Assembly (NCBI GenBank): GCA_023382335.1
Contig: JAMCPM010000011.1
Location: 129,229 to 193,228, forward strand
Direction of reading: 5' to 3'
DNA: 64,000 bases
From: Actinomycetota bacterium
GTDB lineage: Bacteria > Actinomycetota > Thermoleophilia > BMS3ABIN01
How positions within the stretch are numbered: position 1 is the first letter of the stretch; every line of letters starts with the position of its first letter. This document shows, one piece after another, positions 1 through 64,000 of the stretch. Under the pieces are notes generated by a model. The model was not told the origin of the DNA. It ran no database searches and saw only the letters and a program-made list of their open reading frames with translations. The position numbers and the translations under genes are program-made.

Positions 1-405
1 CACGCCCTGGTAAAGGGTGACGTTCTCGCCGACTTCGGTCGTCTCACCGATGACCACCCCCGAGCCGTGGTCGATGAAGAATCCCTCGCCGATCTGCGCA
101 GCCGGGTGAATCTCGACCCCGGTTACAAAGCGGCTGAATTGGGAAACAATCCTTGGCACGACCGGAAGCCGCTGCTCGTACATGAAATGGGCCATCCGGT
201 GCAGCAATATCGCATGCAATCCCGAATAGCAGGTAAGGGTCTCGATGAGATTGGCGGCGGCGGGGTCGCGCTCCTGGATTGCGGAGACGTCGCGCCTGAT
301 CACTCCCAGCGTGCGGTTAAGCTCGCCGGTCCGGTTCAGCCAGAAGTATCCGCTGCCTCCGGCAGCGGCAAGAAACAGTAGCCCGGTTTTTTTTACTATG
401 CCCAT
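1..405 (-). CDS. cysE: Serine O-acetyltransferase (partial)
   Basis: Acetylates L-serine with acetyl-CoA to give O-acetylserine, the acceptor for cysteine synthases such as the one encoded at 3626-4585. The 135 visible codons start at ATG 405, and the C-terminal end runs off the window. The N-terminal helical region is followed by the start of the left-handed hexapeptide repeat. The catalytic-loop text FFIDHGSGVVIGETTEVG is typical of CysE and supplies the active-site His. The first ~24 residues form a hydrophobic segment (KKTGLLFLAAAGGSGYFWL) not usual in CysE. It could be a membrane anchor, or the true start could be the GTG in front of IRRDVSAIQERDP. No strong Shine-Dalgarno site settles this. 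It is divergent from the NIL-domain gene. Confidence 0.92.
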   Translation of the reverse strand, partial: MGIVKKTGLLFLAAAGGSGYFWLNRTGELNRTLGVIRRDVSAIQERDPAAANLIETLTCYSGLHAILLHRMAHFMYEQRLPVVPRIVSQFSRFVTGVEIHPAAQIGEGFFIDHGSGVVIGETTEVGENVTLYQGV

Positions 406-489
406 AGGATATTATCTACTCGCCTGATGTTAATATTAACAGAAGCCCTGCAGGGCAGTCAGGTTTCTATCGTCAAGGAGGCCGCATCC

Positions 490-726
490 ATGAAAACCCA
501 GCGCCTTGAGCTGACGTTTCCCGAAAAGCTGATAAAAAAACCGATCATATACGAGCTGGTTCGGGATTTTAATGTCATCCCCAACATACGGCGCGCCAAT
601 GTCGATGAGAATTTCGGCTGGATGGTGCTCGAGCTGAGTGGTGATGACGAAAGGCTCGAAAAGGCCTTCAAGCATCTGCAGGACATCGGCGTCGAAGTCG
701 AGTACCTGGAATCATTCGTGGAATAG
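490..726 (+). CDS. Stand-alone NIL-domain protein
   Basis: A 78-residue protein made almost entirely of one NIL domain, a ferredoxin-like fold also found at the C-terminus of the methionine ABC transporter MetN and in NIL-ferredoxin proteins linked to anaerobic sulfur assimilation. The order is KTQRLELTFPEKLI, PIIYELVRDFNVIPNIRRANV, then GWMVLELSGD near residue 45. ATG 490 was chosen because AAGGAGG lies just upstream; the frame is open further 5' without such a site. There are no cysteines, so it carries no Fe-S cluster of its own. Placed beside cysE and the cysteine operon, it may bind a sulfur amino acid or handle sulfur transfer; that role is inferred from context. Confidence 0.8.
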   Translation: MKTQRLELTFPEKLIKKPIIYELVRDFNVIPNIRRANVDENFGWMVLELSGDDERLEKAFKHLQDIGVEVEYLESFVE

Positions 727-945
727 CGGAGTCGGGGTTTGGCCGTTCAGGCCCTGGATGAGTCCCTCGCCGCCTGCCCGTTTCTGCCGACGGAGACGTG
801 GCACAGGGGGCTGTCGCTCGTCTCGAAAGACCGGTGGGTTGTTGAGGGTCGTGCATGCCCCTATATGCTCGGATTCAGGTGGAAGCAAACATCGGGTGAA
901 AAGTGACCAGTGTAACCGGTCTACTGGCAGGGGCAAACCAGCTCT

Positions 946-1791
946 CTAACGGATCGCTTCGTTCATGCTGCCGCTTCTAAAACCCTCGAGATCGACAGTG
1001 ACGTATTTATAGCCAAGCGCCTTGAGGGCGGTGACGACCTCATCGCGCCGCGGCTGCGAGGCCAGACCGGGCAGATCGGTCGTAGCGGCTTCGATGCGGG
1101 CGGTATCTCCATGGTCCCTGACCCTGAACTGGCTCAGGCCCAGACTTCGCAGGAATTCCTCTGCCTGCTCGACCCGCCGCAGCCCTCCGGATGTGATGGT
1201 GCTGCCGTAGGGGAAACGCGAAGAAAGGCATGCCTGGGCTGGCTTGTCCCAATTGCTCAAGCCCAGTTCGCGGGCCAACAGGCGGACCTGCTCCTTGGTC
1301 GCTCCGATCTTCGCCAGCGGGTGCAGGACGCCCGCCTCATCGCCGGCCCTGATGCCCGGGCGGAAGTCGCCGCGGTCTTCGGCGTTGACACCATCGGCCA
1401 TCACCGCGATGCTTTCTGCCGCCGCCAGCTTTCCGAGCTTCAGCCAGAGCTCCGACTTGCAGTGGTAACATCTGTCGCTGGAATTGTCACAAAAATCTTC
1501 ATTGTCAAGCTCACGGGTCTCGACGACCGCATGCCTGACTCCCAGCGATGTTGCCAGCTGCCGGGCCTGGGCCAGCTCACTTTCAGGCAGCGTCTCCGAA
1601 TCCGCGGTGACGGCCAGGACGTTGCCTTTGCCCAGCGCCTCCGCAGCTGCGGCAACTACCACGGATGAGTCGACACCGCCGGAAAAGGCGACCAGCAGCC
1701 GGCCGCAAGGTTCGAGCTCGGACAGCAGTCCCCGCAGCAGCCGCTTTATTTCAGATCTTTTGTTTTCCTGTAAAGTCTCGCCCATCAGCAT
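946..1791 (-). CDS. larE: LarE-family ATP-dependent sulfur transferase
   Basis: PP-loop ATP pyrophosphatase of the LarE family. LarE adenylates a substrate carboxylate and donates sulfur, in the lactate racemase pathway by sacrificing its own cysteine. The PP-loop signature is LVAFSGGVDSS. A RCYHCK motif follows, then KPAQACLSSRFPYG, which holds the conserved cysteine in the position of the sacrificial Cys. The C-terminal text YKYVTVDLEGFRSGSMNE is diagnostic. It is the last gene of the sulfur operon, 16 nt after the JAMM gene. The open frame extends to a TTG at 1830 inside the JAMM gene; ATG 1791 or 1785 is more likely. No larA, larB or larC is in view, so a role other than nickel-pincer cofactor synthesis is possible. 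Confidence 0.85.
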   Translation of the reverse strand: MLMGETLQENKRSEIKRLLRGLLSELEPCGRLLVAFSGGVDSSVVVAAAAEALGKGNVLAVTADSETLPESELAQARQLATSLGVRHAVVETRELDNEDFCDNSSDRCYHCKSELWLKLGKLAAAESIAVMADGVNAEDRGDFRPGIRAGDEAGVLHPLAKIGATKEQVRLLARELGLSNWDKPAQACLSSRFPYGSTITSGGLRRVEQAEEFLRSLGLSQFRVRDHGDTARIEAATTDLPGLASQPRRDEVVTALKALGYKYVTVDLEGFRSGSMNEAIR

Positions 1792-1807
1792 TCCATATTC
1801 CCGATCA

Positions 1808-2218
1808 TCAATCTTCCATGAAGATGTCAATCTCCCGGGTGTTTCCTTCCACGATACGGAAAGCGTGGCACTCCGGTTCAGAGTTCATGAGTGAAACGAT
1901 GAGATAGGCCGCGTCCGGATAAAAAGCCAGTTCCCGGTCATGGTCGGAAGGAAACGCCGGGGAGTGGGGGTGGGAGTGAAAGATCGCGACCAGATCGAGA
2001 GCCTCGCGCTCCATCTCGTCAAAAACGCGGAACTGCTCTTCGGAGTCCATCTGATAGAAGACCTCGCTGTGCTCGGCATTCTCCATCAGAAATACCCTGA
2101 GCACGCGGCCCTCGCTGTTTCCGGCAAGAACGCCGCAGGCTTCCTCGGGACGGCATGCAAGGGCGTGACCGATGATGGTCTCCAGCTGCGCTGGTGACAG
2201 CCGCAGGCTTTCGGCCAT
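1808..2218 (-). CDS. JAMM/Mov34 metalloprotease (Mec/QbsD-like)
   Basis: A 136-residue JAB1/MPN zinc metallopeptidase. In the known bacterial systems such enzymes either release cysteine from a sulfur carrier (Mec with CysO in Mycobacterium) or trim extra residues from the carrier C-terminus (QbsD on QbsE). The JAMM motif is complete: an upstream Glu in RPEEACGVLAG, then HSHPHSPAFPSDHD, giving the two His and the Asp zinc ligands. The ATG overlaps the stop of the upstream E1 gene (TGATG), showing translational coupling. Because the carrier encoded at 3024-3281 has residues after its Gly-Gly, processing is a plausible job here in addition to cysteine release. Confidence 0.87.
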   Translation of the reverse strand: MAESLRLSPAQLETIIGHALACRPEEACGVLAGNSEGRVLRVFLMENAEHSEVFYQMDSEEQFRVFDEMEREALDLVAIFHSHPHSPAFPSDHDRELAFYPDAAYLIVSLMNSEPECHAFRIVEGNTREIDIFMED

Positions 2219-3036
2219 CAGGAAGTGCCGGGCGCCTGCGTCTCGCAGGTATAGGCGTACTCGATCAGCTCGGTGATGGTGGGCTTCTCGCCACATACGG
2301 GGCACTTGGGATTGCGAGGCGCATTAACCTCATGGAATCGCAACTCCTCGGCATCGAACTGTAGCAGCCGGTTGAACAGCGGCGTGCCGACTCCGGTGAC
2401 GATCTTCAGGACCTCGGTGGCCTGGAGCGTGCCCACGACGCCGGCGACCGCGCCCAGAACGCCGGCTTCGGCACAGCTGGGAACGGTGCCCGGCGGGGGT
2501 GGCTCCTCAAAAACGCAACGGTAACAGGCGGTCTCGCCACCGTGGATACTCATTATCAGGCCCATGAACCTGAGGATGCCTCCTTCGACCAGGTACTTCT
2601 GCTTCATGACGCAGGCGTCATTGATCAGGTATCTGGTCGGAAAATTGTCAACGCCGTCGACGACGATGTCATACTTGTCGATCAGGGGGAGGATGTTGTC
2701 CTTGTGCAGGCGCTCATGATAGACGTCAACCTCGATGTGGGGGTTGATCTGCTTCATGGTCTCGCTGGCGCTGTGGACCTTCGGTTTCTCGATGTCCGCG
2801 GTGGCGTGGATGACCTGGCGCTGCAGATTGGTCACGTCGACGACGTCATCCTCGATGACGCCGATACGGCCGATTCCGGCAGCCGCCAGATAAAGCAGCA
2901 CCGGCGACCCGAGCCCGCCTGCCCCGACGACCAGCACCCTGGCGTCCTTGAGCTTCTGCTGGCCTGTGCCGCCTACCTCAGTCAGGATTATATGCCGCGA
3001 ATAACGCAGGATTTCTTCGTCGCTTAGATTAAACAA
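2218..3036 (-). CDS. moeB: MoeB/ThiF-family E1-like adenylyltransferase
   Basis: A 272-residue E1-like enzyme that adenylates the C-terminal glycine of a ubiquitin-fold sulfur carrier, preparing it for thiocarboxylation. It shows the nucleotide-binding GAGGLGSPVLLYLAAAG, the DNFPTRYLINDAC segment, zinc cysteine pairs CYRC and CPVC, and the conserved Cys in PSCAEAGVLG. There is no rhodanese domain, so sulfur must come from a separate donor; the TusA and LarE proteins of the same operon are candidates. It starts with TTG at 3036, with GGAGG five bases upstream, inside the 3' end of the carrier gene. The symbol reflects family only; the true partner is probably the neighbouring carrier rather than MoaD. 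Confidence 0.88.
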   Translation of the reverse strand: MFNLSDEEILRYSRHIILTEVGGTGQQKLKDARVLVVGAGGLGSPVLLYLAAAGIGRIGVIEDDVVDVTNLQRQVIHATADIEKPKVHSASETMKQINPHIEVDVYHERLHKDNILPLIDKYDIVVDGVDNFPTRYLINDACVMKQKYLVEGGILRFMGLIMSIHGGETACYRCVFEEPPPPGTVPSCAEAGVLGAVAGVVGTLQATEVLKIVTGVGTPLFNRLLQFDAEELRFHEVNAPRNPKCPVCGEKPTITELIEYAYTCETQAPGTS

Positions 3037-3281
3037 GATCCTCCACCCATGAAATAAAGGAAGTCGATCCGGTCGCCCTTATTGATGGGAATATTCTCAA
3101 AATCGCGCCTGTTGAGGACGTTACCGTTGATACGCACGTTGGCGTAGGCTGCTTTTTCACCCTGGGATTCGAGCAGGGAGCGAATGTCCCTGGCGCCGTG
3201 ATAATCAAGCGGTTTGCCCTGAACGACGAGCTCCAGGCATTCCTGGCTGCGGCTCGCCTCATTATCTTTCAATGATAGCAT
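3024..3281 (-). CDS. ThiS/MoaD/CysO-like sulfur carrier with masked C-terminus
   Basis: An 85-residue beta-grasp sulfur carrier. The ThiS-like core begins at LELVVQGKPLDYHGARDIRSLLE and continues through YANVRINGNVLNRRDFENIPINKGDRI. The usual di-glycine terminus is followed by extra residues: the protein ends FMGGGSCLI. Carriers must expose Gly-Gly before adenylation, so this looks like a pro-form needing proteolysis, as QbsE does with its Cys-Phe tail. ATG 3281 is preceded by AAAGGAGG at ideal spacing and is preferred over ATG 3320, giving a short non-conserved leader before the fold. It overlaps the moeB-like start by 13 bases. The CysO role is inferred from the adjacent cysteine synthase, E1 and JAMM genes. 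Confidence 0.85.
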   Translation of the reverse strand: MLSLKDNEASRSQECLELVVQGKPLDYHGARDIRSLLESQGEKAAYANVRINGNVLNRRDFENIPINKGDRIDFLYFMGGGSCLI

Positions 3282-3340
3282 CCGCGCCTCCTTTTCTGAA
3301 TTCGAACCGAATTCGCTCATTTTTTATCAGCCACCACCCA

Positions 3341-3580
3341 TTATCCACCCGCTTTTTTGACGTAGATCTCGGCAAAGCCTTCCCTGTCTTCTATTCCAAG
3401 AACCTGGTGGCCGTTGCCCCGAACCCATTGAGGCAGGTCGTTCTTGCTTACGGGGTCATCGGTCAGTACCTTGACGATGCCGCCGCCTCCAAGCTGCTCG
3501 AGGGCCAGAGCGGTCTTCACCGACGGCATCGGGCACTTGAGCCCGCGGGCGTCGAGCAGAACATCTTCCTTCACATCCAT
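3341..3580 (-). CDS. tusA: TusA/SirA-like sulfur relay protein
   Basis: A 79-residue TusA-family protein that carries persulfide sulfur on a single conserved cysteine. The CPxP motif is present as LDARGLKCPMPSVKTALAL. The fold continues through GGIVKVLTDDPVSKNDLPQW and ends in EIYVKKAGG. ATG 3580 is supported by GGAGG four bases upstream; the open frame runs further 5' to 3601. It sits between the cysteine synthase and the carrier gene, so it may pass sulfur from a desulfurase to the adenylated carrier. That function is inferred. A second TusA domain is fused to the Rrf2 regulator at 16360-17022. Confidence 0.9.
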   Translation of the reverse strand: MDVKEDVLLDARGLKCPMPSVKTALALEQLGGGGIVKVLTDDPVSKNDLPQWVRGNGHQVLGIEDREGFAEIYVKKAGG

Positions 3581-3625
3581 TAATCCTCCACTTCGGGACA
3601 CGTCAAACGATTGACGGCGCCTGTA

Positions 3626-4585
3626 TCAGGCATTTCCAAATAGCTGTGTGGTCAGATAACGCTCACCTGTATCCGGCAGGATCACCACGAACATCTTGCC
3701 TTTGCTCGAAGGCCGCCTGGCGATCGAAAGAGCAGCAAATGCGGCCGATCCTGACGATATGCCACAGAGTATACCTTCCTCGGAAGCCAGGCGCCTCGCC
3801 GTCAGCTCCGCATCTTCGTTGGACACCTGATAGATCTCATCGTAAATAGCGGTATTGAGTACATCGGGAACGAATCCCGCGCCGATTCCCTGAATGCGGT
3901 GCGGCCCGGGGTCGCCGCCGGAGAGGACCGGCGATGCCTTGGGCTCGACCGCCACCAGCTGCACGGAAGGCTTTCGCTCCTTTAGCACCTCGCCGGCGCC
4001 GGTGATGGTTCCTCCGGTGCCGACTCCGGCGACCAGGAAATCAACCGCGCCTTCGGTATCACGCCAGATCTCTTCGGCGGTCGTGCGGCGGTGGACTTCT
4101 GGATTCTCCGGATTCTTGAACTGCTGCGGCACATAGGCGTCGCCATAATCTTCCGCCAGCGCATCGGCCTTTTCGACAGCGCCCCTCATGCCTTCAGGCC
4201 CGGGGGTCAGGACCAGCTCGGCCCCATACGCCTTGAGCAGCATGCGGCGCTCGATGCTCATCGTCTCCGGCATCGTCAGTATCAATTTGTATCCACGGGT
4301 GGCGCAGACGAGAGCCAGGGCGATACCGGTGTTGCCGCTGGTGGGCTCGATGATGACTGATTTGCCAGGCGTGATCGCGCCTTCCTTCTCGGCTGCCTCG
4401 ATCATGGCCAGCCCGATCCGGTCCTTGACGCTGCCGCCTGGATTGAAGCTCTCAAGTTTCCCGATGATGTCCACATCTAGCCCGGCAGAAAGCTTGCCGA
4501 GCCGGACCATGGGAGTGTTTCCTATAAGTTCTGAAAGATTATTGGCTATGTTCATTTTTATTCCGGCTATTGAGGTAATTGACAT
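3626..4585 (-). CDS. cysK: PLP-dependent cysteine synthase (CysK/CysM family)
   Basis: Makes cysteine from O-acetylserine (CysK) or O-phosphoserine (CysM type) using sulfide or a thiocarboxylated carrier. The PLP lysine lies in [13 protein letters not shown], the substrate loop is [12 protein letters not shown], and the phosphate-binding glycine stretch is [11 protein letters not shown]. The C-terminal [12 protein letters not shown] is typical. At 319 residues it has normal length. ATG 4585 has GGAGGAG upstream; a second ATG at 4555 matches the usual family start. Its place in an operon with a CysO-like carrier, E1 and JAMM protease suggests carrier-dependent use as in Mycobacterium CysM. The nearby cysE argues that O-acetylserine is the acceptor. 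Sequence alone cannot separate the two. Confidence 0.92.
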
Positions 4586-4614
4586 CCTACAGCTCCTCCC
4601 GCCCCCGCGGTTAG

Positions 4615-5055
4615 TTAAATATAGTACATTTCTTCAGCGCGCTCCCGCATCAGGCTCTCCTTGTATGCGAGATCAGCGATATTCGCCGCCCCTAAAACAC
4701 CCTCGAGATTATTCTTTACGTCAAACCAGACGTCTTTCATGATGCAGCGGTCGATCTTGTTGCAGGCGGCGCCCCCGGTACACGCCGACGGCGAAACATT
4801 GCCGTCTAGCACTTCGACGACGTCTAGCACGCTTATGTCTTCGGGAAGTTTCTTGAAGCTAAAGCCGCCTCTGACACCCCGATGGCTGTTTAGGATGCCA
4901 GCCTTGCGGAGACTAGAAAATAGCTGCTCGAGAAACTGTAGGGGGATCTCACGCCGCGCAGCGATGTCGGCAATCGGTACCGGTTGCCCTTCATTATGCT
5001 GCGCCAGCTCAACAAGGGCCCGGACCGCATACCTGCTCTTTGCTGAAATGTTCAT
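4615..5055 (-). CDS. Rrf2-family regulator with IscR-type cysteines
   Basis: A 146-residue winged-helix repressor of the Rrf2 family (IscR, CymR, NsrR). The start [18 protein letters not shown] and the helix-turn-helix region [19 protein letters not shown] are typical. Three cysteines with spacing C-x5-C-x5-C ([13 protein letters not shown], about residues 91-103) match the IscR pattern for an Fe-S cluster; CymR lacks these. ATG 5055 has AGGAG at good spacing, while the open frame extends to 5148 across the promoter. As first gene of the cysteine/sulfur operon it probably autoregulates and senses Fe-S or sulfur status. The operator was not identified with certainty. Confidence 0.88.
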
Positions 5056-5104
5056 AGGTTCTCCTATATGTCCATAAATTTGATAGGTCTTATTGGATTT
5101 ATGA

Positions 5105-5133
5105 ATCATAATAGCATGGATAGGAATTGTCAA
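5105..5133 (-). promoter_or_regulatory. Sigma-70 promoter of the cysteine/sulfur operon
   Basis: Reading the minus strand, a perfect -35 TTGACA (5133-5128) is followed by exactly 17 bases and a -10 TATGAT (5110-5105). Transcription would start near 5098, leaving a leader of about 43 nt before the Rrf2 ATG at 5055. AT-rich repeats around it, such as CCTAT and ATAGG near 5060-5080, could be the Rrf2 operator, but this is not certain. Confidence 0.8.
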
Positions 5134-5176
5134 GATGTTTTCCGGCAATCATTGATATTCTTTATTGGTTCAGCTG

Positions 5177-5593
5177 ATGCGACCGTTTGAACTTATGGAA
5201 CATACGGCCGACATCGGCGTCCGCGCCTTTGGTTCCTCCGAGAAGGAAGTCTTCCAGAACGCGGCTGCCGGTATGTTCAGCCTCATCGTAGATCCGGGGC
5301 TGGTCCGGGACGTTGAGGGATTCAGCGTCAAGGCCGAGGCGGAGGATCATGAGGGACTGCTGGTCGCGTGGCTCAACGAGCTGCTCTATCTCCAGGACAG
5401 TCGCGATCTGCTGTTGAAGAGATTTGAAATCGGGAGATTAGGGGAAACCACACTCGAGGCCATGGTCTTTGGCGAGCCTGTCGACCCCGGCCGGCATAAG
5501 CTTATGAGCGATATCAAGGCCGCCACCTACCACATGCTCAAACTTGAGCATTCTTCAGGTGGATGGACCGCGGAGGTCATCTTCGATGTCTGA
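5177..5593 (+). CDS. Archease
   Basis: A 138-residue archease, the accessory protein that speeds turnover and guanylylation of the RNA ligase RtcB. The N-terminal MRPFELMEHTADIGVRAFG is the family signature, with the metal-binding Asp in HTADIG. VAWLNELLYL and the C-terminal KAATYHMLKLE, WTAEVIFDV are also typical. ATG 5177 matches the family start; the open frame begins at TTG 5165. No clear Shine-Dalgarno site precedes it. The gene overlaps rtcB by 8 nt, the standard archease-rtcB pair. Confidence 0.92.
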   Translation: MRPFELMEHTADIGVRAFGSSEKEVFQNAAAGMFSLIVDPGLVRDVEGFSVKAEAEDHEGLLVAWLNELLYLQDSRDLLLKRFEIGRLGETTLEAMVFGEPVDPGRHKLMSDIKAATYHMLKLEHSSGGWTAEVIFDV

Positions 5594-7055
5594 TGTGAGG
5601 AAGCAGGGCGCACGGCAGATCGCGCATCTGCGCGAAATCAGCCCCTGGTGCTGGGAGATTCCCCAAACCGGAGAAATGCGGGTTCCTGGAAGAGTATTCT
5701 CTGACAGCGAGTTTGTCACCAGGGCCGGACAGGAAAACGCGCTCGAACAGGTGGCGAACGTCGCCTGCCTGCCCGGGATCGAGATGGCCTCGATGGCGAT
5801 GCCGGACATCCATTGGGGCTACGGCTTCGCCATTGGCGGCGTGGCCGCCTTCCGCCTGAAGGACGGCATAATCTCCCCGGGAGGCGTCGGTTACGACATC
5901 GCCTGCGGCGTCCGCCTCATCCGCAGTAACCTCGTTGCTTCCGAGATGGAAAAAGCCGTCCCCGGCCTGGTCCACGAACTGTCACGCAGCGTTCCCGCCG
6001 GTGTAGGCCGCCACGGAGACGTCCGCCTGGGACACCGCGAGCTGGACAGCCTCATGACCAAAGGTGTCCCCTGGCTGATCTCGCAGGGATACGGCTGGCC
6101 GGACGATATCGAGGCGATCGAGGATGGGGGTGTGCTCGATGGCGCCAACCCGGAGCTGATCAGCCCTCGCGCCCGCGAACGCGGTTTTGCCCAGTCGGGT
6201 ACGCTGGGAGCCGGCAATCATTTTCTGGAAGTCCAGAGGGTCGAACAGATCTTTGACGAGGCCGCGGCCTGGGCTTTTGGCATCTTTTCCGGGCAGCTTT
6301 GCATCATGGTTCACTCGGGCTCCCGGGGGCTCGGCCATCAGGTCTGCACGGAATACGTCAAGACCATGGGCTCCGCGGCCGCACGCGCCGGCATCAACCT
6401 TCCCGACAGGCAACTGGCCTGCGCGCCGATAAACAGCCCCGAAGGCCGCGACTACTACGCCGCCATGGCCTGCGCGGTCAATTTTGCCAGGGGAAACCGC
6501 CAGGTGATGACGCATCTTGTCCGGCAGTCATGTGAGCATATCTTCAAGTCCTCAGCAGAGAAGCTGGGCCTGGACCTCGTCTACGACGTTTCTCACAACG
6601 TCGCCAAGTTCGAGGAGCACGAGACCCCGGGCGGCAGAAAGATACTTTGCATCCATCGCAAGGGCGCCACGCGGTCATTCCCCGCCGGGCACGCCGGCAT
6701 ACCGGAAAAATACCGCGCTGTCGGACAACCGGTGATCGTTCCCGGTGATATGGGCACGGCCTCGTATCTGCTGAAGGGCACCTCGACGGCGATGGCCCAG
6801 AGCTTCGGCTCCACATGCCATGGCGCCGGCAGGGTAATGGGCCGGCGCGCCGCCAAAAGGGCGATTCAGGGACATGAACTAAAAGCGAGGCTCGAAGCCC
6901 AGGGAATCACGATCAGCGCGGGGCGCACCTCGACACTGGCTGAAGAAGCGCCGGAAGCATACAAGGACATTGATAAGGTTGTGGAAGTCTGCCATCAGGC
7001 GGGGCTGTCCAAAAAGGTCGCCCGGCTGCGGCCGATGGGCGTGGTGAAAGGTTAA
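5586..7055 (+). CDS. rtcB: RNA-splicing ligase RtcB
   Basis: GTP- and Mn2+-dependent ligase joining RNA 2',3'-cyclic phosphate or 3'-phosphate ends to 5'-OH ends; in bacteria it serves RNA repair. Visible motifs are MPDIHWGYGFAIGG, SPGGVGYDIACGVR with the metal-binding Asp and Cys, LGAGNHFLEVQ, VHSGSRGLGHQ, and KGATRSFPAGH, whose neighbouring GSTCHGAGR region holds the guanylylated His. At 489 residues it is full length. ATG 5586 lies inside the archease 3' end, with GGAGG about nine bases upstream; the frame is open from 5544. Co-transcribed with archease. Confidence 0.95.
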   Translation: MSDVRKQGARQIAHLREISPWCWEIPQTGEMRVPGRVFSDSEFVTRAGQENALEQVANVACLPGIEMASMAMPDIHWGYGFAIGGVAAFRLKDGIISPGGVGYDIACGVRLIRSNLVASEMEKAVPGLVHELSRSVPAGVGRHGDVRLGHRELDSLMTKGVPWLISQGYGWPDDIEAIEDGGVLDGANPELISPRARERGFAQSGTLGAGNHFLEVQRVEQIFDEAAAWAFGIFSGQLCIMVHSGSRGLGHQVCTEYVKTMGSAAARAGINLPDRQLACAPINSPEGRDYYAAMACAVNFARGNRQVMTHLVRQSCEHIFKSSAEKLGLDLVYDVSHNVAKFEEHETPGGRKILCIHRKGATRSFPAGHAGIPEKYRAVGQPVIVPGDMGTASYLLKGTSTAMAQSFGSTCHGAGRVMGRRAAKRAIQGHELKARLEAQGITISAGRTSTLAEEAPEAYKDIDKVVEVCHQAGLSKKVARLRPMGVVKG

Positions 7056-7094
7056 AAGCCCAGCGTGGCGCGGCGTTACCGGGGCTTGCGAAGG

Positions 7095-7910
7095 CTAGAG
7101 CAGGCTGGGCTTTCTCAGGTCCTGGCAACCACAGTCTCCATCTTCGGCGGCGTCGATGGCTTCCAGGATTATACGCGACTGGATCGCGGCGTCATCCTCG
7201 AAAATCTCCTTCAGCAACCGGTGCTCCCAATCGCGGACAACGCCCTCGGCGAAATTGACCACCAGGTAGAGGGCTGCGTAGCAGGCGCCGATATCGCGTG
7301 AGAGCCACACTTCCGGACACATGCTCTGGCCGATGATGTCACCGTATGTCTGCATCATCCGGATCTCGGCCCGGCTCTCGAAACGCGGGCCTTCGGTGAC
7401 GACACAGGTGCCGCGCCCGAACACGCGCCCCCTGGCATGGTTTGCAGCAGCATCCGCCAGGCTGCCGGCCAGGCGCTGGCAGACCGGGTCGCGCATGATC
7501 AGAAGGTTACCGCCGGCAATCAGACCTTGATTTCGATCAGTGGTCAAGTCAACGAAGTCGTCCGGGATGACGATATCGCGGGGATCGAGCAGAGGATTGA
7601 TGCTGCCGACCCCTGCTTCGGAAAAAATGTTTTTGACTCCCGCCTGGTGCAGCACCCAGAAGACCTGCTGCGAGGCCTCACCGCGCGTGACTCCCCGGCG
7701 CCAGCCGTGCAGCCTGACCGTCAGGCATCGGCGTCCGGCGGCGGTCTCAAAGATTGAAAACGGTGGAGAGGCGCCATGGGGCGTTTCAAAGATGAGGTCC
7801 TTCCGGATCACCCTGGCTCCGGCGCCGGCAGCATCGGGGAAGTCACTGCCGTAAGTTCCCGAGCCGCCGATAAAAGCCCAGGCCACCTCTGGCACCGCGC
7901 CCGCGCTCAC
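7095..7910 (-). CDS. mtnP: MTA phosphorylase / purine nucleoside phosphorylase family
   Basis: A 271-residue trimeric phosphorylase of the MTAP/MTIP family, which cleaves 5'-methylthioadenosine or 6-oxopurine nucleosides with phosphate. The N-terminal AFIGGSGTYG, EAGVGSINPLLDPRDIVIPDDFVD and CVVTEGPRFESRAEIRMM segments are typical. QSMCPEVWLSRDIGACYA matches the substrate-binding GMTxxPE region but with changes. LHGW replaces the usual RHG, so substrate preference is uncertain; the mtnP symbol is provisional. It starts at GTG 7910, overlapping the upstream stop (GTGA), so it is translated with the M23-like gene. It is convergent with rtcB. Confidence 0.8.
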   Translation of the reverse strand: MSAGAVPEVAWAFIGGSGTYGSDFPDAAGAGARVIRKDLIFETPHGASPPFSIFETAAGRRCLTVRLHGWRRGVTRGEASQQVFWVLHQAGVKNIFSEAGVGSINPLLDPRDIVIPDDFVDLTTDRNQGLIAGGNLLIMRDPVCQRLAGSLADAAANHARGRVFGRGTCVVTEGPRFESRAEIRMMQTYGDIIGQSMCPEVWLSRDIGACYAALYLVVNFAEGVVRDWEHRLLKEIFEDDAAIQSRIILEAIDAAEDGDCGCQDLRKPSLL

Positions 7911-8680
7911 GGATTTGATTTCTTGGAAATGTACTCCACCTGCATGCTGACGTGGTTGCCGGTGTCGTAAGTGTAACGGCTGAGTTGCTGCTCGATGCAG
8001 CCGTCCAGCTGCCTCACGGCGCCGAGGCGGGAATCGCCGGCGCGGACCGGCTGGCCCAGCGTGCTCTGGATATTATTCAGGTGCGTTATCACCACAACCA
8101 TGTTGGAATGGTTGTTGGGCAGGATCTTCAATTCGGTATCGGGGCATTTTCCATTGAGCTTGTACGAACGGATCCCGGCGATGGTGCCGTCGACAGGCGA
8201 GTAGACGATCGTTCCCGCCGGCGCCCCGACATCGATCGAGGCTGTGGGCGAACCGGATTTTCCGCCCTCTTCCATGATGTAATAACCAGGCCCTCCCGCG
8301 GCAGACTGCGAGCCCAGGCTGGAAATAAGCGACCCGTTGATCTGATGGCCGTTGGGGGAGAGGCTCATGAGATTGTCCCCGTCGACGGGATGATAGCCGA
8401 TGGCGGTGACTTCCCGCTCGAAGATGGGCAGCATCAGTTGCATGTCGGTAACGCCGGCAAGCGCTATCTGGGCAGGTTTTTGTGTCGTGGCCAGTTCCCG
8501 GGCAGCCGACATCGTGCTCTCATCGAGAAGGGGAGTTGACGACGCCCTCGAAGAAGCAATAACAGCGATCAACGCCACCATTGCCAGAACGAGCATCGCC
8601 GAAAGAAAAGCCGCGGAGTGCCAGCGGTAACGATATCTCGCTGTGACTCGCGGCTGTAGAGTGTGGGGCTCTGAAGCCAT
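7907..8680 (-). CDS. Membrane-anchored M23-like protein, probably not catalytic
   Basis: A 257-residue protein with a short cytoplasmic N-terminus, one transmembrane segment (about residues 24-43, AAFLSAMLVLAMVALIAVIA) and an exported domain resembling a lysostaphin/M23 beta-sheet fold: DVGAPAGTIVYSPVDGTIAGI, then VVVITHLNNIQ and LGQPVRAGD. The M23 zinc ligands are not intact: there is no HxxxD, and the HxH segment reads NHVSMQ. It may bind peptidoglycan or act as a regulator rather than a hydrolase. ATG 8680 is chosen over 8743 because it places the TM close to the start. Its stop overlaps the GTG of the phosphorylase gene. Confidence 0.6.
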   Translation of the reverse strand: MASEPHTLQPRVTARYRYRWHSAAFLSAMLVLAMVALIAVIASSRASSTPLLDESTMSAARELATTQKPAQIALAGVTDMQLMLPIFEREVTAIGYHPVDGDNLMSLSPNGHQINGSLISSLGSQSAAGGPGYYIMEEGGKSGSPTASIDVGAPAGTIVYSPVDGTIAGIRSYKLNGKCPDTELKILPNNHSNMVVVITHLNNIQSTLGQPVRAGDSRLGAVRQLDGCIEQQLSRYTYDTGNHVSMQVEYISKKSNP

Positions 8681-8811
8681 ATCAGGCAAGAACCTTATCA
8701 CGACAGCGGTTAATTTCAAGTACCTTTGTGCCGTTAAGCACATTGTTTGCCGAATTTTTTACTGCCGCCGGACGGCGGACAGCTTCAGCCTTGATATATA
8801 ATGAGGGCGGC

Positions 8812-9999
8812 GTGCCGGAAACAAGCAACCATAATCCAAGTCCAGAAAAGGCCGGGCCCAGCCCACCGGATTCCGGCCATTTGAACATAAGGATCCCCCG
8901 CTGGGTCCAGATGGTGGGGCTGCCGATTCTGGTGCTGCTTACCTGGTTCATCGCCTCGGCATTGATCCAGGTCCTTTTCATCTTCGCCGCCTCGATGGTC
9001 CTGGCGCTGATGATCAATCCCCTGGTGAAACGACTGGAATGGCTGCATATCCCGCGCTACCTGGCGGTCCTTGTCGTTTTCCTCTCCCTGCTGGCGCTGA
9101 TCGTCGTCTTCCTCATCATCATCATTCCCCCTACCATCAGCCAGCTACAGGACCTGGTGAACAACCTGCCCAGTTATGTGGATACTGTCCGCGAGACCGT
9201 CCGTGGCTGGAAGTCCAGCCTCGAATCCCTGAATCTTCCATTTGACGTCAGCGCCCAGACCGACAATCTCGTCAACAGGCTGGAATCGGCTGCTGTGGAT
9301 CTTGGCTCCCTGCTTCTGGCATACTCGATCAACCTTGTCAGCGCCCTGACGACCGCCTTCCTCATAGTTGTCATTACCATTTACATGCTGCTCGATGCCA
9401 AACGCATCGGCCGCTTTGTCAGAGGCCTGTTTCCGGCCGGCCGTCAGGACGACGCCACCGATTTCATTCAGCGCAGCGAGCGGGCGGTTACCCACTGGGT
9501 AAGGGCCCAGGCGCTCCTTAGCCTGCTGATCGGCATCAGCTCCGGGCTTGGTATCTGGATCCTGGGGGCCGTAGGCATCTGGCCTCAGGGCGCCCAGTAC
9601 TCGGTCTTCTTCGGCGCCTGGGCCGGCATCATGGAATTCATTCCCTACATCGGACCGATCCTGGCGGCGGCTCCTCCGGTATTCATAGCCTTTTTTTCCT
9701 CCCCCTGGATATCACTGGCCGTCATCCTGGTATTCGTTTTCATCCAGCAGGTGGAAGGGCACGTCCTGGTGCCAAACATCATGGGGCAGGCTGTCGGGGT
9801 ACATCCGCTGGTCGTGATCTTTGCGGTGCTCGCGGGAGCAAACACCTTCGGCATCGCCGGCATGCTCCTGGCTTTGCCGATGATGGCTCTAGGCCACGAG
9901 CTCTACGGCTTTTTCAAGCCGCGGGTCAAGCTGGAAAAGTGGAAGGGCGGCTCGCCAACGCCTCCCATCAGCGGACAGAACAAACCTGAGGGCGACTGA
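8812..9999 (+). CDS. AI-2E family transporter (PerM-like)
   Basis: A 395-residue polytopic membrane protein of the AI-2E/UPF0118 family, whose members have been linked to autoinducer-2 export and Na+/H+ antiport. About eight hydrophobic segments are visible. The family C-terminal signature is EFIPYIGPILAAAPPVFIAF followed by VFIQQVEGHVLVPNIMGQAVG and HPLVVIFAVLAGA. GTG 8812 is preferred to GTG 8728; a perfect TATAAT lies at 8797-8802, so the mRNA may be nearly leaderless, although no good -35 was found. The next gene is a paralogue, 8 nt downstream. The substrate is unknown. Confidence 0.85.
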   Translation: MPETSNHNPSPEKAGPSPPDSGHLNIRIPRWVQMVGLPILVLLTWFIASALIQVLFIFAASMVLALMINPLVKRLEWLHIPRYLAVLVVFLSLLALIVVFLIIIIPPTISQLQDLVNNLPSYVDTVRETVRGWKSSLESLNLPFDVSAQTDNLVNRLESAAVDLGSLLLAYSINLVSALTTAFLIVVITIYMLLDAKRIGRFVRGLFPAGRQDDATDFIQRSERAVTHWVRAQALLSLLIGISSGLGIWILGAVGIWPQGAQYSVFFGAWAGIMEFIPYIGPILAAAPPVFIAFFSSPWISLAVILVFVFIQQVEGHVLVPNIMGQAVGVHPLVVIFAVLAGANTFGIAGMLLALPMMALGHELYGFFKPRVKLEKWKGGSPTPPISGQNKPEGD

Positions 10000-10007
10000 C
10001 CCCCAGG

Positions 10008-11120
10008 ATGCCTTCGGTCAGGAAAAAGATTCTGGTTCCCAGGTACGTGCAATACATCCTGCTGCCGCTGGCCCTCGTGCTCGGTGTATGGTTTATCAGC
10101 ATCCTGCGCACGATCATCATCATGTTTCTGCTGGCGGCGATTATCGCCTTCGTGCTCGACCAGCCGGTAAGCCTGCTGCAGGACAGGCTTCGGTTCCCTA
10201 GGGTCCTGGCGGTCGTGGTCGTGTGGCTGGTCCTGCTCGGCATCGTTGCCGGGCTGATCGCGCTCATCATCCCCAACGTCATCTCCGAGCTGAACTATCT
10301 GATCGACCATATTCCGGAATACACATCGCGCACCGAATCGATTGCCCAGGATGTGCAGAGATGGTTCACGGAGCTCGACGTCCCCTACAAACCTGACATC
10401 ACTCCGTCCGACATCGCCGGCAAACTGGCGAGTGGAGGCGAGGCGGTCGCCACACGCGCCCTGGGTTTTGCCGAGCTCCTGTTCAACACCGGCCTCAACG
10501 CCTTCCTGATCTTTGTCATCAGCATCTACATGCTTATCGATGCCCGGCGCCTGCGCCAGGTCGTCAAGAATTCTTTTCCGCCGCAGTTCAGGGATGACGC
10601 CGTGCTGCTGTTCGGACGCATGCAGCATGCGCTTGGCAGCTATCTGCGCGGCCAGCTGCTGATCTCCACGGTCATGGGGATCCTCGGGGGCATCATCGCC
10701 TTTTACGGAGGCGCTGGCGCCTACGTCTTCATCATCGCCGTCTGGGTGGCTATCACCGAGGTTGTCCCCCTGATCGGACCCTTCATCGGCGCCGCTCCGG
10801 CCGTCGTCCTGGCGTATTTCATCGTCAGTCCCGGCCGGGCGCTGATCGTGGCGCTGCTGTTCCTGGCGGTCCAGCAGCTGGAGGGCCACCTGCTTGTTCC
10901 CAAGATCATGGGCAAGAGCGTCGGCGTCCATCCTCTCTGGGTGATGTTCGCGGTGCTTAGCGGAGCCAGCATCGGCGGGCTCGCCGGCGGCCTGCTGGCA
11001 GTGCCGATGGTCGCCATCATCAAGACGGTCATCGATTTCTGCCGCGAAGAGATGATCCTGGAAAAATGGGAGCGCCCGCTTCTGGAAAAGAAGTCAGTCG
11101 AGGAAGGTGAATCCGCTTAA
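10008..11120 (+). CDS. AI-2E family transporter, second copy
   Basis: A 370-residue paralogue of the preceding gene with the same architecture of around eight transmembrane segments. The conserved C-terminal block reads EVVPLIGPFIGAAPAVVLAY, then AVQQLEGHLLVPKIMGKSVG and HPLWVMFAVLSGA. The tandem pair may form a hetero-oligomer or be a simple duplication. It starts at ATG 10008, eight bases after the first copy ends. Its 3' end overlaps the GTG proposed for the Mur ligase gene, so the three are probably one transcript. Confidence 0.85.
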   Translation: MPSVRKKILVPRYVQYILLPLALVLGVWFISILRTIIIMFLLAAIIAFVLDQPVSLLQDRLRFPRVLAVVVVWLVLLGIVAGLIALIIPNVISELNYLIDHIPEYTSRTESIAQDVQRWFTELDVPYKPDITPSDIAGKLASGGEAVATRALGFAELLFNTGLNAFLIFVISIYMLIDARRLRQVVKNSFPPQFRDDAVLLFGRMQHALGSYLRGQLLISTVMGILGGIIAFYGGAGAYVFIIAVWVAITEVVPLIGPFIGAAPAVVLAYFIVSPGRALIVALLFLAVQQLEGHLLVPKIMGKSVGVHPLWVMFAVLSGASIGGLAGGLLAVPMVAIIKTVIDFCREEMILEKWERPLLEKKSVEEGESA

Positions 11121-12693
11121 GAAGCGGCTGCGTTTGGTTTCCTCACGTACGAAAAAGCTTGATGAAATCCTGCGGGGCATGCCCGGCATTCTCAGAGCCG
11201 AGGCAACCGCGGGCGTCGAGATAACAGGCCTGGCTTACGATTCCCGGCGGGTAAGGCCGGGATACTTGTTCAGCGCCGTTCCCGGCTTCAAGATCGACGG
11301 GCATGAATTCGCCGGGCAGGCGCGGGAAGCCGGCGCCGCCGCAATACTGACCGGGCGCTGGCTCGAAGACGCAGGGCTGCCACAGATTCAGGTAGAGTCC
11401 GTCCGCAAGGCGATGGCGCTGGCCGCCCGAAATTTTTGGGATAGCCCCTCGCGCAGCCTGACGCTCATCGGCGTCACGGGCACCAACGGCAAGACGACGA
11501 CCACCTACCTGATAGATTCCATCCTCAGGGAAAATGGAATGACTACCGGTCTCATAGGTGGTATCGAATACCGCATCGGCGAACATAGCTTCGAGTCCAA
11601 ACGCACGACTCCGGAAGCTATCGATCTGGACCGCATGCTTGCGGACATGTCCGGCGCCGGCGTCAATGCCGCCGCCATCGAGGTCTCTTCCCATGGAATC
11701 GATCTCTACCGCGTCGCCTGGCTCGACTTTTCCGTCGCGGTCTTCACCAATCTTACACGCGATCATCTGGATCTTCATGGAGACATGGAGAAGTATTATC
11801 AGTCCAAGCGCAGCCTGTTCACCGGCACACTCGACGATCCCCGAAATCCCGACGCCGTGCCCTCGGGCCAGGTGCCGGCGGCAGCAATAAATATCGACGG
11901 TGAGTATGGCCTGCGGCTGGCCCGCGAGCTTTCAGAAAGAGGAGACGCTCTCCCTGGCGCCGCCGATGGAAAACCGGCAATACCGGTCACGTTCGGCATC
12001 AACGCCGATGCCGTCGTCCGCGCCGGCAACATCGAATACGCAGGCTGGGAAACCCGCTTCGACCTGTTGACTCCCTCGGGCCAGGCGCCCGTAGTGCTGA
12101 AGATTCCCGGCGCCTACAATCTCGAGAACTCGCTCGCTGCCGCGGCCGCGGCAACGGCGCTGGCGATCCCGGTGGAAGCAACTGCCGCGGGGCTTTCTGC
12201 TTCGCCGGGCGCCCCCGGCCGTTTCGAACCTGTCGACATCGACGCGCCTTTCCGGGTGGTGGTGGATTACGCCCACAACGAAGACGGACTGTCAAAAGCC
12301 CTTACTAATGCGCGAGCGCTTACCCCCGGGAAGGTCATAATCGTCTTCGGCAGCCCGGGCGAACGCGACCGTGACAAGCGGCCGGGTATGGGAAGGGTCG
12401 CCGGCGACATGTCCGACCTGGCGATCCTTACCACGGATGACTGCTACGGTGAGCCGCCTGAACAGATCCTCAACGAAACCGAAGCCGGCCTGCTGGAGTC
12501 TGATACGCATTTCTTCAGAATCCCGGACCGCAGACAGGCGATTGAAGCTGCGATCGAGGCCGCTCGTGAGGGGGACACGATCCTCATTGCCGGCAAGGGC
12601 CACGAAACCCGTCAGATCATGGCGACAGGCTCCGTGCCTTTTAACGACCGTGAAGTGGTGCTGGATATTATCGGCGCCAAGAACCGTGAGTAA
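11107..12693 (+). CDS. murE: UDP-MurNAc-tripeptide synthetase (MurE)
   Basis: Cytoplasmic Mur ligase adding the third residue of the peptidoglycan stem peptide. The substrate domain has ITGLAYDSRRVRPGYLFSAVPG. The ATP site is GVTGTNGKTTTTYLID, followed by EVSSHGIDLYRV, LTRDHLDLHGDMEKYYQSK (with the carbamylated Lys) and VVDYAHNEDGL. FGSPGERDRDKRP and AGKGHET close the C-terminal domain. The amino-acid selectivity loop normally reads DNPR for meso-diaminopimelate; here it is TTDDCYGEPP, without that Arg, so the added residue is uncertain. It starts at GTG 11107, overlapping the permease gene. It is not in a dcw cluster. Confidence 0.88.
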   Translation: MNPLKKRLRLVSSRTKKLDEILRGMPGILRAEATAGVEITGLAYDSRRVRPGYLFSAVPGFKIDGHEFAGQAREAGAAAILTGRWLEDAGLPQIQVESVRKAMALAARNFWDSPSRSLTLIGVTGTNGKTTTTYLIDSILRENGMTTGLIGGIEYRIGEHSFESKRTTPEAIDLDRMLADMSGAGVNAAAIEVSSHGIDLYRVAWLDFSVAVFTNLTRDHLDLHGDMEKYYQSKRSLFTGTLDDPRNPDAVPSGQVPAAAINIDGEYGLRLARELSERGDALPGAADGKPAIPVTFGINADAVVRAGNIEYAGWETRFDLLTPSGQAPVVLKIPGAYNLENSLAAAAAATALAIPVEATAAGLSASPGAPGRFEPVDIDAPFRVVVDYAHNEDGLSKALTNARALTPGKVIIVFGSPGERDRDKRPGMGRVAGDMSDLAILTTDDCYGEPPEQILNETEAGLLESDTHFFRIPDRRQAIEAAIEAAREGDTILIAGKGHETRQIMATGSVPFNDREVVLDIIGAKNRE

Positions 12694-12720
12694 TCAGGTT
12701 TCCCAGGATCGATCACAGTG

Positions 12721-12748
12721 AGCGGCGGGAAGCGCCCGCTTTTTTTTC
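12721..12748 (+). terminator. Rho-independent terminator after murE
   Basis: GCGGG-AAGCG-CCCGC hairpin followed by eight T residues. It lies 28 nt after the murE stop and ends the AI-2E/murE transcript. Confidence 0.85.
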
Positions 12749-12864
12749 GCGCACCTTGCGGGAAATTCTTTCTCCAGCCCTCCACCGGTTATTGCAGCCA
12801 CAATCGCGGCGTGATAATTTCACCCTGTCGCCAGTAATGACAACAGTGGACAGTGGAGGCGGTT

Positions 12865-13836
12865 ATGATGTGGAAGCGGATCGTTGGAAGTATTGTCGCC
12901 TTATTCATCTTCAACGTCACGGGGCCGTTCATGACTTCGGCCCTTGCGGTATGTGCGGTCGATCCGCCCATACCGGCAGATGGACTGGCATGGCCTGCCA
13001 GCGGACCGGTAGTCAATTCCTGGAGCCTTGATTGCGCCCGTGACTCCGGACACAGAGGCATCGACATAGATGTTCCCTCCGGAGCTCAGATCACCGCCAG
13101 CGCCGGCGGTGCAGTCATATTTACCGGATACACGCCGGGTGAATCGGGAGGCACAACGGTCTCTATCGAGCATCCCGGCGGACTCAGGACCACCTATCTC
13201 CATTTGACCGCGTTGGAGGTATCCGAGGGGCAGTACGTCGCCAAGGGACAGCCGCTTGGGAAATCGGATGGAAGACCGCTCCACTTCGGCCTCAAGATCG
13301 CCGGAGCCCGTGAGCGCTATTTCAATCCGGCGGACTATTTGCCTGCAATAGCTGCTGGAGCTTCCGAACCCGGCCAGACAGCGCCGGACGAAGCTCCGAT
13401 TGAGACGCCGGTCGTTCCCGAGCCGGCAGGCCCCGCGGATGGATACGCCTCTGTTACCGCTCCCGCTGCAGCCCCGGCCGAAACCAGCGCCAAGGAAAGT
13501 CCGGCAGCCACAGCGCCGGCATTGGCAGCAACCCAGGTTTCTGACGCGTCTCCTGTCGCCACGCCCACGCCATCCCGCACATCGAACCGGGACACCACGG
13601 TTTTGGGTGCTCAGTCCGTGCGGGCAGTTCCGGCGCTGCCATCATTCTCCAGGGAAACAGCGCCTTTTCAACATGCAGTTTTGGAGCCTGGCGGTGAGTC
13701 TGTGCACCAGTGGACGCCGTCGTCCGGCGCTGCCCGGACTCCACTTTACGCCGTCGCTCTGGCCGGCGGCGTGCTTCTGATTGTGTTTGCCGGAGGTGGG
13801 ATGGGCAGGATGGCAGGCAACCCGGCCAGCTGTTAA
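12865..13836 (+). CDS. Secreted M23-domain protein with Pro/Ala/Thr-rich tail and C-terminal anchor
   Basis: A 323-residue exported protein with a signal peptide (about residues 1-27, ending near SALAV), then an M23/LytM fold: GPVVNSWSLDCARDSGHRGIDID carries the HxxxD zinc ligands, and TTYLHL and KGQPLGKSDGRPLHFGLK follow. The usual HxH motif has lost its first His (PLHF), so activity is doubtful. A long low-complexity Pro/Ala/Thr/Glu linker leads to a C-terminal transmembrane segment (PLYAVALAGGVLLIVFAGGG), which would tether the protein at the cell surface. ATG 12865 is set by GGAGG five bases upstream. It follows the terminator, so it is probably its own transcript. Confidence 0.75.
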   Translation: MMWKRIVGSIVALFIFNVTGPFMTSALAVCAVDPPIPADGLAWPASGPVVNSWSLDCARDSGHRGIDIDVPSGAQITASAGGAVIFTGYTPGESGGTTVSIEHPGGLRTTYLHLTALEVSEGQYVAKGQPLGKSDGRPLHFGLKIAGARERYFNPADYLPAIAAGASEPGQTAPDEAPIETPVVPEPAGPADGYASVTAPAAAPAETSAKESPAATAPALAATQVSDASPVATPTPSRTSNRDTTVLGAQSVRAVPALPSFSRETAPFQHAVLEPGGESVHQWTPSSGAARTPLYAVALAGGVLLIVFAGGGMGRMAGNPASC

Positions 13837-13873
13837 TATAGCGGGGATGTCAAGCTGACCTGCCGGGTATTCC

Positions 13874-15394
13874 TTGAACAGATTCTATGTGACAACTCCC
13901 ATCTACTACGTCAATGACGTTCCCCATATCGGGCACGCCTACACGACTATTGCCGCTGACGTCCTGGCGCGCCATCACCGCCAGATGGGCGACGAGGTAT
14001 TCTTCCTGACAGGTACCGACGAACACGGCAACCCTGCTGCCAAAGCCGCCCGCAAGCGTGGGCTGACGCCGATGGAGCATGCGAACGAGATGGTCGTGAA
14101 ATTCAGGGAGCTGGTGGAGAGGGTCAACGCCACGAACGACTTCTTCATCCGCACTACCGACCTCGAACACATCCAGGCGGTACAGAAGTTCATCCAGAAG
14201 CTTTACGACAAGGGAGACATCTACCTCAAATCCTATAGCGGACTCTATTGCACTTCCTGTGAAGCCTTCTATTCAGAGAAAGAGCTCTTTGACGGTAAGT
14301 GCCCCGATCATGGAACCGTGCCCGAGACCGTCGAGGAAGAGAACTATTTCTTCCGCCTGTCCGCCTATCAGCAACAGCTGCTCGATTACTATGATTCGCA
14401 CGCCGATTTCGTTAAGCCGGCCACACGCTTCAATGAGGCCCGCAGCTTTATCGAGCATGGGCTCGAGGACATCAGTATCAGCCGCGCTACGCTTGAATGG
14501 GGCATACCCGTTCCCTGGGACGAGAGCCAGGTCGTATACGTCTGGGTGGACGCGCTTCTTAATTACATAACCGCGCTGCATTACGCCAGAAAGAACGAAG
14601 ACCTCGTTTCCCGTTTCTGGCCTGCGGATTATCACCTGATGGCCAAGGACATCCTCAAATTCCACGCCGTTATCTGGCCGGCCCTGCTGATGGCCTCGGA
14701 TTACGACCTCCCGCGCCATCTGTTCGTCCACGGATATCTGCTGCTTGGCGGGCAGAAGATGAGCAAGACCCGCGGCAACGTCCTCGACCCCTTCGAGATA
14801 ATCGACAGATACGGGGTCGACCCCTTCCGGTTCTACTGTTTCCGGGAGGTCGCCTTTGGCCAGGACGGCGTGATCTCCATGGAAGGCTTCGAGTCGCGGT
14901 ACAACTCCGAGCTGGCCAACGACCTGGGCAACCTCGTCAGCCGCACCGTCGCCATGATCGCCAAATATAACGATTCGCTGGTGCCGGAGCCGGCCGCCGG
15001 CGATGAGGATTTCTCCGGCGCAGTCCAACAGCTCACCATCGATACCGGCAAGGCACTCACGGAAGTCGACCTGACCGGCTGTCTGGAGAAGATCTGGCAA
15101 TTCGTGCGTTCGCTCAACAAGTATGTGGAAGACAGCGCCCCCTGGAACCTGGCAAAGGATGAGGCCAGCCGCGGACAGCTGAACACCGTACTCTACAACC
15201 TCGTCGAAGGGTTGCGCGTAACCGCCATACTCCTGCATCCATTCATGCCCGCATCTACGTGCGAGATACTCAGGCGCCTGGGGCACGCCTCTGACAGCGA
15301 CGCCCTCGCCCGCTCCAATGCCGACTGGGGAGGGGCAAAACCGGGAGCCCGCGTAGAAAGCGGCTCGCCGCTATTCCCCAAACTGGCCACTTAG
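13874..15394 (+). CDS. metG: Methionyl-tRNA synthetase
   Basis: Class I synthetase charging tRNA-Met. The N-terminal YVTTPIYYVNDVPHIGHAYT carries the HIGH-like motif, LTGTDEHGNPAAKAA follows, and KMSKTRGNVLDP is the KMSKS loop. A zinc knuckle (LYCTSCEAFY with KCPDH) sits near residue 130. At 506 residues it lacks the C-terminal EMAP/Trbp111 tRNA-binding domain seen in longer forms, which is normal for the short type. It begins with TTG 13874 and is followed 17 nt later by tatD, a common metG-tatD pairing. Confidence 0.95.
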   Translation: MNRFYVTTPIYYVNDVPHIGHAYTTIAADVLARHHRQMGDEVFFLTGTDEHGNPAAKAARKRGLTPMEHANEMVVKFRELVERVNATNDFFIRTTDLEHIQAVQKFIQKLYDKGDIYLKSYSGLYCTSCEAFYSEKELFDGKCPDHGTVPETVEEENYFFRLSAYQQQLLDYYDSHADFVKPATRFNEARSFIEHGLEDISISRATLEWGIPVPWDESQVVYVWVDALLNYITALHYARKNEDLVSRFWPADYHLMAKDILKFHAVIWPALLMASDYDLPRHLFVHGYLLLGGQKMSKTRGNVLDPFEIIDRYGVDPFRFYCFREVAFGQDGVISMEGFESRYNSELANDLGNLVSRTVAMIAKYNDSLVPEPAAGDEDFSGAVQQLTIDTGKALTEVDLTGCLEKIWQFVRSLNKYVEDSAPWNLAKDEASRGQLNTVLYNLVEGLRVTAILLHPFMPASTCEILRRLGHASDSDALARSNADWGGAKPGARVESGSPLFPKLAT

Positions 15395-15411
15395 GGCTTG
15401 CCGGCTGCATC

Positions 15412-16176
15412 ATGCCGCCCCTGGTCGACAGCCACGCCCACCTGGACCTGCTCGAGGACCCCCAAAGCGCCCTGACCGCGGCGCGCCAGGCCGGCGTCGA
15501 GAAGATCATCGCGGTCGGCATCGATCTGGTTTCCAGCCGCATGGCTGTGGATTTCTCGGCCGCAAGCGAAGAGGTTTATGCCTCTGTGGGGATCCACCCC
15601 CACGATGCTGCAAACGTCGATGACAAGGCACTGTCCGAGTTACAATCGCTCGCCGCATCGGACAAAGTCGTCGCCATCGGGGAGACCGGCCTCGATTATT
15701 ACCGCGACCGGGCGCCCCGCGAGAGCCAGAAAGCCGCTTTTATCGAGCACATGGAGCTCGCTCGACGGACAGGCCTGGCCCTGATAGTCCATTCACGCGA
15801 AGCCACAGAAGACGTCATGCAAATGTTGGACAAACATGCCGCCGGTCTCACAGTCATACTGCACTGCTTCTCCCTTCACGGACACGTAGAGGAATGCGCC
15901 GAGCGGGGCTATTTCATGTCTGTCGCCGGCAATGTTACCTTCAAGAACGCAGCCGGGCTGCGTGAGGCGGTAGTAAAGATCCCGCAAGAGCTGCTTCTCA
16001 CTGAGACCGACTCTCCCTATCTGTCACCCGTCCCGAATCGGGGCAAGAAGAACCAGCCAGCCTGGGTCGCCAGCGTCCTTGAGGAGATCGCCCGCCTGCG
16101 CGCCGTCGACGCCGGCCTGCTGGCCGGAGCAGTGCTCAGGAATTTTCAGGCCGCGTTCAGCGCCACCGCGCCTTGA
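15412..16176 (+). CDS. tatD: TatD-family metal-dependent hydrolase
   Basis: A 254-residue TatD DNase-family amidohydrolase-fold protein. The N-terminal DSHAHLDLLEDP supplies the two His ligands. Later motifs are IGETGLDYYRD, VHSREATEDVM, LHCFSLHG and LTETDSPYLSPVPNRGKKNQP with the conserved Asp. Family members have 3'-5' exonuclease activity in DNA repair. It lies directly after metG and is followed by about 180 bp of intergenic DNA holding the isc promoter. Confidence 0.93.
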   Translation: MPPLVDSHAHLDLLEDPQSALTAARQAGVEKIIAVGIDLVSSRMAVDFSAASEEVYASVGIHPHDAANVDDKALSELQSLAASDKVVAIGETGLDYYRDRAPRESQKAAFIEHMELARRTGLALIVHSREATEDVMQMLDKHAAGLTVILHCFSLHGHVEECAERGYFMSVAGNVTFKNAAGLREAVVKIPQELLLTETDSPYLSPVPNRGKKNQPAWVASVLEEIARLRAVDAGLLAGAVLRNFQAAFSATAP

Positions 16177-16321
16177 TACGGCAGAACGCGGCCTGCAACT
16201 TTCTGGCACCCGGCTAGATACTCCCGGACGTCCCTTCTTTCCTCGCATATTTCTGTTACTGGCCGATCGGACGGCTGTGTTTGACCCGATTCCGTGCCGG
16301 GTAAACCTAGTTGTATTAATG

Positions 16322-16350
16322 TTGACTCCACAATTACACAATAATAAAAT
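16322..16350 (+). promoter_or_regulatory. Sigma-70 promoter of the Rrf2-TusA/isc operon, predicted leaderless
   Basis: TTGACT at 16322-16327, a 17-base spacer and TAAAAT at 16345-16350. Initiation about seven bases later falls at 16357, where TTG-ATG start codons stand, and there is no Shine-Dalgarno sequence. The transcript should therefore start at or next to the start codon. Confidence 0.78.
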
Positions 16351-16359
16351 ACGGCCTTG

Positions 16360-17022
16360 ATGCTCATTTCCTCCAAAAGTGAATATGGCCTTCGCGCCCT
16401 TCTTGATATCGCCCTCAACGCCGATGGGGCGCCGGTAAACCGCGCCGATATCGCCAAGAGGCAGCAGATCCCGCTACCTTACCTGACCCAGGTCCTGCGA
16501 CAGCTCGTCAACGGCGGCCTGCTGACCAGCAACCGCGGGCCTTCGGGCGGCTACTCCCTCAGCCTTGATCCTGACGATGTCAGTATCCTCGACGTCGTGA
16601 CCCTGCTCCAGGGGCCGGTCGCACCGGCAGGATGTGCTGGAGCCGGCGCCGCCGGAGATTGCAATCACCTTGAAAACTGCGGCCTGGCCGGCGTCTGGTC
16701 GGAGCTCAAGAGCAGCAGCGAAAACGTGCTTGCCCAGACCACGATCAGGGACATCCTCTCCGGGAACCATGCGGCGGATGCCGGACCCGAGCTTGAGGCC
16801 TCGATGAAGCTCGATTGCATCGGCGATCCCTGCCCACTGCCAATCGTGAATATCGCGCAGACGATGCGCTCGCTGAAACCGGGCCAGGTCCTGGAGGTTT
16901 GGGCAGACGATGAAGGGGCAAAGGCAGACATACCAGCCTGGTGCATGGGAACCGGCAACGATTTCATCCGCCGGGAAGAATACGGCGACCAGATGAAGTT
17001 CCTGATCCGCAAGCTCATTTAG
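16360..17022 (+). CDS. Rrf2 regulator fused to a TusA sulfur-carrier domain
   Basis: A 220-residue two-domain protein. Residues ~1-135 are an Rrf2 winged helix (MLISSKSEYGLRALLDIAL, IAKRQQIPLPYLTQVLRQL, NRGPSGGYSL). Three cysteines spaced C-x8-C-x5-C (first Cys in APAGCAG, last in LENCG) match the NsrR arrangement of an Fe-S ligand set. Residues ~145-220 are a TusA domain with the CPxP motif in LDCIGDPCPLPIVNIAQ. A regulator joined to a persulfide carrier suggests direct sensing of sulfur supply; this is inference. It heads the operon with the cysteine desulfurase and IscU, the expected target of an isc regulator. Translation may instead begin at TTG 16357. Confidence 0.87.
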   Translation: MLISSKSEYGLRALLDIALNADGAPVNRADIAKRQQIPLPYLTQVLRQLVNGGLLTSNRGPSGGYSLSLDPDDVSILDVVTLLQGPVAPAGCAGAGAAGDCNHLENCGLAGVWSELKSSSENVLAQTTIRDILSGNHAADAGPELEASMKLDCIGDPCPLPIVNIAQTMRSLKPGQVLEVWADDEGAKADIPAWCMGTGNDFIRREEYGDQMKFLIRKLI

Positions 17023-17082
17023 TCCGTTCTCTCATGCACGGGCAAGATTTTCTGGAAAAACTTCGACCGCGGGGTGGAAAAA

Positions 17083-18321
17083 ATGGATAGAGCGATATTC
17101 CTCGATAATGCGGCAACTACCCGTACCGATCCCGAGGTCCTCGAGGCCATGGGCGAATGGCTGGGGGACAACTTCGGCAGCCCCGCTACCCTTTACGCCT
17201 TCGGCTCGCAGGCAAAGCAGGCCATCGAGGCCGCCCGCCAGCACGTCGCCGATCTGATCGGCTCCGACCAGAAGGACGTTTATTTCACCAGCGGAGCCAC
17301 CGAAGCCAACAACTGGGCCATCAAGGGTGTCGCAGAAGCTCTGGAGGAAAAAGGAAAGCACATCATCACCAACCAGGCGGAGCATCATTCCATCCTCATG
17401 CCCTGCGGCTATCTGGAGAAGAAAGGCTGGGATGTCACTTACCTGCCCGTCGACGGCGACGGCCTGGTAGATCCCGCTGACGTGGAAAAAGCTATCCGCG
17501 AGGACACGGTACTGGTCACCATGGTTCACGCCAACCACGAGATCGGCACCATACAGCCCATCGCTGAGATCGGCGCCATCACGCGGGAAAAGGGTGTCTA
17601 TCTGCACGTCAACGCCGCACAGTCCGTGGGCCATGTCCCCGTCGACGTCGCGGCCATGTCGTGCGACCTCCTGTCGATTTCCGGACACAAATTTTACGGT
17701 CCCAAGGGCGTGGGCGCACTATATGTTAAAAGAGGCGTGCGGATCGTCCCGCTTCTCCACGGTGGCGGCCAGGAGAAAAAGCGCCGCGCCGGCACACATA
17801 ACGTCCCCGGCATCGTCGGTCTCGGCAAGGCGTCGGAACTGGCCAGGAAGAACCTGGCCTCGGAAGCGGAGAGGCTGACGACACTAAGGGATTACATCAT
17901 TGGGAAGATCGAAAGCAATATGGAAGACATCCGCCTGAACGGCCACCGGACCAAACGCCTTCCAAACAACGTCAACGTCTCTATCGAAGGCATCGAGGGC
18001 GAGTCGATCATGCTATCGCTCTCCTACCCGACGGCAGAGAACGCCCGCCCGGTCTTTGTTTCAACCGGTTCCGCCTGCGTATCCGGCACCCTGGAGCCTT
18101 CACACATCCTGCTGGCGCTGGGTTTGCCGGCCGAACTGGCGCATGGCTCGGTCCGCATCAGCCTGTCGAGGCACGACACCCGTGAGGATGCCGATTACGC
18201 CCTGGATTCCCTGTTTGCGGTTTCTGAAAGGCTGAGAAGTATGTCACCGGTATACAAGCGCGGATCGAAGCAGTGTGCCAGCGGTTCCGGCGAAGGCTGT
18301 GATTGCGAGGCTGCCAGCTGA
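17083..18321 (+). CDS. iscS: Cysteine desulfurase (IscS/NifS)
   Basis: PLP enzyme that takes sulfur from cysteine and hands it as persulfide to IscU and TusA-type carriers. Visible motifs are FLDNAATTRTDPEV, FTSGATEANNWAIKG, the Schiff-base lysine in SISGHKFYGPKGVGALY, and the catalytic loop STGSACVSGTLEPSHILLALG. The PLP-ring contact normally reads HxDAxQ; here it is HVNAAQSVG, with Asn (codon AAC) replacing Asp. The C-terminus carries extra cysteines (KQCASGSGEGCDCEAAS). ATG 17083 is preferred, though GTG 17074 is in frame. It lies 60 nt after the Rrf2-TusA gene and 100 nt before iscU. Confidence 0.93.
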   Translation: MDRAIFLDNAATTRTDPEVLEAMGEWLGDNFGSPATLYAFGSQAKQAIEAARQHVADLIGSDQKDVYFTSGATEANNWAIKGVAEALEEKGKHIITNQAEHHSILMPCGYLEKKGWDVTYLPVDGDGLVDPADVEKAIREDTVLVTMVHANHEIGTIQPIAEIGAITREKGVYLHVNAAQSVGHVPVDVAAMSCDLLSISGHKFYGPKGVGALYVKRGVRIVPLLHGGGQEKKRRAGTHNVPGIVGLGKASELARKNLASEAERLTTLRDYIIGKIESNMEDIRLNGHRTKRLPNNVNVSIEGIEGESIMLSLSYPTAENARPVFVSTGSACVSGTLEPSHILLALGLPAELAHGSVRISLSRHDTREDADYALDSLFAVSERLRSMSPVYKRGSKQCASGSGEGCDCEAAS

Positions 18322-18421
18322 AACTGCGGTTCGGGGAAGCCGCGGATTTTGTGAAGTTAGTCAGATATATTGCCGGTTTAGCGGGAAAACTATTAAACAG
18401 CAACCCTGATTGGAGGACATT

Positions 18422-18799
18422 ATGTATACAGAACAGGTGATGGATCACTTCCAAAACCCCCGTAACATGGGAGAAGTCGATAACCCTGATGGAGTCGGAG
18501 AGGTGGGGAATCCTCAATGCGGGGACGTAATGCGCATCACCATCAAGGTAGATGCCGGCGAGCGCATCGAGGACGTCAAGTTCAAGACGCTGGGATGCGG
18601 CGCCGCTATTGCTACCAGCAGCATGGTGACCGAGCTGGCCAAGGGAAAGACACTCGAGGAGGCACAGGAAATATCCAAGAAAGCCGTTGCTGACGCCCTG
18701 GGAGGCTTGCCGCCGCAGAAAATGCACTGCTCGAACCTTGCCTCCGACGGACTTAAAAAAGCCATCGAGGATTATCGTTCGAAACATCCTGCAAAATGA
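18422..18799 (+). CDS. iscU: Fe-S cluster scaffold protein IscU
   Basis: A 125-residue U-type scaffold on which Fe-S clusters are assembled. The three ligand cysteines are in NPQCGDVMRI, KTLGCGAAIATSS and KMHCSNLASDG, and the start MYTEQVMDHFQNPRN is typical of the anaerobic IscU/NifU-N group. ATG 18422 has GGAGG five bases upstream, so the in-frame TTG at 18410 is ignored. It ends the isc operon. HscA/HscB and ferredoxin genes are absent, giving a minimal ISC set as in many anaerobes. Confidence 0.95.
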   Translation: MYTEQVMDHFQNPRNMGEVDNPDGVGEVGNPQCGDVMRITIKVDAGERIEDVKFKTLGCGAAIATSSMVTELAKGKTLEEAQEISKKAVADALGGLPPQKMHCSNLASDGLKKAIEDYRSKHPAK

Positions 18800-18882
18800 T
18801 GCCTGTCTGAAGATGCCCGGCTAAAAAGCCGGACAACAGATTCCGTCCTAAAGCATGCCCTTCACCGGCCGATTAGTAACGC

Positions 18883-18904
18883 AGGCCTGAGGCGGGCCTT
18901 TTTT
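18883..18904 (+). terminator. Terminator after iscU
   Basis: AGGCC-TGAGGCG-GGCCT stem followed by six T residues. A second hairpin without a T tract (CCGGCT-AAAA-AGCCGG, 18817-18832) stands before it. Confidence 0.7.
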
Positions 18905-18931
18905 ACCATACTCGTTCTAGGGCGGAACCTG

Positions 18932-21391
18932 GTGAGTATAAAACCCAAATTGGGCTTGCGTGGCAAGCTGTCAATTCTCATTCTGCTGATAGTGACTGCG
19001 CTATCGGCCGTCCTCACCTTCTACACGTCCAGCTACCTGGCGGACGCCATCAATTCGGAATACAGGCATCGCGCCGAACTAGTCGCGAGTTTCATCGAGG
19101 CTAGCCTGATAAATTATAATGGCCCGTCCTTTGCCGACCACGTGCAGAGCGAGGTCGACAACATCATCAAGACCAACACCGAGATCAAAAAGATCTCCAT
19201 CTACTCAACTCCCGGCATTACCGGCCCCTCCGACACAAACGGCAATTCCCTTTCAACCGTTGAAGTAATCGCCAGCAGTGACAGGGCATCCGTTGGCAAG
19301 ATCGCCGATCCCAGCCACATAGAACCCATAAGATCGAATCAGACCATATTCGCCGAGTGGGAAGAGGGCAACGATGGCCTGGAAGGGGGGGCGGGCAGTG
19401 GAGCCTCTCAGGAGAACGGCACGGTCGAGATGCTGGCCCCGCTACGTACCGCTGAAGGCAACGTCATTGCCTCGGTAGGTGTCTATCTCGACACGGCTCC
19501 GCGAGACGGCCTTATTCGCACACAGCAGATCCGTTACGCAATTATCACCAACCTGGGACTTCTGGGCCTGCTCCTAGCTTTGTGTTTTTCACTCAACAGG
19601 ATGATGATCAGTCCGATCAAGAAGCTGACTCAGGCAACTCGCCAGTTCGGATTTTCCACCTGGCGCGAGCCTCTCGAGGTAAATCGCAAGGACGAGTTTG
19701 GGGATCTGTCCAGAGCATTTAATGAGCTGGCTGAATCTCTCGACTCACGCGACGAAGAAGTAAAGCTTTTACTAGAGGCAAGTGTGGCTGTGTCTTCAGC
19801 TCTGCATGTGGACACGATACTTCAGATACTTTGCGACAAGATCGCCGATTCGCAAAAAGTCACCTATTGCCGCATATCCATTCTTGATCCCAACACAAAC
19901 TCACTGATCGTCAAAGCATCTTCCCCAACGCGAGACATGGATAACTGGCAGCATGGCGTGGGTGAGAGCCTCGATCTCAAACATGCCCGCCATCACGCCG
20001 ACGTGATCAAATCGTGCCTGCCAACCGTATTGCGCAAGAACGGACAGCTCACGGTCGAGGGCTCGGAAGAGGAGTGGGAATGGGTCCTGACTCCCGATAC
20101 GAGGTCGGCGCTGCTGCTTCCTCTGATCTCGAAAGATGAAGCCATCGGAGTCGTGACCCTGGGCGAAGTCAGGCGTTGGACCCGCACGCCTTTCAGCGCC
20201 AAGAAAATCGAGTTCTATCAAACATTGATGAACCAGGCGGCGGTCGCCATAGAGAACGCTCAACTCTTCGAGAGGTCCGAGCGTCATGTGCGTGAGCTCT
20301 CTGCCATGCACAATATCAGCCAGGCTTTCACTTCCACACTCGATTATCAGGAAGTCGTCAGCGTCGTCGCACAACGTGTCGGCAATCTGATAGGGGCGCA
20401 GTTTGCCTCAGTCATGTTGCCTGACGATGAAGGCCGGCACTTGAGCATCGTCGCCAGCTACAACCTTTCCGCTGAGTATGTGTGGACGATAAACAGGAAA
20501 CGCCGCATCCCGATCGGCTTTGGACCGGTGGGTCTGGCGTACACCGAAGGAAAATCGTTTGCCGTCAACAACGTGCTCTCTGATGAGAGCTATGAGCCCT
20601 GGAAGCACCTGGCCAGCGTCCAGGGTTACTCGTCGATGATAGCTCTGCCGTTGCTGGCCAAGGGACAAAGCATCGGCGTCATCTGCATTTACTTCAATGA
20701 GCCGCGTTATCTCAAGGACCATGAGATGAACCTGCTGACCACTGCTGCCAACGAAGCGGCAATAGCCATCGAGAACGCCAGGATCTACGAGAATCTTCAG
20801 GACGCCTTCGTGGGCACCATCCGTTCGCTGGCGGAGACTATCGACGCCAAGGACACTTACACCAGGGGCCATTCCGAGCGTGTCTCTCTTTATGCTGAAG
20901 CCATAGCCCGTGGCCTGGGGCTCGATGGCACCGAATTGCATACGATTCGATACGCCGGCTATCTTCACGACGTCGGCAAGATCGGTATTCCTGACGCGAT
21001 CCTGTCCAAACCCGGCAAGCTGACAGTCGATGAATTCCGTGTAATCCAGACGCATCCTGTCATCAGTGAGAAGATTCTCAAGCCGGTGAACTTCCCCTTC
21101 CCGGTTCAATCCATCGTGCGTCATCATCACGAACGTTACGACGGCAAGGGCTATCCTGACAGTCTCGCCGGGGAAGAAATACCGCTCGGTGCGAGGATAC
21201 TTTTTGTCGCAGACGCGTTTGAAGCCATGACCTCCGACCGGCCATACCGCAAGGCCCTGACCCGGCAGATGGCACTGGATGAGCTCGAGCGCAACAAGGT
21301 CACGCAATTCGATCCCAGGGTTGTAGAAGTGTTCACCCGGATCATCAGATCGGAAAATACCATTAGAAGAGAAGCAGGACAGAGCGCCTGA
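18932..21391 (+). CDS. Membrane sensor with HAMP, two GAF domains and HD-GYP phosphodiesterase
   Basis: An 819-residue signalling protein. One transmembrane helix near residues 15-35 and a second near 202-222 flank an extracytoplasmic sensor region. A HAMP segment (RMMISPIKKLTQATRQF) leads to two GAF domains (about 270-440 and 455-610). The C-terminal HD-GYP domain has YLHDVGKIGIPDAIL, VRHHHERYDGKGYPD and FVADAFEAMTSDRPYR, the full metal-binding set of an active c-di-GMP phosphodiesterase. The start is GTG 18932. It is followed by a diguanylate cyclase gene, forming a c-di-GMP make/break pair. Confidence 0.92.
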   Translation: MSIKPKLGLRGKLSILILLIVTALSAVLTFYTSSYLADAINSEYRHRAELVASFIEASLINYNGPSFADHVQSEVDNIIKTNTEIKKISIYSTPGITGPSDTNGNSLSTVEVIASSDRASVGKIADPSHIEPIRSNQTIFAEWEEGNDGLEGGAGSGASQENGTVEMLAPLRTAEGNVIASVGVYLDTAPRDGLIRTQQIRYAIITNLGLLGLLLALCFSLNRMMISPIKKLTQATRQFGFSTWREPLEVNRKDEFGDLSRAFNELAESLDSRDEEVKLLLEASVAVSSALHVDTILQILCDKIADSQKVTYCRISILDPNTNSLIVKASSPTRDMDNWQHGVGESLDLKHARHHADVIKSCLPTVLRKNGQLTVEGSEEEWEWVLTPDTRSALLLPLISKDEAIGVVTLGEVRRWTRTPFSAKKIEFYQTLMNQAAVAIENAQLFERSERHVRELSAMHNISQAFTSTLDYQEVVSVVAQRVGNLIGAQFASVMLPDDEGRHLSIVASYNLSAEYVWTINRKRRIPIGFGPVGLAYTEGKSFAVNNVLSDESYEPWKHLASVQGYSSMIALPLLAKGQSIGVICIYFNEPRYLKDHEMNLLTTAANEAAIAIENARIYENLQDAFVGTIRSLAETIDAKDTYTRGHSERVSLYAEAIARGLGLDGTELHTIRYAGYLHDVGKIGIPDAILSKPGKLTVDEFRVIQTHPVISEKILKPVNFPFPVQSIVRHHHERYDGKGYPDSLAGEEIPLGARILFVADAFEAMTSDRPYRKALTRQMALDELERNKVTQFDPRVVEVFTRIIRSENTIRREAGQSA

Positions 21392-21486
21392 TTAATTATC
21401 TCTTCGTGGTTGCTCGATATAGAAATATAGTCTGAAGAATTTTTTTGCACGCTGAGTAGGTAGTAAAACAAGAATGGGGGCAAGCG

Positions 21487-22437
21487 ATGAACGGTCTGTT
21501 ACACTCATGGTTCAATGCGTTGACCTACGTAATCGGTGAAGAGGAAGCAGCGGCAGGAGGGGAAAGTGAAGAGTTCCTGCTTGCAGCGGTTGAATTCCTC
21601 AACCTCTGTATCGCCATGGTGGCGTTCTACTTCGCGGTGAGGATCCTGCCGTCGATTTCGCGTGATATCCGTAAACGGTCCTGGCTGTTTCTCAGCCTGG
21701 CAGCCATCACTTTCGGAATCGCCGAGATCATCGGCGTGCTTCGTGAGATCGGAAATATTTCCGTCCCCGGGTTATACGAGATCACAGAAACCATTTTCGT
21801 GATCATGTTCACCGTGGGCTTCTATTATCTATATACCACGGAGCATAAAGAGACTCTCAAGCTGCGCCGCCAGTCGACGACAGACGATCTCACCAGCCTC
21901 TATACGCATGGTTTTTTCCAGACGTATCTTGTCAACAAGGTGAGTAGCCTGAGGACTGACGGCAACAATTTGACTGTGCTATTCCTGGATATCGATGATT
22001 TCAAGCAGTACAACGATCAGTTCGGTCATCAGGAAGGCGATTACGTTTTGCAGAAGGTCGCCCAGACTATCACGCAGGAAGCGCGCGGCGAAGACATCGC
22101 ATCGCGTTACGGTGGTGAGGAATTTACGCTGATCCTCGGATGCGACTTCGAGACCGCCTGCCGCGTGGCTGAAAGGCTTCGATCCAGCGTCGAAGAACGC
22201 TGCTCAACATTCGCCGACGCCAGCGTCAAGCGAAGCATAACCGTCTCGGTGGGCCTGGCAACATTCGGGGTTGACGCTGACGCCGGCGACAAGCTGGTCA
22301 AGATCGCTGATGCCCGTATGTACGAGGCCAAGCGCCGTGGCAAGAACCAGGTTTATACTGGCGATGTCGATCTCGGGGAATCGGACTCGCCGGCGCGCGA
22401 ACGCAGCACCGGTCACCTGGGCATAGCTCCCGGCTAG
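21487..22437 (+). CDS. Membrane diguanylate cyclase (GGDEF)
   Basis: A 316-residue protein with about three N-terminal transmembrane segments (residues ~35-115) and a GGDEF domain. FLDIDDFKQYNDQFGHQEGD and SRYGGEEFTLIL form the active site. An RxxD inhibitory site (RGED) lies five residues before GGEEF, so feedback inhibition by c-di-GMP is expected. It is 95 nt downstream of the HD-GYP gene and ends before a strong terminator. The membrane region resembles MASE-type sensors, but no named sensor domain is recognised. Confidence 0.9.
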   Translation: MNGLLHSWFNALTYVIGEEEAAAGGESEEFLLAAVEFLNLCIAMVAFYFAVRILPSISRDIRKRSWLFLSLAAITFGIAEIIGVLREIGNISVPGLYEITETIFVIMFTVGFYYLYTTEHKETLKLRRQSTTDDLTSLYTHGFFQTYLVNKVSSLRTDGNNLTVLFLDIDDFKQYNDQFGHQEGDYVLQKVAQTITQEARGEDIASRYGGEEFTLILGCDFETACRVAERLRSSVEERCSTFADASVKRSITVSVGLATFGVDADAGDKLVKIADARMYEAKRRGKNQVYTGDVDLGESDSPARERSTGHLGIAPG

Positions 22438-22464
22438 GCCGAGCAGCATAATCGCGGATATCCG

Positions 22465-22505
22465 TCCTTGCAGGCGCCTGAAGAGGCCTGCAAGGACTTC
22501 TTTTT
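22465..22505 (+). terminator. Rho-independent terminator after the GGDEF gene
   Basis: Perfect 11-bp stem (arms 22465-22475 and 22486-22496) with a 10-base loop, followed by CTTCTTTTTG. Confidence 0.85.
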
Positions 22506-22564
22506 GTTGCCGATAGAATTTATGAGGTAAGGAAAAGTCCTTCTCTGCTAACCGACGGAAAACA

Positions 22565-23260
22565 ATGATCCTTTGGGGAAAAATAAGTCAGTTCTCGGTC
22601 TTCATGGTACTGCAACTACTGGCCAGCTACCGAAAATCGGGACTCCTGGAAATCGAGGACAGGGAAGAACGGGCTATTATTTATCTCAAGGAAGGCTTTA
22701 TCGAAGCTGTATCAGTGCCGCGTTCCGATCATCTACTGGGCGCCCGCCTGATCAAAGCCGGTTTGCTGACGCCGACCGGTCTGCGCAAGATAATCCTCTC
22801 GTCCGCCTCACGGGACAAGAAAGAATTTCTGGGCATCACCCTGATGAAATCGGAGATTATCGACAAGGAAGAGATCGTCAAGGTCATTGCCGAACAGGCC
22901 TATGAGAATACTCTCGAACTTTCAAATTGGGTCGAAGGCACTTTTAAATTCGTGGTTCCCAGAAAGCCGGCAGTCTTTCCGCTCTCCCCGCACATCAACG
23001 TGCAGCACCTGCTGCTCGAGACCAGCCGGAGGCTTGATGAAGGCCAGCGGCCTACCAAAGCCAAACTTGCTCTTCCGGCTGATGAGCTGTGTTCTTCCTG
23101 TACCTCAAATTGCACTGAGGAACAAAAAGATAAGTATCTCAAGGACGGCATCTGCCTCTGGCGCAATATGCCGGTGCTGGTGAGAGAAGCGATCTTCACT
23201 CCCGGAACCGATGAGGCTGTCGAGCCTGAAGAGTTTTTCTCGGATATCCCCTTCCTCTAA
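22565..23260 (+). CDS. DUF4388 (PATAN-like) domain protein
   Basis: A 231-residue cytosolic protein opening with a DUF4388 domain (GKISQFSVFMVLQLLASYRKSGLLEI, then IIYLKEGFIEAVSVPRSDHLLGARLIKAGLLT in the first 75 residues). Such domains occur in adaptor proteins of bacterial signalling, motility and polarity systems. A four-cysteine group follows near residue 180 (ELCSSCTSNCTE and GICLW), perhaps a metal site. The exact function is unknown. It follows the c-di-GMP genes, separated by a terminator. Confidence 0.7.
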   Translation: MILWGKISQFSVFMVLQLLASYRKSGLLEIEDREERAIIYLKEGFIEAVSVPRSDHLLGARLIKAGLLTPTGLRKIILSSASRDKKEFLGITLMKSEIIDKEEIVKVIAEQAYENTLELSNWVEGTFKFVVPRKPAVFPLSPHINVQHLLLETSRRLDEGQRPTKAKLALPADELCSSCTSNCTEEQKDKYLKDGICLWRNMPVLVREAIFTPGTDEAVEPEEFFSDIPFL

Positions 23261-23348
23261 GCTCTGATTCAAAAACAGCCTCACTGCTCCGGGCCGCAGC
23301 CTCCTTTCGTTGAAAACGTGCCGTGCATCGAGTAGACTTTGCCTGCCG

Positions 23349-24371
23349 ATGCCATGGCAATCCTTGACTTCTCCCAAGCGGATACTGGCCCTCACGGGGG
23401 TCTTGCTCATGATCGTGATTGTCGGCACTGCCGGCTTTGCCATCCTGGAAGGTTACGGCTTCCTGGATTCTCTCTTCACCACCGTGGTTCTGATCTCGAC
23501 GGTCGGGATGGGTACGGCTCCGGCCACCGTGGGCGGCAAACTGCTGGCGATATTCGTCATCGCCGGTGGCGTGGGAACCCTGGTCTATGCGGTCGGCATG
23601 GTTATAGAATTCCTCATCGGTGGTTATCTTGCTGAATTGCTCGAGGAGCGAAGCATGAAAAAGAAGATATCGGAACTCTCCAACCACTATCTGATATGCG
23701 GGTACGGGCGTGTTGGCGAGCAGGTTGCCAAGGAATTCCTGCGCTCGGGGGAAGAGTTCGTGGTTGTCGATTCCAACCCTGAGAGCATCGCCCGCGCCCG
23801 TGAAGACGGATTCCCCCATATCGAGGGGGACGCGGCCGATGATGAATCCTTGCACCTTGCCGGCATCGACAGGGCCAAGGGACTGGTTGCCTGCGTCGAT
23901 TCCGATGCGGACAACGTCTTCGTCACGCTCTCTGCAAGGGTGCTTTCCCCCAGCCTTTGGATCGTGGCCCGGGGCAATACCGAGGAATCACATAACAAGC
24001 TCGAAAAGGCCGGCGCCGACAAGGTCGTTTCCCCCTATGCGATCGGCGGGCGAGAGATGGCTACTCTAATGCTCAAGCCCATGGTCAGCGATTATCTGGA
24101 CGTCGTCACGGGCGGCGGCGAATTGGAGCTCAGGGTCGAGCAGTTTCAGCTTTCCGCCGGCTCACCGGCGCTCGGCAAGAGCATCAGGGACCTTGGCATA
24201 CGGCAGAAGACCGGAGCTTCGATTCTGGCGGTCAAAAAACCGGGTCAGCCCTTTGACACAAACCCCGATCCCGCAATTCTGCTGGAAGAGAATGTTGTGC
24301 TGATCACAGTAGGGACCCACGCGGAGATACAACTCCTCGAACAGCTGTTCGCAGTCAACAGGGTCTCTTAA
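23349..24371 (+). CDS. Two-TM potassium channel with TrkA-N/TrkA-C (RCK) domains
   Basis: An ion channel of MthK architecture. There are two transmembrane helices (LALTGVLLMIVIVGTAGF and LLAIFVIAGGVGTLVYAVGM) around a pore loop TTVVLISTVGMGTAP, a Rossmann RCK domain starting HYLICGYGRVGEQVAKEF, and a TrkA-C domain from about residue 255. The selectivity filter reads TVGMG instead of the usual TVGYG. The start is uncertain: ATG 23349 is used, and TTG 23310 is also in frame. The next gene follows four bases later. Confidence 0.87.
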   Translation: MPWQSLTSPKRILALTGVLLMIVIVGTAGFAILEGYGFLDSLFTTVVLISTVGMGTAPATVGGKLLAIFVIAGGVGTLVYAVGMVIEFLIGGYLAELLEERSMKKKISELSNHYLICGYGRVGEQVAKEFLRSGEEFVVVDSNPESIARAREDGFPHIEGDAADDESLHLAGIDRAKGLVACVDSDADNVFVTLSARVLSPSLWIVARGNTEESHNKLEKAGADKVVSPYAIGGREMATLMLKPMVSDYLDVVTGGGELELRVEQFQLSAGSPALGKSIRDLGIRQKTGASILAVKKPGQPFDTNPDPAILLEENVVLITVGTHAEIQLLEQLFAVNRVS

Positions 24372-24375
24372 AGAT

Positions 24376-24603
24376 TTGGAATCCCGATTCAACTGTTACC
24401 TTGACCGCATCGAGGGCGACTCAGCCGTGCTGCTGATTGAAGGCAGGGAATCGGTCGTGCCGGTCTCGGTGCTTCCGCGTGGCGCGCGGGAAGGCGACCA
24501 TCTGCAGTTGGCCTTCATCGTCGATGAATCCGCCCGGGATAAAACAGCCTCCGAAGTTTCCGATCTGCAACGGCGTCTCAAACTTCAGGATGGGCAGGAA
24601 TGA
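24376..24603 (+). CDS. DUF3006 family protein
   Basis: A 75-residue protein with the DUF3006 pattern: YLDRIEGDSAVLLIEGRES followed by VPVSVLPRGAREGDHLQL, an OB-like small beta fold. The function is unknown. It starts at TTG 24376 and overlaps argS by four bases (ATGA), so it is translated with the channel and argS genes. Confidence 0.72.
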   Translation: MESRFNCYLDRIEGDSAVLLIEGRESVVPVSVLPRGAREGDHLQLAFIVDESARDKTASEVSDLQRRLKLQDGQE

Positions 24604-26297
24604 CGCCCACCGATCTCCTCAATGATATCGCAAGCCTGGTTTCCGAAGCCGTGCGAGCCAGATTGTCTTCGTGGAAACGCGGGGACCTGGCCGCCAACAT
24701 TATTCTGGAGCGCCCGGCTGGCAAGGGTCACGGCGACCTGTCAACCAATCTCGCCATGATCGCCGCCGGAGCCGCTGGCATGCCGCCCCGCAAGGCAGCG
24801 GAGTTGCTGATTGAGGACCTCCGGGCGAGCGGCGATCTGATGAAGTTGTGCCGCGAGATCGAGATAGCTGGGCCCGGCTTCATAAACCTTTTCCTTGAAG
24901 ACCGGGCGCTGGCCGAAACCGCCGGCCGGGCACTGGCTGATGGCATGGAGTTCGGCGCAGGGGTCGCAGACAAGCCGGAATCAATCCTGCTGGAATATGT
25001 CAGCGCCAACCCTACAGGGCCGCTGCACGCCGGCCATGCACGGTATGCCGCTTTTGGCGATTCGCTCAAGAGGATTCTGGCCTACGCCGGGCACGAGGTC
25101 ACAACCGAGTTTTACATCAACGATTACGGCACCCAGATGCTCAACTTCGGCAAATCCCTGGCCGTGCGCTACGCGCAGCAATTCGGTCACGAGGTATCCT
25201 TCCCGGAGGAAGGCTACCAGGGTGAGTACACGGTTCGGATCGCGAGCCTGATCAAACAGCAGATCGGTGATGAGATGATCGGGCACGTCCTTCCCGAACC
25301 CGATCAGGAGGCCATAGATTTCTTCAAAAAGGAAGGATGCGGGCTGGTTCTGGATGACATCCGGGCGATCCTGGCACGGTTCCGGGTGGAATTCGATGTC
25401 TGGTTCTCCGAATCGGCGTTGTATCAAAGCGGCGCCGTCGACGAGTCTCTAAAGACACTTGAGGCCGCGGGCGAGATTGAAATCCGCGATGGCGCCAAGT
25501 GGTTGCTGACCAGCCGCTTCGGCGATGACAAGGACCGCGTTCTCATCCGCAGCTCCGGCGAGCCGACATATTTTACCTCCGACATCGCCTACCACCGGCA
25601 GAAGCTTTCGCGCGGCTTCGACCGGCTGATCAATATCTGGGGCGCCGACCACCATGGCTATGTCCCGCGGATGAAGGCCGCGTTCGAGGCGCTTTCACAC
25701 GATCCGCAACGATTCGAGATCATCATAGGCCAGCTCGTGAACGTTATCGAGATGGGCGAGCGCAAGCAGATGTCCAAGCGGGCCGGCACCATGGTTACCC
25801 TCCAGGAGCTTCTCGACAGCATCGGCACCGATGCGGCCCGTTTCTTCCTGGTCGAGCGCAGCAACGACAGCACCCTCGACCTCGACCTGGAAAAGGCCAA
25901 ACTGCAATCGGAGGAAAACCCCGTCTATTACGTGCAGTACGCCCATGCCCGCATCTGCAGCATCCTCAGGCGCGCTGCGGAGCAGGGAGTCGCTGAGCCT
26001 GCTGATAACACTGACAGGCTTGCCGGGCCCTTAGCAGGGCAGGAGCGCGAGCTGATCCTGAAGCTGGCCGCGTTTCCCAGGACGGTGCTGAGCGCGGCCG
26101 AGATCCGCGGCCCCCACAGGATAACGACTTATGCTCGCGAACTGGCGGCGATCTTCCATGTCTTTTACCATAACTGCCCGGTTATCAGGGCTGAAGCGGC
26201 TACGGCCGCTTTTCGCCTCGATCTCTGCCGGCTCACCAGAAACGTGATTGCCAGAAGTCTCGATCTTGTTGGTGTTGAAGCGCCTGAATCCATGTAG
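24600..26297 (+). CDS. argS: Arginyl-tRNA synthetase
   Basis: Class I synthetase of 565 residues charging tRNA-Arg. The ArgS-specific N-terminal domain is followed by VSANPTGPLHAGHARYAAFGDSL (HIGH-type motif), TEFYINDYGTQM, IWGADHHGYVPRMKAA, and a C-terminal anticodon-binding DALR domain (YVQYAHARICSILRRA). KQMSKRAGTMVTL stands at the KMSKS site. ATG 24600 overlaps the DUF3006 stop. Full length. Confidence 0.96.
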   Translation: MTPTDLLNDIASLVSEAVRARLSSWKRGDLAANIILERPAGKGHGDLSTNLAMIAAGAAGMPPRKAAELLIEDLRASGDLMKLCREIEIAGPGFINLFLEDRALAETAGRALADGMEFGAGVADKPESILLEYVSANPTGPLHAGHARYAAFGDSLKRILAYAGHEVTTEFYINDYGTQMLNFGKSLAVRYAQQFGHEVSFPEEGYQGEYTVRIASLIKQQIGDEMIGHVLPEPDQEAIDFFKKEGCGLVLDDIRAILARFRVEFDVWFSESALYQSGAVDESLKTLEAAGEIEIRDGAKWLLTSRFGDDKDRVLIRSSGEPTYFTSDIAYHRQKLSRGFDRLINIWGADHHGYVPRMKAAFEALSHDPQRFEIIIGQLVNVIEMGERKQMSKRAGTMVTLQELLDSIGTDAARFFLVERSNDSTLDLDLEKAKLQSEENPVYYVQYAHARICSILRRAAEQGVAEPADNTDRLAGPLAGQERELILKLAAFPRTVLSAAEIRGPHRITTYARELAAIFHVFYHNCPVIRAEAATAAFRLDLCRLTRNVIARSLDLVGVEAPESM

Positions 26298-26313
26298 CCC
26301 CTCAGATTCCAAA

Positions 26314-27531
26314 ATGTTGTTATCGTTAAGACAGCTGCACTGGAGCATATACGCGCTGGCTCTCGCCAACGGCGTAGTGATGACCGGCTTCATGATGTTG
26401 CTGCCCCTCCTGCCTCAATATTCAGAGCAACTCGGTTTCGGTGAATTCGAAATCGGGCTTCTGGTCGCGGCGTTCTTTGTCGGCCGTGTCCTTTTCCAGT
26501 TTCCCATGGGAGTGCTGTCGGACCGTATCGGGCGGCGGGGGATCATGTCGGCCTCATTACTGATCTTTACCGTTTCCACCGCAGCTTACGCGCTCACCAC
26601 CACGATCTGGCTGATGATGTTCCTGCGGATGATGCAGGGTGTTGCAGCTTCGAGCCTCGCTGTCGGGTCGCAATCCTATATCAACGACCGCACGCCGACG
26701 GGCTTCCGGGGGCTGGCCAACGGCATCACCAGTAGCGCCATCAACATCGGAGTTATCGCCGGGCCGATACTGGCAGGTGTCCTCTCGCAGAGTTTTTCCA
26801 TCCAGACTCCTTTTTGGGTCGGCGGCGTGATGGGGGGGATGTGCTTTTTCCTCAGCCTTGCTATCCCCGGAATATCAGGCGCCAGGGAAGCAGCAGCGTC
26901 CCGGGCGGCGGCGGCTTCATCCCTGTTTAAAAAGGTCATCACCAGCGTCTTCTGTCTGCCGTCGTTCTCGCTTTCCCTGATCCAGTTCCTCTCGATGATG
27001 TCTATCGCCATCTTCCTGACGTCGGCGCCTATCCTGACTTCGGAGCTGCTTCGATGGAGCAGCTCCGAGATCGCGCTGGCGTTTGCTGCTGGAGGCGCGG
27101 CCGCCGCCATCTCCAGCCCTTTTCTTGGCCAGCTCTCGGACCGCATCGGCCGCATCAGCGTTATCGTGCTGGGCATGGCTTCACTGACCCTCGAAGCCCT
27201 GATCGTGTTCATCCATCCAGGAACGCCGCTGACCATGCTTGCGTTCGCCCTGGGAGGCGCCGGCACCCCGGCATATTTCAATGCATTTTATTCGCTGATC
27301 GGTGACGTCACCATCCCCCTTGACCGAGGCGCCGTCACGGGTTTCGTGGGATCGTTTGGAGAATGGGGCAGCATCATCGGCAGCAGCATCATCGTCCCGG
27401 TCGCTTGGCGCAACCTCAGCGTTTCCGCGCCGATGGCGGTCAATGTCCTGGTGGCTCTGCTCACCCTGGTACTGGCGCTGATAATGCGAGCTCCGCTCCA
27501 AAAGCAGGTAGGCCGCATCGCCCGCGTGTGA
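26314..27531 (+). CDS. Major facilitator superfamily transporter
   Basis: A 405-residue MFS permease with twelve predicted transmembrane segments. The loop 2-3 signature is GVLSDRIGRRG, repeated in the second half as GQLSDRIGRISV. The MFS_1 pattern resembles drug or sugar-efflux carriers, but the substrate cannot be inferred. ATG 26314, 16 nt after argS, is used because the longer open frame (26248) overlaps argS deeply. The tail is short and there is no partner gene. Confidence 0.85.
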   Translation: MLLSLRQLHWSIYALALANGVVMTGFMMLLPLLPQYSEQLGFGEFEIGLLVAAFFVGRVLFQFPMGVLSDRIGRRGIMSASLLIFTVSTAAYALTTTIWLMMFLRMMQGVAASSLAVGSQSYINDRTPTGFRGLANGITSSAINIGVIAGPILAGVLSQSFSIQTPFWVGGVMGGMCFFLSLAIPGISGAREAAASRAAAASSLFKKVITSVFCLPSFSLSLIQFLSMMSIAIFLTSAPILTSELLRWSSSEIALAFAAGGAAAAISSPFLGQLSDRIGRISVIVLGMASLTLEALIVFIHPGTPLTMLAFALGGAGTPAYFNAFYSLIGDVTIPLDRGAVTGFVGSFGEWGSIIGSSIIVPVAWRNLSVSAPMAVNVLVALLTLVLALIMRAPLQKQVGRIARV

Positions 27532-27637
27532 CCGGCCGGCATCATGGCGGCGCGCCGGTGAGGTGACGCGCGTCATTGTTTGCGGCAGCTGGCAGGGTCA
27601 TAATTGTTACAACAGTCAGTCTTGAGGGAAGGTCGAT

Positions 27638-28462
27638 TTGCCGGAACTGCCCGAAGTCGAAACTATATGCCGTCAACTGGCTCCATACCTTTCCGGAAAA
27701 AAAATAGCGCGCGTCAAGGTCGTCGATCCGTTGATCACCGCTCCGGAAAATGCACGGGCATTCAGCCGCCGAGTAAACGGTCAGACGATCGAGAGCGTGA
27801 GCCGGCGGGGAAAGTACCTTCTTCTAAATATGAAGTCGCGAGAAACGCTGGTGTTTCATCTGCGGATGACAGGCAGGCTGACCCAGGCCCGACTGCCAAT
27901 CGGCAAAAATGACCGGCAACATCTGAGGCTGGTGCTCGAATTATCCGGAGGCTACGCACTTACGTTCCACGATGCCAGGCGATTCGGCAAGGCGTTCGTG
28001 CTGTCGCCGGACGAGGTTGAGATTTACTGGAAAAAGCTCGGCCCGGAGCCGCTGGGGAGGTCGTTCAACGTTAGATATCTCGAGAGAGTGCTGGGCAAGC
28101 GAACGCGCCCGATCAAATCCCTGCTGCTGGACCAGTCGATCGTGGCCGGCGTCGGCAATATCTATGCTGATGAGGCTCTGTACCGCGCCGGCATCCATCC
28201 CGAGCGGCCAGCGGGTGAGATCGACGGCGCCGAAGCCAAACGGCTTGCCGGAGCCATCAAAGCTACGCTGAGAAGGGCCATCGAACTCCAGGGCAGCTCA
28301 ATCGACACCTACCGTGACGCGCGTGGCGGCAGCGGCAGTTTTCAGAACACCTTTCGCGTCCATCGGCGTGAGGGCAAGCCCTGTCCGGGATGTGGGGGAA
28401 CCGTGAAGAAGATCAAGGTGGGGGGGAGGGGCACCTATTTCTGCCCTTCATGTCAGAAATGA
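27638..28462 (+). CDS. mutM: Formamidopyrimidine-DNA glycosylase
   Basis: Base-excision repair enzyme removing 8-oxoguanine and FaPy lesions with AP-lyase activity. After the TTG start, the N-terminal PELPEVETICRQLAPYL has the catalytic Pro and Glu. LLLDQSIVAGVGNIYADEALYRAGIHP is the H2TH region, and the C-terminal zinc finger is CPGCGGTVKKI plus YFCPSC. At 274 residues it is complete. It overlaps the following peptidase gene. Confidence 0.96.
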   Translation: MPELPEVETICRQLAPYLSGKKIARVKVVDPLITAPENARAFSRRVNGQTIESVSRRGKYLLLNMKSRETLVFHLRMTGRLTQARLPIGKNDRQHLRLVLELSGGYALTFHDARRFGKAFVLSPDEVEIYWKKLGPEPLGRSFNVRYLERVLGKRTRPIKSLLLDQSIVAGVGNIYADEALYRAGIHPERPAGEIDGAEAKRLAGAIKATLRRAIELQGSSIDTYRDARGGSGSFQNTFRVHRREGKPCPGCGGTVKKIKVGGRGTYFCPSCQK

Positions 28463-29568
28463 GATCGTTGATCAAACGCATCAAAAGCAATAGCCGGAAT
28501 CAGGCGCCTTTCTTCCTGCTGATACTCTCCGTGTTTTCAATGCTGACGTTCGCCGTGGTTTCCCTTGCCGGATGCGGGAACAGCGAGCAAGGGAACCGCG
28601 TTGATGTGGCGCCGGCTTCCGGCACCCTACGTGATTTCAAGCCACCTCCAAAGACTGTGCCTGCAGAGACGGCGCCAACAGTTGCCGCTGCCGCCAGCCA
28701 GACGCAACAGGATCAGCTGCTGTCCGCGTATAGCCTTGACAGCCAGTTTTCCTACTTGACGATCGTCGCTTCGAGCAGTTATCAGGGGCGCAGGACCGAC
28801 AGCGCCGGCGCCAGGGCTTCGGCGGCATACATATCTTCCGAGTTCTCACGGCTCGGTCTGCAACCTTGGACAGGGGCCGGCCTTTCGACATACCTCGAGC
28901 ATTTCAACGCGTCGGGCCTGGAAAGCGACAACGTTATCGGAATCCTTCCCGGAAGCGCCGCCAATGGCTCGCATGTCATCATCGCCTCCCATTACGACCA
29001 TCTCGGCCTCGATAGCAGCGGGCGGCCCTACAATGGCGCTGACGACAACGCCGCCGGCGTCGCCGCCGTGCTGGAGATGGCCCGCGTATTCCAGCAGACA
29101 GGAATCAGGCCCGCCGATACGATCGTCTTCTGCGCTTTCTCGGGTGAGGAAGAGGGAGAACTAGGTTCGGCTGCTCTAGGGCAGCAACTGGTGGTTGCAG
29201 GGATCAGCAAGAATGTGGAAATGATCAACATCGACGGCATCGGCGCCACCGGCGGCAGCTATTTCGGGGTCTGGGATGAGGGCGCCGACAACACCGCGCC
29301 GCTGCTCGAGACGCTGCGGCAAGCCGGCCAGGCCCTGGGGGTTCCCGTCAGGGCCGAGGGAACCGACATCGGATCCGACGCCCAGTCGTTTGACTGGCAG
29401 TATTCGATCCCGGCGGTGACGGTAGACTGGTCGTGGGGCCAGGACGCCAGCGCCTGGCATCCTTACTATCACACGATCTACGACACTCCTGAAAAGATAG
29501 ACCAGTCGGTTATGGCCCAGGCGACTAAAGTCTCACTGCTGGGGCTCTGGTTGCGGGCCAACGGCTGA
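28450..29568 (+). CDS. Lipoprotein M28-family zinc aminopeptidase
   Basis: A 372-residue exported metallopeptidase. The signal peptide ends in a lipobox (VSLAGCGN), so it should be anchored to the outer membrane face. The M28 domain has the co-catalytic zinc set: IIASHYDHLG, GADDNAAGVAAVLEMA, FSGEEEGELGS, NIDGIG, and a late HPYYHTIYDTPEK. A Pro/Ala/Gln-rich linker separates the lipid anchor from the domain. The start is ATG 28450 or 28459 within the mutM 3' end. It probably trims amino acids from external peptides. Confidence 0.88.
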   Translation: MSEMRSLIKRIKSNSRNQAPFFLLILSVFSMLTFAVVSLAGCGNSEQGNRVDVAPASGTLRDFKPPPKTVPAETAPTVAAAASQTQQDQLLSAYSLDSQFSYLTIVASSSYQGRRTDSAGARASAAYISSEFSRLGLQPWTGAGLSTYLEHFNASGLESDNVIGILPGSAANGSHVIIASHYDHLGLDSSGRPYNGADDNAAGVAAVLEMARVFQQTGIRPADTIVFCAFSGEEEGELGSAALGQQLVVAGISKNVEMINIDGIGATGGSYFGVWDEGADNTAPLLETLRQAGQALGVPVRAEGTDIGSDAQSFDWQYSIPAVTVDWSWGQDASAWHPYYHTIYDTPEKIDQSVMAQATKVSLLGLWLRANG

Positions 29569-29597
29569 AGAGCAAGACCAGGAAATCTTTGAAGGGG

Positions 29598-30656
29598 TCA
29601 GGACTCGCGGAATTCCTGATAGCAGGCTACCGAGGCGCCGCCAATCGCCTTTGCCAGATAAAGGGCCCTGTCTGCTTTCGCCCTGAGGGTGCCGACATCG
29701 GTGCCATTTGCCGGACATGATACTACTCCGACTGAGACCCCTGTTATCTCACGGCCGCCTGACTGGATATTGAGCCGGCGGACGTCGCGGACCACCCTGT
29801 ACGCGAGCCGCTCGCCATCGATGGCCGTGGTTCCCGGAAGGACCACAAAGAACTCATCACCTCCATAGCGAACCGCAACATCGGTTTCCCTCTTTTCAGT
29901 GGCCAGAATCGCCGCGAGATGTTTCAACGCCAGATCGCCTGAGTGATGTCCGCGTACATCATTGAGCTCTTTGAGGCCGTCGAGGTCGAGCATCATCAAG
30001 GAAAAGGGGATGCGGTAACGCTTGTACAGCTCCAGGTTCCTGTGCAGCTGGCGTCTGAAATATCGCACGTTATAAAGTCCGGTAAGGGCGTCAGTGTCAG
30101 CAAGATGCTGAAGCTGCGAAGAATGCTCCTCGATATAGGCCTTGAGCCCTTCCTTTAGGACATGGCTGAATCCGTCATCCAGATTCTGGCAGAGGTTAAG
30201 GACGGCCGTGTCTGAGCGCCGGAGGTCTGCAGACGCCGCGTCGAACATCAGGCGCTTGAGCAGCGAGTAGTCATCCATGAGCTGGTCAATGCTCGGATCT
30301 TCCTTGCGAAGAGTCGCCAGCTTGGAAGATAGCTGCGTTATTTCCGGCAGCCTGGAGGATATGGTCTCCGGCTGCTCGATGGCATCGGCGATGCTTTGGA
30401 TCAGCCCGGGGAAGCCTGAGGTAAGCTCCTGAGTGGGAAAAGCCAGCAGCGATGACATGCCCAGTGTGTCGATGACCTGCTTCAACCATGACTTGATGAC
30501 TTCGGTCTCATGGTTCTTCAGCGAATCTCTGGCCTTGCCGAAGAGGGGAGACGCCGGTACTGAGGCGTGTCCGGCTGTTTCCTCGTGCTGAGACTTGGCG
30601 CCGGCTGTGGGCACGCGCCTCATTTCTTTCCTGTCGCTTACTTCCCCGCGGTCCAT
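29598..30656 (-). CDS. Cytosolic diguanylate cyclase with RsbR-like N-terminus
   Basis: A 352-residue protein. The helical N-terminal part (about 40-185: DSLKNHETEVIKSWLKQV) resembles the RsbRD-type sensor domains of stressosome-like proteins, by appearance only. The GGDEF domain follows: DALTGLYNVRYFRRQLHR, LMMLDLDGLKELND, VRYGGDEFFVVLPG. RETD five residues before GGDEF is an RxxD inhibitory site. It lies 21 nt after the upstream hypothetical gene and is convergent with the M28 peptidase gene. Confidence 0.88.
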   Translation of the reverse strand: MDRGEVSDRKEMRRVPTAGAKSQHEETAGHASVPASPLFGKARDSLKNHETEVIKSWLKQVIDTLGMSSLLAFPTQELTSGFPGLIQSIADAIEQPETISSRLPEITQLSSKLATLRKEDPSIDQLMDDYSLLKRLMFDAASADLRRSDTAVLNLCQNLDDGFSHVLKEGLKAYIEEHSSQLQHLADTDALTGLYNVRYFRRQLHRNLELYKRYRIPFSLMMLDLDGLKELNDVRGHHSGDLALKHLAAILATEKRETDVAVRYGGDEFFVVLPGTTAIDGERLAYRVVRDVRRLNIQSGGREITGVSVGVVSCPANGTDVGTLRAKADRALYLAKAIGGASVACYQEFRES

Positions 30657-30677
30657 GGACTCGGCCCCCTTTGGGCT

Positions 30678-31187
30678 CTAGGTGCGTCTGAACAGGGAGG
30701 CGACTCCCTGTTCATGCATGCTGACCCGGCCATCGTTCAGCCCTTCGTGCAGGTCGTAACTCTCGCGATACTCATCGTCATACGTTGGGCGTACGTGATT
30801 GCGAATCGCCGTCTGGGTATTACCGCCGGCCTTTATCATAGACCGCGCCTTCCGCCTGAGCGAGATAGCGATATCGAGTACGGCTTCGGCGCTTTGGAGC
30901 AAGGCCAGCCTTGAATCGAGAATATCCTTTTCCATGCGGGCGTAATCCCCTGCAACGCGATCCGTTATTTCAAGAACGCGCTCAGCCACTTCTGTAAGGG
31001 AGGAGTCCATGAGATCTTCGAGTTTCAGGAACTCTTCCCTGGACCGGGTGAAGGAATCAGGTGGCATTTCGCCGGCCGAAAACTCGCGAATTTGAGGCTC
31101 GCCGCCGTTACTGAATGGCCTGGAAATCCGGATTGTCTGGGTGCGGAGTTCCTCAAGGCGTTCGTCGACCATCTTTTGAATATCCAT
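30678..31187 (-). CDS. Hypothetical helical protein upstream of a diguanylate cyclase
   Basis: A 169-residue soluble, charged protein that I do not recognise. The middle (about 45-115) is a long heptad-like helix (FLKLEDLMDSSLTEVAERV, RMEKDILDSRLALLQSAEAVL), suggesting a coiled coil. The C-terminus is acidic and Tyr-rich. ATG 31187 has AGGAG upstream. It is 21 nt before the diguanylate cyclase gene, so it may be a partner or sensor of that enzyme. The 190 bp upstream hold only an 8-bp inverted repeat near 31310-31335. Confidence 0.6.
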   Translation of the reverse strand: MDIQKMVDERLEELRTQTIRISRPFSNGGEPQIREFSAGEMPPDSFTRSREEFLKLEDLMDSSLTEVAERVLEITDRVAGDYARMEKDILDSRLALLQSAEAVLDIAISLRRKARSMIKAGGNTQTAIRNHVRPTYDDEYRESYDLHEGLNDGRVSMHEQGVASLFRRT

Positions 31188-31378
31188 TGCTCTCCTGTTC
31201 TGTCTCTACTCGTGTTTTCGATCATGAGACAGGCCTGTTAACAGCAGACTTCGGAACGCGAGGTCATCTGTGCTTCAAAACAGCGCCTGGGGATGCGGCT
31301 AAATTGGGGGACAAGATTGCCGCAAAATCTTGTTCTACAAAGCTCCTTTAGTTTCCTTTAAGAAATAGGAGTACGGAC

Positions 31379-31443
31379 AAAAAAATACTCCGGCGGCTGC
31401 AACCATCCCAATGAGGGATCGGGCAAATCGCATGCCGCCAGAG
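31379..31443 (-). terminator. Terminator of the riboswitch-controlled gene
   Basis: Read on the minus strand, CTCTGGCGGC (31443-31434) pairs with GCCGCCGGAG (31397-31388). The long loop holds a small ATCCC/GGGAT hairpin, and TATTTTTTT follows. It lies just past the stop of the secreted-protein gene. Confidence 0.65.
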
Positions 31444-31479
31444 CAAAGTCGGTTGGGACCGACGAGGGACGATATGTTC

Positions 31480-31902
31480 CTAGAGATTGATGACTGTTAC
31501 CAGAATTCCTGTCGTCGGGAACTGAGCTCGAAGGATATCGTCACCCAGTGCGGCACCGTCAGGATCCGTTTCAGCAGGATGCCCGAACGAGAGCCCGAAG
31601 TCAGCCATAAATCCGTGACCTTCTGCGACGTTAATGGCCGGTCCATGAATCAGCTGCGACGGTGCCGTCTGGGTGACAAGTTCCGTTATTACCTGGCCAA
31701 ATCCGTGATTCCCGGCAGAATTGGGAGCGGATTTGCCAAAATCAACACCGATTGAGTCGGAGACGTCGACAGTAACTCTTGTCTTGCCCGAGTTCGATGC
31801 TGCTATACCTGCACTCGCGGGTAGTAACCAAGCGCAAGCGAAAATCGCGGTGGCGAGAAGCCCAACCAGACCAAGATGCTTGTTTCGTCTGCTGTTGTCC
31901 AT
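31480..31902 (-). CDS. Small secreted protein under c-di-GMP riboswitch control
   Basis: A 140-residue protein of unknown function. A signal peptide (LGLVGLLATAIFACAWLLPASAGIAA) precedes a mature part rich in Gly, Ser and Asp, predicted beta-rich (TRVTVDVSDSIGVDFG), with no cysteines or known motif. ATG 31902 has AAGGA six bases upstream. Its leader contains a c-di-GMP-I aptamer and an intrinsic terminator, so expression should follow c-di-GMP level. A surface or matrix role would fit genes of this regulon, but this is inference. The plus-strand frame opposite (31411-31755) lacks such support. Confidence 0.68.
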   Translation of the reverse strand: MDNSRRNKHLGLVGLLATAIFACAWLLPASAGIAASNSGKTRVTVDVSDSIGVDFGKSAPNSAGNHGFGQVITELVTQTAPSQLIHGPAINVAEGHGFMADFGLSFGHPAETDPDGAALGDDILRAQFPTTGILVTVINL

Positions 31903-31971
31903 TGTATCCTTGATTCAATGGACAAACCGCGTCGCTGCGTCGCTTGCGCTCGGCACCCCCGGTGAGGACAC

Positions 31972-32010
31972 AAAAAAGGCTCAACGCCCGTACCAGTCGG
32001 AGCGTTGAGC
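31972..32010 (-). terminator. Riboswitch expression-platform terminator
   Basis: Minus-strand GCTCAACGC (32010-32002) pairs with GCGTTGAGC (31987-31979), followed by six T residues (31977-31972). It stands between the aptamer and the start codon at 31902, so it is the likely transcriptional switch. Confidence 0.85.
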
Positions 32011-32050
32011 TGTCTAGCAACATCAGCGCCACTCGTGAAGAGCAGCTAAA

Positions 32051-32130
32051 CAGGGCTTCGGCGGCCGGGCTGTCTCCCGAAAGAGACCCCTAGCTTTGCG
32101 CCCCCACCTCGCGATGGGTTTGCCTTTTCG
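32051..32130 (-). ncRNA. c-di-GMP-I (GEMM) riboswitch aptamer
   Basis: On the minus strand the conserved GEMM-I parts occur in order: AAGGCAAACC, a P2 hairpin CCCATC-GCGA-GGTGGG with GNRA loop, GGCGCAAAGC, a P3 stem GTCTC/GAGAC, and GCCCGGCCGCCGAAG matching the terminal CGGGNNRCCGA segment. Aligned to the Vc2 aptamer, the ligand-contacting G20, A47 and C92 positions read G, A and C, which favours c-di-GMP over cGAMP. A terminator follows 40 nt downstream. Whether ligand turns the gene on or off was not resolved. Confidence 0.82.
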
Positions 32131-32196
32131 TTCTTGTAAGGTAGATATCGGCTCCGTAACGTCATGCCTTGACGAAAACAAATTGGCATCATTCTT

Positions 32197-32224
32197 TTGC
32201 TCTTGGAAACGTGGTAGCTATAAT
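32197..32224 (+). promoter_or_regulatory. Promoter of the L,D-transpeptidase gene
   Basis: Perfect -10 TATAAT (32219-32224) with a weak -35 TTGCTC (32197-32202) at 16-base spacing, 35 nt before the ATG at 32259. Confidence 0.55.
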
Positions 32225-32258
32225 AAACAAAGTCTAAGTTTCCACCAGAGCGTTTCGA

Positions 32259-33650
32259 ATGAGCAGAACCACATCAGTCAAGCCAACACGAACGGCCACG
32301 TCAGCCACAAAGCGAAAGGCGATAATCGTCTTTGCGTCGGCTATTCTGGTTTTGCTGTTCCTGGGCTATCTTTCCATGGCCTCGCTTTTTCCGGCGGGAG
32401 TATCGGTTAACCCGGGCGACGGCAGCCAGGATGTGGCCATCGACAACCAGATCAAGATCTCCACGAGCTGGATGCGCGGATCGGTCAAGACCGTTACTGT
32501 CAAAGAGATAACCCTGGATCCGCTGGGTGCCCCCGCCGGAGAGAAAATGATCGACGGGACTCTCAACGGCGACACCTTCGTCCGCAGCGACGGAGAAACC
32601 CTTCTTCATCCCGACTCCCGCTATGAGATCACCGTTCAGGCCCAGCTTACCGATCTGACCCTGACCGGACCTCAGCACCAGGATGTCACCAAGCATGCCA
32701 CGTTTCAAACAATAACGACCCCGGCGCCGGTCTTTGCCAAGGACAAGCAGACCGTGCCGACCGGTGAACCCATCGTTGTGGAATTCAATACGCCGATCAA
32801 ATCCTTCACTTACGAGATCAGCCCTGAACTCAAATCGACGTCGCAGCTGGACGAGAATAACCCCACCCGCGCCATGATAACCTTCGACGGTTACGAGCAG
32901 GGGAAGGAATATACCATGACCATCACCGGGGCCACGGCTGAGAATGGCGCCGGCTTGGTGCATCCGTACTCGCAAAAGATTGCAACGACTGCGCCTCTGA
33001 AGATATTTTTCACGCCAGGAGACGGGGAATCGGGTGTCAGCCTGACCGAACACCCGACGCTCCAGTTCAGCGAAGACATCAAGAATCCGGAAGTCGCCGA
33101 CGAGGTCCTGTCCTTCGACCCCGCGGTCCTGGGTGGTTGGGACTGGGTTGCCCCTGACAAGATCGAGTTCAAGCCGCTGAACGACTGGACGCAGGGGCAG
33201 TCAGTAACCATAAAGCTTAAGGGTGGCACCGAAGGGTTCCGTAGTGTCAGCGGCAGCTACGTGCGCGAGGACGTCCAGAGTACTTTCACAGCCAAGCCTT
33301 CAAAGCTTATCGACGTCAATCTTACCGAGCAGAGGGTATACATGTACGACAACGATCAGCTGGTCAAGACTCTCATTTGCTCCAGCGGATCACAGGCGAC
33401 TCCGAGTCTGACGGGGAGGTACGCGGTGTACGCGAAGGCCGACAAGGTAGATATGCGTGGTGAAGGGTACGACGCTCCCAACGTACCCTGGGTACTGATG
33501 TTCAACGGGGATTACACGATCCACGGAAATTACTGGTCGACGCAGTTTGGAGTGCCAACGAGTCATGGTTGCGTCGGCCTGCCGCTCGACCAGGCGGAAT
33601 ATCTCTACAACTGGACGCCGATCGGCACGATCGTATCGATCCACTATTAG
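32259..33650 (+). CDS. L,D-transpeptidase with Ig-like domains
   Basis: A 463-residue membrane-anchored cell-wall enzyme that forms 3-3 cross-links between stem peptides or attaches proteins to peptidoglycan. One transmembrane segment (about 22-42, IIVFASAILVLLFLGYLSM) is followed by Big_5/Ig-like repeats beginning VSVNPGDGSQDVAIDNQIKI and FFTPGDGESGVSLTEHPTL. The C-terminal YkuD domain starts at KLIDVNLTEQRVYMY. Its catalytic motif is IHGNYW then SHGCVGLP with the active Cys. The architecture matches actinobacterial Ldt enzymes. ATG 32259 has no strong Shine-Dalgarno site. It is divergent from the riboswitch unit. Confidence 0.92.
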   Translation: MSRTTSVKPTRTATSATKRKAIIVFASAILVLLFLGYLSMASLFPAGVSVNPGDGSQDVAIDNQIKISTSWMRGSVKTVTVKEITLDPLGAPAGEKMIDGTLNGDTFVRSDGETLLHPDSRYEITVQAQLTDLTLTGPQHQDVTKHATFQTITTPAPVFAKDKQTVPTGEPIVVEFNTPIKSFTYEISPELKSTSQLDENNPTRAMITFDGYEQGKEYTMTITGATAENGAGLVHPYSQKIATTAPLKIFFTPGDGESGVSLTEHPTLQFSEDIKNPEVADEVLSFDPAVLGGWDWVAPDKIEFKPLNDWTQGQSVTIKLKGGTEGFRSVSGSYVREDVQSTFTAKPSKLIDVNLTEQRVYMYDNDQLVKTLICSSGSQATPSLTGRYAVYAKADKVDMRGEGYDAPNVPWVLMFNGDYTIHGNYWSTQFGVPTSHGCVGLPLDQAEYLYNWTPIGTIVSIHY

Positions 33651-33731
33651 CCGGAGCGGTTACGCCACCATCCCGGCCGCGCACGATTTTGGATGGGGCG
33701 CTCCAGGCTCCTTCAGAACTCCAACTTTCTC

Positions 33732-34055
33732 CTAAGCCAGGCCCAGCTCCTGCACCAGCGCGCTCTTGGGCATGGCGCCGACGACCTGCTTGGCTACCGC
33801 ACCCTTCTCGAACAGCAGGATGGTGGGGATGCTCATGATCCCGTACTTCGTCGCGGTCTCACGGTTCTCATCAACGTTAAGTTTGGCAACCTTGACCTTG
33901 CCGGCCTGATCCTGAGCGATCTCCTCGACGATCGGACCTACCATGCGGCAGGGTCCGCACCAGGCGGCCCAGAAATCAACGATGACGGGAACGTCCGCGT
34001 CCAGGACCTCGCTCTGAAAATTCGCGTCTGTAACTTCAAGAATGTCTGCTGACAA
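33732..34055 (-). CDS. trxA: Thioredoxin
   Basis: A 107-residue classic thioredoxin with the redox site [14 protein letters not shown], cis-Pro in MSIPTILLF and C-terminal [12 protein letters not shown]. It starts at TTG 34055, set by AAAGGAGAAG upstream. It reduces disulfides of cytosolic proteins. It lies 21 nt after the ferredoxin gene and is probably co-transcribed with it; the link may be thiol/Fe-S redox balance. Confidence 0.96.
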
Positions 34056-34076
34056 CTTCTTCTCCTTTCACAGCTC

Positions 34077-34271
34077 TTAGATCTGGCGAACTCTTATTGC
34101 CTGCTCGGGGCAAGCGGCAATGCAATCGCCGCAGCCACGGCAGAGTGAACCGTTAACAGTTACTACCTCACCCGGGTCCATCTGAAACAGCGCCTTGGTC
34201 GGGCAGGCCTTTCTGGCTGGACATTTTTCATGTCCGCTACAGCGCTCGGTGTCTACTTCCGCCAGTTGCAT
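34077..34271 (-). CDS. 4Fe-4S ferredoxin-like protein
   Basis: A 64-residue ferredoxin. The second motif CRGCGDCIAACPEQAI is a full CxxCxxCxxxCP cluster site. The first half has CSGHEKCPARKACP, with unusual spacing (C-x5-C-x5-CP), so a second cluster is possible but not certain. A low-potential electron carrier. It shares an operon with trxA. Confidence 0.85.
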   Translation of the reverse strand: MQLAEVDTERCSGHEKCPARKACPTKALFQMDPGEVVTVNGSLCRGCGDCIAACPEQAIRVRQI

Positions 34272-34320
34272 GATATATCAGGTTAAAGCTCTGTAAGCCT
34301 CACGGGCTTGCAGTCTAGCC

Positions 34321-34530
34321 TCAGCCAAAACTCCCAGAAGGCGGCGTGCTGCATCCTCCTCCGCTCTTTGAAGAGCAGGAAGAACCGATGCCGAAAGAGC
34401 TGTTGAACTTCTGCGATACGCGGCGGCTGTTGCAGCGGGGACATTCCCTGTCCTCATCAGTGAGAAATCCGGTCACGAACATCTCGAACTGCTTGCCACA
34501 ATCGTCACATTTCAAATCATATATTGCCAT
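34321..34530 (-). CDS. FmdB-family zinc-ribbon protein
   Basis: A 69-residue protein with the FmdB/CxxC_CxxC pattern: MAIYDLKCDDCGKQFEMF and DRECPRCNSRRVSQKF, then a Gly/Ser/Cys-rich tail. ATG 34530 has GGGAGGTG upstream; the open frame reaches 34560. FmdB proteins are putative regulators with a two-CxxC zinc site; the function is unclear. A second FmdB gene lies at 39010. Confidence 0.85.
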   Translation of the reverse strand: MAIYDLKCDDCGKQFEMFVTGFLTDEDRECPRCNSRRVSQKFNSSFGIGSSCSSKSGGGCSTPPSGSFG

Positions 34531-34569
34531 AGTGCTATTCACCTCCCGTGAAAAACCCAATGCTACCTG

Positions 34570-34598
34570 GGAAACTTTGCCGGATTATCGGTACGTTA
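34570..34598 (+). promoter_or_regulatory. Candidate ECF-sigma promoter (autoregulatory)
   Basis: GGAAAC at 34570-34575, 18 bases, then CGTTA at 34594-34598, upstream of the ECF sigma gene. The pair resembles the GGAAC/CGTT consensus of ECF-dependent promoters. The implied leader is about 120 nt. No sigma-70 alternative was seen. Confidence 0.42.
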
Positions 34599-34723
34599 TT
34601 TATGATGAGCCTGCCACCCAAAAGATTCAGACCCTCGAAACCGGGCCAATAAATGGTAGACTTATGCTCAATTCAGGCGAAATCCATCGACCGAATCCTT
34701 TAAGGCAGATATCAGTCTAACAA

Positions 34724-35329
34724 ATGGAGCATTTAGTTCCCACCGATGACGAGTTGATAGCAGAGATACGCCAGGGCAAGGCGGAGGCTCTGGAGACCCT
34801 GGTATCCCGTTATGAGACCAGAGTCTACAATCTGTCTTACAAGATGCTAGGCAACAAGCAGGATGCTGAAGATGTGCTGCAGGATACGTTTCTGAACGTC
34901 GTCAGGTCTCTTGACAGCTTCAAGAGCCGGTCGAGTTTTTCCACCTGGCTATACAGGGTGGCTACCAACGCGGCATTAACGAAGTTGCGGCAGCGATCGA
35001 GGAGAGACAAGAGCGAGAGCGAGTTCCTCGATGAAGTCTATTCGATCAAGGATGCGGCACATGCCGAATCGAGGTTGGTCGACTGGTCGGACAGGCCGGC
35101 GCAGCAACTGCTCGATGACGAAGCAAAAAGGGTGATGGAGGAAGCTATCGAAGAGTTGCCCGAGATCTACCGAGTGGTTTTTGTCCTCAGGGATGTCCAG
35201 GGACTGCCTGCGACTGAGGTCGCCGAGGTGCTCGACCTGTCGGTGCCCGCAGTCAAATCAAGGCTGCACCGGGCGCGGCTTTTTTTAAGGAACAGGTTGT
35301 CGGATTATTTTACAGTGGGGGCCGGGTAG
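34724..35329 (+). CDS. ECF-family RNA polymerase sigma factor
   Basis: A 201-residue sigma factor with only regions 2 and 4. Region 2 has LVSRYETRVYNLSYKMLGNKQDAEDVLQDTFLNV and FSTWLYRVATNAALTKLRQ. Region 4 has ELPEIYRVVFVLRDVQGL then TEVAEVLDLSVPAVKSRLHRAR. It resembles the RpoE/SigW-like groups. It is encoded one base ahead of a zinc-binding anti-sigma candidate, the standard arrangement, and a matching promoter lies upstream. Confidence 0.93.
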   Translation: MEHLVPTDDELIAEIRQGKAEALETLVSRYETRVYNLSYKMLGNKQDAEDVLQDTFLNVVRSLDSFKSRSSFSTWLYRVATNAALTKLRQRSRRDKSESEFLDEVYSIKDAAHAESRLVDWSDRPAQQLLDDEAKRVMEEAIEELPEIYRVVFVLRDVQGLPATEVAEVLDLSVPAVKSRLHRARLFLRNRLSDYFTVGAG

Positions 35330-35330
35330 C

Positions 35331-35564
35331 ATGGATTGCAGAGAAATTCTCGAGGGTCTCTCCGAGTACATCGACGATGAGCTTGCGGAAAAGACCTGTC
35401 AGGAGATAAGGGAACACCTCAAGGATTGCTACAACTGCCAGGTTGTGGTCAACACGCTGAGGCAGACTGTGACCCTTTACCGCGAGGTACCCGATGACGA
35501 GATCCCCGGTGATGTCAGCATGCGCCTTCACAAGATCATCAAGCTCACGGAAGACAACGACTGA
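35331..35564 (+). CDS. Zinc-finger (ZAS) anti-sigma factor, soluble
   Basis: A 77-residue protein starting MDCREILEGLSEYIDDEL, typical of anti-sigma zinc fingers, with the ZAS motif EHLKDCYNCQ (HxxxCxxC). There is no transmembrane segment, so it would be cytosolic, like RsrA-type redox-sensing anti-sigmas, rather than membrane-bound. It probably binds the sigma factor encoded immediately upstream. The C-terminal half (VPDDEIPGDVSMRLHKII) is the common tail of this group. Confidence 0.85.
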   Translation: MDCREILEGLSEYIDDELAEKTCQEIREHLKDCYNCQVVVNTLRQTVTLYREVPDDEIPGDVSMRLHKIIKLTEDND

Positions 35565-35626
35565 GGCCTGACGGCGGCGCCGGGCCGTGAACGAGCGGCC
35601 AGCTTTTTCCCGGGATAATGGGACCG

Positions 35627-36913
35627 CTAGGTCTTTTCCCATTTCTGCAGGTAGGCCACCTGGCTCAAGGTGCTGCCGTCCTGGATCTCTTTTCTCAAAC
35701 GGTTCTCACGCTCGAGAACGTCCATGGCCCGGTTGGCGACCTCCGCCGCCCTGGCTTTGGGAATTACCACTACGCCATCATTGTCTCCCACCAGCCAGTC
35801 GCCCGGAAATATCTTCGCCCGCGAGATCGTAACCGGCACGTTTATCTCTCCGAAACCCTTGGGCTCTCCCGCCGTGGGCGTGAACTGCGAAGCGAAAACC
35901 GGGAAGCGGAGATCCCTGATCTCGGGCGTGTCCCTGACGGCGCCGCTTATGACCACACCGGCCAGGCCGCGCTCACGGGCGCTATGGGTTGCGAGCTCTC
36001 CCCAGACCGCCGGGCCGACGCCGCCGGCGTCGATGACAAGCACATCTCCCGGATGGGCACGGTCGATCGCCTCGACGGGCTTGGCCCAGTCTCCGGGATA
36101 AGTCCTCACCGTTACCGCCGGACCCACCATCCTGATGTCGTCAAATACTTTTTTCAGACCGGTCAGCTCGCCGCTGCGGTGCATGGCGTCAGATATGTTG
36201 GCCGTGGACACCATCTCCAGGACCAAGCGCACATCGTCCGCGGTTGCGCGTTTATAGAGCGTGGTCTCGACGCCTTCACGCGTATCGATGGCCTGCCTGA
36301 TCTGGCGTGCCGCTTCTTCGGCGCTGGCAGCCTTGATGATGGCGCCTCCGACGATGATGATATCGGCGCCGGCAGCCGCCGCATCGGCCGCAGTCTCGGA
36401 ATTTATGCCGCCGGCCACAGCGACAGGAATATCAACAGCACTCTTTAGCTTGTGGATGAGATCGAGGGACGCCCCACCGAGCATCTGCTGGTCGATGGCA
36501 GTGTGGATCCCGACATAATCGGCTCCCATCTGTTCCACCTGACGGGCTCGCTCGGCGGCGTCGGGCACCTCGATCATATCGACGATGATCTGAAGTCCGT
36601 AATTACGGGCCACTTCGATGCATTCGGATATGGTCGCGTCGGAAGCTGCGCCGAGAACGCCGGCGATACTGGCGCCGGCCTTGGCAGCCGATTCCATCTC
36701 GAAGCGTCCGGCGTCCATGGTCTTTAGGTCAGCTACGATCACCGTATCGGGCCATCGGCGCTTCATCTGCCGCACAGCCTCCAGACCCTCGCTCTTGATC
36801 AGAGGAGTCCCTGCTTCGATCCAGTCGACGCCGCCCCTGAGAGCTTCGTCGGCAACGGCAAGAGCCCTGGGAAGATCCAGAAAGTCCAGCGCAACCTGAA
36901 GAATGGGCGCCAT
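35627..36913 (-). CDS. 3-hexulose-6-phosphate synthase fused to an RraA-like domain
   Basis: A 428-residue bifunctional protein. Residues 1-~205 form an HPS/OMPDC-fold barrel (LQVALDFLDLPRALAVADEA, TPLIKSEGL, VADLKTMDAG, VAGGINSETA, IVGGAI) that condenses formaldehyde with ribulose 5-phosphate or runs in reverse. Residues ~220-428 are an RraA/HMG-aldolase-like domain (GPAVTVRTYPGD, GELATHSARERGLAGVVISGAVRD, PGDWLVGDNDGVVVIP). The same fusion is known mainly from archaea. No phospho-hexulose isomerase gene is visible. It is the last gene after panC-panD-yjbQ, so the link to pantothenate genes may be only transcriptional. Confidence 0.87.
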   Translation of the reverse strand: MAPILQVALDFLDLPRALAVADEALRGGVDWIEAGTPLIKSEGLEAVRQMKRRWPDTVIVADLKTMDAGRFEMESAAKAGASIAGVLGAASDATISECIEVARNYGLQIIVDMIEVPDAAERARQVEQMGADYVGIHTAIDQQMLGGASLDLIHKLKSAVDIPVAVAGGINSETAADAAAAGADIIIVGGAIIKAASAEEAARQIRQAIDTREGVETTLYKRATADDVRLVLEMVSTANISDAMHRSGELTGLKKVFDDIRMVGPAVTVRTYPGDWAKPVEAIDRAHPGDVLVIDAGGVGPAVWGELATHSARERGLAGVVISGAVRDTPEIRDLRFPVFASQFTPTAGEPKGFGEINVPVTISRAKIFPGDWLVGDNDGVVVIPKARAAEVANRAMDVLERENRLRKEIQDGSTLSQVAYLQKWEKT

Positions 36914-36927
36914 CGGCCTGATACCTC

Positions 36928-37419
36928 TCAGACGCCGATGATCTGTACGATGACGCGGCGTGTTCGCCGGCGGTTATCGCAGTTGATAAGGACCACCTGC
37001 TGCCAGACGCCCAGTATGAGTTCGCCGTCATTGAAGGGAACAGCCAGGGAGGGGCCCAGCAGGCCGGCGCGGACATGAGAGTGACCGTTTCCGTCAGCCT
37101 GGTAGATATTGTGGTCGTAGGGAATATCCCGGGGGGATATTCTCTCCATGACCGCCTTGAAATCAGCGACTACTCCCGGCTCGTATTCAAGGCAGGTAAC
37201 GGCTCCGGTTGCGCCCGGGACGAAGATGGTGACGATGCCGTTCTTGAGGCCGCTGTCCCGCAAGGACTGCGCCACATCGTCGGTTATGTTAGTGATGTCG
37301 AGCTCCTCTCGCATGGGAAACTCGAGCTGGATGCTGGCGACCTGGGCGGCCCCGGAGTTTGCCGGCGGGCCCGTGCGCGCTTTCCCGTTCCCGCCGTCGG
37401 TTTTCTTCTTTACTGGCAT
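36928..37419 (-). CDS. yjbQ: YjbQ/UPF0047 family protein
   Basis: A 163-residue protein of the YjbQ family (weak thiamine-phosphate synthase activity reported for the family). The core begins at IQLEFPMREELDITNIT and has VPGATGAVTCLEYEPG, DGNGHSHVRAGLLGPSLAVPF and LGVWQQVVLINCDNR. The N-terminal ~28 residues (Lys, Gly, Ala-rich) are an extra leader not seen in typical members. ATG 37419 directly follows the panD stop (TAAATG), with AAGGGAG upstream. Confidence 0.87.
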   Translation of the reverse strand: MPVKKKTDGGNGKARTGPPANSGAAQVASIQLEFPMREELDITNITDDVAQSLRDSGLKNGIVTIFVPGATGAVTCLEYEPGVVADFKAVMERISPRDIPYDHNIYQADGNGHSHVRAGLLGPSLAVPFNDGELILGVWQQVVLINCDNRRRTRRVIVQIIGV

Positions 37420-37839
37420 TTAGCTCGATCTCCCTTCAGATGGGTGTTTTCCCACGGTCGAATTTTCTAATTCACACGGATCCGCGGCGGCGTCGATGCG
37501 CGAAATCCGGTTGTCATCATCGACCAGGACGATCCTGGGCACGTACGAGGTCAATTCCGCGCTGGTGAACTCGGCGTAGGAGATGATGATGACGCGGTCG
37601 CCGACGGCCACCTGCCGGGCGGCGGCGCCGTTGACGCAGATCTCGCCCGGGCCGCCGGGAATCGCATATGTGACCAGGCGGGCGCCGTTATCGATGTCCA
37701 GCACATGCACCTGCTCGTGAGCCAGGATGTCGGCCGAAGCCATAAGCTCACTGTCGATCGTGATGCTGCCGGCGTAGTCGACGCTGGCCGCGGTCACGGT
37801 CGCGCGATGGATCTTGCCTTTTAACATGTTTCTAAGCAT
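37420..37839 (-). CDS. panD: Aspartate 1-decarboxylase proenzyme
   Basis: Pyruvoyl enzyme making beta-alanine for pantothenate. The proenzyme self-cleaves between Gly and Ser in DYAGSITID (about residues 24-25). The start [16 protein letters not shown] and middle [32 protein letters not shown] are typical. The C-terminus is extended by ~18 residues. Its ATG immediately follows the panC stop (TAAATG). With panC it supplies both late steps of pantothenate synthesis. Confidence 0.96.
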
Positions 37840-38823
37840 TTAACCCTCCGGGGAGATCAAAAGGTTGTCGATCAGCCTGGCGCGGCCGATTCTGACGGCG
37901 ACCGCCACCAGCGCCTCACGGTCGATCTCAGCCATCGGCTCCATGTTCACGGGGTCGACTATTCTGACGTACTCCAGTTCCACGAGAAAATTCTGACCGA
38001 TGGTGCGTTTCACGATCCTGCGGATCTTCGAGGCGTTGGCCTCGCCGGCCGCCAAGGCCTCACGGGCTGCCGTCAGGGCCTGGTAGAGTATGGGCGCCTG
38101 GGCGCGTTCCTCGGCCGTCAGGTAGCTGTTCCTGGAACTCATAGCCAGGCCGTCAGGTTCGCGGACTGTGGGGCAGACGCGAATGTCGATGCCGAAATCG
38201 AGATCATCGGCCATCCGCCTGATAACGGCCGCCTGCTGTGCATCTTTTTGCCCGAAATAAGCGCGGTCGGGCCCGACGATGTTAAAAAGCTTGGCCACTA
38301 TCGTTGCGACGCCGCGAAAATGGCCCGGCCGGGCCTGCCCGCAGAGACCCTCCGAGATGCTGCCGGGTTCGACGTGAGTTTCAAAACCTTCGGGGTACAT
38401 TTCCTCATCGGCGGGGTGGAAGATCAGGTCGACACCCTCATCGGCAGCCAATCGAAGGTCCCGGTCAAAATCGTTGGGATAAGCCTTGAGGTCCTCCGCG
38501 GGGTCGAACTGGATGGGATTGACGAAGATGCTGACGACGACGAAACCGCACTCCTGGCGGGCTTTGCGCATCAGGCTGAGGTGCCCCTCGTGGAAATAAC
38601 CCATGGTAGGCACCAGACCCACAGGAAGCTGGCCGCGATCTCGTGCCCTGGCTACCTGCTGGCGCACTTCGGTGATCGTCGCAGACAGGACAGCGGGCCC
38701 CGCCGCTCCTGAAAGGGATCCGGAAGATCCGGAGGATGAGCAGGCAGTGTCCGTTCCCGCAATGCTGGTGAGATCAGAAAAAGATGGCGTGACGCCAGAA
38801 AGATGCCAGAGTCGAACGGTCAC
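37840..38823 (-). CDS. panC: Pantothenate synthetase
   Basis: Joins pantoate and beta-alanine using ATP. Motifs are LVPTMGYFHEGHLSLM (HxGH), VSIFVNPIQFDPAEDLKAYP, CGQARPGHFRGVATIV, YFGQKDAQQAAVIRRM and SSRNSYLTAEER. GTG 38823 was chosen because GGAGG stands six bases upstream; this leaves ~45 unusual residues (Ser/Gly/Thr-rich) before the conserved start VLSATITEVRQQVA. The open frame runs to 38892. An internal start is an alternative. It heads the panC-panD-yjbQ-HPS/RraA operon. Confidence 0.93.
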   Translation of the reverse strand: MTVRLWHLSGVTPSFSDLTSIAGTDTACSSSGSSGSLSGAAGPAVLSATITEVRQQVARARDRGQLPVGLVPTMGYFHEGHLSLMRKARQECGFVVVSIFVNPIQFDPAEDLKAYPNDFDRDLRLAADEGVDLIFHPADEEMYPEGFETHVEPGSISEGLCGQARPGHFRGVATIVAKLFNIVGPDRAYFGQKDAQQAAVIRRMADDLDFGIDIRVCPTVREPDGLAMSSRNSYLTAEERAQAPILYQALTAAREALAAGEANASKIRRIVKRTIGQNFLVELEYVRIVDPVNMEPMAEIDREALVAVAVRIGRARLIDNLLISPEG

Positions 38824-39009
38824 AGTCTGCCTCCGTTCCAGTTCCCCGTCGGGGATACCAGACCTTGGTTGATTGCCGTTAAAAAGGTACAAAGAGGATA
38901 ACAGCAGCGGACTGTTTCTTGCAAAGAGTCAGGGTATAAACTAGAGTTTAATTGTCGCGGCGGTTGCCGCTAAGCTTAGAAAATAAGCCATTATTGCAGG
39001 TATTTTTCC

Positions 39010-39246
39010 ATGCCCATATACGAATTTTGTTGTAATAAATGTGAAGCCCGTTTCGAGGAGCTGGTACGGTCGGCTGAGGCCGGCGGCAATGGCGTGAAGT
39101 GTCCCGAATGCGGCTCGAAGAAAGTGAAGCGGATGATTTCCAGTTTTTCATTCAAATCTGCGGGCGGTTCCGGCCCGGCCGCGGCCGGAAATGCAGGCAG
39201 CGGCTGCGGATCCTGCTCCAAGACTTCCTGCTCGACCTGTGGCTGA
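39010..39246 (+). CDS. FmdB-family zinc-ribbon protein, second copy
   Basis: A 78-residue FmdB protein: MPIYEFCCNKCEARFEEL, then VKCPECGSKKVKRMIS, followed by a Gly/Ala-rich tail ending GCGSCSKTSCSTCG, which adds cysteines. Its 3' end overlaps the uracil-DNA glycosylase start, suggesting coupling. The function is unclear. Confidence 0.85.
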   Translation: MPIYEFCCNKCEARFEELVRSAEAGGNGVKCPECGSKKVKRMISSFSFKSAGGSGPAAAGNAGSGCGSCSKTSCSTCG

Positions 39247-39916
39247 ACCCGGCGACAGGGAAGAGCGCCTCAAAGGGCTTCAGGTTCGGGTCGGAGGCTG
39301 CCGGAAATGCGCCCTCGGCGAAACACGGACCAACCTGGTTTTTGGGTCGGGAAGCGCCGATTCGAAGCTGATGTTCGTAGGGGAGGCCCCTGGCTATCAC
39401 GAGGACCAGCAGGGCATGCCTTTCGTCGGCCGTGCCGGAACCCTACTTGAAAAGCTGCTGACGCGGATCGGCCTGACGCGGAGCCAGGTGTACATAGCCA
39501 ACGTCCTCAAATGCAGGCCGCCGGATAACCGTGACCCCCTGATTGAAGAGATCCAGCTATGCAGGTCATTTCTCGAGGAGCAGATATCGATCATCAGCCC
39601 GGCGGTAATATGCACACTGGGCAATTTCGCCACCAAGCTTCTGACTGGTCGTCCCGACGGCATCTCGCGGGTTCACGGCAAGGCGCAGGAAATGCCGCAG
39701 CACCAGGGCACGAAACTGTTTCCGGTCTATCATCCCGCGGCGGCGCTATACACCCCGGCAAACCTCAAGGCGCTGGAGGCAGACTTCGATCTCCTGCCTG
39801 CCCTCCTGGGTGAAAACAAACCTCAACCAGGACTTGAGGTCAATGCGGAAAACAGTGATCCACTAGTCGAGTTCAAACAGGGTCAACCTGAGCCTGAGCA
39901 GCTCGGGTTGTTTTAG
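39239..39916 (+). CDS. Family 4 uracil-DNA glycosylase with C-terminal clamp motif
   Basis: Removes uracil from DNA; family 4 enzymes hold a 4Fe-4S cluster. CRKCALGETR, FVGEAPGYHEDQQGMPFVGRAG, YIANVLKCRPPDNRDP and the late HPAAALYTPAN are the family blocks, with cluster cysteines in the first, third and CRSFLEEQ/CTLGNF regions. The C-terminus ends in EQLGLF, a QLxLF-type motif that binds the DNA polymerase sliding clamp. GTG 39239 overlaps the FmdB stop and puts the domain near the start; the frame is open from ATG 39191. Confidence 0.9.
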   Translation: MAEPGDREERLKGLQVRVGGCRKCALGETRTNLVFGSGSADSKLMFVGEAPGYHEDQQGMPFVGRAGTLLEKLLTRIGLTRSQVYIANVLKCRPPDNRDPLIEEIQLCRSFLEEQISIISPAVICTLGNFATKLLTGRPDGISRVHGKAQEMPQHQGTKLFPVYHPAAALYTPANLKALEADFDLLPALLGENKPQPGLEVNAENSDPLVEFKQGQPEPEQLGLF

Positions 39917-39928
39917 GGCAGCCGTGCC

Positions 39929-40393
39929 GTGGAGATAATTTCGCGGTCGCCACAGCAGACCGCTTCCCTTGCAGCCGGTCTGGCATCTTTTTTATACGGC
40001 GGCGATGTCATATTCCTGATCGGTGAGCTTGGCGCCGGCAAGACGTTCTTCATCCGTCACGCAGCCGAAGCCCTCGGGGTCACCGAGCCGGTGACAAGTC
40101 CCAGTTTCACCATGGCTCAGTCTTATGGGGGAGCGACTACGGTTCATCATCTCGACCTCTACCGGCTGCCCAAGTTCGACTCGGCTGACGCCATCGATTT
40201 CGAACCGTTCTTCGAGGCTGAGGCAATCACTTTCATCGAATGGCCCGAGCAGGCCGTTCCCTTCCTGGAAGAGCCCGCCGTGGTCATAAGAATGGAGCAT
40301 GTCGACATCAACAGCCGACGCATCTCCATACAGAGCAGCCGGCAGGAACTGATTCGCGGAATGGAGAAGGCTATTGCCGACCCTGTCGATTGA
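39929..40393 (+). CDS. tsaE: tRNA t6A biosynthesis ATPase TsaE
   Basis: A 154-residue ATPase required with TsaB and TsaD for the t6A37 tRNA modification. The Walker A is IGELGAGKTFFIRHA, with SPSFTMAQSY as switch region and HHLDLYRL and FIEWPEQ typical of the family. It starts at GTG 39929 and overlaps tsaB by 20 nt. It begins a tsaE-tsaB-rimI-tsaD cluster. Confidence 0.94.
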   Translation: MEIISRSPQQTASLAAGLASFLYGGDVIFLIGELGAGKTFFIRHAAEALGVTEPVTSPSFTMAQSYGGATTVHHLDLYRLPKFDSADAIDFEPFFEAEAITFIEWPEQAVPFLEEPAVVIRMEHVDINSRRISIQSSRQELIRGMEKAIADPVD

Positions 40394-41114
40394 TACCGCC
40401 ACCGAGGTGCTGGCGCTGGCCCTGGGGGAGGGAGAAAAGATCCTGGCCAAAAGCAGCATCGATGCCGGCAGGTCACATCTGGAGCTGCTGCTCCCCGGCG
40501 TCCAGCTCTTACTTGACGAGGCAGGATTAACTGTCAGGGACATCGATGGTATCGTCGCCGGCACCGGACCGGGAACATTCAGCGGCCTTCGCGTCGGCAT
40601 CGCCACAGCCAGGGCGCTGGCCCAGACACTGGAGGTACGGCTCTCCGGCTTCAGCACCCTCGAGGCGCTCGCCCTCGGACTGGCTGAGGAGACTTCCCCG
40701 GCGCAGCTGCTCCTGCCGGTAATCGACGCCAAACGCAGCCAGGTCTTCGCCCAACTCTATAAAAAAGAAGGAAAAAACACTGTCAAGCCCGAATCGGAAG
40801 TTCTCTGCCTCGACCCGCAGTCGCTTCTGGCTGAGCTGGCAAAAATCACAGGCGGCGCGGTCAGAGCCGCCGGTAACGGCGTTTTGGCTTATCGTGATAT
40901 CTTTAGCAATGCGAAACAGCTGGAGCTGCTGGGGCCGGATCGCCAGGAGAACCGGGTTGACGCCGGTTGGCATCTACGCGCCGGACTTGCCGAAGTTGGA
41001 ACCGGCTCTGATTTTGATCCCGGTCAGCTGCTGTCTGTAGTTCCGCATTATGTGCGCGATCCTGACGCCGACAAGACCATCCTGTTAAGAAAGAAGGAAC
41101 CTTGGCTGCAATAA
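40374..41114 (+). CDS. tsaB: tRNA t6A biosynthesis protein TsaB
   Basis: A 246-residue ASKHA-fold partner of TsaD. The start LSIDTATEVLALALGEG, GIVAGTGPGTFSGLRVGIATARAL and PVIDAKRSQVFAQLY are characteristic. It starts at TTG 40374 within tsaE and overlaps rimI. The C-terminal half is more variable, as usual. Confidence 0.93.
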   Translation: MPTLSIDTATEVLALALGEGEKILAKSSIDAGRSHLELLLPGVQLLLDEAGLTVRDIDGIVAGTGPGTFSGLRVGIATARALAQTLEVRLSGFSTLEALALGLAEETSPAQLLLPVIDAKRSQVFAQLYKKEGKNTVKPESEVLCLDPQSLLAELAKITGGAVRAAGNGVLAYRDIFSNAKQLELLGPDRQENRVDAGWHLRAGLAEVGTGSDFDPGQLLSVVPHYVRDPDADKTILLRKKEPWLQ

Positions 41115-41554
41115 GACCCATGCGGCTCTCCGACCTGAAGGGTGTTCAGGAGATCGAGGAATCGTCTTTTCCCCGTCCCTGGTCCCCTAACGCCTTCATC
41201 ACTCAGCTGGCCAAGGATTCGAGCATCTGCCTGGTCGCAATCGACGGAGGCAGGGTCGTCGGCTATCTCATCGCCACTCAATACGTCGAGGTCTGGCATA
41301 TGCTCGACCTGGCCGTACACGTAGATTTCCGGCGTAAATATATCGCCACCGATCTGATCGAGGAACTGCTGGATCAGAGCGGTCGCGAGAAACACCGCGG
41401 CTATACCCTCGAGGTTCGCAAATCCAACCGCGGCGCCATCAAGATGTATGAGAGCTTCGGGTTCATCTGCACCGGTATCCGTAAAGGGTACTATCGCGAC
41501 AACGGTGAGGACGCCCTGATCATGTGGAGAGATTCCGAGGATATGCTGGCTTGA
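41102..41554 (+). CDS. rimI: GNAT acetyltransferase RimI-like
   Basis: A 150-residue N-acetyltransferase, usually acting on the N-terminus of ribosomal protein S18. The acetyl-CoA fold shows MRLSDLKGVQEIEESSFPRPW, MLDLAVHVDFRRKYIATDLIEEL, LEVRKSNRGAIKMYESFGF and GYYRDNGEDALIM. It starts at TTG 41102 and overlaps both neighbours in the t6A cluster, the usual arrangement. Confidence 0.92.
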   Translation: MAAIRPMRLSDLKGVQEIEESSFPRPWSPNAFITQLAKDSSICLVAIDGGRVVGYLIATQYVEVWHMLDLAVHVDFRRKYIATDLIEELLDQSGREKHRGYTLEVRKSNRGAIKMYESFGFICTGIRKGYYRDNGEDALIMWRDSEDMLA

Positions 41555-42552
41555 TCCTCGGGATCGAAACCTCCTGCGACGACACCTGCGCGGCCATACT
41601 CGACGGCGACCGGCTCCTGGCAAACATCGTTTCCTCCCAGACAGAATTTCACGCCCGCTATGGCGGGGTGGTCCCGGAGGTCGCCTCCAGACACCACCTG
41701 CAGTTGATCAATCCGGTGATAGCCGAAGCACTGGCGGTCGCCGGCGTCAGCCTCAAGCAGGTGTCCCGGGTGGCAGTGACCACGCGCCCGGGTCTGATTG
41801 GCGCTCTGCTAGTAGGCGTAGCTACGGCCAAAACGATCGCTTATGCCATCGGAGTCGAATTGACTGCAGTGAGCCACCTGGAGGGGCATATCGCCGCCAA
41901 TTATCTGGCTCCCGATCCGATTGAACCGCCTTTTGTCTGCCTGATAGCTTCAGGCGGCCATACTTCCATTGTCTTTGTGCCGGAACGGGGAGCGCTGGAG
42001 TTTCTCGGCCAGACTCTTGACGACGCCGCCGGCGAGGCTCTCGATAAGGGCGCCCGGCTGCTGGGCCTGGGCTATCCCGGCGGGGCAGAGCTCGATTCGC
42101 TGGCGGTCGCAGGTGACCCCGGATACGCAGATTTCCCCATAGGGCTCGACAGGGCGGGCAACTTCAACTTCAGCTTTAGTGGAGTCAAGACAGCTCTCTA
42201 CTATTACTTGAGGAACATGGACAGCTCGGAGGTCAAGCGGCGCCGGGCCGACATCGCCGCCAGTTACCAATCCGCGGTGGTCTCGGCGCTGATCAAGAAG
42301 ACGCTGGCGGCAGCCGTTTCGAAAAATGCGGCAGCGATCTGCCTGTCCGGAGGTGTAAGCGCTAACTCGGAACTTCGCCGGAGGCTTGCCATCGAATGCC
42401 AGGACACCGGCATCAGGCTGCGGGTCCCGCCGCCGGAGCTCTGCACCGACAACGCCGCCATGATCGCCAGCGCCGCACGTTATCTGCCGCCTATTCCATT
42501 ACCGGAATATCTTTCGCTGGGAGCACGTGCTTCCGGCGGGTTTGCCGCCTGA
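41551..42552 (+). CDS. tsaD: tRNA t6A threonylcarbamoyltransferase TsaD
   Basis: Metalloenzyme transferring threonylcarbamoyl to A37 of tRNA. LGIETSCDDTCAAI opens the ASKHA fold. HLEGHIAANYL holds the metal-binding HxxxH, and SGGHTSIVFV, DDAAGEALDKGARLLGLGYPGG, SFSGVKTAL and LSGGVSANSELR follow. TTG 41551 overlaps the rimI stop (TTGA) and gives the family-type start; GTG 41524 is also in frame. A small GC hairpin near 42616-42628 may end the cluster. Confidence 0.95.
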   Translation: MILGIETSCDDTCAAILDGDRLLANIVSSQTEFHARYGGVVPEVASRHHLQLINPVIAEALAVAGVSLKQVSRVAVTTRPGLIGALLVGVATAKTIAYAIGVELTAVSHLEGHIAANYLAPDPIEPPFVCLIASGGHTSIVFVPERGALEFLGQTLDDAAGEALDKGARLLGLGYPGGAELDSLAVAGDPGYADFPIGLDRAGNFNFSFSGVKTALYYYLRNMDSSEVKRRRADIAASYQSAVVSALIKKTLAAAVSKNAAAICLSGGVSANSELRRRLAIECQDTGIRLRVPPPELCTDNAAMIASAARYLPPIPLPEYLSLGARASGGFAA

Positions 42553-42660
42553 GCACCACGGGAAAGACGTCAAAAGGCAGGGGATCGGCCGGTCGACGAG
42601 TAATAAGTATTCAGAGCCGCGGTCCGCGGTTTGTTGACGTTCCTATTTAAGGTGATATGA

Positions 42661-43308
42661 ATGTTTTTTGAAAATCGTAAGGATGCGGGTGAAAGAATGG
42701 TTTCACTCGTCGAGGAATATCACAGCGATCCGAACGCGCTGGTGCTCGGCTTGCCGCGGGGCGGGGTTGTCGTCGCACTGGAGATCGCCGTGGCGCTGGA
42801 ACTGCCTCTGGACGTCTGGGTATCGAGGAAAATCGGGGCGCCGCTGAATCCGGAGCTGGCAATCGGCGCCGTCGATTCAGATGGCAAACTTTTGCTGGAT
42901 GACAATTCAGTCAAGCTCTACGAGATCAGCGATCGTTACATCCGTGAGATGACCGAAGAGCAGGCACAGGAAGTCAAACGGCGCTACGAACGTTACCGGG
43001 GCAAGGATGAACCGCCAGATGTTAAGGGAAAAACTGTCCTGGTTGTCGATGACGGCGTCGCCACCGGTTACACCATGCTGGCTGCTCTGCAATCGCTGCG
43101 CCACCGCGGCGCCGGCAAGATCATCTGTGTCGTTCCCGTGGCCTCGCCTCGCATCATGCGCAAACTTGAGCAGAACGCCGATGCAGTCAAATGCCTGTCC
43201 ACGCCCTCTTATTTTGGCGCCGTAGGGGAATTCTACCGGAACTTCAGCCAGGTATCTGACGAGGAAGTCCTCCAGTGTCTGGAGAAGGCCAGGTCTGAAA
43301 GAGACTGA
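42661..43308 (+). CDS. Phosphoribosyltransferase-domain protein
   Basis: A 215-residue type I PRTase-like protein. LGLPRGGVVVALEIA and the PRPP loop TVLVVDDGVATGYTMLAALQSLR are visible. DVWVSRKIGAPLNPELAIGAV matches a widespread group of uncharacterised PRTases. ATG 42661 has AAGGTGAT upstream. The substrate is unknown; no purine or pyrimidine gene is nearby. Confidence 0.82.
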   Translation: MFFENRKDAGERMVSLVEEYHSDPNALVLGLPRGGVVVALEIAVALELPLDVWVSRKIGAPLNPELAIGAVDSDGKLLLDDNSVKLYEISDRYIREMTEEQAQEVKRRYERYRGKDEPPDVKGKTVLVVDDGVATGYTMLAALQSLRHRGAGKIICVVPVASPRIMRKLEQNADAVKCLSTPSYFGAVGEFYRNFSQVSDEEVLQCLEKARSERD

Positions 43309-43528
43309 TCGCTCCTTCCTGGCTCTGCTTTCAGTCGCATTTTCTTTTACTCCGTTGAACCTTCACGATGATTCTTCGCGTCTAATCTTCGAATCTCTCA
43401 CGACCCGGAAGCTCTTTGCCGAAAGCACTTAAAAGTAAGGGCTTTACGGACGGTTTCAATATCCGTTCGCGGGTAAGACTCAGTTATGCATGTTAGGGCA
43501 AAAGCGGGATTAACGAGGGAGGGACGTC

Positions 43529-43936
43529 ATGAGCGCTTACAAGATCACGTGTACGGTCATTCCCGAACGGGAAGACGACGCCCGTTCAACCAGGTTCCTG
43601 GTAGTTGCCCCGGAAGACAGGATCGTCTGGATCACCACATCCGGAGGAGGGCATAATCCCGATCTCAGCTCAGAAGGCCGAAAGCGGGCCGTGGCTCAGG
43701 CAGGCCTGCAAAGCCTGCTTGGTAAACTGAAGCGTCAGGAGACGGAAGATGGCGACATCCTGTCGCTATCCGATCGTCAGATTGATTGCCGGGATCGGAA
43801 CCTGGGAAAGTGCAGCCGTTATCCGCAGTTCACTCAATCATCCAACGACTGCCCGGATGGGGCTTTCGAAGCCGGGGATGATGACTGTTATCCCGGCGTG
43901 CTGGAATGCTGGATGCTGGAAGACGAAGTCGATTGA
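43529..43936 (+). CDS. Hypothetical protein
   Basis: A 135-residue soluble protein that I do not recognise. The first half is beta-rich (KITCTVIPEREDDARSTRFL, DRIVWITTSGGG). The second half has five cysteines (DCRDRNLGKCSRYP, NDCPDG, DDCYPGVLECW), maybe a metal site or disulfides. ATG 43529 has GAGGGAGGG upstream, a strong site, and a strong terminator follows the gene. The 220 bp before it contain two small inverted repeats (near 43415-43475) but no gene. Confidence 0.6.
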   Translation: MSAYKITCTVIPEREDDARSTRFLVVAPEDRIVWITTSGGGHNPDLSSEGRKRAVAQAGLQSLLGKLKRQETEDGDILSLSDRQIDCRDRNLGKCSRYPQFTQSSNDCPDGAFEAGDDDCYPGVLECWMLEDEVD

Positions 43937-43980
43937 CCTCGGACTAACCGGTTGAACGACAGAGCAAGGAAGTTAAATCG

Positions 43981-44010
43981 AAGCGGGCCCCTTACGGGCC
44001 CGCTTTTTTT
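43981..44010 (+). terminator. Strong Rho-independent terminator
   Basis: A 10-bp stem AAGCGGGCCC/GGGCCCGCTT with loop CTTAC, continuing into a T tract. It ends the hypothetical gene at 43529-43936. Confidence 0.93.
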
Positions 44011-44066
44011 GCCACAGGATCGCATCGTATACGTGGCTGATAAAAAAGGGGCGAGTGCTGATTGCA

Positions 44067-44100
44067 TACTACTATATACTGTAGTACTATATTCCGTAGT
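44067..44100 (+). promoter_or_regulatory. Candidate BlaI-type operator region
   Basis: TACTAC-N8-GTAGTA dyad (44067-44086) with further half-sites downstream (GTAGTACTAT, and GTAGT at 44096-44100). The same TACTAC/GTAGTA half-sites form a dyad in front of blaI at 47714-47727. It lies 117-136 bases before the lipoprotein ATG. The spacing differs from the blaI site, so binding by the same repressor is an inference. Confidence 0.5.
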
Positions 44101-44202
44101 TCGATTTTTGGGCCGGGTCGGACCAGCAGGGACCGGCCTTGGGGCGGGTCGATATGACCGGTTCCTCAATTTTGTAATGGTCAAAACTATGGTGGAGGGA
44201 AG

Positions 44203-44529
44203 ATGAAACGGATTCTCATTGTTTGTCTGGCCGTCGGTGCGCTTCTGGCGCTGGTAGCCGCGGCATCGGGCTGCGGATCAAGCACCACCGCCAATTCGGC
44301 AAATCTTTCGCAGGAAAGTTACAACAAGATCGACACCGGCGCGACCGCCGACGCGGTCAGGGCGGTTGCGGGCAACCCTGCACGCGTTGAGAAGAAAACT
44401 GTGAGCCAGATGCCCGGAATGGTCATGAACGGAGACATGACTGTTGAATACTGGTACTACCAGGGCAGCAAGGGTTGGGTCCGTTTCGAGGTCACGGATG
44501 GCAAGGTTACCAACAAATCCGGCTACTAA
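44203..44529 (+). CDS. BamE/SmpA-like lipoprotein
   Basis: A 108-residue lipoprotein. The signal peptide ends at lipobox AAASGCGS. The mature domain has the SmpA/BamE-like pattern SYNKIDTGATADAVRAVAGNPARV, then EYWYYQGSKGWVRFEVTDGKV, a fold that in other proteins mediates envelope protein contacts. ATG 44203 has GGAGGGA upstream. It is 30 nt before the polyferredoxin gene and presumably shares its transcript and regulation. Confidence 0.75.
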   Translation: MKRILIVCLAVGALLALVAAASGCGSSTTANSANLSQESYNKIDTGATADAVRAVAGNPARVEKKTVSQMPGMVMNGDMTVEYWYYQGSKGWVRFEVTDGKVTNKSGY

Positions 44530-44559
44530 ACTTTTAGCTTTGATGAAAGGGGTTTGATA

Positions 44560-46131
44560 ATGGACCATCATGCTGGCGGCGCTGGAGATCTGTCCCTCCT
44601 TGTGCCTTACCTGGTTTTCATCGTCCTGATAACACCGTTCCTGATCGGCGTCCTCGCGTACAATGCCAATCGTCGTAAATCCCGCGCCATACAGGAACTA
44701 ACAGATGGCGGTCAACCTGTCACCGTCGAGAACCACCGTCACGACCTGTTGAAGGTTTCCTGGATCCACCGTCTGTTGAAGATGCGTGGATTCCAGTTCG
44801 CACTGCAACTGCCGAACGCCCTGGTCTTCCTGCTTGTCATCGTTGCCGGCATCTGGGGGACCCAGATCGGCGAAATGAATTTTGCCACGGTCATCACCTG
44901 GCTTGTCTGGTGGGCCGTCATCATCTTCACCTTCCTTTTCCTGTCACGCACCTGGTGCATGGCCTGTCCGCTGGTCTCAATTGCCGAATGGCTTCAGAGG
45001 GGCAGGTTCTGGGGAGTAGGTAAGAGGATCTTCAGCCTCAACCGCAAATGGCCTCGCAGGCTTCGCAACTTCTGGATTCCGACCATATTCTTCATCTTTC
45101 TGACCTGGATGTTCCTGAGCCTGGATCTGGCGACAAATCCATATCTGACGGCGATGGTCGCCCTCGGCCTGTTCATCGTGCCCGCGATCGTGGTATCGCT
45201 GATCTTCGAGCGGCGGACGTTCTGCCGCTATGTCTGCCCGATCGGTGGGGTTATCGGCGCCTATTCGATGACGGCGCCGCTGGAGATCCGCAACCGTAGC
45301 GACAAGGTATGCCGCTCCTGCAAGGAGAAAGCCTGTTACCGCGGTAACGAAAAAGGCCACGGCTGCCCGATGTTCCTGATGCCGCAGACGATGGAGACAA
45401 ATACTTACTGTACGATGTGCACCGAGTGCATCAAGACCTGCCCAAATGACAACATCGCCCTCAATGTCCGGCCGTTCCTCTCAGACCTCTGGAAGACAAA
45501 GAAGATGGGCATCGATGTGGCGGCGATCGTCGTCCTGATGCTGGGCATCACCGTCTTCCAGACTCTGTCGATGCTGGAGCCCTGGGAGGATATCTCCAGC
45601 GCACTTATGGATGCTACCGGACTCGGTGAGAACACTGTGATGACTCTGAGTTTCCTGACCTTGGGAGTATTGGCGCCAGTATTGATCTTCCTGGGCTGGT
45701 CGGCGCTGACCCGCTGGATCGGCGGCAACGGCTCCAAGCTGAGGACGGTCTTCGTCGGCTTTTCGTTTGCTTTCCTGCCGATCGCTCTTTCCTCACACAT
45801 GGCGCATAACCTCAACCACTTCCTTGAGGAAGGACCGCCGGCCGCAGTGCCCGTCCTTTCCGACCCTTTCGGCTGGGGATGGAACCTCTTCGGCACGGCC
45901 GGTCTGATCGTCAATCCGTTGCTCTCAGCGGACCCGCTACGGCTGCTGCAGATGACCCTGGTCGCGATCGGCTATATTGGTGCGATCTACGTCGGCTGGA
46001 GAGTGGCCCGGCAGACATTCGGGAAGAACCTGCGCGCGATCGCCGGGCTGGCGCCGATGCTCGTCCTTATGGTCGCCTTTGCCGGCCTCAATCTCTATCT
46101 GCTCAATTTGCCGATGAGCATGAGGGAATAA
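44560..46131 (+). CDS. NapH/CcoG-like membrane polyferredoxin
   Basis: A 523-residue membrane protein with about nine transmembrane segments and cytoplasm-facing 4Fe-4S sites. Cysteine motifs are SRTWCMACPLVS, RRTFCRYVCPIGGVIG, VCRSCKEKACYRG with GHGCPMF, and YCTMCTECIKTCPND. Such NapH/NosR/CcoG-type proteins pass electrons between quinol, ferredoxin or metal-assembly partners. The last four TM segments carry conserved His (SSHMAHNLNHFLEE) that could bind heme or metal. ATG 44560 follows AAAGGGG. The partner lipoprotein precedes it; the true substrate is unknown. Confidence 0.85.
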   Translation: MDHHAGGAGDLSLLVPYLVFIVLITPFLIGVLAYNANRRKSRAIQELTDGGQPVTVENHRHDLLKVSWIHRLLKMRGFQFALQLPNALVFLLVIVAGIWGTQIGEMNFATVITWLVWWAVIIFTFLFLSRTWCMACPLVSIAEWLQRGRFWGVGKRIFSLNRKWPRRLRNFWIPTIFFIFLTWMFLSLDLATNPYLTAMVALGLFIVPAIVVSLIFERRTFCRYVCPIGGVIGAYSMTAPLEIRNRSDKVCRSCKEKACYRGNEKGHGCPMFLMPQTMETNTYCTMCTECIKTCPNDNIALNVRPFLSDLWKTKKMGIDVAAIVVLMLGITVFQTLSMLEPWEDISSALMDATGLGENTVMTLSFLTLGVLAPVLIFLGWSALTRWIGGNGSKLRTVFVGFSFAFLPIALSSHMAHNLNHFLEEGPPAAVPVLSDPFGWGWNLFGTAGLIVNPLLSADPLRLLQMTLVAIGYIGAIYVGWRVARQTFGKNLRAIAGLAPMLVLMVAFAGLNLYLLNLPMSMRE

Positions 46132-46144
46132 TGCCAAAGGAATG

Positions 46145-46213
46145 TTAAGTGTGATCGGAAGTTCGGGGGGGGGGGCTCTAAGCTCGATCCGTGTGGCGGG
46201 ATTAAGTGTGATC
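46145..46213. repeat. 12-bp direct repeat around an 11-base G tract
   Basis: TTAAGTGTGATC occurs at 46145-46156 and again at 46202-46213. Between the copies is a run of 11 G (46165-46175). The second copy includes the stop codon of the M56 gene on the other strand. It lies between convergent genes. Confidence 0.8.
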
Positions 46214-47161
46214 CGGATGGCCCAGCGCACAGACGCCGTCTGGGCCGGCAGACTGCTGATGCTCGGTAAAGCATATGAATGCCTGGCGCTGATCGGACCC
46301 GGCAACCGCAAGTGCGCTGGAGGAGAATACCGTCAACGCCAATAAAGTCCCGGCAACGAAAAGCAACAGCCGACGCCGGCAACCCTTGTGGCTCTTGCCG
46401 GAATCAATAAGCGCCTGCAGGCGGACTGCAAGATCGCTGCCGCTTCCGGAGACTGCGCTCGACAACGCAGGTTCCCTGGCTGCCGGATTCATCGAAACTG
46501 CAACCTGCGCCAGGGCCGCTGCCACAACGAGCTTGCCGCCGGCTGTGCGAGATGCCCTCATGTCCGCGGCCCGCTCGAGGTTGAGCCTCATCTCACGAAA
46601 AGCTTTTTTCGGTCCGGGTAAATAAAAAAGGGTGAGGATAAGGGTCTTGGCCGCGGTTATAAAGAGGTTGTCGCGTGCGGCCCGATGCGCTTCCTCGTGG
46701 GCTACCACCGCCCGCAGATGATCTGTGTCGAGGGCCGCGGTCATGCCCTGCGACAGCACTATACGTGGTCGCAACAAGCCGATAGTCTGTGCATCCAGCC
46801 GATCCATTCCTGGAATCACAGCTATCCGCGAAGCCCACTTCGACCCAACCAGGGAGGGCAGCGCCGGACAGGTCATGCATCCCTGCCGCCGGCCTATCTT
46901 CTCGCTACGGCTAGCCTTTATCAGCCGAATGCCGCCGCCGACGAGGAAGGCAAGCTGGGAGAGAACGATGGCGGCCGCGGCGGCCGCCAGCAGGTAATTC
47001 CAGTTGCTGGCTGCGAGGAATCCGTGCCCCGCCTCGAAGATGCCGCCACAGGCGTCACCCATAGCGGCGAGTAATGATCCGGAGGCAAAACGAAGCAGGA
47101 TCAGCGCCAGCAATAAACCGGTTGCAGCTCCAGTGGCGATAATCGAGGAAAAATAGATCAT
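46202..47161 (-). CDS. M56-family (BlaR1-like) membrane metallopeptidase
   Basis: Membrane zinc peptidase of the BlaR1/MecR1 group, thought to relieve BlaI repression by proteolysis. At least three TM segments are visible. HEEAHRAARDNLFITAAK carries HExxH and RLNLERAADMRAS the third ligand region. The first ATG is 47161, but the frame stays open to the blaI stop and encodes another hydrophobic stretch (TLILSYLALAASPWII), so translation probably starts upstream at a non-standard codon such as CTG 47248, coupled to blaI. The sensor domain is short; it lacks the penicillin-binding domain of true BlaR1. Confidence 0.82.
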   Translation of the reverse strand: MIYFSSIIATGAATGLLLALILLRFASGSLLAAMGDACGGIFEAGHGFLAASNWNYLLAAAAAAIVLSQLAFLVGGGIRLIKASRSEKIGRRQGCMTCPALPSLVGSKWASRIAVIPGMDRLDAQTIGLLRPRIVLSQGMTAALDTDHLRAVVAHEEAHRAARDNLFITAAKTLILTLFYLPGPKKAFREMRLNLERAADMRASRTAGGKLVVAAALAQVAVSMNPAAREPALSSAVSGSGSDLAVRLQALIDSGKSHKGCRRRLLLFVAGTLLALTVFSSSALAVAGSDQRQAFICFTEHQQSAGPDGVCALGHPDHT

Positions 47162-47244
47162 GGCGGCCGTGCGGGGGCGTGGCCGGTCGCCGAGCAGGCG
47201 GCGGATGATCCATGGACTGGCAGCAAGCGCCAGGTACGACAGAA

Positions 47245-47703
47245 TCAGGGTGATGTAGCCGATTTTGCTGCCTCTTTCTTCTTTGCTTCGATCAGGCGCA
47301 CGAGTTCATCGAGCTGGTCGGCGTCCTGTGCGCTGACCGTGTCAACGAATTGTGACAGTACCGGTTCTCCGAAACCTCCGATCAGGCCCTGAACCACGGT
47401 GCCTATGGTTTCGCTGCAAAATTCCTCGCGGGTCTGGGTTGGGGCATAAAGGTATGCACGCCCGTGCTGCTCGCGCATGAGCAGGCCTTTTTCCGCCAGC
47501 CGGCTCATAACGGTCATCACGGTTGTGTAGGCGATATTGCGGTCATTGGCCAGGATCTCGTGCACTTCCCTGACGCTGGCCTGGTTCTTCCGCCAGAGGA
47601 CTTCCATGATATCGGTTTCGAGATCGCCAAGGACCTGACGGATGCCTTTTTTGGAAGGCTTCAGGTTGACCAGGCGGGATGTCTTTTTTCTGAGTGCAGC
47701 CAT
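47245..47703 (-). CDS. blaI: BlaI/MecI/CopY-family repressor
   Basis: A 152-residue winged-helix repressor. LGDLETDIMEVLWRKNQASVREVHEIL and NIAYTTVMTVMSRLAEKGLLMRE are the family's DNA-binding region, followed by a dimerisation helix. It pairs with the M56 peptidase gene downstream. A TACAAT -10 at 47715-47710 lies only six bases before the ATG and inside the TACTAC/GTAGTA operator, predicting a leaderless, self-repressed transcript. The signal is unknown; no beta-lactamase gene is present. Confidence 0.92.
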   Translation of the reverse strand: MAALRKKTSRLVNLKPSKKGIRQVLGDLETDIMEVLWRKNQASVREVHEILANDRNIAYTTVMTVMSRLAEKGLLMREQHGRAYLYAPTQTREEFCSETIGTVVQGLIGGFGEPVLSQFVDTVSAQDADQLDELVRLIEAKKKEAAKSATSP

Positions 47704-47713
47704 GTTGAAATTG

Positions 47714-47727
47714 TACTACGGGTAGTA
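47714..47727 (-). promoter_or_regulatory. BlaI operator/promoter of blaI-M56
   Basis: Perfect dyad TACTAC-GG-GTAGTA, overlapping a -10 TACAAT on the minus strand 6 bases from the blaI ATG. Position and half-sites fit autorepression. Confidence 0.68.
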
Positions 47728-47742
47728 GTTAAAAGCCAGCGC

Positions 47743-48501
47743 TCATAAGGTTTCCGAAGCCGAGGCTTCGGCTGTCTTCGCCAGGACCGCATCGCCGCCA
47801 GCATCCGCTCCGACCGGTTCGCCTGCCGCATCACCCGGTGCAGCCTCGTCACGCCGGGAACGGGCGGCCATCGTCATCAGGAAACCGGCGAACATCACGG
47901 TTATGCCGGCGGCCTGGCCGATCGAATTGAACTCGGCGCTGCCCAGGGCCGTCATGCTGCCGGCGCCGGCAACGAGAAGGGTTCCCAGGGCGATCAGGAT
48001 ATTTGCCCGCGCGTATCGGCCGCGGATCGCGGAATAGCCGGCGCCGCCTACGATTATGAGCGTTCCCAGGCCGTTGATCGTGATCATGATGGCCTTGATC
48101 GCGGCAGAGCGGTCTATCGCCTGCCAGCCCGGCTGGTCCGGGGAATGCAATATTGAGGTGTCCACGCCGGCGCGAGCCACCAGAAAGACGGCCATGATGC
48201 TCAGGACGGCCATAATAACCAGCCAGATCCTGGCAATCAGCCGCGGAGCCAGCAGATAGAGGGTTCCCAGGGCAAGATAGCCGACCACGATCATGGCGCC
48301 GGTGACATAATAGGTTTTTGCAATCAGGGGAGTCCAGTTGCCGACGCTGGCCAGAAAATCACAGGCGGTGCCAAGGCCGAACAAAAACAGGGCAAACGAC
48401 CAGGCGAGATGTGCGGGATTACGCCGGAGCAAATACAGCCGCAATACTATTCCGGAAAAAAAAGCGCTCACCATGGTTGCCGCCAGGGGAAAAATCCACA
48501 T
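47743..48501 (-). CDS. Seven-TM membrane protein of unknown function
   Basis: A 252-residue protein with about seven transmembrane helices (first: WIFPLAATMVSAFFSGIVLRLYLL) and a charged, Ala/Glu-rich cytoplasmic tail. I do not recognise a family with a known role. ATG 48501 is fixed by AGAGGAG upstream, 30 residues nearer the first helix than the longest frame. It stands between the CoA-binding protein gene and blaI. Confidence 0.72.
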   Translation of the reverse strand: MWIFPLAATMVSAFFSGIVLRLYLLRRNPAHLAWSFALFLFGLGTACDFLASVGNWTPLIAKTYYVTGAMIVVGYLALGTLYLLAPRLIARIWLVIMAVLSIMAVFLVARAGVDTSILHSPDQPGWQAIDRSAAIKAIMITINGLGTLIIVGGAGYSAIRGRYARANILIALGTLLVAGAGSMTALGSAEFNSIGQAAGITVMFAGFLMTMAARSRRDEAAPGDAAGEPVGADAGGDAVLAKTAEASASETL

Positions 48502-48512
48502 AAAGGCTCCTC

Positions 48513-48917
48513 TTATCGATTCATGTGCTGGTGGACCTTCTGGGTGCAAAGGTCCATTACTATAGCGAGGCCGCCCTCCCGGGCGATACGCGCAGCCTCC
48601 TGGCTGACGATTCCTTCCTGCAGCCAGAGGGCTCCGGCTCCCGCAGCCACCGCGGCGCGGGCGACGTCGGGGCAGGCCTCAGGACGCCGGAAGACGTCGA
48701 CGATATCGATTTTTCCGGGAATCTCCTCGAGGCTGCCGTAACAGCGGCGGCCGAGTATCTCTTTGACCTTGGGCCTGACGGGAATCACCTCAAAACCATG
48801 CTCGATGAGATAAGCAGCGACTTTGTGGCTGGGTCGTTCCGGATTGGGGGAGGCGCCGACTATGGCGATCACGCGGGCCTTCGCCATGATCGATTCGGGT
48901 GTTTCAGCGGTTTCCAT
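48513..48917 (-). CDS. CoA-binding domain protein (YccU-like)
   Basis: A 134-residue Rossmann-fold protein of the CoA_binding family: ARVIAIVGASPNPERPSHKVAAYL, GFEVIPVRPKVKEILGRRCYGSLEEIP, DIVDVFRRPEACPDVARAA, GALWLQEGIVSQEAARIA. The role is unknown; members resemble the succinyl-CoA synthetase CoA domain. Translation starts at ATG 48917 or GTG 48926. It is divergent from the rpsB promoter. Confidence 0.88.
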   Translation of the reverse strand: METAETPESIMAKARVIAIVGASPNPERPSHKVAAYLIEHGFEVIPVRPKVKEILGRRCYGSLEEIPGKIDIVDVFRRPEACPDVARAAVAAGAGALWLQEGIVSQEAARIAREGGLAIVMDLCTQKVHQHMNR

Positions 48918-48950
48918 CGCGGACACAATATCATAAAATCACAGCCGGTT

Positions 48951-48961
48951 TATGCTACAAT
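48951..48961 (+). promoter_or_regulatory. Extended -10 promoter of the rpsB operon
   Basis: TATGCTACAAT: a TGn extension next to TACAAT (48956-48961); no good -35. The ~125-nt leader up to 49091 is GC-rich and can form hairpins (for example CGCGGC with GCCGCG, about 49018-49046), as in r-protein leaders that bind S2, but no named motif was confirmed. Confidence 0.55.
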
Positions 48962-49091
48962 ACGCAGGCTAAATGGCGCAGCGAAAGCCGCGTCCACGAA
49001 AGCAAGACCAGATGGCGCCGCGGCGGCAAGCCACCCTGCCGCGAAGCCCACTTAGGAGTGGCATATATAAAGCTCGAGAAAGGATCTCGGT

Positions 49092-50189
49092 TTGACTGCT
49101 GTATCCATGAAAGAACTGCTCGAGTCCGGAGTTCATTTCGGACATCAGACCCGCCGCTGGAACCCCCGCATGAAGCCCTACATCTTCACCGAGCGCGGCG
49201 GCATCTACATCATCGATCTTCAGAAGACCATCAGGCTGATCGATGACGCCTTTGATTTCATCAAAGCGCTGACAGCCGACGGCAAGAAAGTCCTGTTCGT
49301 GGGCACCAAGAAGCAGTGCCAGGACACTATCGCCGAAGAGGCGGCCCGTTCGGGAATGCCTTATGTTTCTCACCGCTGGCTCGGTGGCCTGCTCACCAAC
49401 TTCAGCACCATCTCCCAACGGATCAAGCGTCTGCACGAGCTTCGCCGCCTTCGCGACGAAGGCCAGCTCGACCTGCTGCCGACCCGCGAGCAGATGAACC
49501 TCCAGGCGGAGCTCAAGAAGCTCGAAACCAATCTGGGCGGCGTTGCCGATATGGACAGGCTCCCCGCCGCAGTCTTTGTCATCGACCCCAGGCGCGAGGC
49601 CATCGTCATCAAGGAAGCGCGCAAGCTGAAGCTTCCGGTGGTAGCCTTGGTGGACACCAATTGCGATCCTGACGAAGTCGATTATGTCATCCCTGGAAAC
49701 GACGACGCCATCCGCTCCTGCGGCCTGATCATACGGGCCCTGGCGGAAGCGGCGGTCGAAGGCAAGCAGATGCTGACCGAGAAAGAGCTGGCGGCCGGCA
49801 AGGCAGCAGCCGAAGCCGCTGCCAAGGCAGCTGCCTTGGCTGAAGCCGCGGCCAAAGCCGCAGATGAGGCGGCGCCGCAGGGCCAGGAGGCTGCACCGGC
49901 CCCCGGCGCAGGCAAGGCGGCTGGAAAGCCGGCGCCCCGACCCGCCAGGCCCGCAAACTCAAAGCCGAAGCCGGCGCCCAGGCCCAGGCCGGCAGACGCC
50001 GAGTCCAAACCAGCCCCGGCGAAAGCCAAGCCGGCTGCGGCCGAAACAAAACCGGCTGCCGAAACCAAACCTGCGGCGGCCGAACCCAAGCCAGCAGCTT
50101 CAGAGGCAAAACCGGCAGAGGAAGCCGGCAATTCCAGAACCAAAGATAAAGATGTGAACGAGAACAGCGAGGTGGAAAGTGGCAGTTAG
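49092..50189 (+). CDS. rpsB: 30S ribosomal protein S2 with long Ala/Pro/Lys tail
   Basis: Ribosomal protein S2. [60 protein letters not shown] and [22 protein letters not shown] are all present within residues 1-~225. A further ~125 residues are low-complexity (repeats like [16 protein letters not shown] and [22 protein letters not shown]), far beyond the normal length. It starts at TTG 49092. It overlaps tsf by 11 nt, so the tail is a real part of this frame. Confidence 0.96.
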
Positions 50190-50778
50190 CGCAAAAGAAG
50201 TAAAAGCTCTGCGCGAGCAGACAGGCGCCGGCATGATGGACTGCAAGAAAGCGCTCTCCGAATGCAGCGGCGATTTTGATGAAGCGGTCAAGATGCTTCG
50301 CACCAAGGGCCTGGCCGACGTTGCCAAGCGCAGCGGCCGGACGGCCAACGAAGGCCTCGTCGACAGCTACATACACGCCGGCGGCAAGATCGGCGTGCTC
50401 GTCGAGGTTAACTCCGAGACCGACTTCGTTGCCCGTAATGATGACTTCAAGGCCTTCGTGCATGACATCGCCATGCATATCGCCGCCGCGGCCCCGCGGT
50501 ACATCAGCCGTGACGACGTCCCGCCGCTGATAGTCGATGAGGAGTTGGCGATTTACAAGGAGCAGGCCCGGGCGACCGGCAAACCGGACAACATCCTGGA
50601 AAAGATCGCGACCGGCAAACTGAATAAATTCTACGAGCAGGTCTGCCTGCTCGAGCAGCCCTTCGTCAAGGACGATCAGTTCACGGTCGAGCAGCTGCTC
50701 GGAAATATCGTAGGCAAGATAGGCGAGAATATTGTCATAAAGCGCTTCGCCAGATTCGAGCTGGGCAAGGAAAGTTGA
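50179..50778 (+). CDS. tsf: Elongation factor Ts
   Basis: Guanine nucleotide exchange factor for EF-Tu, 199 residues, the short form. [19 protein letters not shown] and [16 protein letters not shown] (the TDFVA motif contacting EF-Tu) are present. It starts at GTG 50179 inside rpsB and overlaps pyrH by four bases (TTGA). Confidence 0.96.
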
Positions 50779-51545
50779 CGCCGGAAGCCAAACCGAAGAC
50801 ATTGCAGGAATATGCCGGAGAACCGGCTGTCTTCAAACGCGTTCTGATCAAGTTGTCCGGACAGGCGCTGCAGAGTGACGAGCTCCTCAGCATCGATCCC
50901 GACAAGATCAAGGCCATAGCCACTCAAGTCCATACCGCCTGGCAACGCGGCGTTGAAATCGCCATCGTCGTCGGCGCCGGCAATATCTTCCGGGGCGTCG
51001 CCGGCAGCACCCGCGGCATGGACAGGGCTACGGGAGATTACATGGGCATGATCGCGACAGTGCTCAATGCGCTGGCGCTGCAGGACGGCATGGAAAAACT
51101 TGGCCTCAACACCAGGGTCCAGTCTGCGATCCACATGCAGGAGGTCGCCGAGCCCTACATCCGCCGCCGCGCCATCCGCCATCTGGAGAAGAAGCGCGTC
51201 GTCATCTTCGCCGCCGGCACGGGCAATCCCTACTTCACCACAGACACCGCCGCGGCGCTGCGGGCGCTGGAGATCGGCGCCGAGGCCATCCTCATGGCCA
51301 AACGTACTTATGACGGCGTCTATGATTCCGATCCCGAGACCAACCCCGACGCTGTCTTCCTGCCCGACGTGACTCACCTGGAAGCAATCGAGCGGGGCCT
51401 AAGAGTCATGGACACCACCGCGCTTTCACTTTGCATGGATAACGACCTTCCCATCCATGTCTTCAACATGACCGACGATGTCAACATACAACGCGTTCTT
51501 TCTGGCGAAAGAGCCGGAACTATAGTAAGCTCACCGGCGAAGTAA
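50775..51545 (+). CDS. pyrH: UMP kinase
   Basis: Phosphorylates UMP to UDP; amino-acid-kinase fold. [42 protein letters not shown] and [19 protein letters not shown] are the family motifs. There is an N-terminal ~20-residue leader beyond the E. coli protein. TTG start overlapping tsf. Standard rpsB-tsf-pyrH-frr order. Confidence 0.96.
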
Positions 51546-51566
51546 CCGGTAATCCAGGGAGGTCTG

Positions 51567-52133
51567 ATGAACGAGATGGTTGAGGAGTTCCTCGAGGACG
51601 GGCGCGACCGCATGGACAAGGCCGTAGTCGCCTGCCACAACGAATTCAACACCATCCGCACCGGCAGGGCCTCGACGGCGCTGCTCGACCGGATCTCGGT
51701 CGATTATTACGGCACCCGGACCCCCTTGAAGCAGCTCGCCAATCTCAGTGCGCCCGAACCGCGGCTGCTGGTCATCACTCCGTATGACAAATCAGCCATG
51801 AAGGAGATCGAGCACGCCATCATGGAATCGGAGTTGGGGCTGAACCCCAACAACGACGGCAACGTCATCCGCCTGTCGATCCCGGAGCTCACCGAGGAGC
51901 GGCGCCGCGATCTGGTCAAGGTCGTCAAGGGCCTGGCCGAGAACGGCCGCGTCGCTGTCAGAAACATCAGGCGGCACGTGCTCCACGATCTTGAAGAGCT
52001 GCAGAAGGAGGGCGAGATCTCGGAAGACGAGCTGCGCCGGACCAAGGACGAGCTTCAGAAACTTACCGACAAGCACACGGAAAAGATCGACCAGATGCTC
52101 GTCCACAAGGAAGGTGAGATCCTGGAGGTGTGA
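51567..52133 (+). CDS. frr: Ribosome recycling factor
   Basis: Splits post-termination ribosomes with EF-G. The 188-residue sequence has FNTIRTGRASTALLDRISVDYYG, ESELGLNPNNDGNVIRLSIPELTEERRRDLVK and the C-terminal helix DELQKLTDKHTEKIDQML. ATG 51567 has GGGAGG upstream. The stop overlaps the uppS ATG (TGATG). Confidence 0.97.
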   Translation: MNEMVEEFLEDGRDRMDKAVVACHNEFNTIRTGRASTALLDRISVDYYGTRTPLKQLANLSAPEPRLLVITPYDKSAMKEIEHAIMESELGLNPNNDGNVIRLSIPELTEERRRDLVKVVKGLAENGRVAVRNIRRHVLHDLEELQKEGEISEDELRRTKDELQKLTDKHTEKIDQMLVHKEGEILEV

Positions 52134-52885
52134 TGGCCGGCCTGCGTAACCTCCTTGGAAATCTTCGCTGGAGCAAGAAGGAAAGCGAAGATTTTTTATT
52201 ATCAGCCGAAGGCACCCCGCGGTACGTAGCCATCATCATGGACGGCAACGGACGCTGGGCGTCCCGCCGCCATCTGCCGGTCATAGCCGGGCACCGCGAA
52301 GGCTCCAAAACCCTCAAGCGCACGATCAAATCGACGCACCGGGCGGGTGTCCGCGAACTAACCGTTTACGCTTTCTCTACCGAGAACTGGCAGCGCCCCG
52401 CTGACGAGGTCAGCGACCTGATGCGGATGTTCGCGGAGCTGATAGACCGGGAGGTTCCCGAGCTTCACGAGCAGAACGTGCGCGTGCGCTTTATCGGCAG
52501 GCGGGCGGGGCTCTCCGAAGAGCTGCTTAAGAAGATAGAATGGGCGGAGCAACTTACCGGCAAAAATGAAGCCATGACCCTTTTTGTCGCTTTCAACTAT
52601 GGAGGCCGCGCTGAAATCGAGGACGCGATGATAGCAGCCGCCGGCAACGGCGTAACCGGGGGAGAGGTGGACGTCAGGAAATATCTCTACGCTCCGGAGA
52701 TGCACGATCCCGAACTGCTCATCCGCACCAGCGGTGAACAGCGTATCAGTAATTTCCTGCTCTGGCAGTGCGCCTACTGCGAACTTGTCTTCTCAGACAA
52801 ATTGTGGCCTGAATTCAGCGAGGAAGACCTGCTGTCGGCCTTCGCGGAATACGCCAGGCGCCAGCGGCGATTCGGGGCCAGGTAG
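52133..52885 (+). CDS. uppS: Undecaprenyl diphosphate synthase
   Basis: cis-Prenyltransferase producing the C55 lipid carrier for cell-wall precursors. VAIIMDGNGRWASRRHLPVIAGHREG is the catalytic P-loop, ELTVYAFSTENWQRP follows, and LIRTSGEQRISNFLLWQCAYCELVF is the substrate-binding end. Full length, 250 residues, coupled to frr. It opens the lipid/isoprenoid part of the operon. Confidence 0.96.
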   Translation: MAGLRNLLGNLRWSKKESEDFLLSAEGTPRYVAIIMDGNGRWASRRHLPVIAGHREGSKTLKRTIKSTHRAGVRELTVYAFSTENWQRPADEVSDLMRMFAELIDREVPELHEQNVRVRFIGRRAGLSEELLKKIEWAEQLTGKNEAMTLFVAFNYGGRAEIEDAMIAAAGNGVTGGEVDVRKYLYAPEMHDPELLIRTSGEQRISNFLLWQCAYCELVFSDKLWPEFSEEDLLSAFAEYARRQRRFGAR

Positions 52886-52891
52886 ACTGCC

Positions 52892-53689
52892 TTGCTCATC
52901 ACCCGCGCACTCGTCGGCACCGTCGGCGCCATTCTTGCTCTGATCGTGGTCTATACCGGGGGACTGGCGCTGCTCGTGGCTCTGATTGTGCTGAGCATCC
53001 TCGGCCTGCACGAGTTCTACCGCATGACCAGGACTTACAAGCCGAACCTTCTCGCCGGCTATGCCGGCGCCACCCTCATCATCATCGGCGCCCATACCGG
53101 TGGCCTGGAAGGCGCCCTGCGGGGAACGATCTACCTCTTCGCGCTCACCTTCATCCTGCATGCGATCCGCGGGCTCAAGGCGGAGATGGTGGGGGAGATG
53201 GCCGTCACATACTTCGGAGCTTTTTACGTCGGCGTCGGATTCTCACATGTCATCCTGCTCAGGAACACGCCCGCCTTCGGCATCAGCCTGGCTTTCATTG
53301 TGCTGCTGGCGACCTGGTCTTCGGACACGGTCGCCTATACCGTCGGCCATTTCCTGGGTCAGAGGCCCATATCGCCGGTGATCTCGCCCAAGAAGACTAT
53401 CGAGGGCACGCTGGCGGGATTTGTCGGCACGATCGTAGTCGTCCTGATCGTCGGCAAGCAGCTGGGCTGGATGGGCTCGGGCCAGTTCTTCGTGCTCGGG
53501 CTGGTCATCGCCGTCGCGGCGCCGCTGGGCGACCTGTTCGAGTCTTATATAAAACGGGCATCACATGTGAAGGACGCGGGAACTATCATCCCGGGACATG
53601 GAGGCATCCTCGACCGGTTCGACTCGCTGCTGTTTGCAGCCGTGGCTTCCTTTTATATCGTGGCTGCCCTGGTCAGCAACGGCAGCTGA
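52892..53689 (+). CDS. cdsA: Phosphatidate cytidylyltransferase
   Basis: Makes CDP-diacylglycerol for phospholipids. A 265-residue protein with about seven TM segments. The signature SYIKRASHVKDAGTIIPGHGGILDRFDSLLF contains the catalytic acidic residues (20-residue limit keeps only its landmarks here: SYIKRASHVKDAG, then IIPGHGGILDRFDSL). It starts at TTG 52892. It sits between uppS and dxr as in many actinobacteria and firmicutes. Confidence 0.94.
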   Translation: MLITRALVGTVGAILALIVVYTGGLALLVALIVLSILGLHEFYRMTRTYKPNLLAGYAGATLIIIGAHTGGLEGALRGTIYLFALTFILHAIRGLKAEMVGEMAVTYFGAFYVGVGFSHVILLRNTPAFGISLAFIVLLATWSSDTVAYTVGHFLGQRPISPVISPKKTIEGTLAGFVGTIVVVLIVGKQLGWMGSGQFFVLGLVIAVAAPLGDLFESYIKRASHVKDAGTIIPGHGGILDRFDSLLFAAVASFYIVAALVSNGS

Positions 53690-53718
53690 TTCACAATAAG
53701 CGACACGGAAATGATGAC

Positions 53719-54867
53719 ATGACTATAAAAAAAGTTTTGATCATGGGCTCCACCGGGTCCATCGGGAAACAGGCACTCGAAGTCATCTCCGAGACGGCGG
53801 GCCTTGAAGTCGCCGGCCTCGCCGCCGGCGCCAATCACCGGCTGCTGGCCGAGCAGGCCAACCAGTTCGGAGTGAATTCGCTTGCCATACTCGATGAAGC
53901 AGCGGGCTCTACGGTCATGGATGATCTCCCCGGGGCCACAGTCATCACCGGGCCCGGATGCATCCGCGGCCTCATCGAGGAAGTCGATTGTGACCTGGTC
54001 CTGAACGCCGTAGTCGGCGCCGCCGGCCTCGAGGCCACGATCGCCACTCTGGAAAAAGGTGTCGATCTCGCCCTGGCCAACAAGGAAAGCCTCGTCGTCG
54101 GCGGGGAATTCGTCATGAGCCTGGCCCGAAAGAACGATGCCCGGATACTTCCCGTCGACAGCGAGCACAGCGCCATCTTCCAGTGCATGCAGGGCCAGCA
54201 GCAGACGGAGCACATCTTCCTCACCGCCTCGGGCGGCCCTTTTTTCGGGAAGAAACGCGAAGAGCTGGCAAGCGTCAGCCGTGAGGACGCGCTCAACCAC
54301 CCCCGCTGGACCATGGGCACCAAGATCTCAATCGATTCCGCTACGCTGATGAACAAGGGACTCGAGGTGATCGAGGCGCATCATCTGTTCGGAGTGCCTT
54401 ATAATGAGATAGAGGTGCTGATCCATCCACAATCGGTCGTCCATTCGCTCATCAGGTTCGCTGACGGTTCGGTCCTGGCCCAGATGGGGCTGCCCAGCAT
54501 GAAGCTTCCCATCGCCTACGCCATGAATTATCCGGTGCGGCTGCCGGTGAAGCTGCCGCGGCTGGACCTGACCGAGGAGCGCGAGCTGACATTTTTCAAG
54601 CCCGACCTCGAGGCTTTTCCCTGTCTGGAAATCGCCGTCGAGGCCGGCAAACGCGGCGGCGGCGCGCCGGTAGCCGTCAACGCCGCCAACGAGGTGGCCG
54701 TGGCAGCATTTCTGGCCGGGCGGCTGCGCTTCCTGGAAATCGCCGTCGTGATCGAGAAAACGGTCGCTTCCATGGACGGCAACCTCCCCGGTCATCTCGG
54801 GGGACTGGAAGAAGTAACTGTAATCGACGAAGAGGCCCGCCAGCGGGCTGAAGCCCTGACCGTGTAG
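53719..54867 (+). CDS. dxr: 1-Deoxy-D-xylulose 5-phosphate reductoisomerase
   Basis: First committed step of the MEP isoprenoid pathway (NADPH, Mn2+). NADPH loop IMGSTGSIGKQALEVI, metal site PVDSEHSAIFQ, ASGGPFFGKKREEL and HPRWTMGTKISIDSATLMNK, then EAHHLFGVPYNEIEVLIHP. Complete at 382 residues. Together with ispG downstream it shows that isoprenoids are made by the MEP route, feeding uppS. Confidence 0.96.
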   Translation: MTIKKVLIMGSTGSIGKQALEVISETAGLEVAGLAAGANHRLLAEQANQFGVNSLAILDEAAGSTVMDDLPGATVITGPGCIRGLIEEVDCDLVLNAVVGAAGLEATIATLEKGVDLALANKESLVVGGEFVMSLARKNDARILPVDSEHSAIFQCMQGQQQTEHIFLTASGGPFFGKKREELASVSREDALNHPRWTMGTKISIDSATLMNKGLEVIEAHHLFGVPYNEIEVLIHPQSVVHSLIRFADGSVLAQMGLPSMKLPIAYAMNYPVRLPVKLPRLDLTEERELTFFKPDLEAFPCLEIAVEAGKRGGGAPVAVNAANEVAVAAFLAGRLRFLEIAVVIEKTVASMDGNLPGHLGGLEEVTVIDEEARQRAEALTV

Positions 54868-54870
54868 ATC

Positions 54871-55935
54871 ATGCTCATAGCTATCGCAATATTGGGGATC
54901 GGGTTTTTGATCCTCATCCACGAATTCGGACACTTCATCACTGCCAAGGCCTTTGGCATGCGCGCCGAGAAATTCTATATTGGTTTCCCGCCGGCAGCGC
55001 TTAAAAAACAGATAGGCGAAACCGAGTACGGCATCGGTTTCATCCCGCTCGGCGGCTACGTGAAGATCTCCGGCATGACCCGGGAAGAAGAACTGCCCGA
55101 TGATGTCGTTCCACGCGCTTATTATTCCAAGCCGATCTGGCAACGGGTGATCGTCATCTCCGCCGGTGCTGCCATGAACCTTTTGCTGGCGGCGCTGCTC
55201 TTCTTCGCTTTTTACTGGCATGGGGTTCCCGAATATCAACCAACAACTACTATTTCGCAGGTACAGGCGGATAGCGGCGCCCAGCAGGCAGGCGTACAGC
55301 CGGGCGACAAGCTGCTGGCGATCAACGGTGTCAGCTCCGGCGACGCTGAGGCACTGCGCAACGAGCTGCGCTCCCGCCCCGGACAGACCGTTACCCTTCT
55401 GATCGAGCGCGGCGGGCAGCGGATGACCCTGCAGGCTAATGTGGGGGTTAACGAAACCACTGGCGAGGGTCTTCTGGGGGTGGTTTTCGACGCCCGGCTT
55501 GTCGGCACCCACAGCCTGCCGGTCACGGAAGCGGCAGTCGATGCGCTCTCGGATGTGAAATTCATCACCGGCGAGGTCTTCATAGCGATAAAGAATCTTT
55601 TTATCAGCGAGCAGAGCCGGCAGGAACTCTCGTCCCCGATCGGCATCGTCGCGATTTCCTCGCAGACGATTGATCTGGGATGGGGGGTCTATCTGCGAGT
55701 CCTCGGTTTCATCAGCCTGCAGCTTGCTATCTTCAACATGCTGCCGCTGCTGCCGCTTGACGGCGGGCATGTCATGTTCAATATCATCGAAAAGGTCAAA
55801 GGCTCTCCGATCAAGCGCGAGGTTTTCGAGCGGGTCTCGGTGATCGGCCTGATGCTCTTCGCCCTGCTGTTCCTTTTCGGCCTCATCAACGACATCCAGC
55901 GGCTACTGGGACCTGGTTTTCAGATCCAGCCATGA
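54871..55935 (+). CDS. rseP: Site-2 protease RseP
   Basis: Intramembrane zinc protease cutting anti-sigma factors and signal-peptide remnants. LIHEFGHFITAK holds HExxH. A PDZ domain spans about residues 125-210 (QQAGVQPGDKLLAINGVSSG), and NMLPLLPLDGGHVMF supplies the third zinc ligand. Four TM segments. It overlaps ispG by four bases. The anti-sigma at 35331 is soluble, so it is not an obvious substrate. Confidence 0.94.
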   Translation: MLIAIAILGIGFLILIHEFGHFITAKAFGMRAEKFYIGFPPAALKKQIGETEYGIGFIPLGGYVKISGMTREEELPDDVVPRAYYSKPIWQRVIVISAGAAMNLLLAALLFFAFYWHGVPEYQPTTTISQVQADSGAQQAGVQPGDKLLAINGVSSGDAEALRNELRSRPGQTVTLLIERGGQRMTLQANVGVNETTGEGLLGVVFDARLVGTHSLPVTEAAVDALSDVKFITGEVFIAIKNLFISEQSRQELSSPIGIVAISSQTIDLGWGVYLRVLGFISLQLAIFNMLPLLPLDGGHVMFNIIEKVKGSPIKREVFERVSVIGLMLFALLFLFGLINDIQRLLGPGFQIQP

Positions 55936-56987
55936 CATCTAAGAGACAGATACACGTAGGCGGCGTAGCCGTCGGCGGCGGCGCACCGGTATCGGTGCAG
56001 TCGATGACGAACACCGACACCCGTGACGCCGAAGCCACCCTGGGGCAGATCCGCAGCCTGGCAACTTACGGATGCGAGATCGTGCGGGTAGCGATCCCTG
56101 ACGAAGCTGCCGTCGATGCCCTTGCCGCGATTGTAGCCGAGTCGCCGCTGCCCGTGATCGCCGACATTCATTTCAAGGCGAAGCTCGCCGTCGCCTCGAT
56201 TGCGGCCGGCGCCGCCGGACTCAGGATCAACCCGGGCAACATCGGCGGCCGCGACCGTGTGGCCGAGGTCGTCGAAGCCGCCCGCGATGCCGGGGTCCCC
56301 ATCCGCATCGGTGTAAACGCCGGCTCGATCCCCAGGGAAAAACGCGAGCTGTTGAGCGCTGAGCCGGTCGGGGCGCTGGTGGAGACCATAGTCGATTATG
56401 TAAACATGCTCGAGGAAATGGATTTCCGTGATTTCAAAGTCTCGGCCAAGTCTTCCTCGGTAACTGAGACGATCGCCGCAAACCTGGCGCTGGCTCATGA
56501 GATCGAATATCCCATCCATCTGGGGATCACCGAGGCCGGCACCAGCTGGGGCGGCTCGATCAAGAGCGCGGTGGGCATCGGAGCGCTGCTGGCGCAGGGG
56601 GTGGGGGATACGATCCGTGTTTCGCTCACCGGCGATCCCTTCGAGGAAGTCAGGGTAGGCTTCGAAATCCTGCGCAGCCTCGGACTGAGAGAGCACGGAC
56701 CCAATTTGATTTCCTGCCCGACCTGTGGCAGGACCGAGATCGATGTCGAGGCGATCGCGCTCGAAGTCGAACGCAGGCTTGCCGACTACGACGGCACTTT
56801 TGAAGTCGCGGTCATGGGCTGTGTCGTCAATGGTCCCGGCGAAGCTCGACGCGCAGATTTCGGAATTGCCGGCGGCAAGGGGGAAGGACTCATATTCGCC
56901 GGCGGTGAGCCGATCCGCAAAGTACCTGCCGGCGAACTGGTAGAGGCTCTCTTCGACGAGATCGAGAAGGCGCGGCAGGCGGGCTGA
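55932..56987 (+). CDS. ispG: 4-Hydroxy-3-methylbut-2-enyl diphosphate synthase (IspG)
   Basis: 4Fe-4S enzyme converting MEcPP to HMBPP in the MEP pathway. VSVQSMTNTDTRDAEATLGQI, ADIHFKAKLAV, LRINPGNIG and the cluster cysteines in SCPTCGRTE plus AVMGCVVNGPGEA are clear. Length 351 residues is the common short (two-domain) form. ATG 55932 overlaps rseP. Confidence 0.96.
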   Translation: MTSKRQIHVGGVAVGGGAPVSVQSMTNTDTRDAEATLGQIRSLATYGCEIVRVAIPDEAAVDALAAIVAESPLPVIADIHFKAKLAVASIAAGAAGLRINPGNIGGRDRVAEVVEAARDAGVPIRIGVNAGSIPREKRELLSAEPVGALVETIVDYVNMLEEMDFRDFKVSAKSSSVTETIAANLALAHEIEYPIHLGITEAGTSWGGSIKSAVGIGALLAQGVGDTIRVSLTGDPFEEVRVGFEILRSLGLREHGPNLISCPTCGRTEIDVEAIALEVERRLADYDGTFEVAVMGCVVNGPGEARRADFGIAGGKGEGLIFAGGEPIRKVPAGELVEALFDEIEKARQAG

Positions 56988-57029
56988 CCTTGCCTTTTCG
57001 CCCCGAACATCTGTAGGCTTAAAACCGTC

Positions 57030-58712
<1,683 letters not shown>

Positions 58713-58961
58713 GTTTCTCTCACCCAATGCTCTTCTAAGACCCAGCGCCTTCAGAGCTCCGGAAAAACCTCGCATTCCATCAGTTTTCCTTCTATTACGA
58801 CCCATTAAATACCGCTGCCGGCTGCATTTGAGCAGTTCTTTCAGACAGCCCCGGTGTCCCGCTGGGCCAATGCCTCCCGCCCGCCACTTTCTTTCATGCA
58901 CGATAATATATCTTCTCGTGACTGAATTGAGGGTTTTGCAGGCGAAAAGTAAGGGGCTGGA
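58713..58961. other. Gene-free junction between proS and the prophage region
   Basis: No ORF, tRNA, integrase or obvious attachment repeat was seen. The only signals are an AT-rich stretch near 58899-58912 (GATAATATATC), which could be a -10, and AAGGGG as ribosome site for the next gene. The change from housekeeping to phage-type genes happens here. Confidence 0.5.
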
Positions 58962-59243
58962 ATGGCAAGCACGCGTAAACCGCATAACGATGTACCGGGG
59001 TACGTTTGCGAGTTGAAGGCGACGATGGGCGGCCACGCTGTGATCTATGACCGCCAGCGAGGAGCCGACTGGATCGACGCCGAGTATCGCTGGATAGTCA
59101 TGCACGAGCCATCAACAAAGCACGTCGCTATTTCATCCCTCTCTCACGCCCGTTCAATCATGAAAGGCTGGGCGCGATCCACCACTATTGAAGAAGCCTG
59201 CATGCATGCTGACATCCTCGAAGAGGATTACGCGGCAGCATAA
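58962..59243 (+). CDS. Small hypothetical phage protein
   Basis: A 93-residue soluble protein with no recognised family. It is mixed alpha/beta with Trp-rich segments (ADWIDAEYRWIVMHEPSTKH, SIMKGWARSTTIEEA). ATG 58962 has AAGGGG seven bases upstream. First gene of the phage-like block, all on the plus strand. Confidence 0.6.
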   Translation: MASTRKPHNDVPGYVCELKATMGGHAVIYDRQRGADWIDAEYRWIVMHEPSTKHVAISSLSHARSIMKGWARSTTIEEACMHADILEEDYAAA

Positions 59244-59350
59244 AGTTTGGCGGCACCCCGCCCGCACGAGAGTGAGTCACCGGGAGACTGCGGGAAGACT
59301 ACCATGAAGCAAGGTCCGGGTTACCTGGGTAAGCCGCCAAAACATATAAG

Positions 59351-59388
59351 GGGCAGGAGTCCACACCGACAAGTATCGACTCCTGCCC
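59351..59388. repeat. 11-bp inverted repeat upstream of a zinc-ribbon gene
   Basis: GGGCAGGAGTC (59351-59361) and GACTCCTGCCC (59378-59388), separated by 16 bases. There is no T tract, so it is not a terminator; it may be a repressor operator or an RNA hairpin in the leader of the gene at 59439. Confidence 0.75.
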
Positions 59389-59438
59389 AACACAGAAACC
59401 GGATGCTTTTGCACATCCAGAGACAGGAGGATTATACC

Positions 59439-59696
59439 TTGCACGAGCACGTTTGTAACGAGGGACACGTCTCCTACTCCGCCGCGGACCGCACGGACAC
59501 CCCAGGCTGTTCCACCTGCAACCCGGACCCCAGCGTTGTTATCTGCCCTTCCTGCTGCGCCGCGATCACCGTTGAACTGGTAGGCGAGCTCAGGGCTGAG
59601 CGCGACGACCTACGGGCGGAGCTGACGAGGGCAATCGGCAAGACCACCGTCCAGGAGCGGCGCATCCACGAGCTTGAAGCGAGGGCGGAGGCATGA
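59439..59696 (+). CDS. Small zinc-ribbon/coiled-coil phage protein
   Basis: An 85-residue protein. It contains C/H pairs (HEHVCNEGH, PGCSTCNPD, ICPSCCAA) suggesting a zinc site, followed by a coiled coil (ELRAERDDLRAELTRAIG to the end). TTG 59439 is chosen since AGGAGG stands eight bases before; the frame is open from 59247 without a site. It overlaps the next gene (ATGA). Confidence 0.6.
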   Translation: MHEHVCNEGHVSYSAADRTDTPGCSTCNPDPSVVICPSCCAAITVELVGELRAERDDLRAELTRAIGKTTVQERRIHELEARAEA

Positions 59697-60034
59697 GTTT
59701 CGCTACCGACCCCCCTAGCCGCATCCTGAGCCGGCTGCAGATCTCCCACAAGGGTCAAAAGCACGCCATCAAAGCACCGGCGCTGGCCGCTGATCTCGGT
59801 ATTTCCGACCGCGAGGTCCGCGAGATCATCCACGATCTGCGGGTCACCGGTGAGCCCATCTGCAGCGGCGCTCACGGCTTTTACTGGCCGGTTTCGCGTG
59901 AAGACGCGGGACCGTGCATCGCCTGGATAGCGAGCCGCTTCCAGCAGATGCGGGCCAGCTACGAAGGTTATATGCGTGGGCTCGACCGTGAATTCGGGCA
60001 ATCCTCGCTCTTCGATGAGGAGGTATCGGCATGA
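59693..60034 (+). CDS. Winged-helix phage protein
   Basis: A 113-residue protein with a helix-turn-helix/winged-helix region (about 25-75: HAIKAPALAADLGISDREVREI, VTGEPICSGAHGFYWP). The C-terminus QSSLFDEE resembles a sliding-clamp-binding motif (QxxLF). It may be a phage replication or regulatory protein; the family is not recognised. ATG overlaps the upstream stop. Confidence 0.62.
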   Translation: MSFATDPPSRILSRLQISHKGQKHAIKAPALAADLGISDREVREIIHDLRVTGEPICSGAHGFYWPVSREDAGPCIAWIASRFQQMRASYEGYMRGLDREFGQSSLFDEEVSA

Positions 60035-60201
60035 TCCAGATCACTCTCAATATCGAGGGCTCAGCTCTGTTTTGCGCAAAGACGGCCCAATTCTCCAACT
60101 TCTACGATGAGGCCCCGGATACCAGCGAGAAGGTGGGAGAGGATGTCAGGCAGTTCGTCGCCCAATTCCTCCAGGCCCGGCAGCCCAAAGAAGCCAAATA
60201 A
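60031..60201 (+). CDS. Small hypothetical phage protein (56 aa)
   Basis: ATG 60031 overlaps the preceding stop (ATGA), and the TAA overlaps the next ATG (TAATG), so the frame is fixed by coupling on both sides. It encodes 56 residues beginning MIQITLNIEGSALFCAK and ending QARQPKEAK. No family is recognised. GAGGAGG stands upstream. Confidence 0.6.
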   Translation: MIQITLNIEGSALFCAKTAQFSNFYDEAPDTSEKVGEDVRQFVAQFLQARQPKEAK

Positions 60202-60374
60202 TGAGCTTCTGGAACATCACATATTACGTGGTGATGGGGGCCTATCTGCTTTTCATCGCCTACATTTTGTCTGATCTTTTTCCCGCCCTATTCATGAATC
60301 CGGCGGTGGGTTTCGTCGCCATCGGGGCGTTGGGGTTGTTGGGAATATTTAAGCCTTGGAAAGAGGAGCAATGA
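60201..60374 (+). CDS. Small two-TM phage membrane protein (57 aa)
   Basis: ATG 60201, coupled by TAATG, with a stop overlapping the HNH gene start (ATGA). Two hydrophobic segments (ITYYVVMGAYLLFIAYILSD and AVGFVAIGALGLLGIF) suggest a membrane hairpin. Holin-like in shape, but its place in the early region argues for another role. Confidence 0.58.
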   Translation: MSFWNITYYVVMGAYLLFIAYILSDLFPALFMNPAVGFVAIGALGLLGIFKPWKEEQ

Positions 60375-60805
60375 CATCCACCATAATTCCTGGATTTTGT
60401 CAATGTGGCTGTGGTGGCAAAACCAAGATCGCTAAGTGGAACGACGCTCGCAAGGGTCAGGTTAAAGGTCAGCCGTTGCGATTTATCCATAACCACCATC
60501 GCCGTCTTACGACTCCTCAATACATTATTAATGAAACCACGGGGTGCTGGGATTGGCAGCACCACATAACTGATAAGGGTTACGGGCGCATGTGGAATGG
60601 CCAAAAGAAAGTCCGTGCTCACCGTTATTTTTATGAACAGAAGTATGGCCCAATTCCTAATGGTCTTGAACTCGACCACCTTTGTAGAAACCGCGCCTGC
60701 GTCAATCCCGACCATTTGGAGCCGGTAACGACTGCAGAGAACATTCGGCGCGCCTGTAAGTTTCGAAGAGAAGGGGGTGAGGCAATCAGACAGACACAAA
60801 ATTGA
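60371..60805 (+). CDS. HNH homing-type endonuclease
   Basis: A 144-residue HNH endonuclease. CQCGCGGKT in front may bind zinc. RAHRYFYEQKYGPIPNG then LELDHLCRNRACVNPDHLEPVT is the HNH_3 motif with catalytic His and zinc Cys, and ENIRRA follows. This type is common as free-standing mobile endonucleases in phages. Base composition looks more AT-rich than its neighbours, suggesting separate acquisition. ATG 60371 overlaps the upstream stop. Confidence 0.88.
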   Translation: MTSTIIPGFCQCGCGGKTKIAKWNDARKGQVKGQPLRFIHNHHRRLTTPQYIINETTGCWDWQHHITDKGYGRMWNGQKKVRAHRYFYEQKYGPIPNGLELDHLCRNRACVNPDHLEPVTTAENIRRACKFRREGGEAIRQTQN

Positions 60806-60828
60806 AGAGGTGAGGACTCGTAGTAATT

Positions 60829-60855
60829 GGGCGGCCTACTTGGGGCGGGCCGCCC
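60829..60855. repeat. GC-rich inverted repeat after the HNH gene
   Basis: GGGCGGCC (60829-60836) and GGCCGCCC (60848-60855), 11-base loop, no T tract. It may attenuate transcription or mark the edge of the mobile HNH insertion. Confidence 0.6.
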
Positions 60856-60883
60856 GCTAATCAAACAGACACGGAGATTTTAT

Positions 60884-61690
60884 ATGAACAGCGATTTAAA
60901 AGACACCCTAGTTAATGAAACGAAGCCCGAGAGCTACGTGCTGGAACACGTCAGCCCCTCGCAGTTAAACATGTGGATGCGCTGTCAGAAACAGTGGCGC
61001 TTCCGCTATATCGATGGGCTCATCATTCCTACAGCGGCGCAGCTGCTTTTGGGCTCGGCCTACCATTCCGGGCTCGAATTCAACTACACCAACAAGATCG
61101 AGTCGAAAGAGGACATGCCGGCGGATGAGGTTATTGGTGCCTTCGCCGATAAGTTCGAGGCCCGCGCGGACTCTGAGGAGATCGACTGGCGGGACTCGAA
61201 GCCTGGGGAAGTGCTGGACCGAGGTGTGGCGCTGACGCGCTGCCACATGCAGACCAGGGCACCCGAGATTCAGCCGGTCGAGGTCGAGACGCGCAAATCC
61301 ATCACATTGCCAAGCGGCATCGAGCTTCTGGCGATTCTCGATCTCAAAGATGATCGGGGCATCATCCGCGATCACAAGACCGGCAAGCGCAAGAAGAGCC
61401 AGGGCGACCTCGACAAGGATACACAGGCCACAGCCAATCTCATCGTTGACCCGGACGCCACGGGCTTTGGCTGGGAGACAGCAATCACCAACAGCAAGGG
61501 AGCCGACTGCCAGTTCCTCGAAACCTCGCGCTCACAGGCTGAGAAGGACTGGTATCTCGCCAACATCGAGGCGACCATCAAGCAGATACAGAGCGCCATT
61601 CAGACCGGCATTTTCGTAGGCAACACGAACGGCTGGCACTGCGGCCCGGACTTCTGCGGCTGGTTCAATATCTGCAAGCCGAGGTGCTGA
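60884..61690 (+). CDS. Phage PD-(D/E)XK nuclease (Cas4/RecB-like, probable Fe-S)
   Basis: A 268-residue exonuclease-like protein. VSPSQLNMWMRCQKQWRFRY begins the domain, GSAYHSGLE gives the conserved His, LLAILDLKDD and IRDHKTGK give the D...DxK active site. The first cysteine plus a C-terminal set (HCGPDFCGWFNICKPRC) are arranged like the Fe-S cluster of Cas4 and AddB. ATG 60884 has GGAG upstream. In phages such nucleases act with an ssDNA-annealing ATPase in recombination; the neighbours fit. Confidence 0.85.
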   Translation: MNSDLKDTLVNETKPESYVLEHVSPSQLNMWMRCQKQWRFRYIDGLIIPTAAQLLLGSAYHSGLEFNYTNKIESKEDMPADEVIGAFADKFEARADSEEIDWRDSKPGEVLDRGVALTRCHMQTRAPEIQPVEVETRKSITLPSGIELLAILDLKDDRGIIRDHKTGKRKKSQGDLDKDTQATANLIVDPDATGFGWETAITNSKGADCQFLETSRSQAEKDWYLANIEATIKQIQSAIQTGIFVGNTNGWHCGPDFCGWFNICKPRC

Positions 61691-61692
61691 AA

Positions 61693-62415
61693 TTGACAAA
61701 CGATCTCAACATAAAAAAGCCCAAAGACACCGTTCAGGACGCGCTTAAACTGGTTGTCTACGGCGATAGCGGCGTTGGCAAAACCGTGTTCGGTTCGACC
61801 GCCCCCAAACCCCTCTACATCTCCTGCGAGGCGGGACTGCTTTCCATCGCCGACAAGAATATCGACGTGGTGGAGATCGGCACATGGCCGGACCTCGTGG
61901 CCGCATTTGAGCTTCTTAAATCGGGCAGCCATCCGTACAAATCGGTGGTTCTGGATTCGCTTACCGAATTGCAGAAGAAGCACCAGGACTACCTGCTTTC
62001 GAAGAACGGTCAGCCTCGGCTTTCAATGCAGGGCTGGGGCGACAACATCCAGGCCACGCGCAAGGTCTGCCGGACGTTTCGCGATCTGCCTATGAACGTG
62101 ATTCTGATTGCCCTGGCTGGCGAGATCGCCGGGGAGGACGGCTCTGGCACCCCCAGGAAGCGGTTCGCCCTCAACGGTAAGGATCTGCCCAACGAGGTCA
62201 TGGGTTTCTTCGATCTGGTGGGCTACATGTTCACGCGGGACGAGAAAGACGATGCCGGCCAGGTCATCACGAAGCGGGCCATCCGCTTTCAATCCAATGA
62301 ATTCATCCCGGCCAAGGACCGCTCCGGTAAGCTCGACTCGCTGGAACCGCCCAACTTCATGACCATCTACGACAAGGTCTTTGCCAACGGCAAAAAGGAG
62401 GGAGCCGCGAAATGA
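61693..62415 (+). CDS. Sak4-like phage recombination ATPase
   Basis: A 240-residue RecA-fold ATPase of the phage nucleotide-binding/Sak4 type. Walker A is VYGDSGVGKTVFGS, YISCEAGLLSI follows, Walker B is SVVLDSLTELQ, and the C-terminus is short. Such single-domain RecA-like proteins anneal single strands in phage recombination. TTG 61693 is preferred to GTG 61684 because GAGG is well spaced. It overlaps the DUF669 gene by four bases. Confidence 0.83.
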   Translation: MTNDLNIKKPKDTVQDALKLVVYGDSGVGKTVFGSTAPKPLYISCEAGLLSIADKNIDVVEIGTWPDLVAAFELLKSGSHPYKSVVLDSLTELQKKHQDYLLSKNGQPRLSMQGWGDNIQATRKVCRTFRDLPMNVILIALAGEIAGEDGSGTPRKRFALNGKDLPNEVMGFFDLVGYMFTRDEKDDAGQVITKRAIRFQSNEFIPAKDRSGKLDSLEPPNFMTIYDKVFANGKKEGAAK

Positions 62416-62882
62416 CCATAAATCTCGGTAAAAATCTCAGTGACATAGAAACCGAGGAGACCTACGGTCCGATGCCCGTCGGCGATTACAAAGCAGTCGT
62501 GGTGGAGGCCATCGAGAAGGTCTCGCAGAGTGGCAACGACATGATCGAACTGCAGATTAAGCTCGAAGGCAATGAGCGGTACGACGGCAAGCTATTCTGG
62601 CGGTACCTGGTCTTCGGACTGGAGTACTCGCTGGAAGCTCTCAAACGCGACATGACATGCCTCGGCATGAACACCGATAACGTCACCACTGTTAGCGCGG
62701 AGCAGTTCATAAACCGTCGCTGCCGCGTTCACACAAAGCGCGAAGAATACAACGGCGAGCTCAAGGACAAAATCCACTATCTCAAGCCGTATGAAAGTAG
62801 CAGTGGGTCTCCGGCAACCTCAGACGAAGAACCCCTCCCTGAAGAACCCCAGGGTGTGTCTGACGACGACATTCCTTTCTAA
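62412..62882 (+). CDS. DUF669 protein with SSB-like acidic tail
   Basis: A 156-residue DUF669 protein, usually found beside Sak-type and RecT-type recombinases. YGPMPVGDYKAVVVEAIE, IELQIKLEGNERYDGKLFW and YLVFGLEYSLEALKRDM are the OB-like core. The C-terminus ends in DDDIPF, the same tip as bacterial SSB that recruits repair proteins. It probably binds single-stranded DNA in this module. ATGA overlap with the ATPase gene. Confidence 0.83.
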   Translation: MTINLGKNLSDIETEETYGPMPVGDYKAVVVEAIEKVSQSGNDMIELQIKLEGNERYDGKLFWRYLVFGLEYSLEALKRDMTCLGMNTDNVTTVSAEQFINRRCRVHTKREEYNGELKDKIHYLKPYESSSGSPATSDEEPLPEEPQGVSDDDIPF

Positions 62883-62886
62883 GGTG

Positions 62887-64000
62887 ATGGCTATGGAAAA
62901 TCTCAGGATTATCAAACTCGAAGCTGAGAATTTCAAGCGCCTGCGGGCCGTGGAGATCACCCCCGACGGCAACATGGTGGTAATCAGCGGCAGGAACGAG
63001 CAGGGCAAGAGCTCGGTGCTGGATGCCATCTGGTCTGCCATCGGCGGCAAGGCGGGCTCTGACGGCCTCTCCCGGCCCATCAGGGACGGCGAGGAGACCG
63101 CACAGGTCACAGTCGATCTAGGTGAGATCATCGTCACCCGCAAGTGGACCGCCAAAGCCAGCTACCTGACCGTGGAGAACCGGGACGGGGCGGTGTTCAA
63201 ATCGCCCCAGTCCATGCTGGACGAACTGGTGGGCCAGATCTCCTTCGACCCGCTGGCATTTTCGCAGATGAAGGAACGGGAGCAGCGTGAGACGTTGCTG
63301 GCCCTGGTCGATCTCGGACTGGACCTTAATGAGTGGGAACGTCGCTACGGTGATCTTTACTCCGAACGAGCCGAGGTCAATCGCGCCGTCAAGGAAGATG
63401 AGGGGGCGGCCGCCAAGCTGCCGGCGGTCCCGGAAGACACTCCCGATGAAGAAGTCTCCGGGCAGATCGTGCTCGACGAGATGCAGGCGGCTCAGGAGAT
63501 CAAGGCTGCCAACGACCGGAAGCGGCAACATCTGGAAGCTCTACAGAACGAGGCGCGCGACAAGGAACGTGATCTCAATGAGGCCCGCGGAAAGCTGGAA
63601 GAACTCAAAAACGCTGTCGAGGAGCAGGAGATACTCGTGCTCGCCCTCCTCGGCGAAATTGATTCCAAGGACAACGCAGCCGCAAGCCTCGCTGTTGAGA
63701 TCGAGGATCTGGAAGACCCAGACCTTTCAGTATTCCAGGACAAGCTGGCCCGGCTCGAAACCGTCAATGCCAACGTCCGGGTCAAGCAGCAGCGACGGGA
63801 CCTCGAAGCCTCGGCTGCGGAGCATCGAGCCAGGTCGAAGGAGTTCACTGATCGGATCAAGGCCCTCGAGCAGGAGAAGGCCGACGCGCTGGCAGCAGCC
63901 AACATGCCCATAGCGGACCTCGGCTTCGACGCCGAGGGCGTCACCTACAAGGGCGTCCCATTTAGCCAGGCATCGGGCGCGGAGAAGCTGCGCGTATCGC
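62887..64000 (+). CDS. RecF/SMC-like ATPase (partial)
   Basis: At least 371 codons, open to the window end. It starts MAMENLRIIKLEAENFKRLR, typical of RecF/Rad50/SMC N-termini. VVISGRNEQGKSSVLDAIW is the Walker A. A long coiled coil spans about 150-345, and FSQASGAEKLRVS begins the ABC signature, where the window ends. Phage members act in recombination-dependent replication with nucleases. ATG 62887 follows the DUF669 stop by four bases. Confidence 0.86.
   Translation, partial: MAMENLRIIKLEAENFKRLRAVEITPDGNMVVISGRNEQGKSSVLDAIWSAIGGKAGSDGLSRPIRDGEETAQVTVDLGEIIVTRKWTAKASYLTVENRDGAVFKSPQSMLDELVGQISFDPLAFSQMKEREQRETLLALVDLGLDLNEWERRYGDLYSERAEVNRAVKEDEGAAAKLPAVPEDTPDEEVSGQIVLDEMQAAQEIKAANDRKRQHLEALQNEARDKERDLNEARGKLEELKNAVEEQEILVLALLGEIDSKDNAAASLAVEIEDLEDPDLSVFQDKLARLETVNANVRVKQQRRDLEASAAEHRARSKEFTDRIKALEQEKADALAAANMPIADLGFDAEGVTYKGVPFSQASGAEKLRVS

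Follow-up and report, generated by a model that had tools for sequence, protein, structure and literature searches.

An Rrf2 Regulator Fused to a TusA Domain Heads an iscS-iscU Operon in an Uncultured Actinobacterial Family

Results

The Locus and Its Fusion Protein

In the window, that is, the whole 64,000-nucleotide stretch of DNA analyzed here, an ATG at position 16360 opens a single frame of 220 amino acids plus stop (16360–17022, + strand) that joins an Rrf2 regulator to a TusA domain. Both Pfam domains are complete within this frame, as the sequence-only reading of the locus had stated, and 16 full-length copies, including the one in the window, are found in the family. The Rrf2 winged-helix domain spans residues 3–133 (16366–16758, +), a linker follows at residues 134–149 (16759–16806, +), and the TusA domain occupies residues 150–218 (16807–17013, +). 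The cysteines C92-x8-C101-x5-C107 (16633–16680, +) represent, together with Glu8, candidate Fe-S ligands. In the TusA part there is a CPLP motif (16831–16842, +) with Cys158 as the predicted persulfide carrier, and a second cysteine, Cys195, within the sequence DIPAWC (16942–16944, +). The two cysteine motifs described earlier, C-x8-C-x5-C and CPxP, are therefore both intact.

Membership in the two families is clear. The front part scored 121 bits against the Rrf2 model PF02082 (cut-off 30, E = 4e-35, residues 3–133) and 121 against TIGR00738 (cut-off 73.3), and the back part scored 77 bits against the TusA model PF01206 (cut-off 28.6, E = 8e-22, residues 150–218). On the other hand, all scores against equivalog models fell below their cut-offs: 86 bits versus 207.6 for IscR (TIGR02010; also 76 versus 275 with PRK10857), 74 versus 195 for CymR (NF047409), 31 versus 182 for NsrR (NF008240) and 46 versus 78 for the TusA of tRNA thiolation (NF001423). 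The AlphaFold2 model of the fusion is of moderate quality (mean pLDDT 71), with low confidence in the cysteine loop (pLDDT <50, about 30 for residues 91–110). In Foldseek searches, the front of the model matched the winged-helix fold of CymR, IscR, RsrR, and NsrR, while its back matched the TusA of the E. coli IscS–TusA complex with an rmsd of 2.0 Å (3lvj_C and 3lvk_B, TMt 0.84–0.85, being 0.84 for 3lvj_C).

The next gene, iscS (17083–18321, +), encodes a NifS/IscS-type cysteine desulfurase according to Pfam and NCBIfam, with the active-site loop STGSACVSG intact, and is followed by iscU (18422–18799, +), which encodes a NifU-type scaffold scoring above the cut-off of TIGR03419 and having the three scaffold cysteines. 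In NCBIfam terms, the two products are NifS/IscS-like and clostridial NifU-like, respectively. None of hscA, fdx, and iscA lies directly behind iscS-iscU, where a gene for a HAMP-GAF-HD-domain protein comes next. The earlier placement of the fusion at the head of an isc operon thus holds as far as iscS and iscU follow it, with "isc operon" meaning these two genes only. Downstream of the operon, a DUF4388 protein with a cysteine cluster (CSSCTSNCTEEQKDKYLKDGIC) is encoded at 22565–23260 (+) and is conserved in the family.

The SufBCD core (PF01458) was not found in the 99%-complete window genome, G000, but was present in each of 14 control genomes. Two further desulfurase-like genes are present in the window genome. 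One of these desulfurases forms the C-terminal portion of a molybdopterin oxidoreductase of 1186 amino acids, whose gene is followed by one for an EgtD-like methyltransferase (G000:C8:134500–142500, being L163, 2093–5650 and 5660–6694; L164 in G017), an arrangement that matches the published one of the metallopterin-dependent ergothioneine synthase (PMC9516567). Considering the lack of SufBCD and the nature of one of the two other desulfurase-like genes, Fe-S assembly in this organism probably relies mainly on iscSU.

Promoter and Candidate Operator

The only promoter-like match upstream of the fusion is TTGACT-17-TAAAAT (16322–16350, +), which agrees at 10 of 12 positions and is conserved in the orthologues. 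Since the ATG begins 9 nt past the −10 box, the mRNA is probably leaderless or nearly so. A candidate operator, the 25-bp imperfect dyad AATGTTGACTCCACAATTACACAAT (16318–16342), covers the −35 box and the spacer. In the g3 species (L016), the dyad reads AATGTTGACT-N5-AGTCTACATT, which we take to resemble the GACT...AGTC core of IscR type-1 sites.

Calculated on a profile built from 17 upstream regions, the dyad symmetry was greater than in 2000 of 2000 column permutations, a comparison that cannot tell operator constraint from promoter constraint. However, the conserved right half of the dyad is located within the spacer, so that the promoter alone does not explain it. In a pattern search of eight genomes, the fusion promoter was the sole match with zero or one mismatch, and each genome had zero to three sites with two mismatches, compared with zero to one for the reversed control pattern. 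A wider regulon is thus unsupported and, with essentially one match per genome, the predicted target of the fusion is its own operon alone. A related element was found upstream of the unfused sister operons described below.

Distribution and Conservation

Among the 19 genomes of the family to which the window genome belongs, 16 have the full fusion, one (G017) has the Rrf2 regulator without TusA, and two incomplete ones have no fusion. The latter, G003 and G006, also lack an iscS match, and a real loss in them is unsupported. The fusion is therefore retained at 16 of 17 isc loci, in seven genera of one uncultured actinobacterial family, in the order metG, tatD, fusion, iscS, iscU, and HD-domain gene. 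The records bearing it are labeled as uncultured Actinomycetota (Thermoleophilia, Gaiellales, or Actinomycetes) and Bacterium BMS3Abin01. The full-length copies in these 16 genomes, with orthologues at 60–92% identity in the seven genera, rule out an artefact of sequencing or a frameshift.

We did not find the fusion among about 280 other genomes of the same class or in the remainder of a 396-genome sample of the phylum. A scan of 84,980 species with two peptide patterns, which distant fusions could escape, returned the fusions of the family and two Theionarchaeal genes (L050 and L051); these were rejected as fusions, each being a stand-alone TusA adjoining a DsrE-like gene. No Rrf2–TusA or Rrf2–SirA fusion was found in the open-access literature, to which the search was confined. 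The protein belongs to known families, with a joined architecture that is apparently unreported in that literature.

Cys92, Cys101, Cys107, Glu8, Gln44, and the wing Arg59 of the Rrf2 part, as well as Cys153, Cys158, and Cys195 of the TusA part, are invariant in 16 of 16 aligned fusions. An equivalent of Cys195 is missing from the dsrE-linked (AWA) and cysK-linked (QWV or AWV) stand-alone TusAs of the family. Pairwise Nei-Gojobori estimates, in which dS is moderate to saturated, gave low dN for both parts of the fusion, mostly lower for TusA than for Rrf2, indicating strong purifying selection on the TusA part. One outcome that the sequence-only reading had named as refuting its proposal was a CPxP cysteine not conserved in fused relatives; the proposal survives this check, with Cys158 present in 16 of 16 fusions and a low dN in the TusA part. 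For the same reasons (low dN and invariant cysteines), we rule out that the TusA part is a decayed remnant. The linker, in turn, differs in length among orthologues, with the TusA part beginning anywhere from residue 150 to 169, which argues against a rigid coupling of the two domains.

Origin and Loss of the Fusion

Three genomes from another class of the phylum (G306, G185, and G334) have an unfused operon in the order Rrf2, cysteine desulfurase, DsrE-like protein (PF13686), and TusA, and their Rrf2s are the nearest relatives of the fusion Rrf2. In the Rrf2 tree, fused and unfused sister-operon proteins form one clade (support 100/99), with the Rrf2 paralogues of cysK operons apart. The fused TusA domains also form one clade (95/88), on the dsrE-linked side of the TusA tree and apart from the cysK-operon TusAs, although with 72 columns this tree is too short to name the closest stand-alone TusA. 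Proteins that are operon partners in the sister lineages are consequently one polypeptide in this family, an arrangement that usually signals a functional link.

The Rrf2 of G017 nests within the fused clade (99/93), so the absence of TusA in this genome is a secondary loss and not an ancestral state. The TusA domain was cleanly deleted there (L086:2014–2502, −; L022, G017:C12), while Rrf2, the promoter element, and iscS stayed in place. Only four TusA genes are present in G017, against five in most of its genus mates, with no replacement stand-alone copy. The retention of the regulator without TusA means that any TusA input can be lost. The window genome has five TusA domains, four of them stand-alone, and a carrier role is therefore not unique to the fusion.

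About 11 kb upstream of the fusion, an operon at 946–5148 (−) encodes a second Rrf2 (C-x5-C-x5-C), CysK, a TusA without the second cysteine, a ThiS-like protein ending in GGGSCLI, a MoeB/ThiF-type E1, a JAB/desampylase-like protease, and LarE. It looks like an operon for thiocarboxylate-based cysteine synthesis, presumably of the CysO/Mec+ or HcyS/HcyD type, in which the protease may trim the ThiS-like tail; its Rrf2–cysK pairing recalls CymR–CysK. Divergent from this operon, an archease-like protein (identified by eye) and then an RtcB RNA ligase are encoded at 5165–7055 (+). A pair formed by a TusA of the AWA variant and a DsrE-like protein (PF13686) is found about 30 kb upstream of the fusion (L085, about 7100–7900; G000:C11, 116.4–117.2 kb).

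Discussion

Isc regulators are generally regarded as sensors of cluster status or iron, and the balance between desulfurase sulfur supply and Fe-S demand is largely explained by protein competition. The fusion described here may bring both matters together in one chain. The ligands of the IscR cluster include a histidine; residue 110 of the fusion is Ala, Val, or Asp, and a histidine ligand as in IscR is not evident. Glu8 sits in register with Asp8 of NsrR, which is a cluster ligand along with Cys93, Cys99, and Cys105 (PMC9338935). In RisR of Myxococcus xanthus, with cysteines 92, 102, and 108, the cluster-bound form represses isc from a site over the promoter hexamers (PMC9973013). By analogy with these relatives, the ligand set suggests that the Rrf2 domain of the fusion may bind an Fe-S cluster. 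Operon context and the conserved cysteines, for their part, are consistent with the acceptance of persulfide from IscS.

Based on our data, we tentatively favor the reading that the fusion is an Fe-S-binding local autoregulator of iscSU, to which the docking of TusA on IscS adds a sulfur-supply input. The Rrf2 dimer on the dyad would block RNA polymerase while the Fe-S cluster is present. The TusA domain would dock on IscS and take persulfide on Cys158, or IscU would displace it from IscS, and the binding of IscS or the persulfidation may alter repressor activity. Transcription of iscSU would then track cluster status plus the balance of sulfur supply against IscU demand. Competition of TusA and IscU for IscS is known from E. 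coli (PMC11446229). The short variable linker suggests that the coupling would occur by tethering, recruitment, or local sulfur transfer (e.g., to the Rrf2 cysteines), rather than by rigid allostery. Most of the conserved features can be explained by such a model, in which Fe-S status and the supply of sulfur from IscS are the two inputs, and the sulfur link is independently supported by the sister Rrf2-iscS-dsrE-tusA operons and by the match of the modeled TusA to that of the IscS–TusA complex.

A direct sensor of sulfur supply, as the sequence-only reading had proposed, remains a good hypothesis, but the candidate Fe-S ligands kept in the Rrf2 part form a complete set, which makes an Fe-S input at least as likely. 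In its complete form, with persulfide passing from IscS to the tethered TusA and on to the Rrf2 cysteines or cluster so as to set iscSU transcription, we regard the one-chain sensor of sulfur flux as possible, though on the doubtful side.

The flexible linker and the loss in G017 make a passive bifunctional protein the strongest rival, and one that we consider unlikely. The TusA domain would be an ordinary IscS-linked carrier that serves other pathways and is attached to the regulator only for co-expression and fixed stoichiometry, with DNA binding unaffected. This would agree with the retention of all carrier features in the TusA domain, with tusA being a separate operon gene in the sister lineages, with the variation of the linker, and with a G017 regulator that persists without TusA. 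Nevertheless, four stand-alone TusAs are still present in the genome, and tethering to a regulator, usually a protein of low abundance, would be an awkward route of supply, yet the fusion was kept at nearly all isc loci of the seven genera.

Somewhat harder to sustain is a sequestration without sulfur chemistry, in which free IscS bound to TusA would keep the repressor off (or on) DNA until displaced by IscU, Cys158 serving for docking only, much as CymR of B. subtilis acts with CysK. In its favor, TusA and IscU compete for IscS (PMC11446229), the complex of CymR with O-acetylserine thiol-lyase binds DNA when cysteine is present (PMC9338935), and IscS is encoded by the very next gene; but the strict conservation of Cys153, Cys158, and Cys195 exceeds the needs of simple docking, and we find this explanation quite improbable. 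Finally, TusA could supply the Rrf2 domain with IscS or sulfur for fast building or repair of its cluster, and the fusion would then sense cluster status, like IscR and RisR. Maturation of the known Rrf2 Fe-S regulators requires no tethered TusA, and the G017 relative lacks one; we hold such an aid to maturation very unlikely, even with Glu8 and the three cysteines invariant, no SufBCD to mature the regulator, and a RisR whose maturation depends on ISC or SUF (PMC9973013).

As a regulator joined to a known type of IscS sulfur acceptor, the fusion permits a direct test of whether desulfurase output is read at the promoter of the cell's own Fe-S operon. Its age is sufficient for it to occur throughout a family, where it is placed on what appears to be the principal route of Fe-S assembly. 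The single predicted operator makes the circuit simple to rebuild, and the TusA-less regulator of G017 offers a ready-made natural comparison protein.

Among known systems, E. coli IscR is likewise the first gene of an isc operon and has the Rrf2 fold, and its type-1 consensus presumably shares a GACT-type half site with the candidate site of the fusion. In contrast, the cysteine spacing differs, the fusion scores 86 versus 208 bits at the IscR equivalog cut-off, and IscR, without TusA, regulates many genes. The TusA of the E. coli IscS–TusA complex (3lvj and 3lvk) shares with the fused domain the fold, the CPxP carrier cysteine, and the IscS partner, encoded next door in the fusion locus, whereas the fused domain is covalently joined to a DNA-binding domain, has two extra invariant cysteines, and falls below the TusA equivalog cut-off. 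The sister operons also have the desulfurase next, the TusA signature Cys-x4-CPMP...WC, and a similar promoter element, but TusA is separate at the operon end, DsrE is present, and IscU is absent from the operon. CymR–CysK of Bacillus subtilis is comparable in that an Rrf2 regulator depends for DNA binding on contact with an enzyme of sulfur metabolism; its partner is, however, separate and a cysteine synthase instead of a desulfurase, and there is neither TusA nor Fe-S cluster.

RisR (Rrf2 group IS6) is also an Rrf2 regulator of the isc operon with a site overlapping the promoter hexamers, and its cysteines 92/102/108 compare with 92/101/107 in the fusion, but no TusA domain is described for it and it governs suf in addition to isc (PMC9973013). 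SoxR and sHdrR of Hyphomicrobium (PMC10451225, PMC12423496) and CstR of Staphylococcus aureus (PMC5480029) are repressors that respond to sulfane sulfur or persulfide. Unlike the fusion, they have ArsR- or CsoR-type folds and control sulfur oxidation or detoxification, and TusA, if involved, is a separate protein. In the case of SoxR, it has been suggested that the sulfur may come from TusA, and this passage of sulfur between separate proteins is the nearest published idea (PMC10451225). If the one-chain sensor proves true, it would represent the cis version of a transfer from TusA to a regulator that has so far been proposed only between separate proteins.
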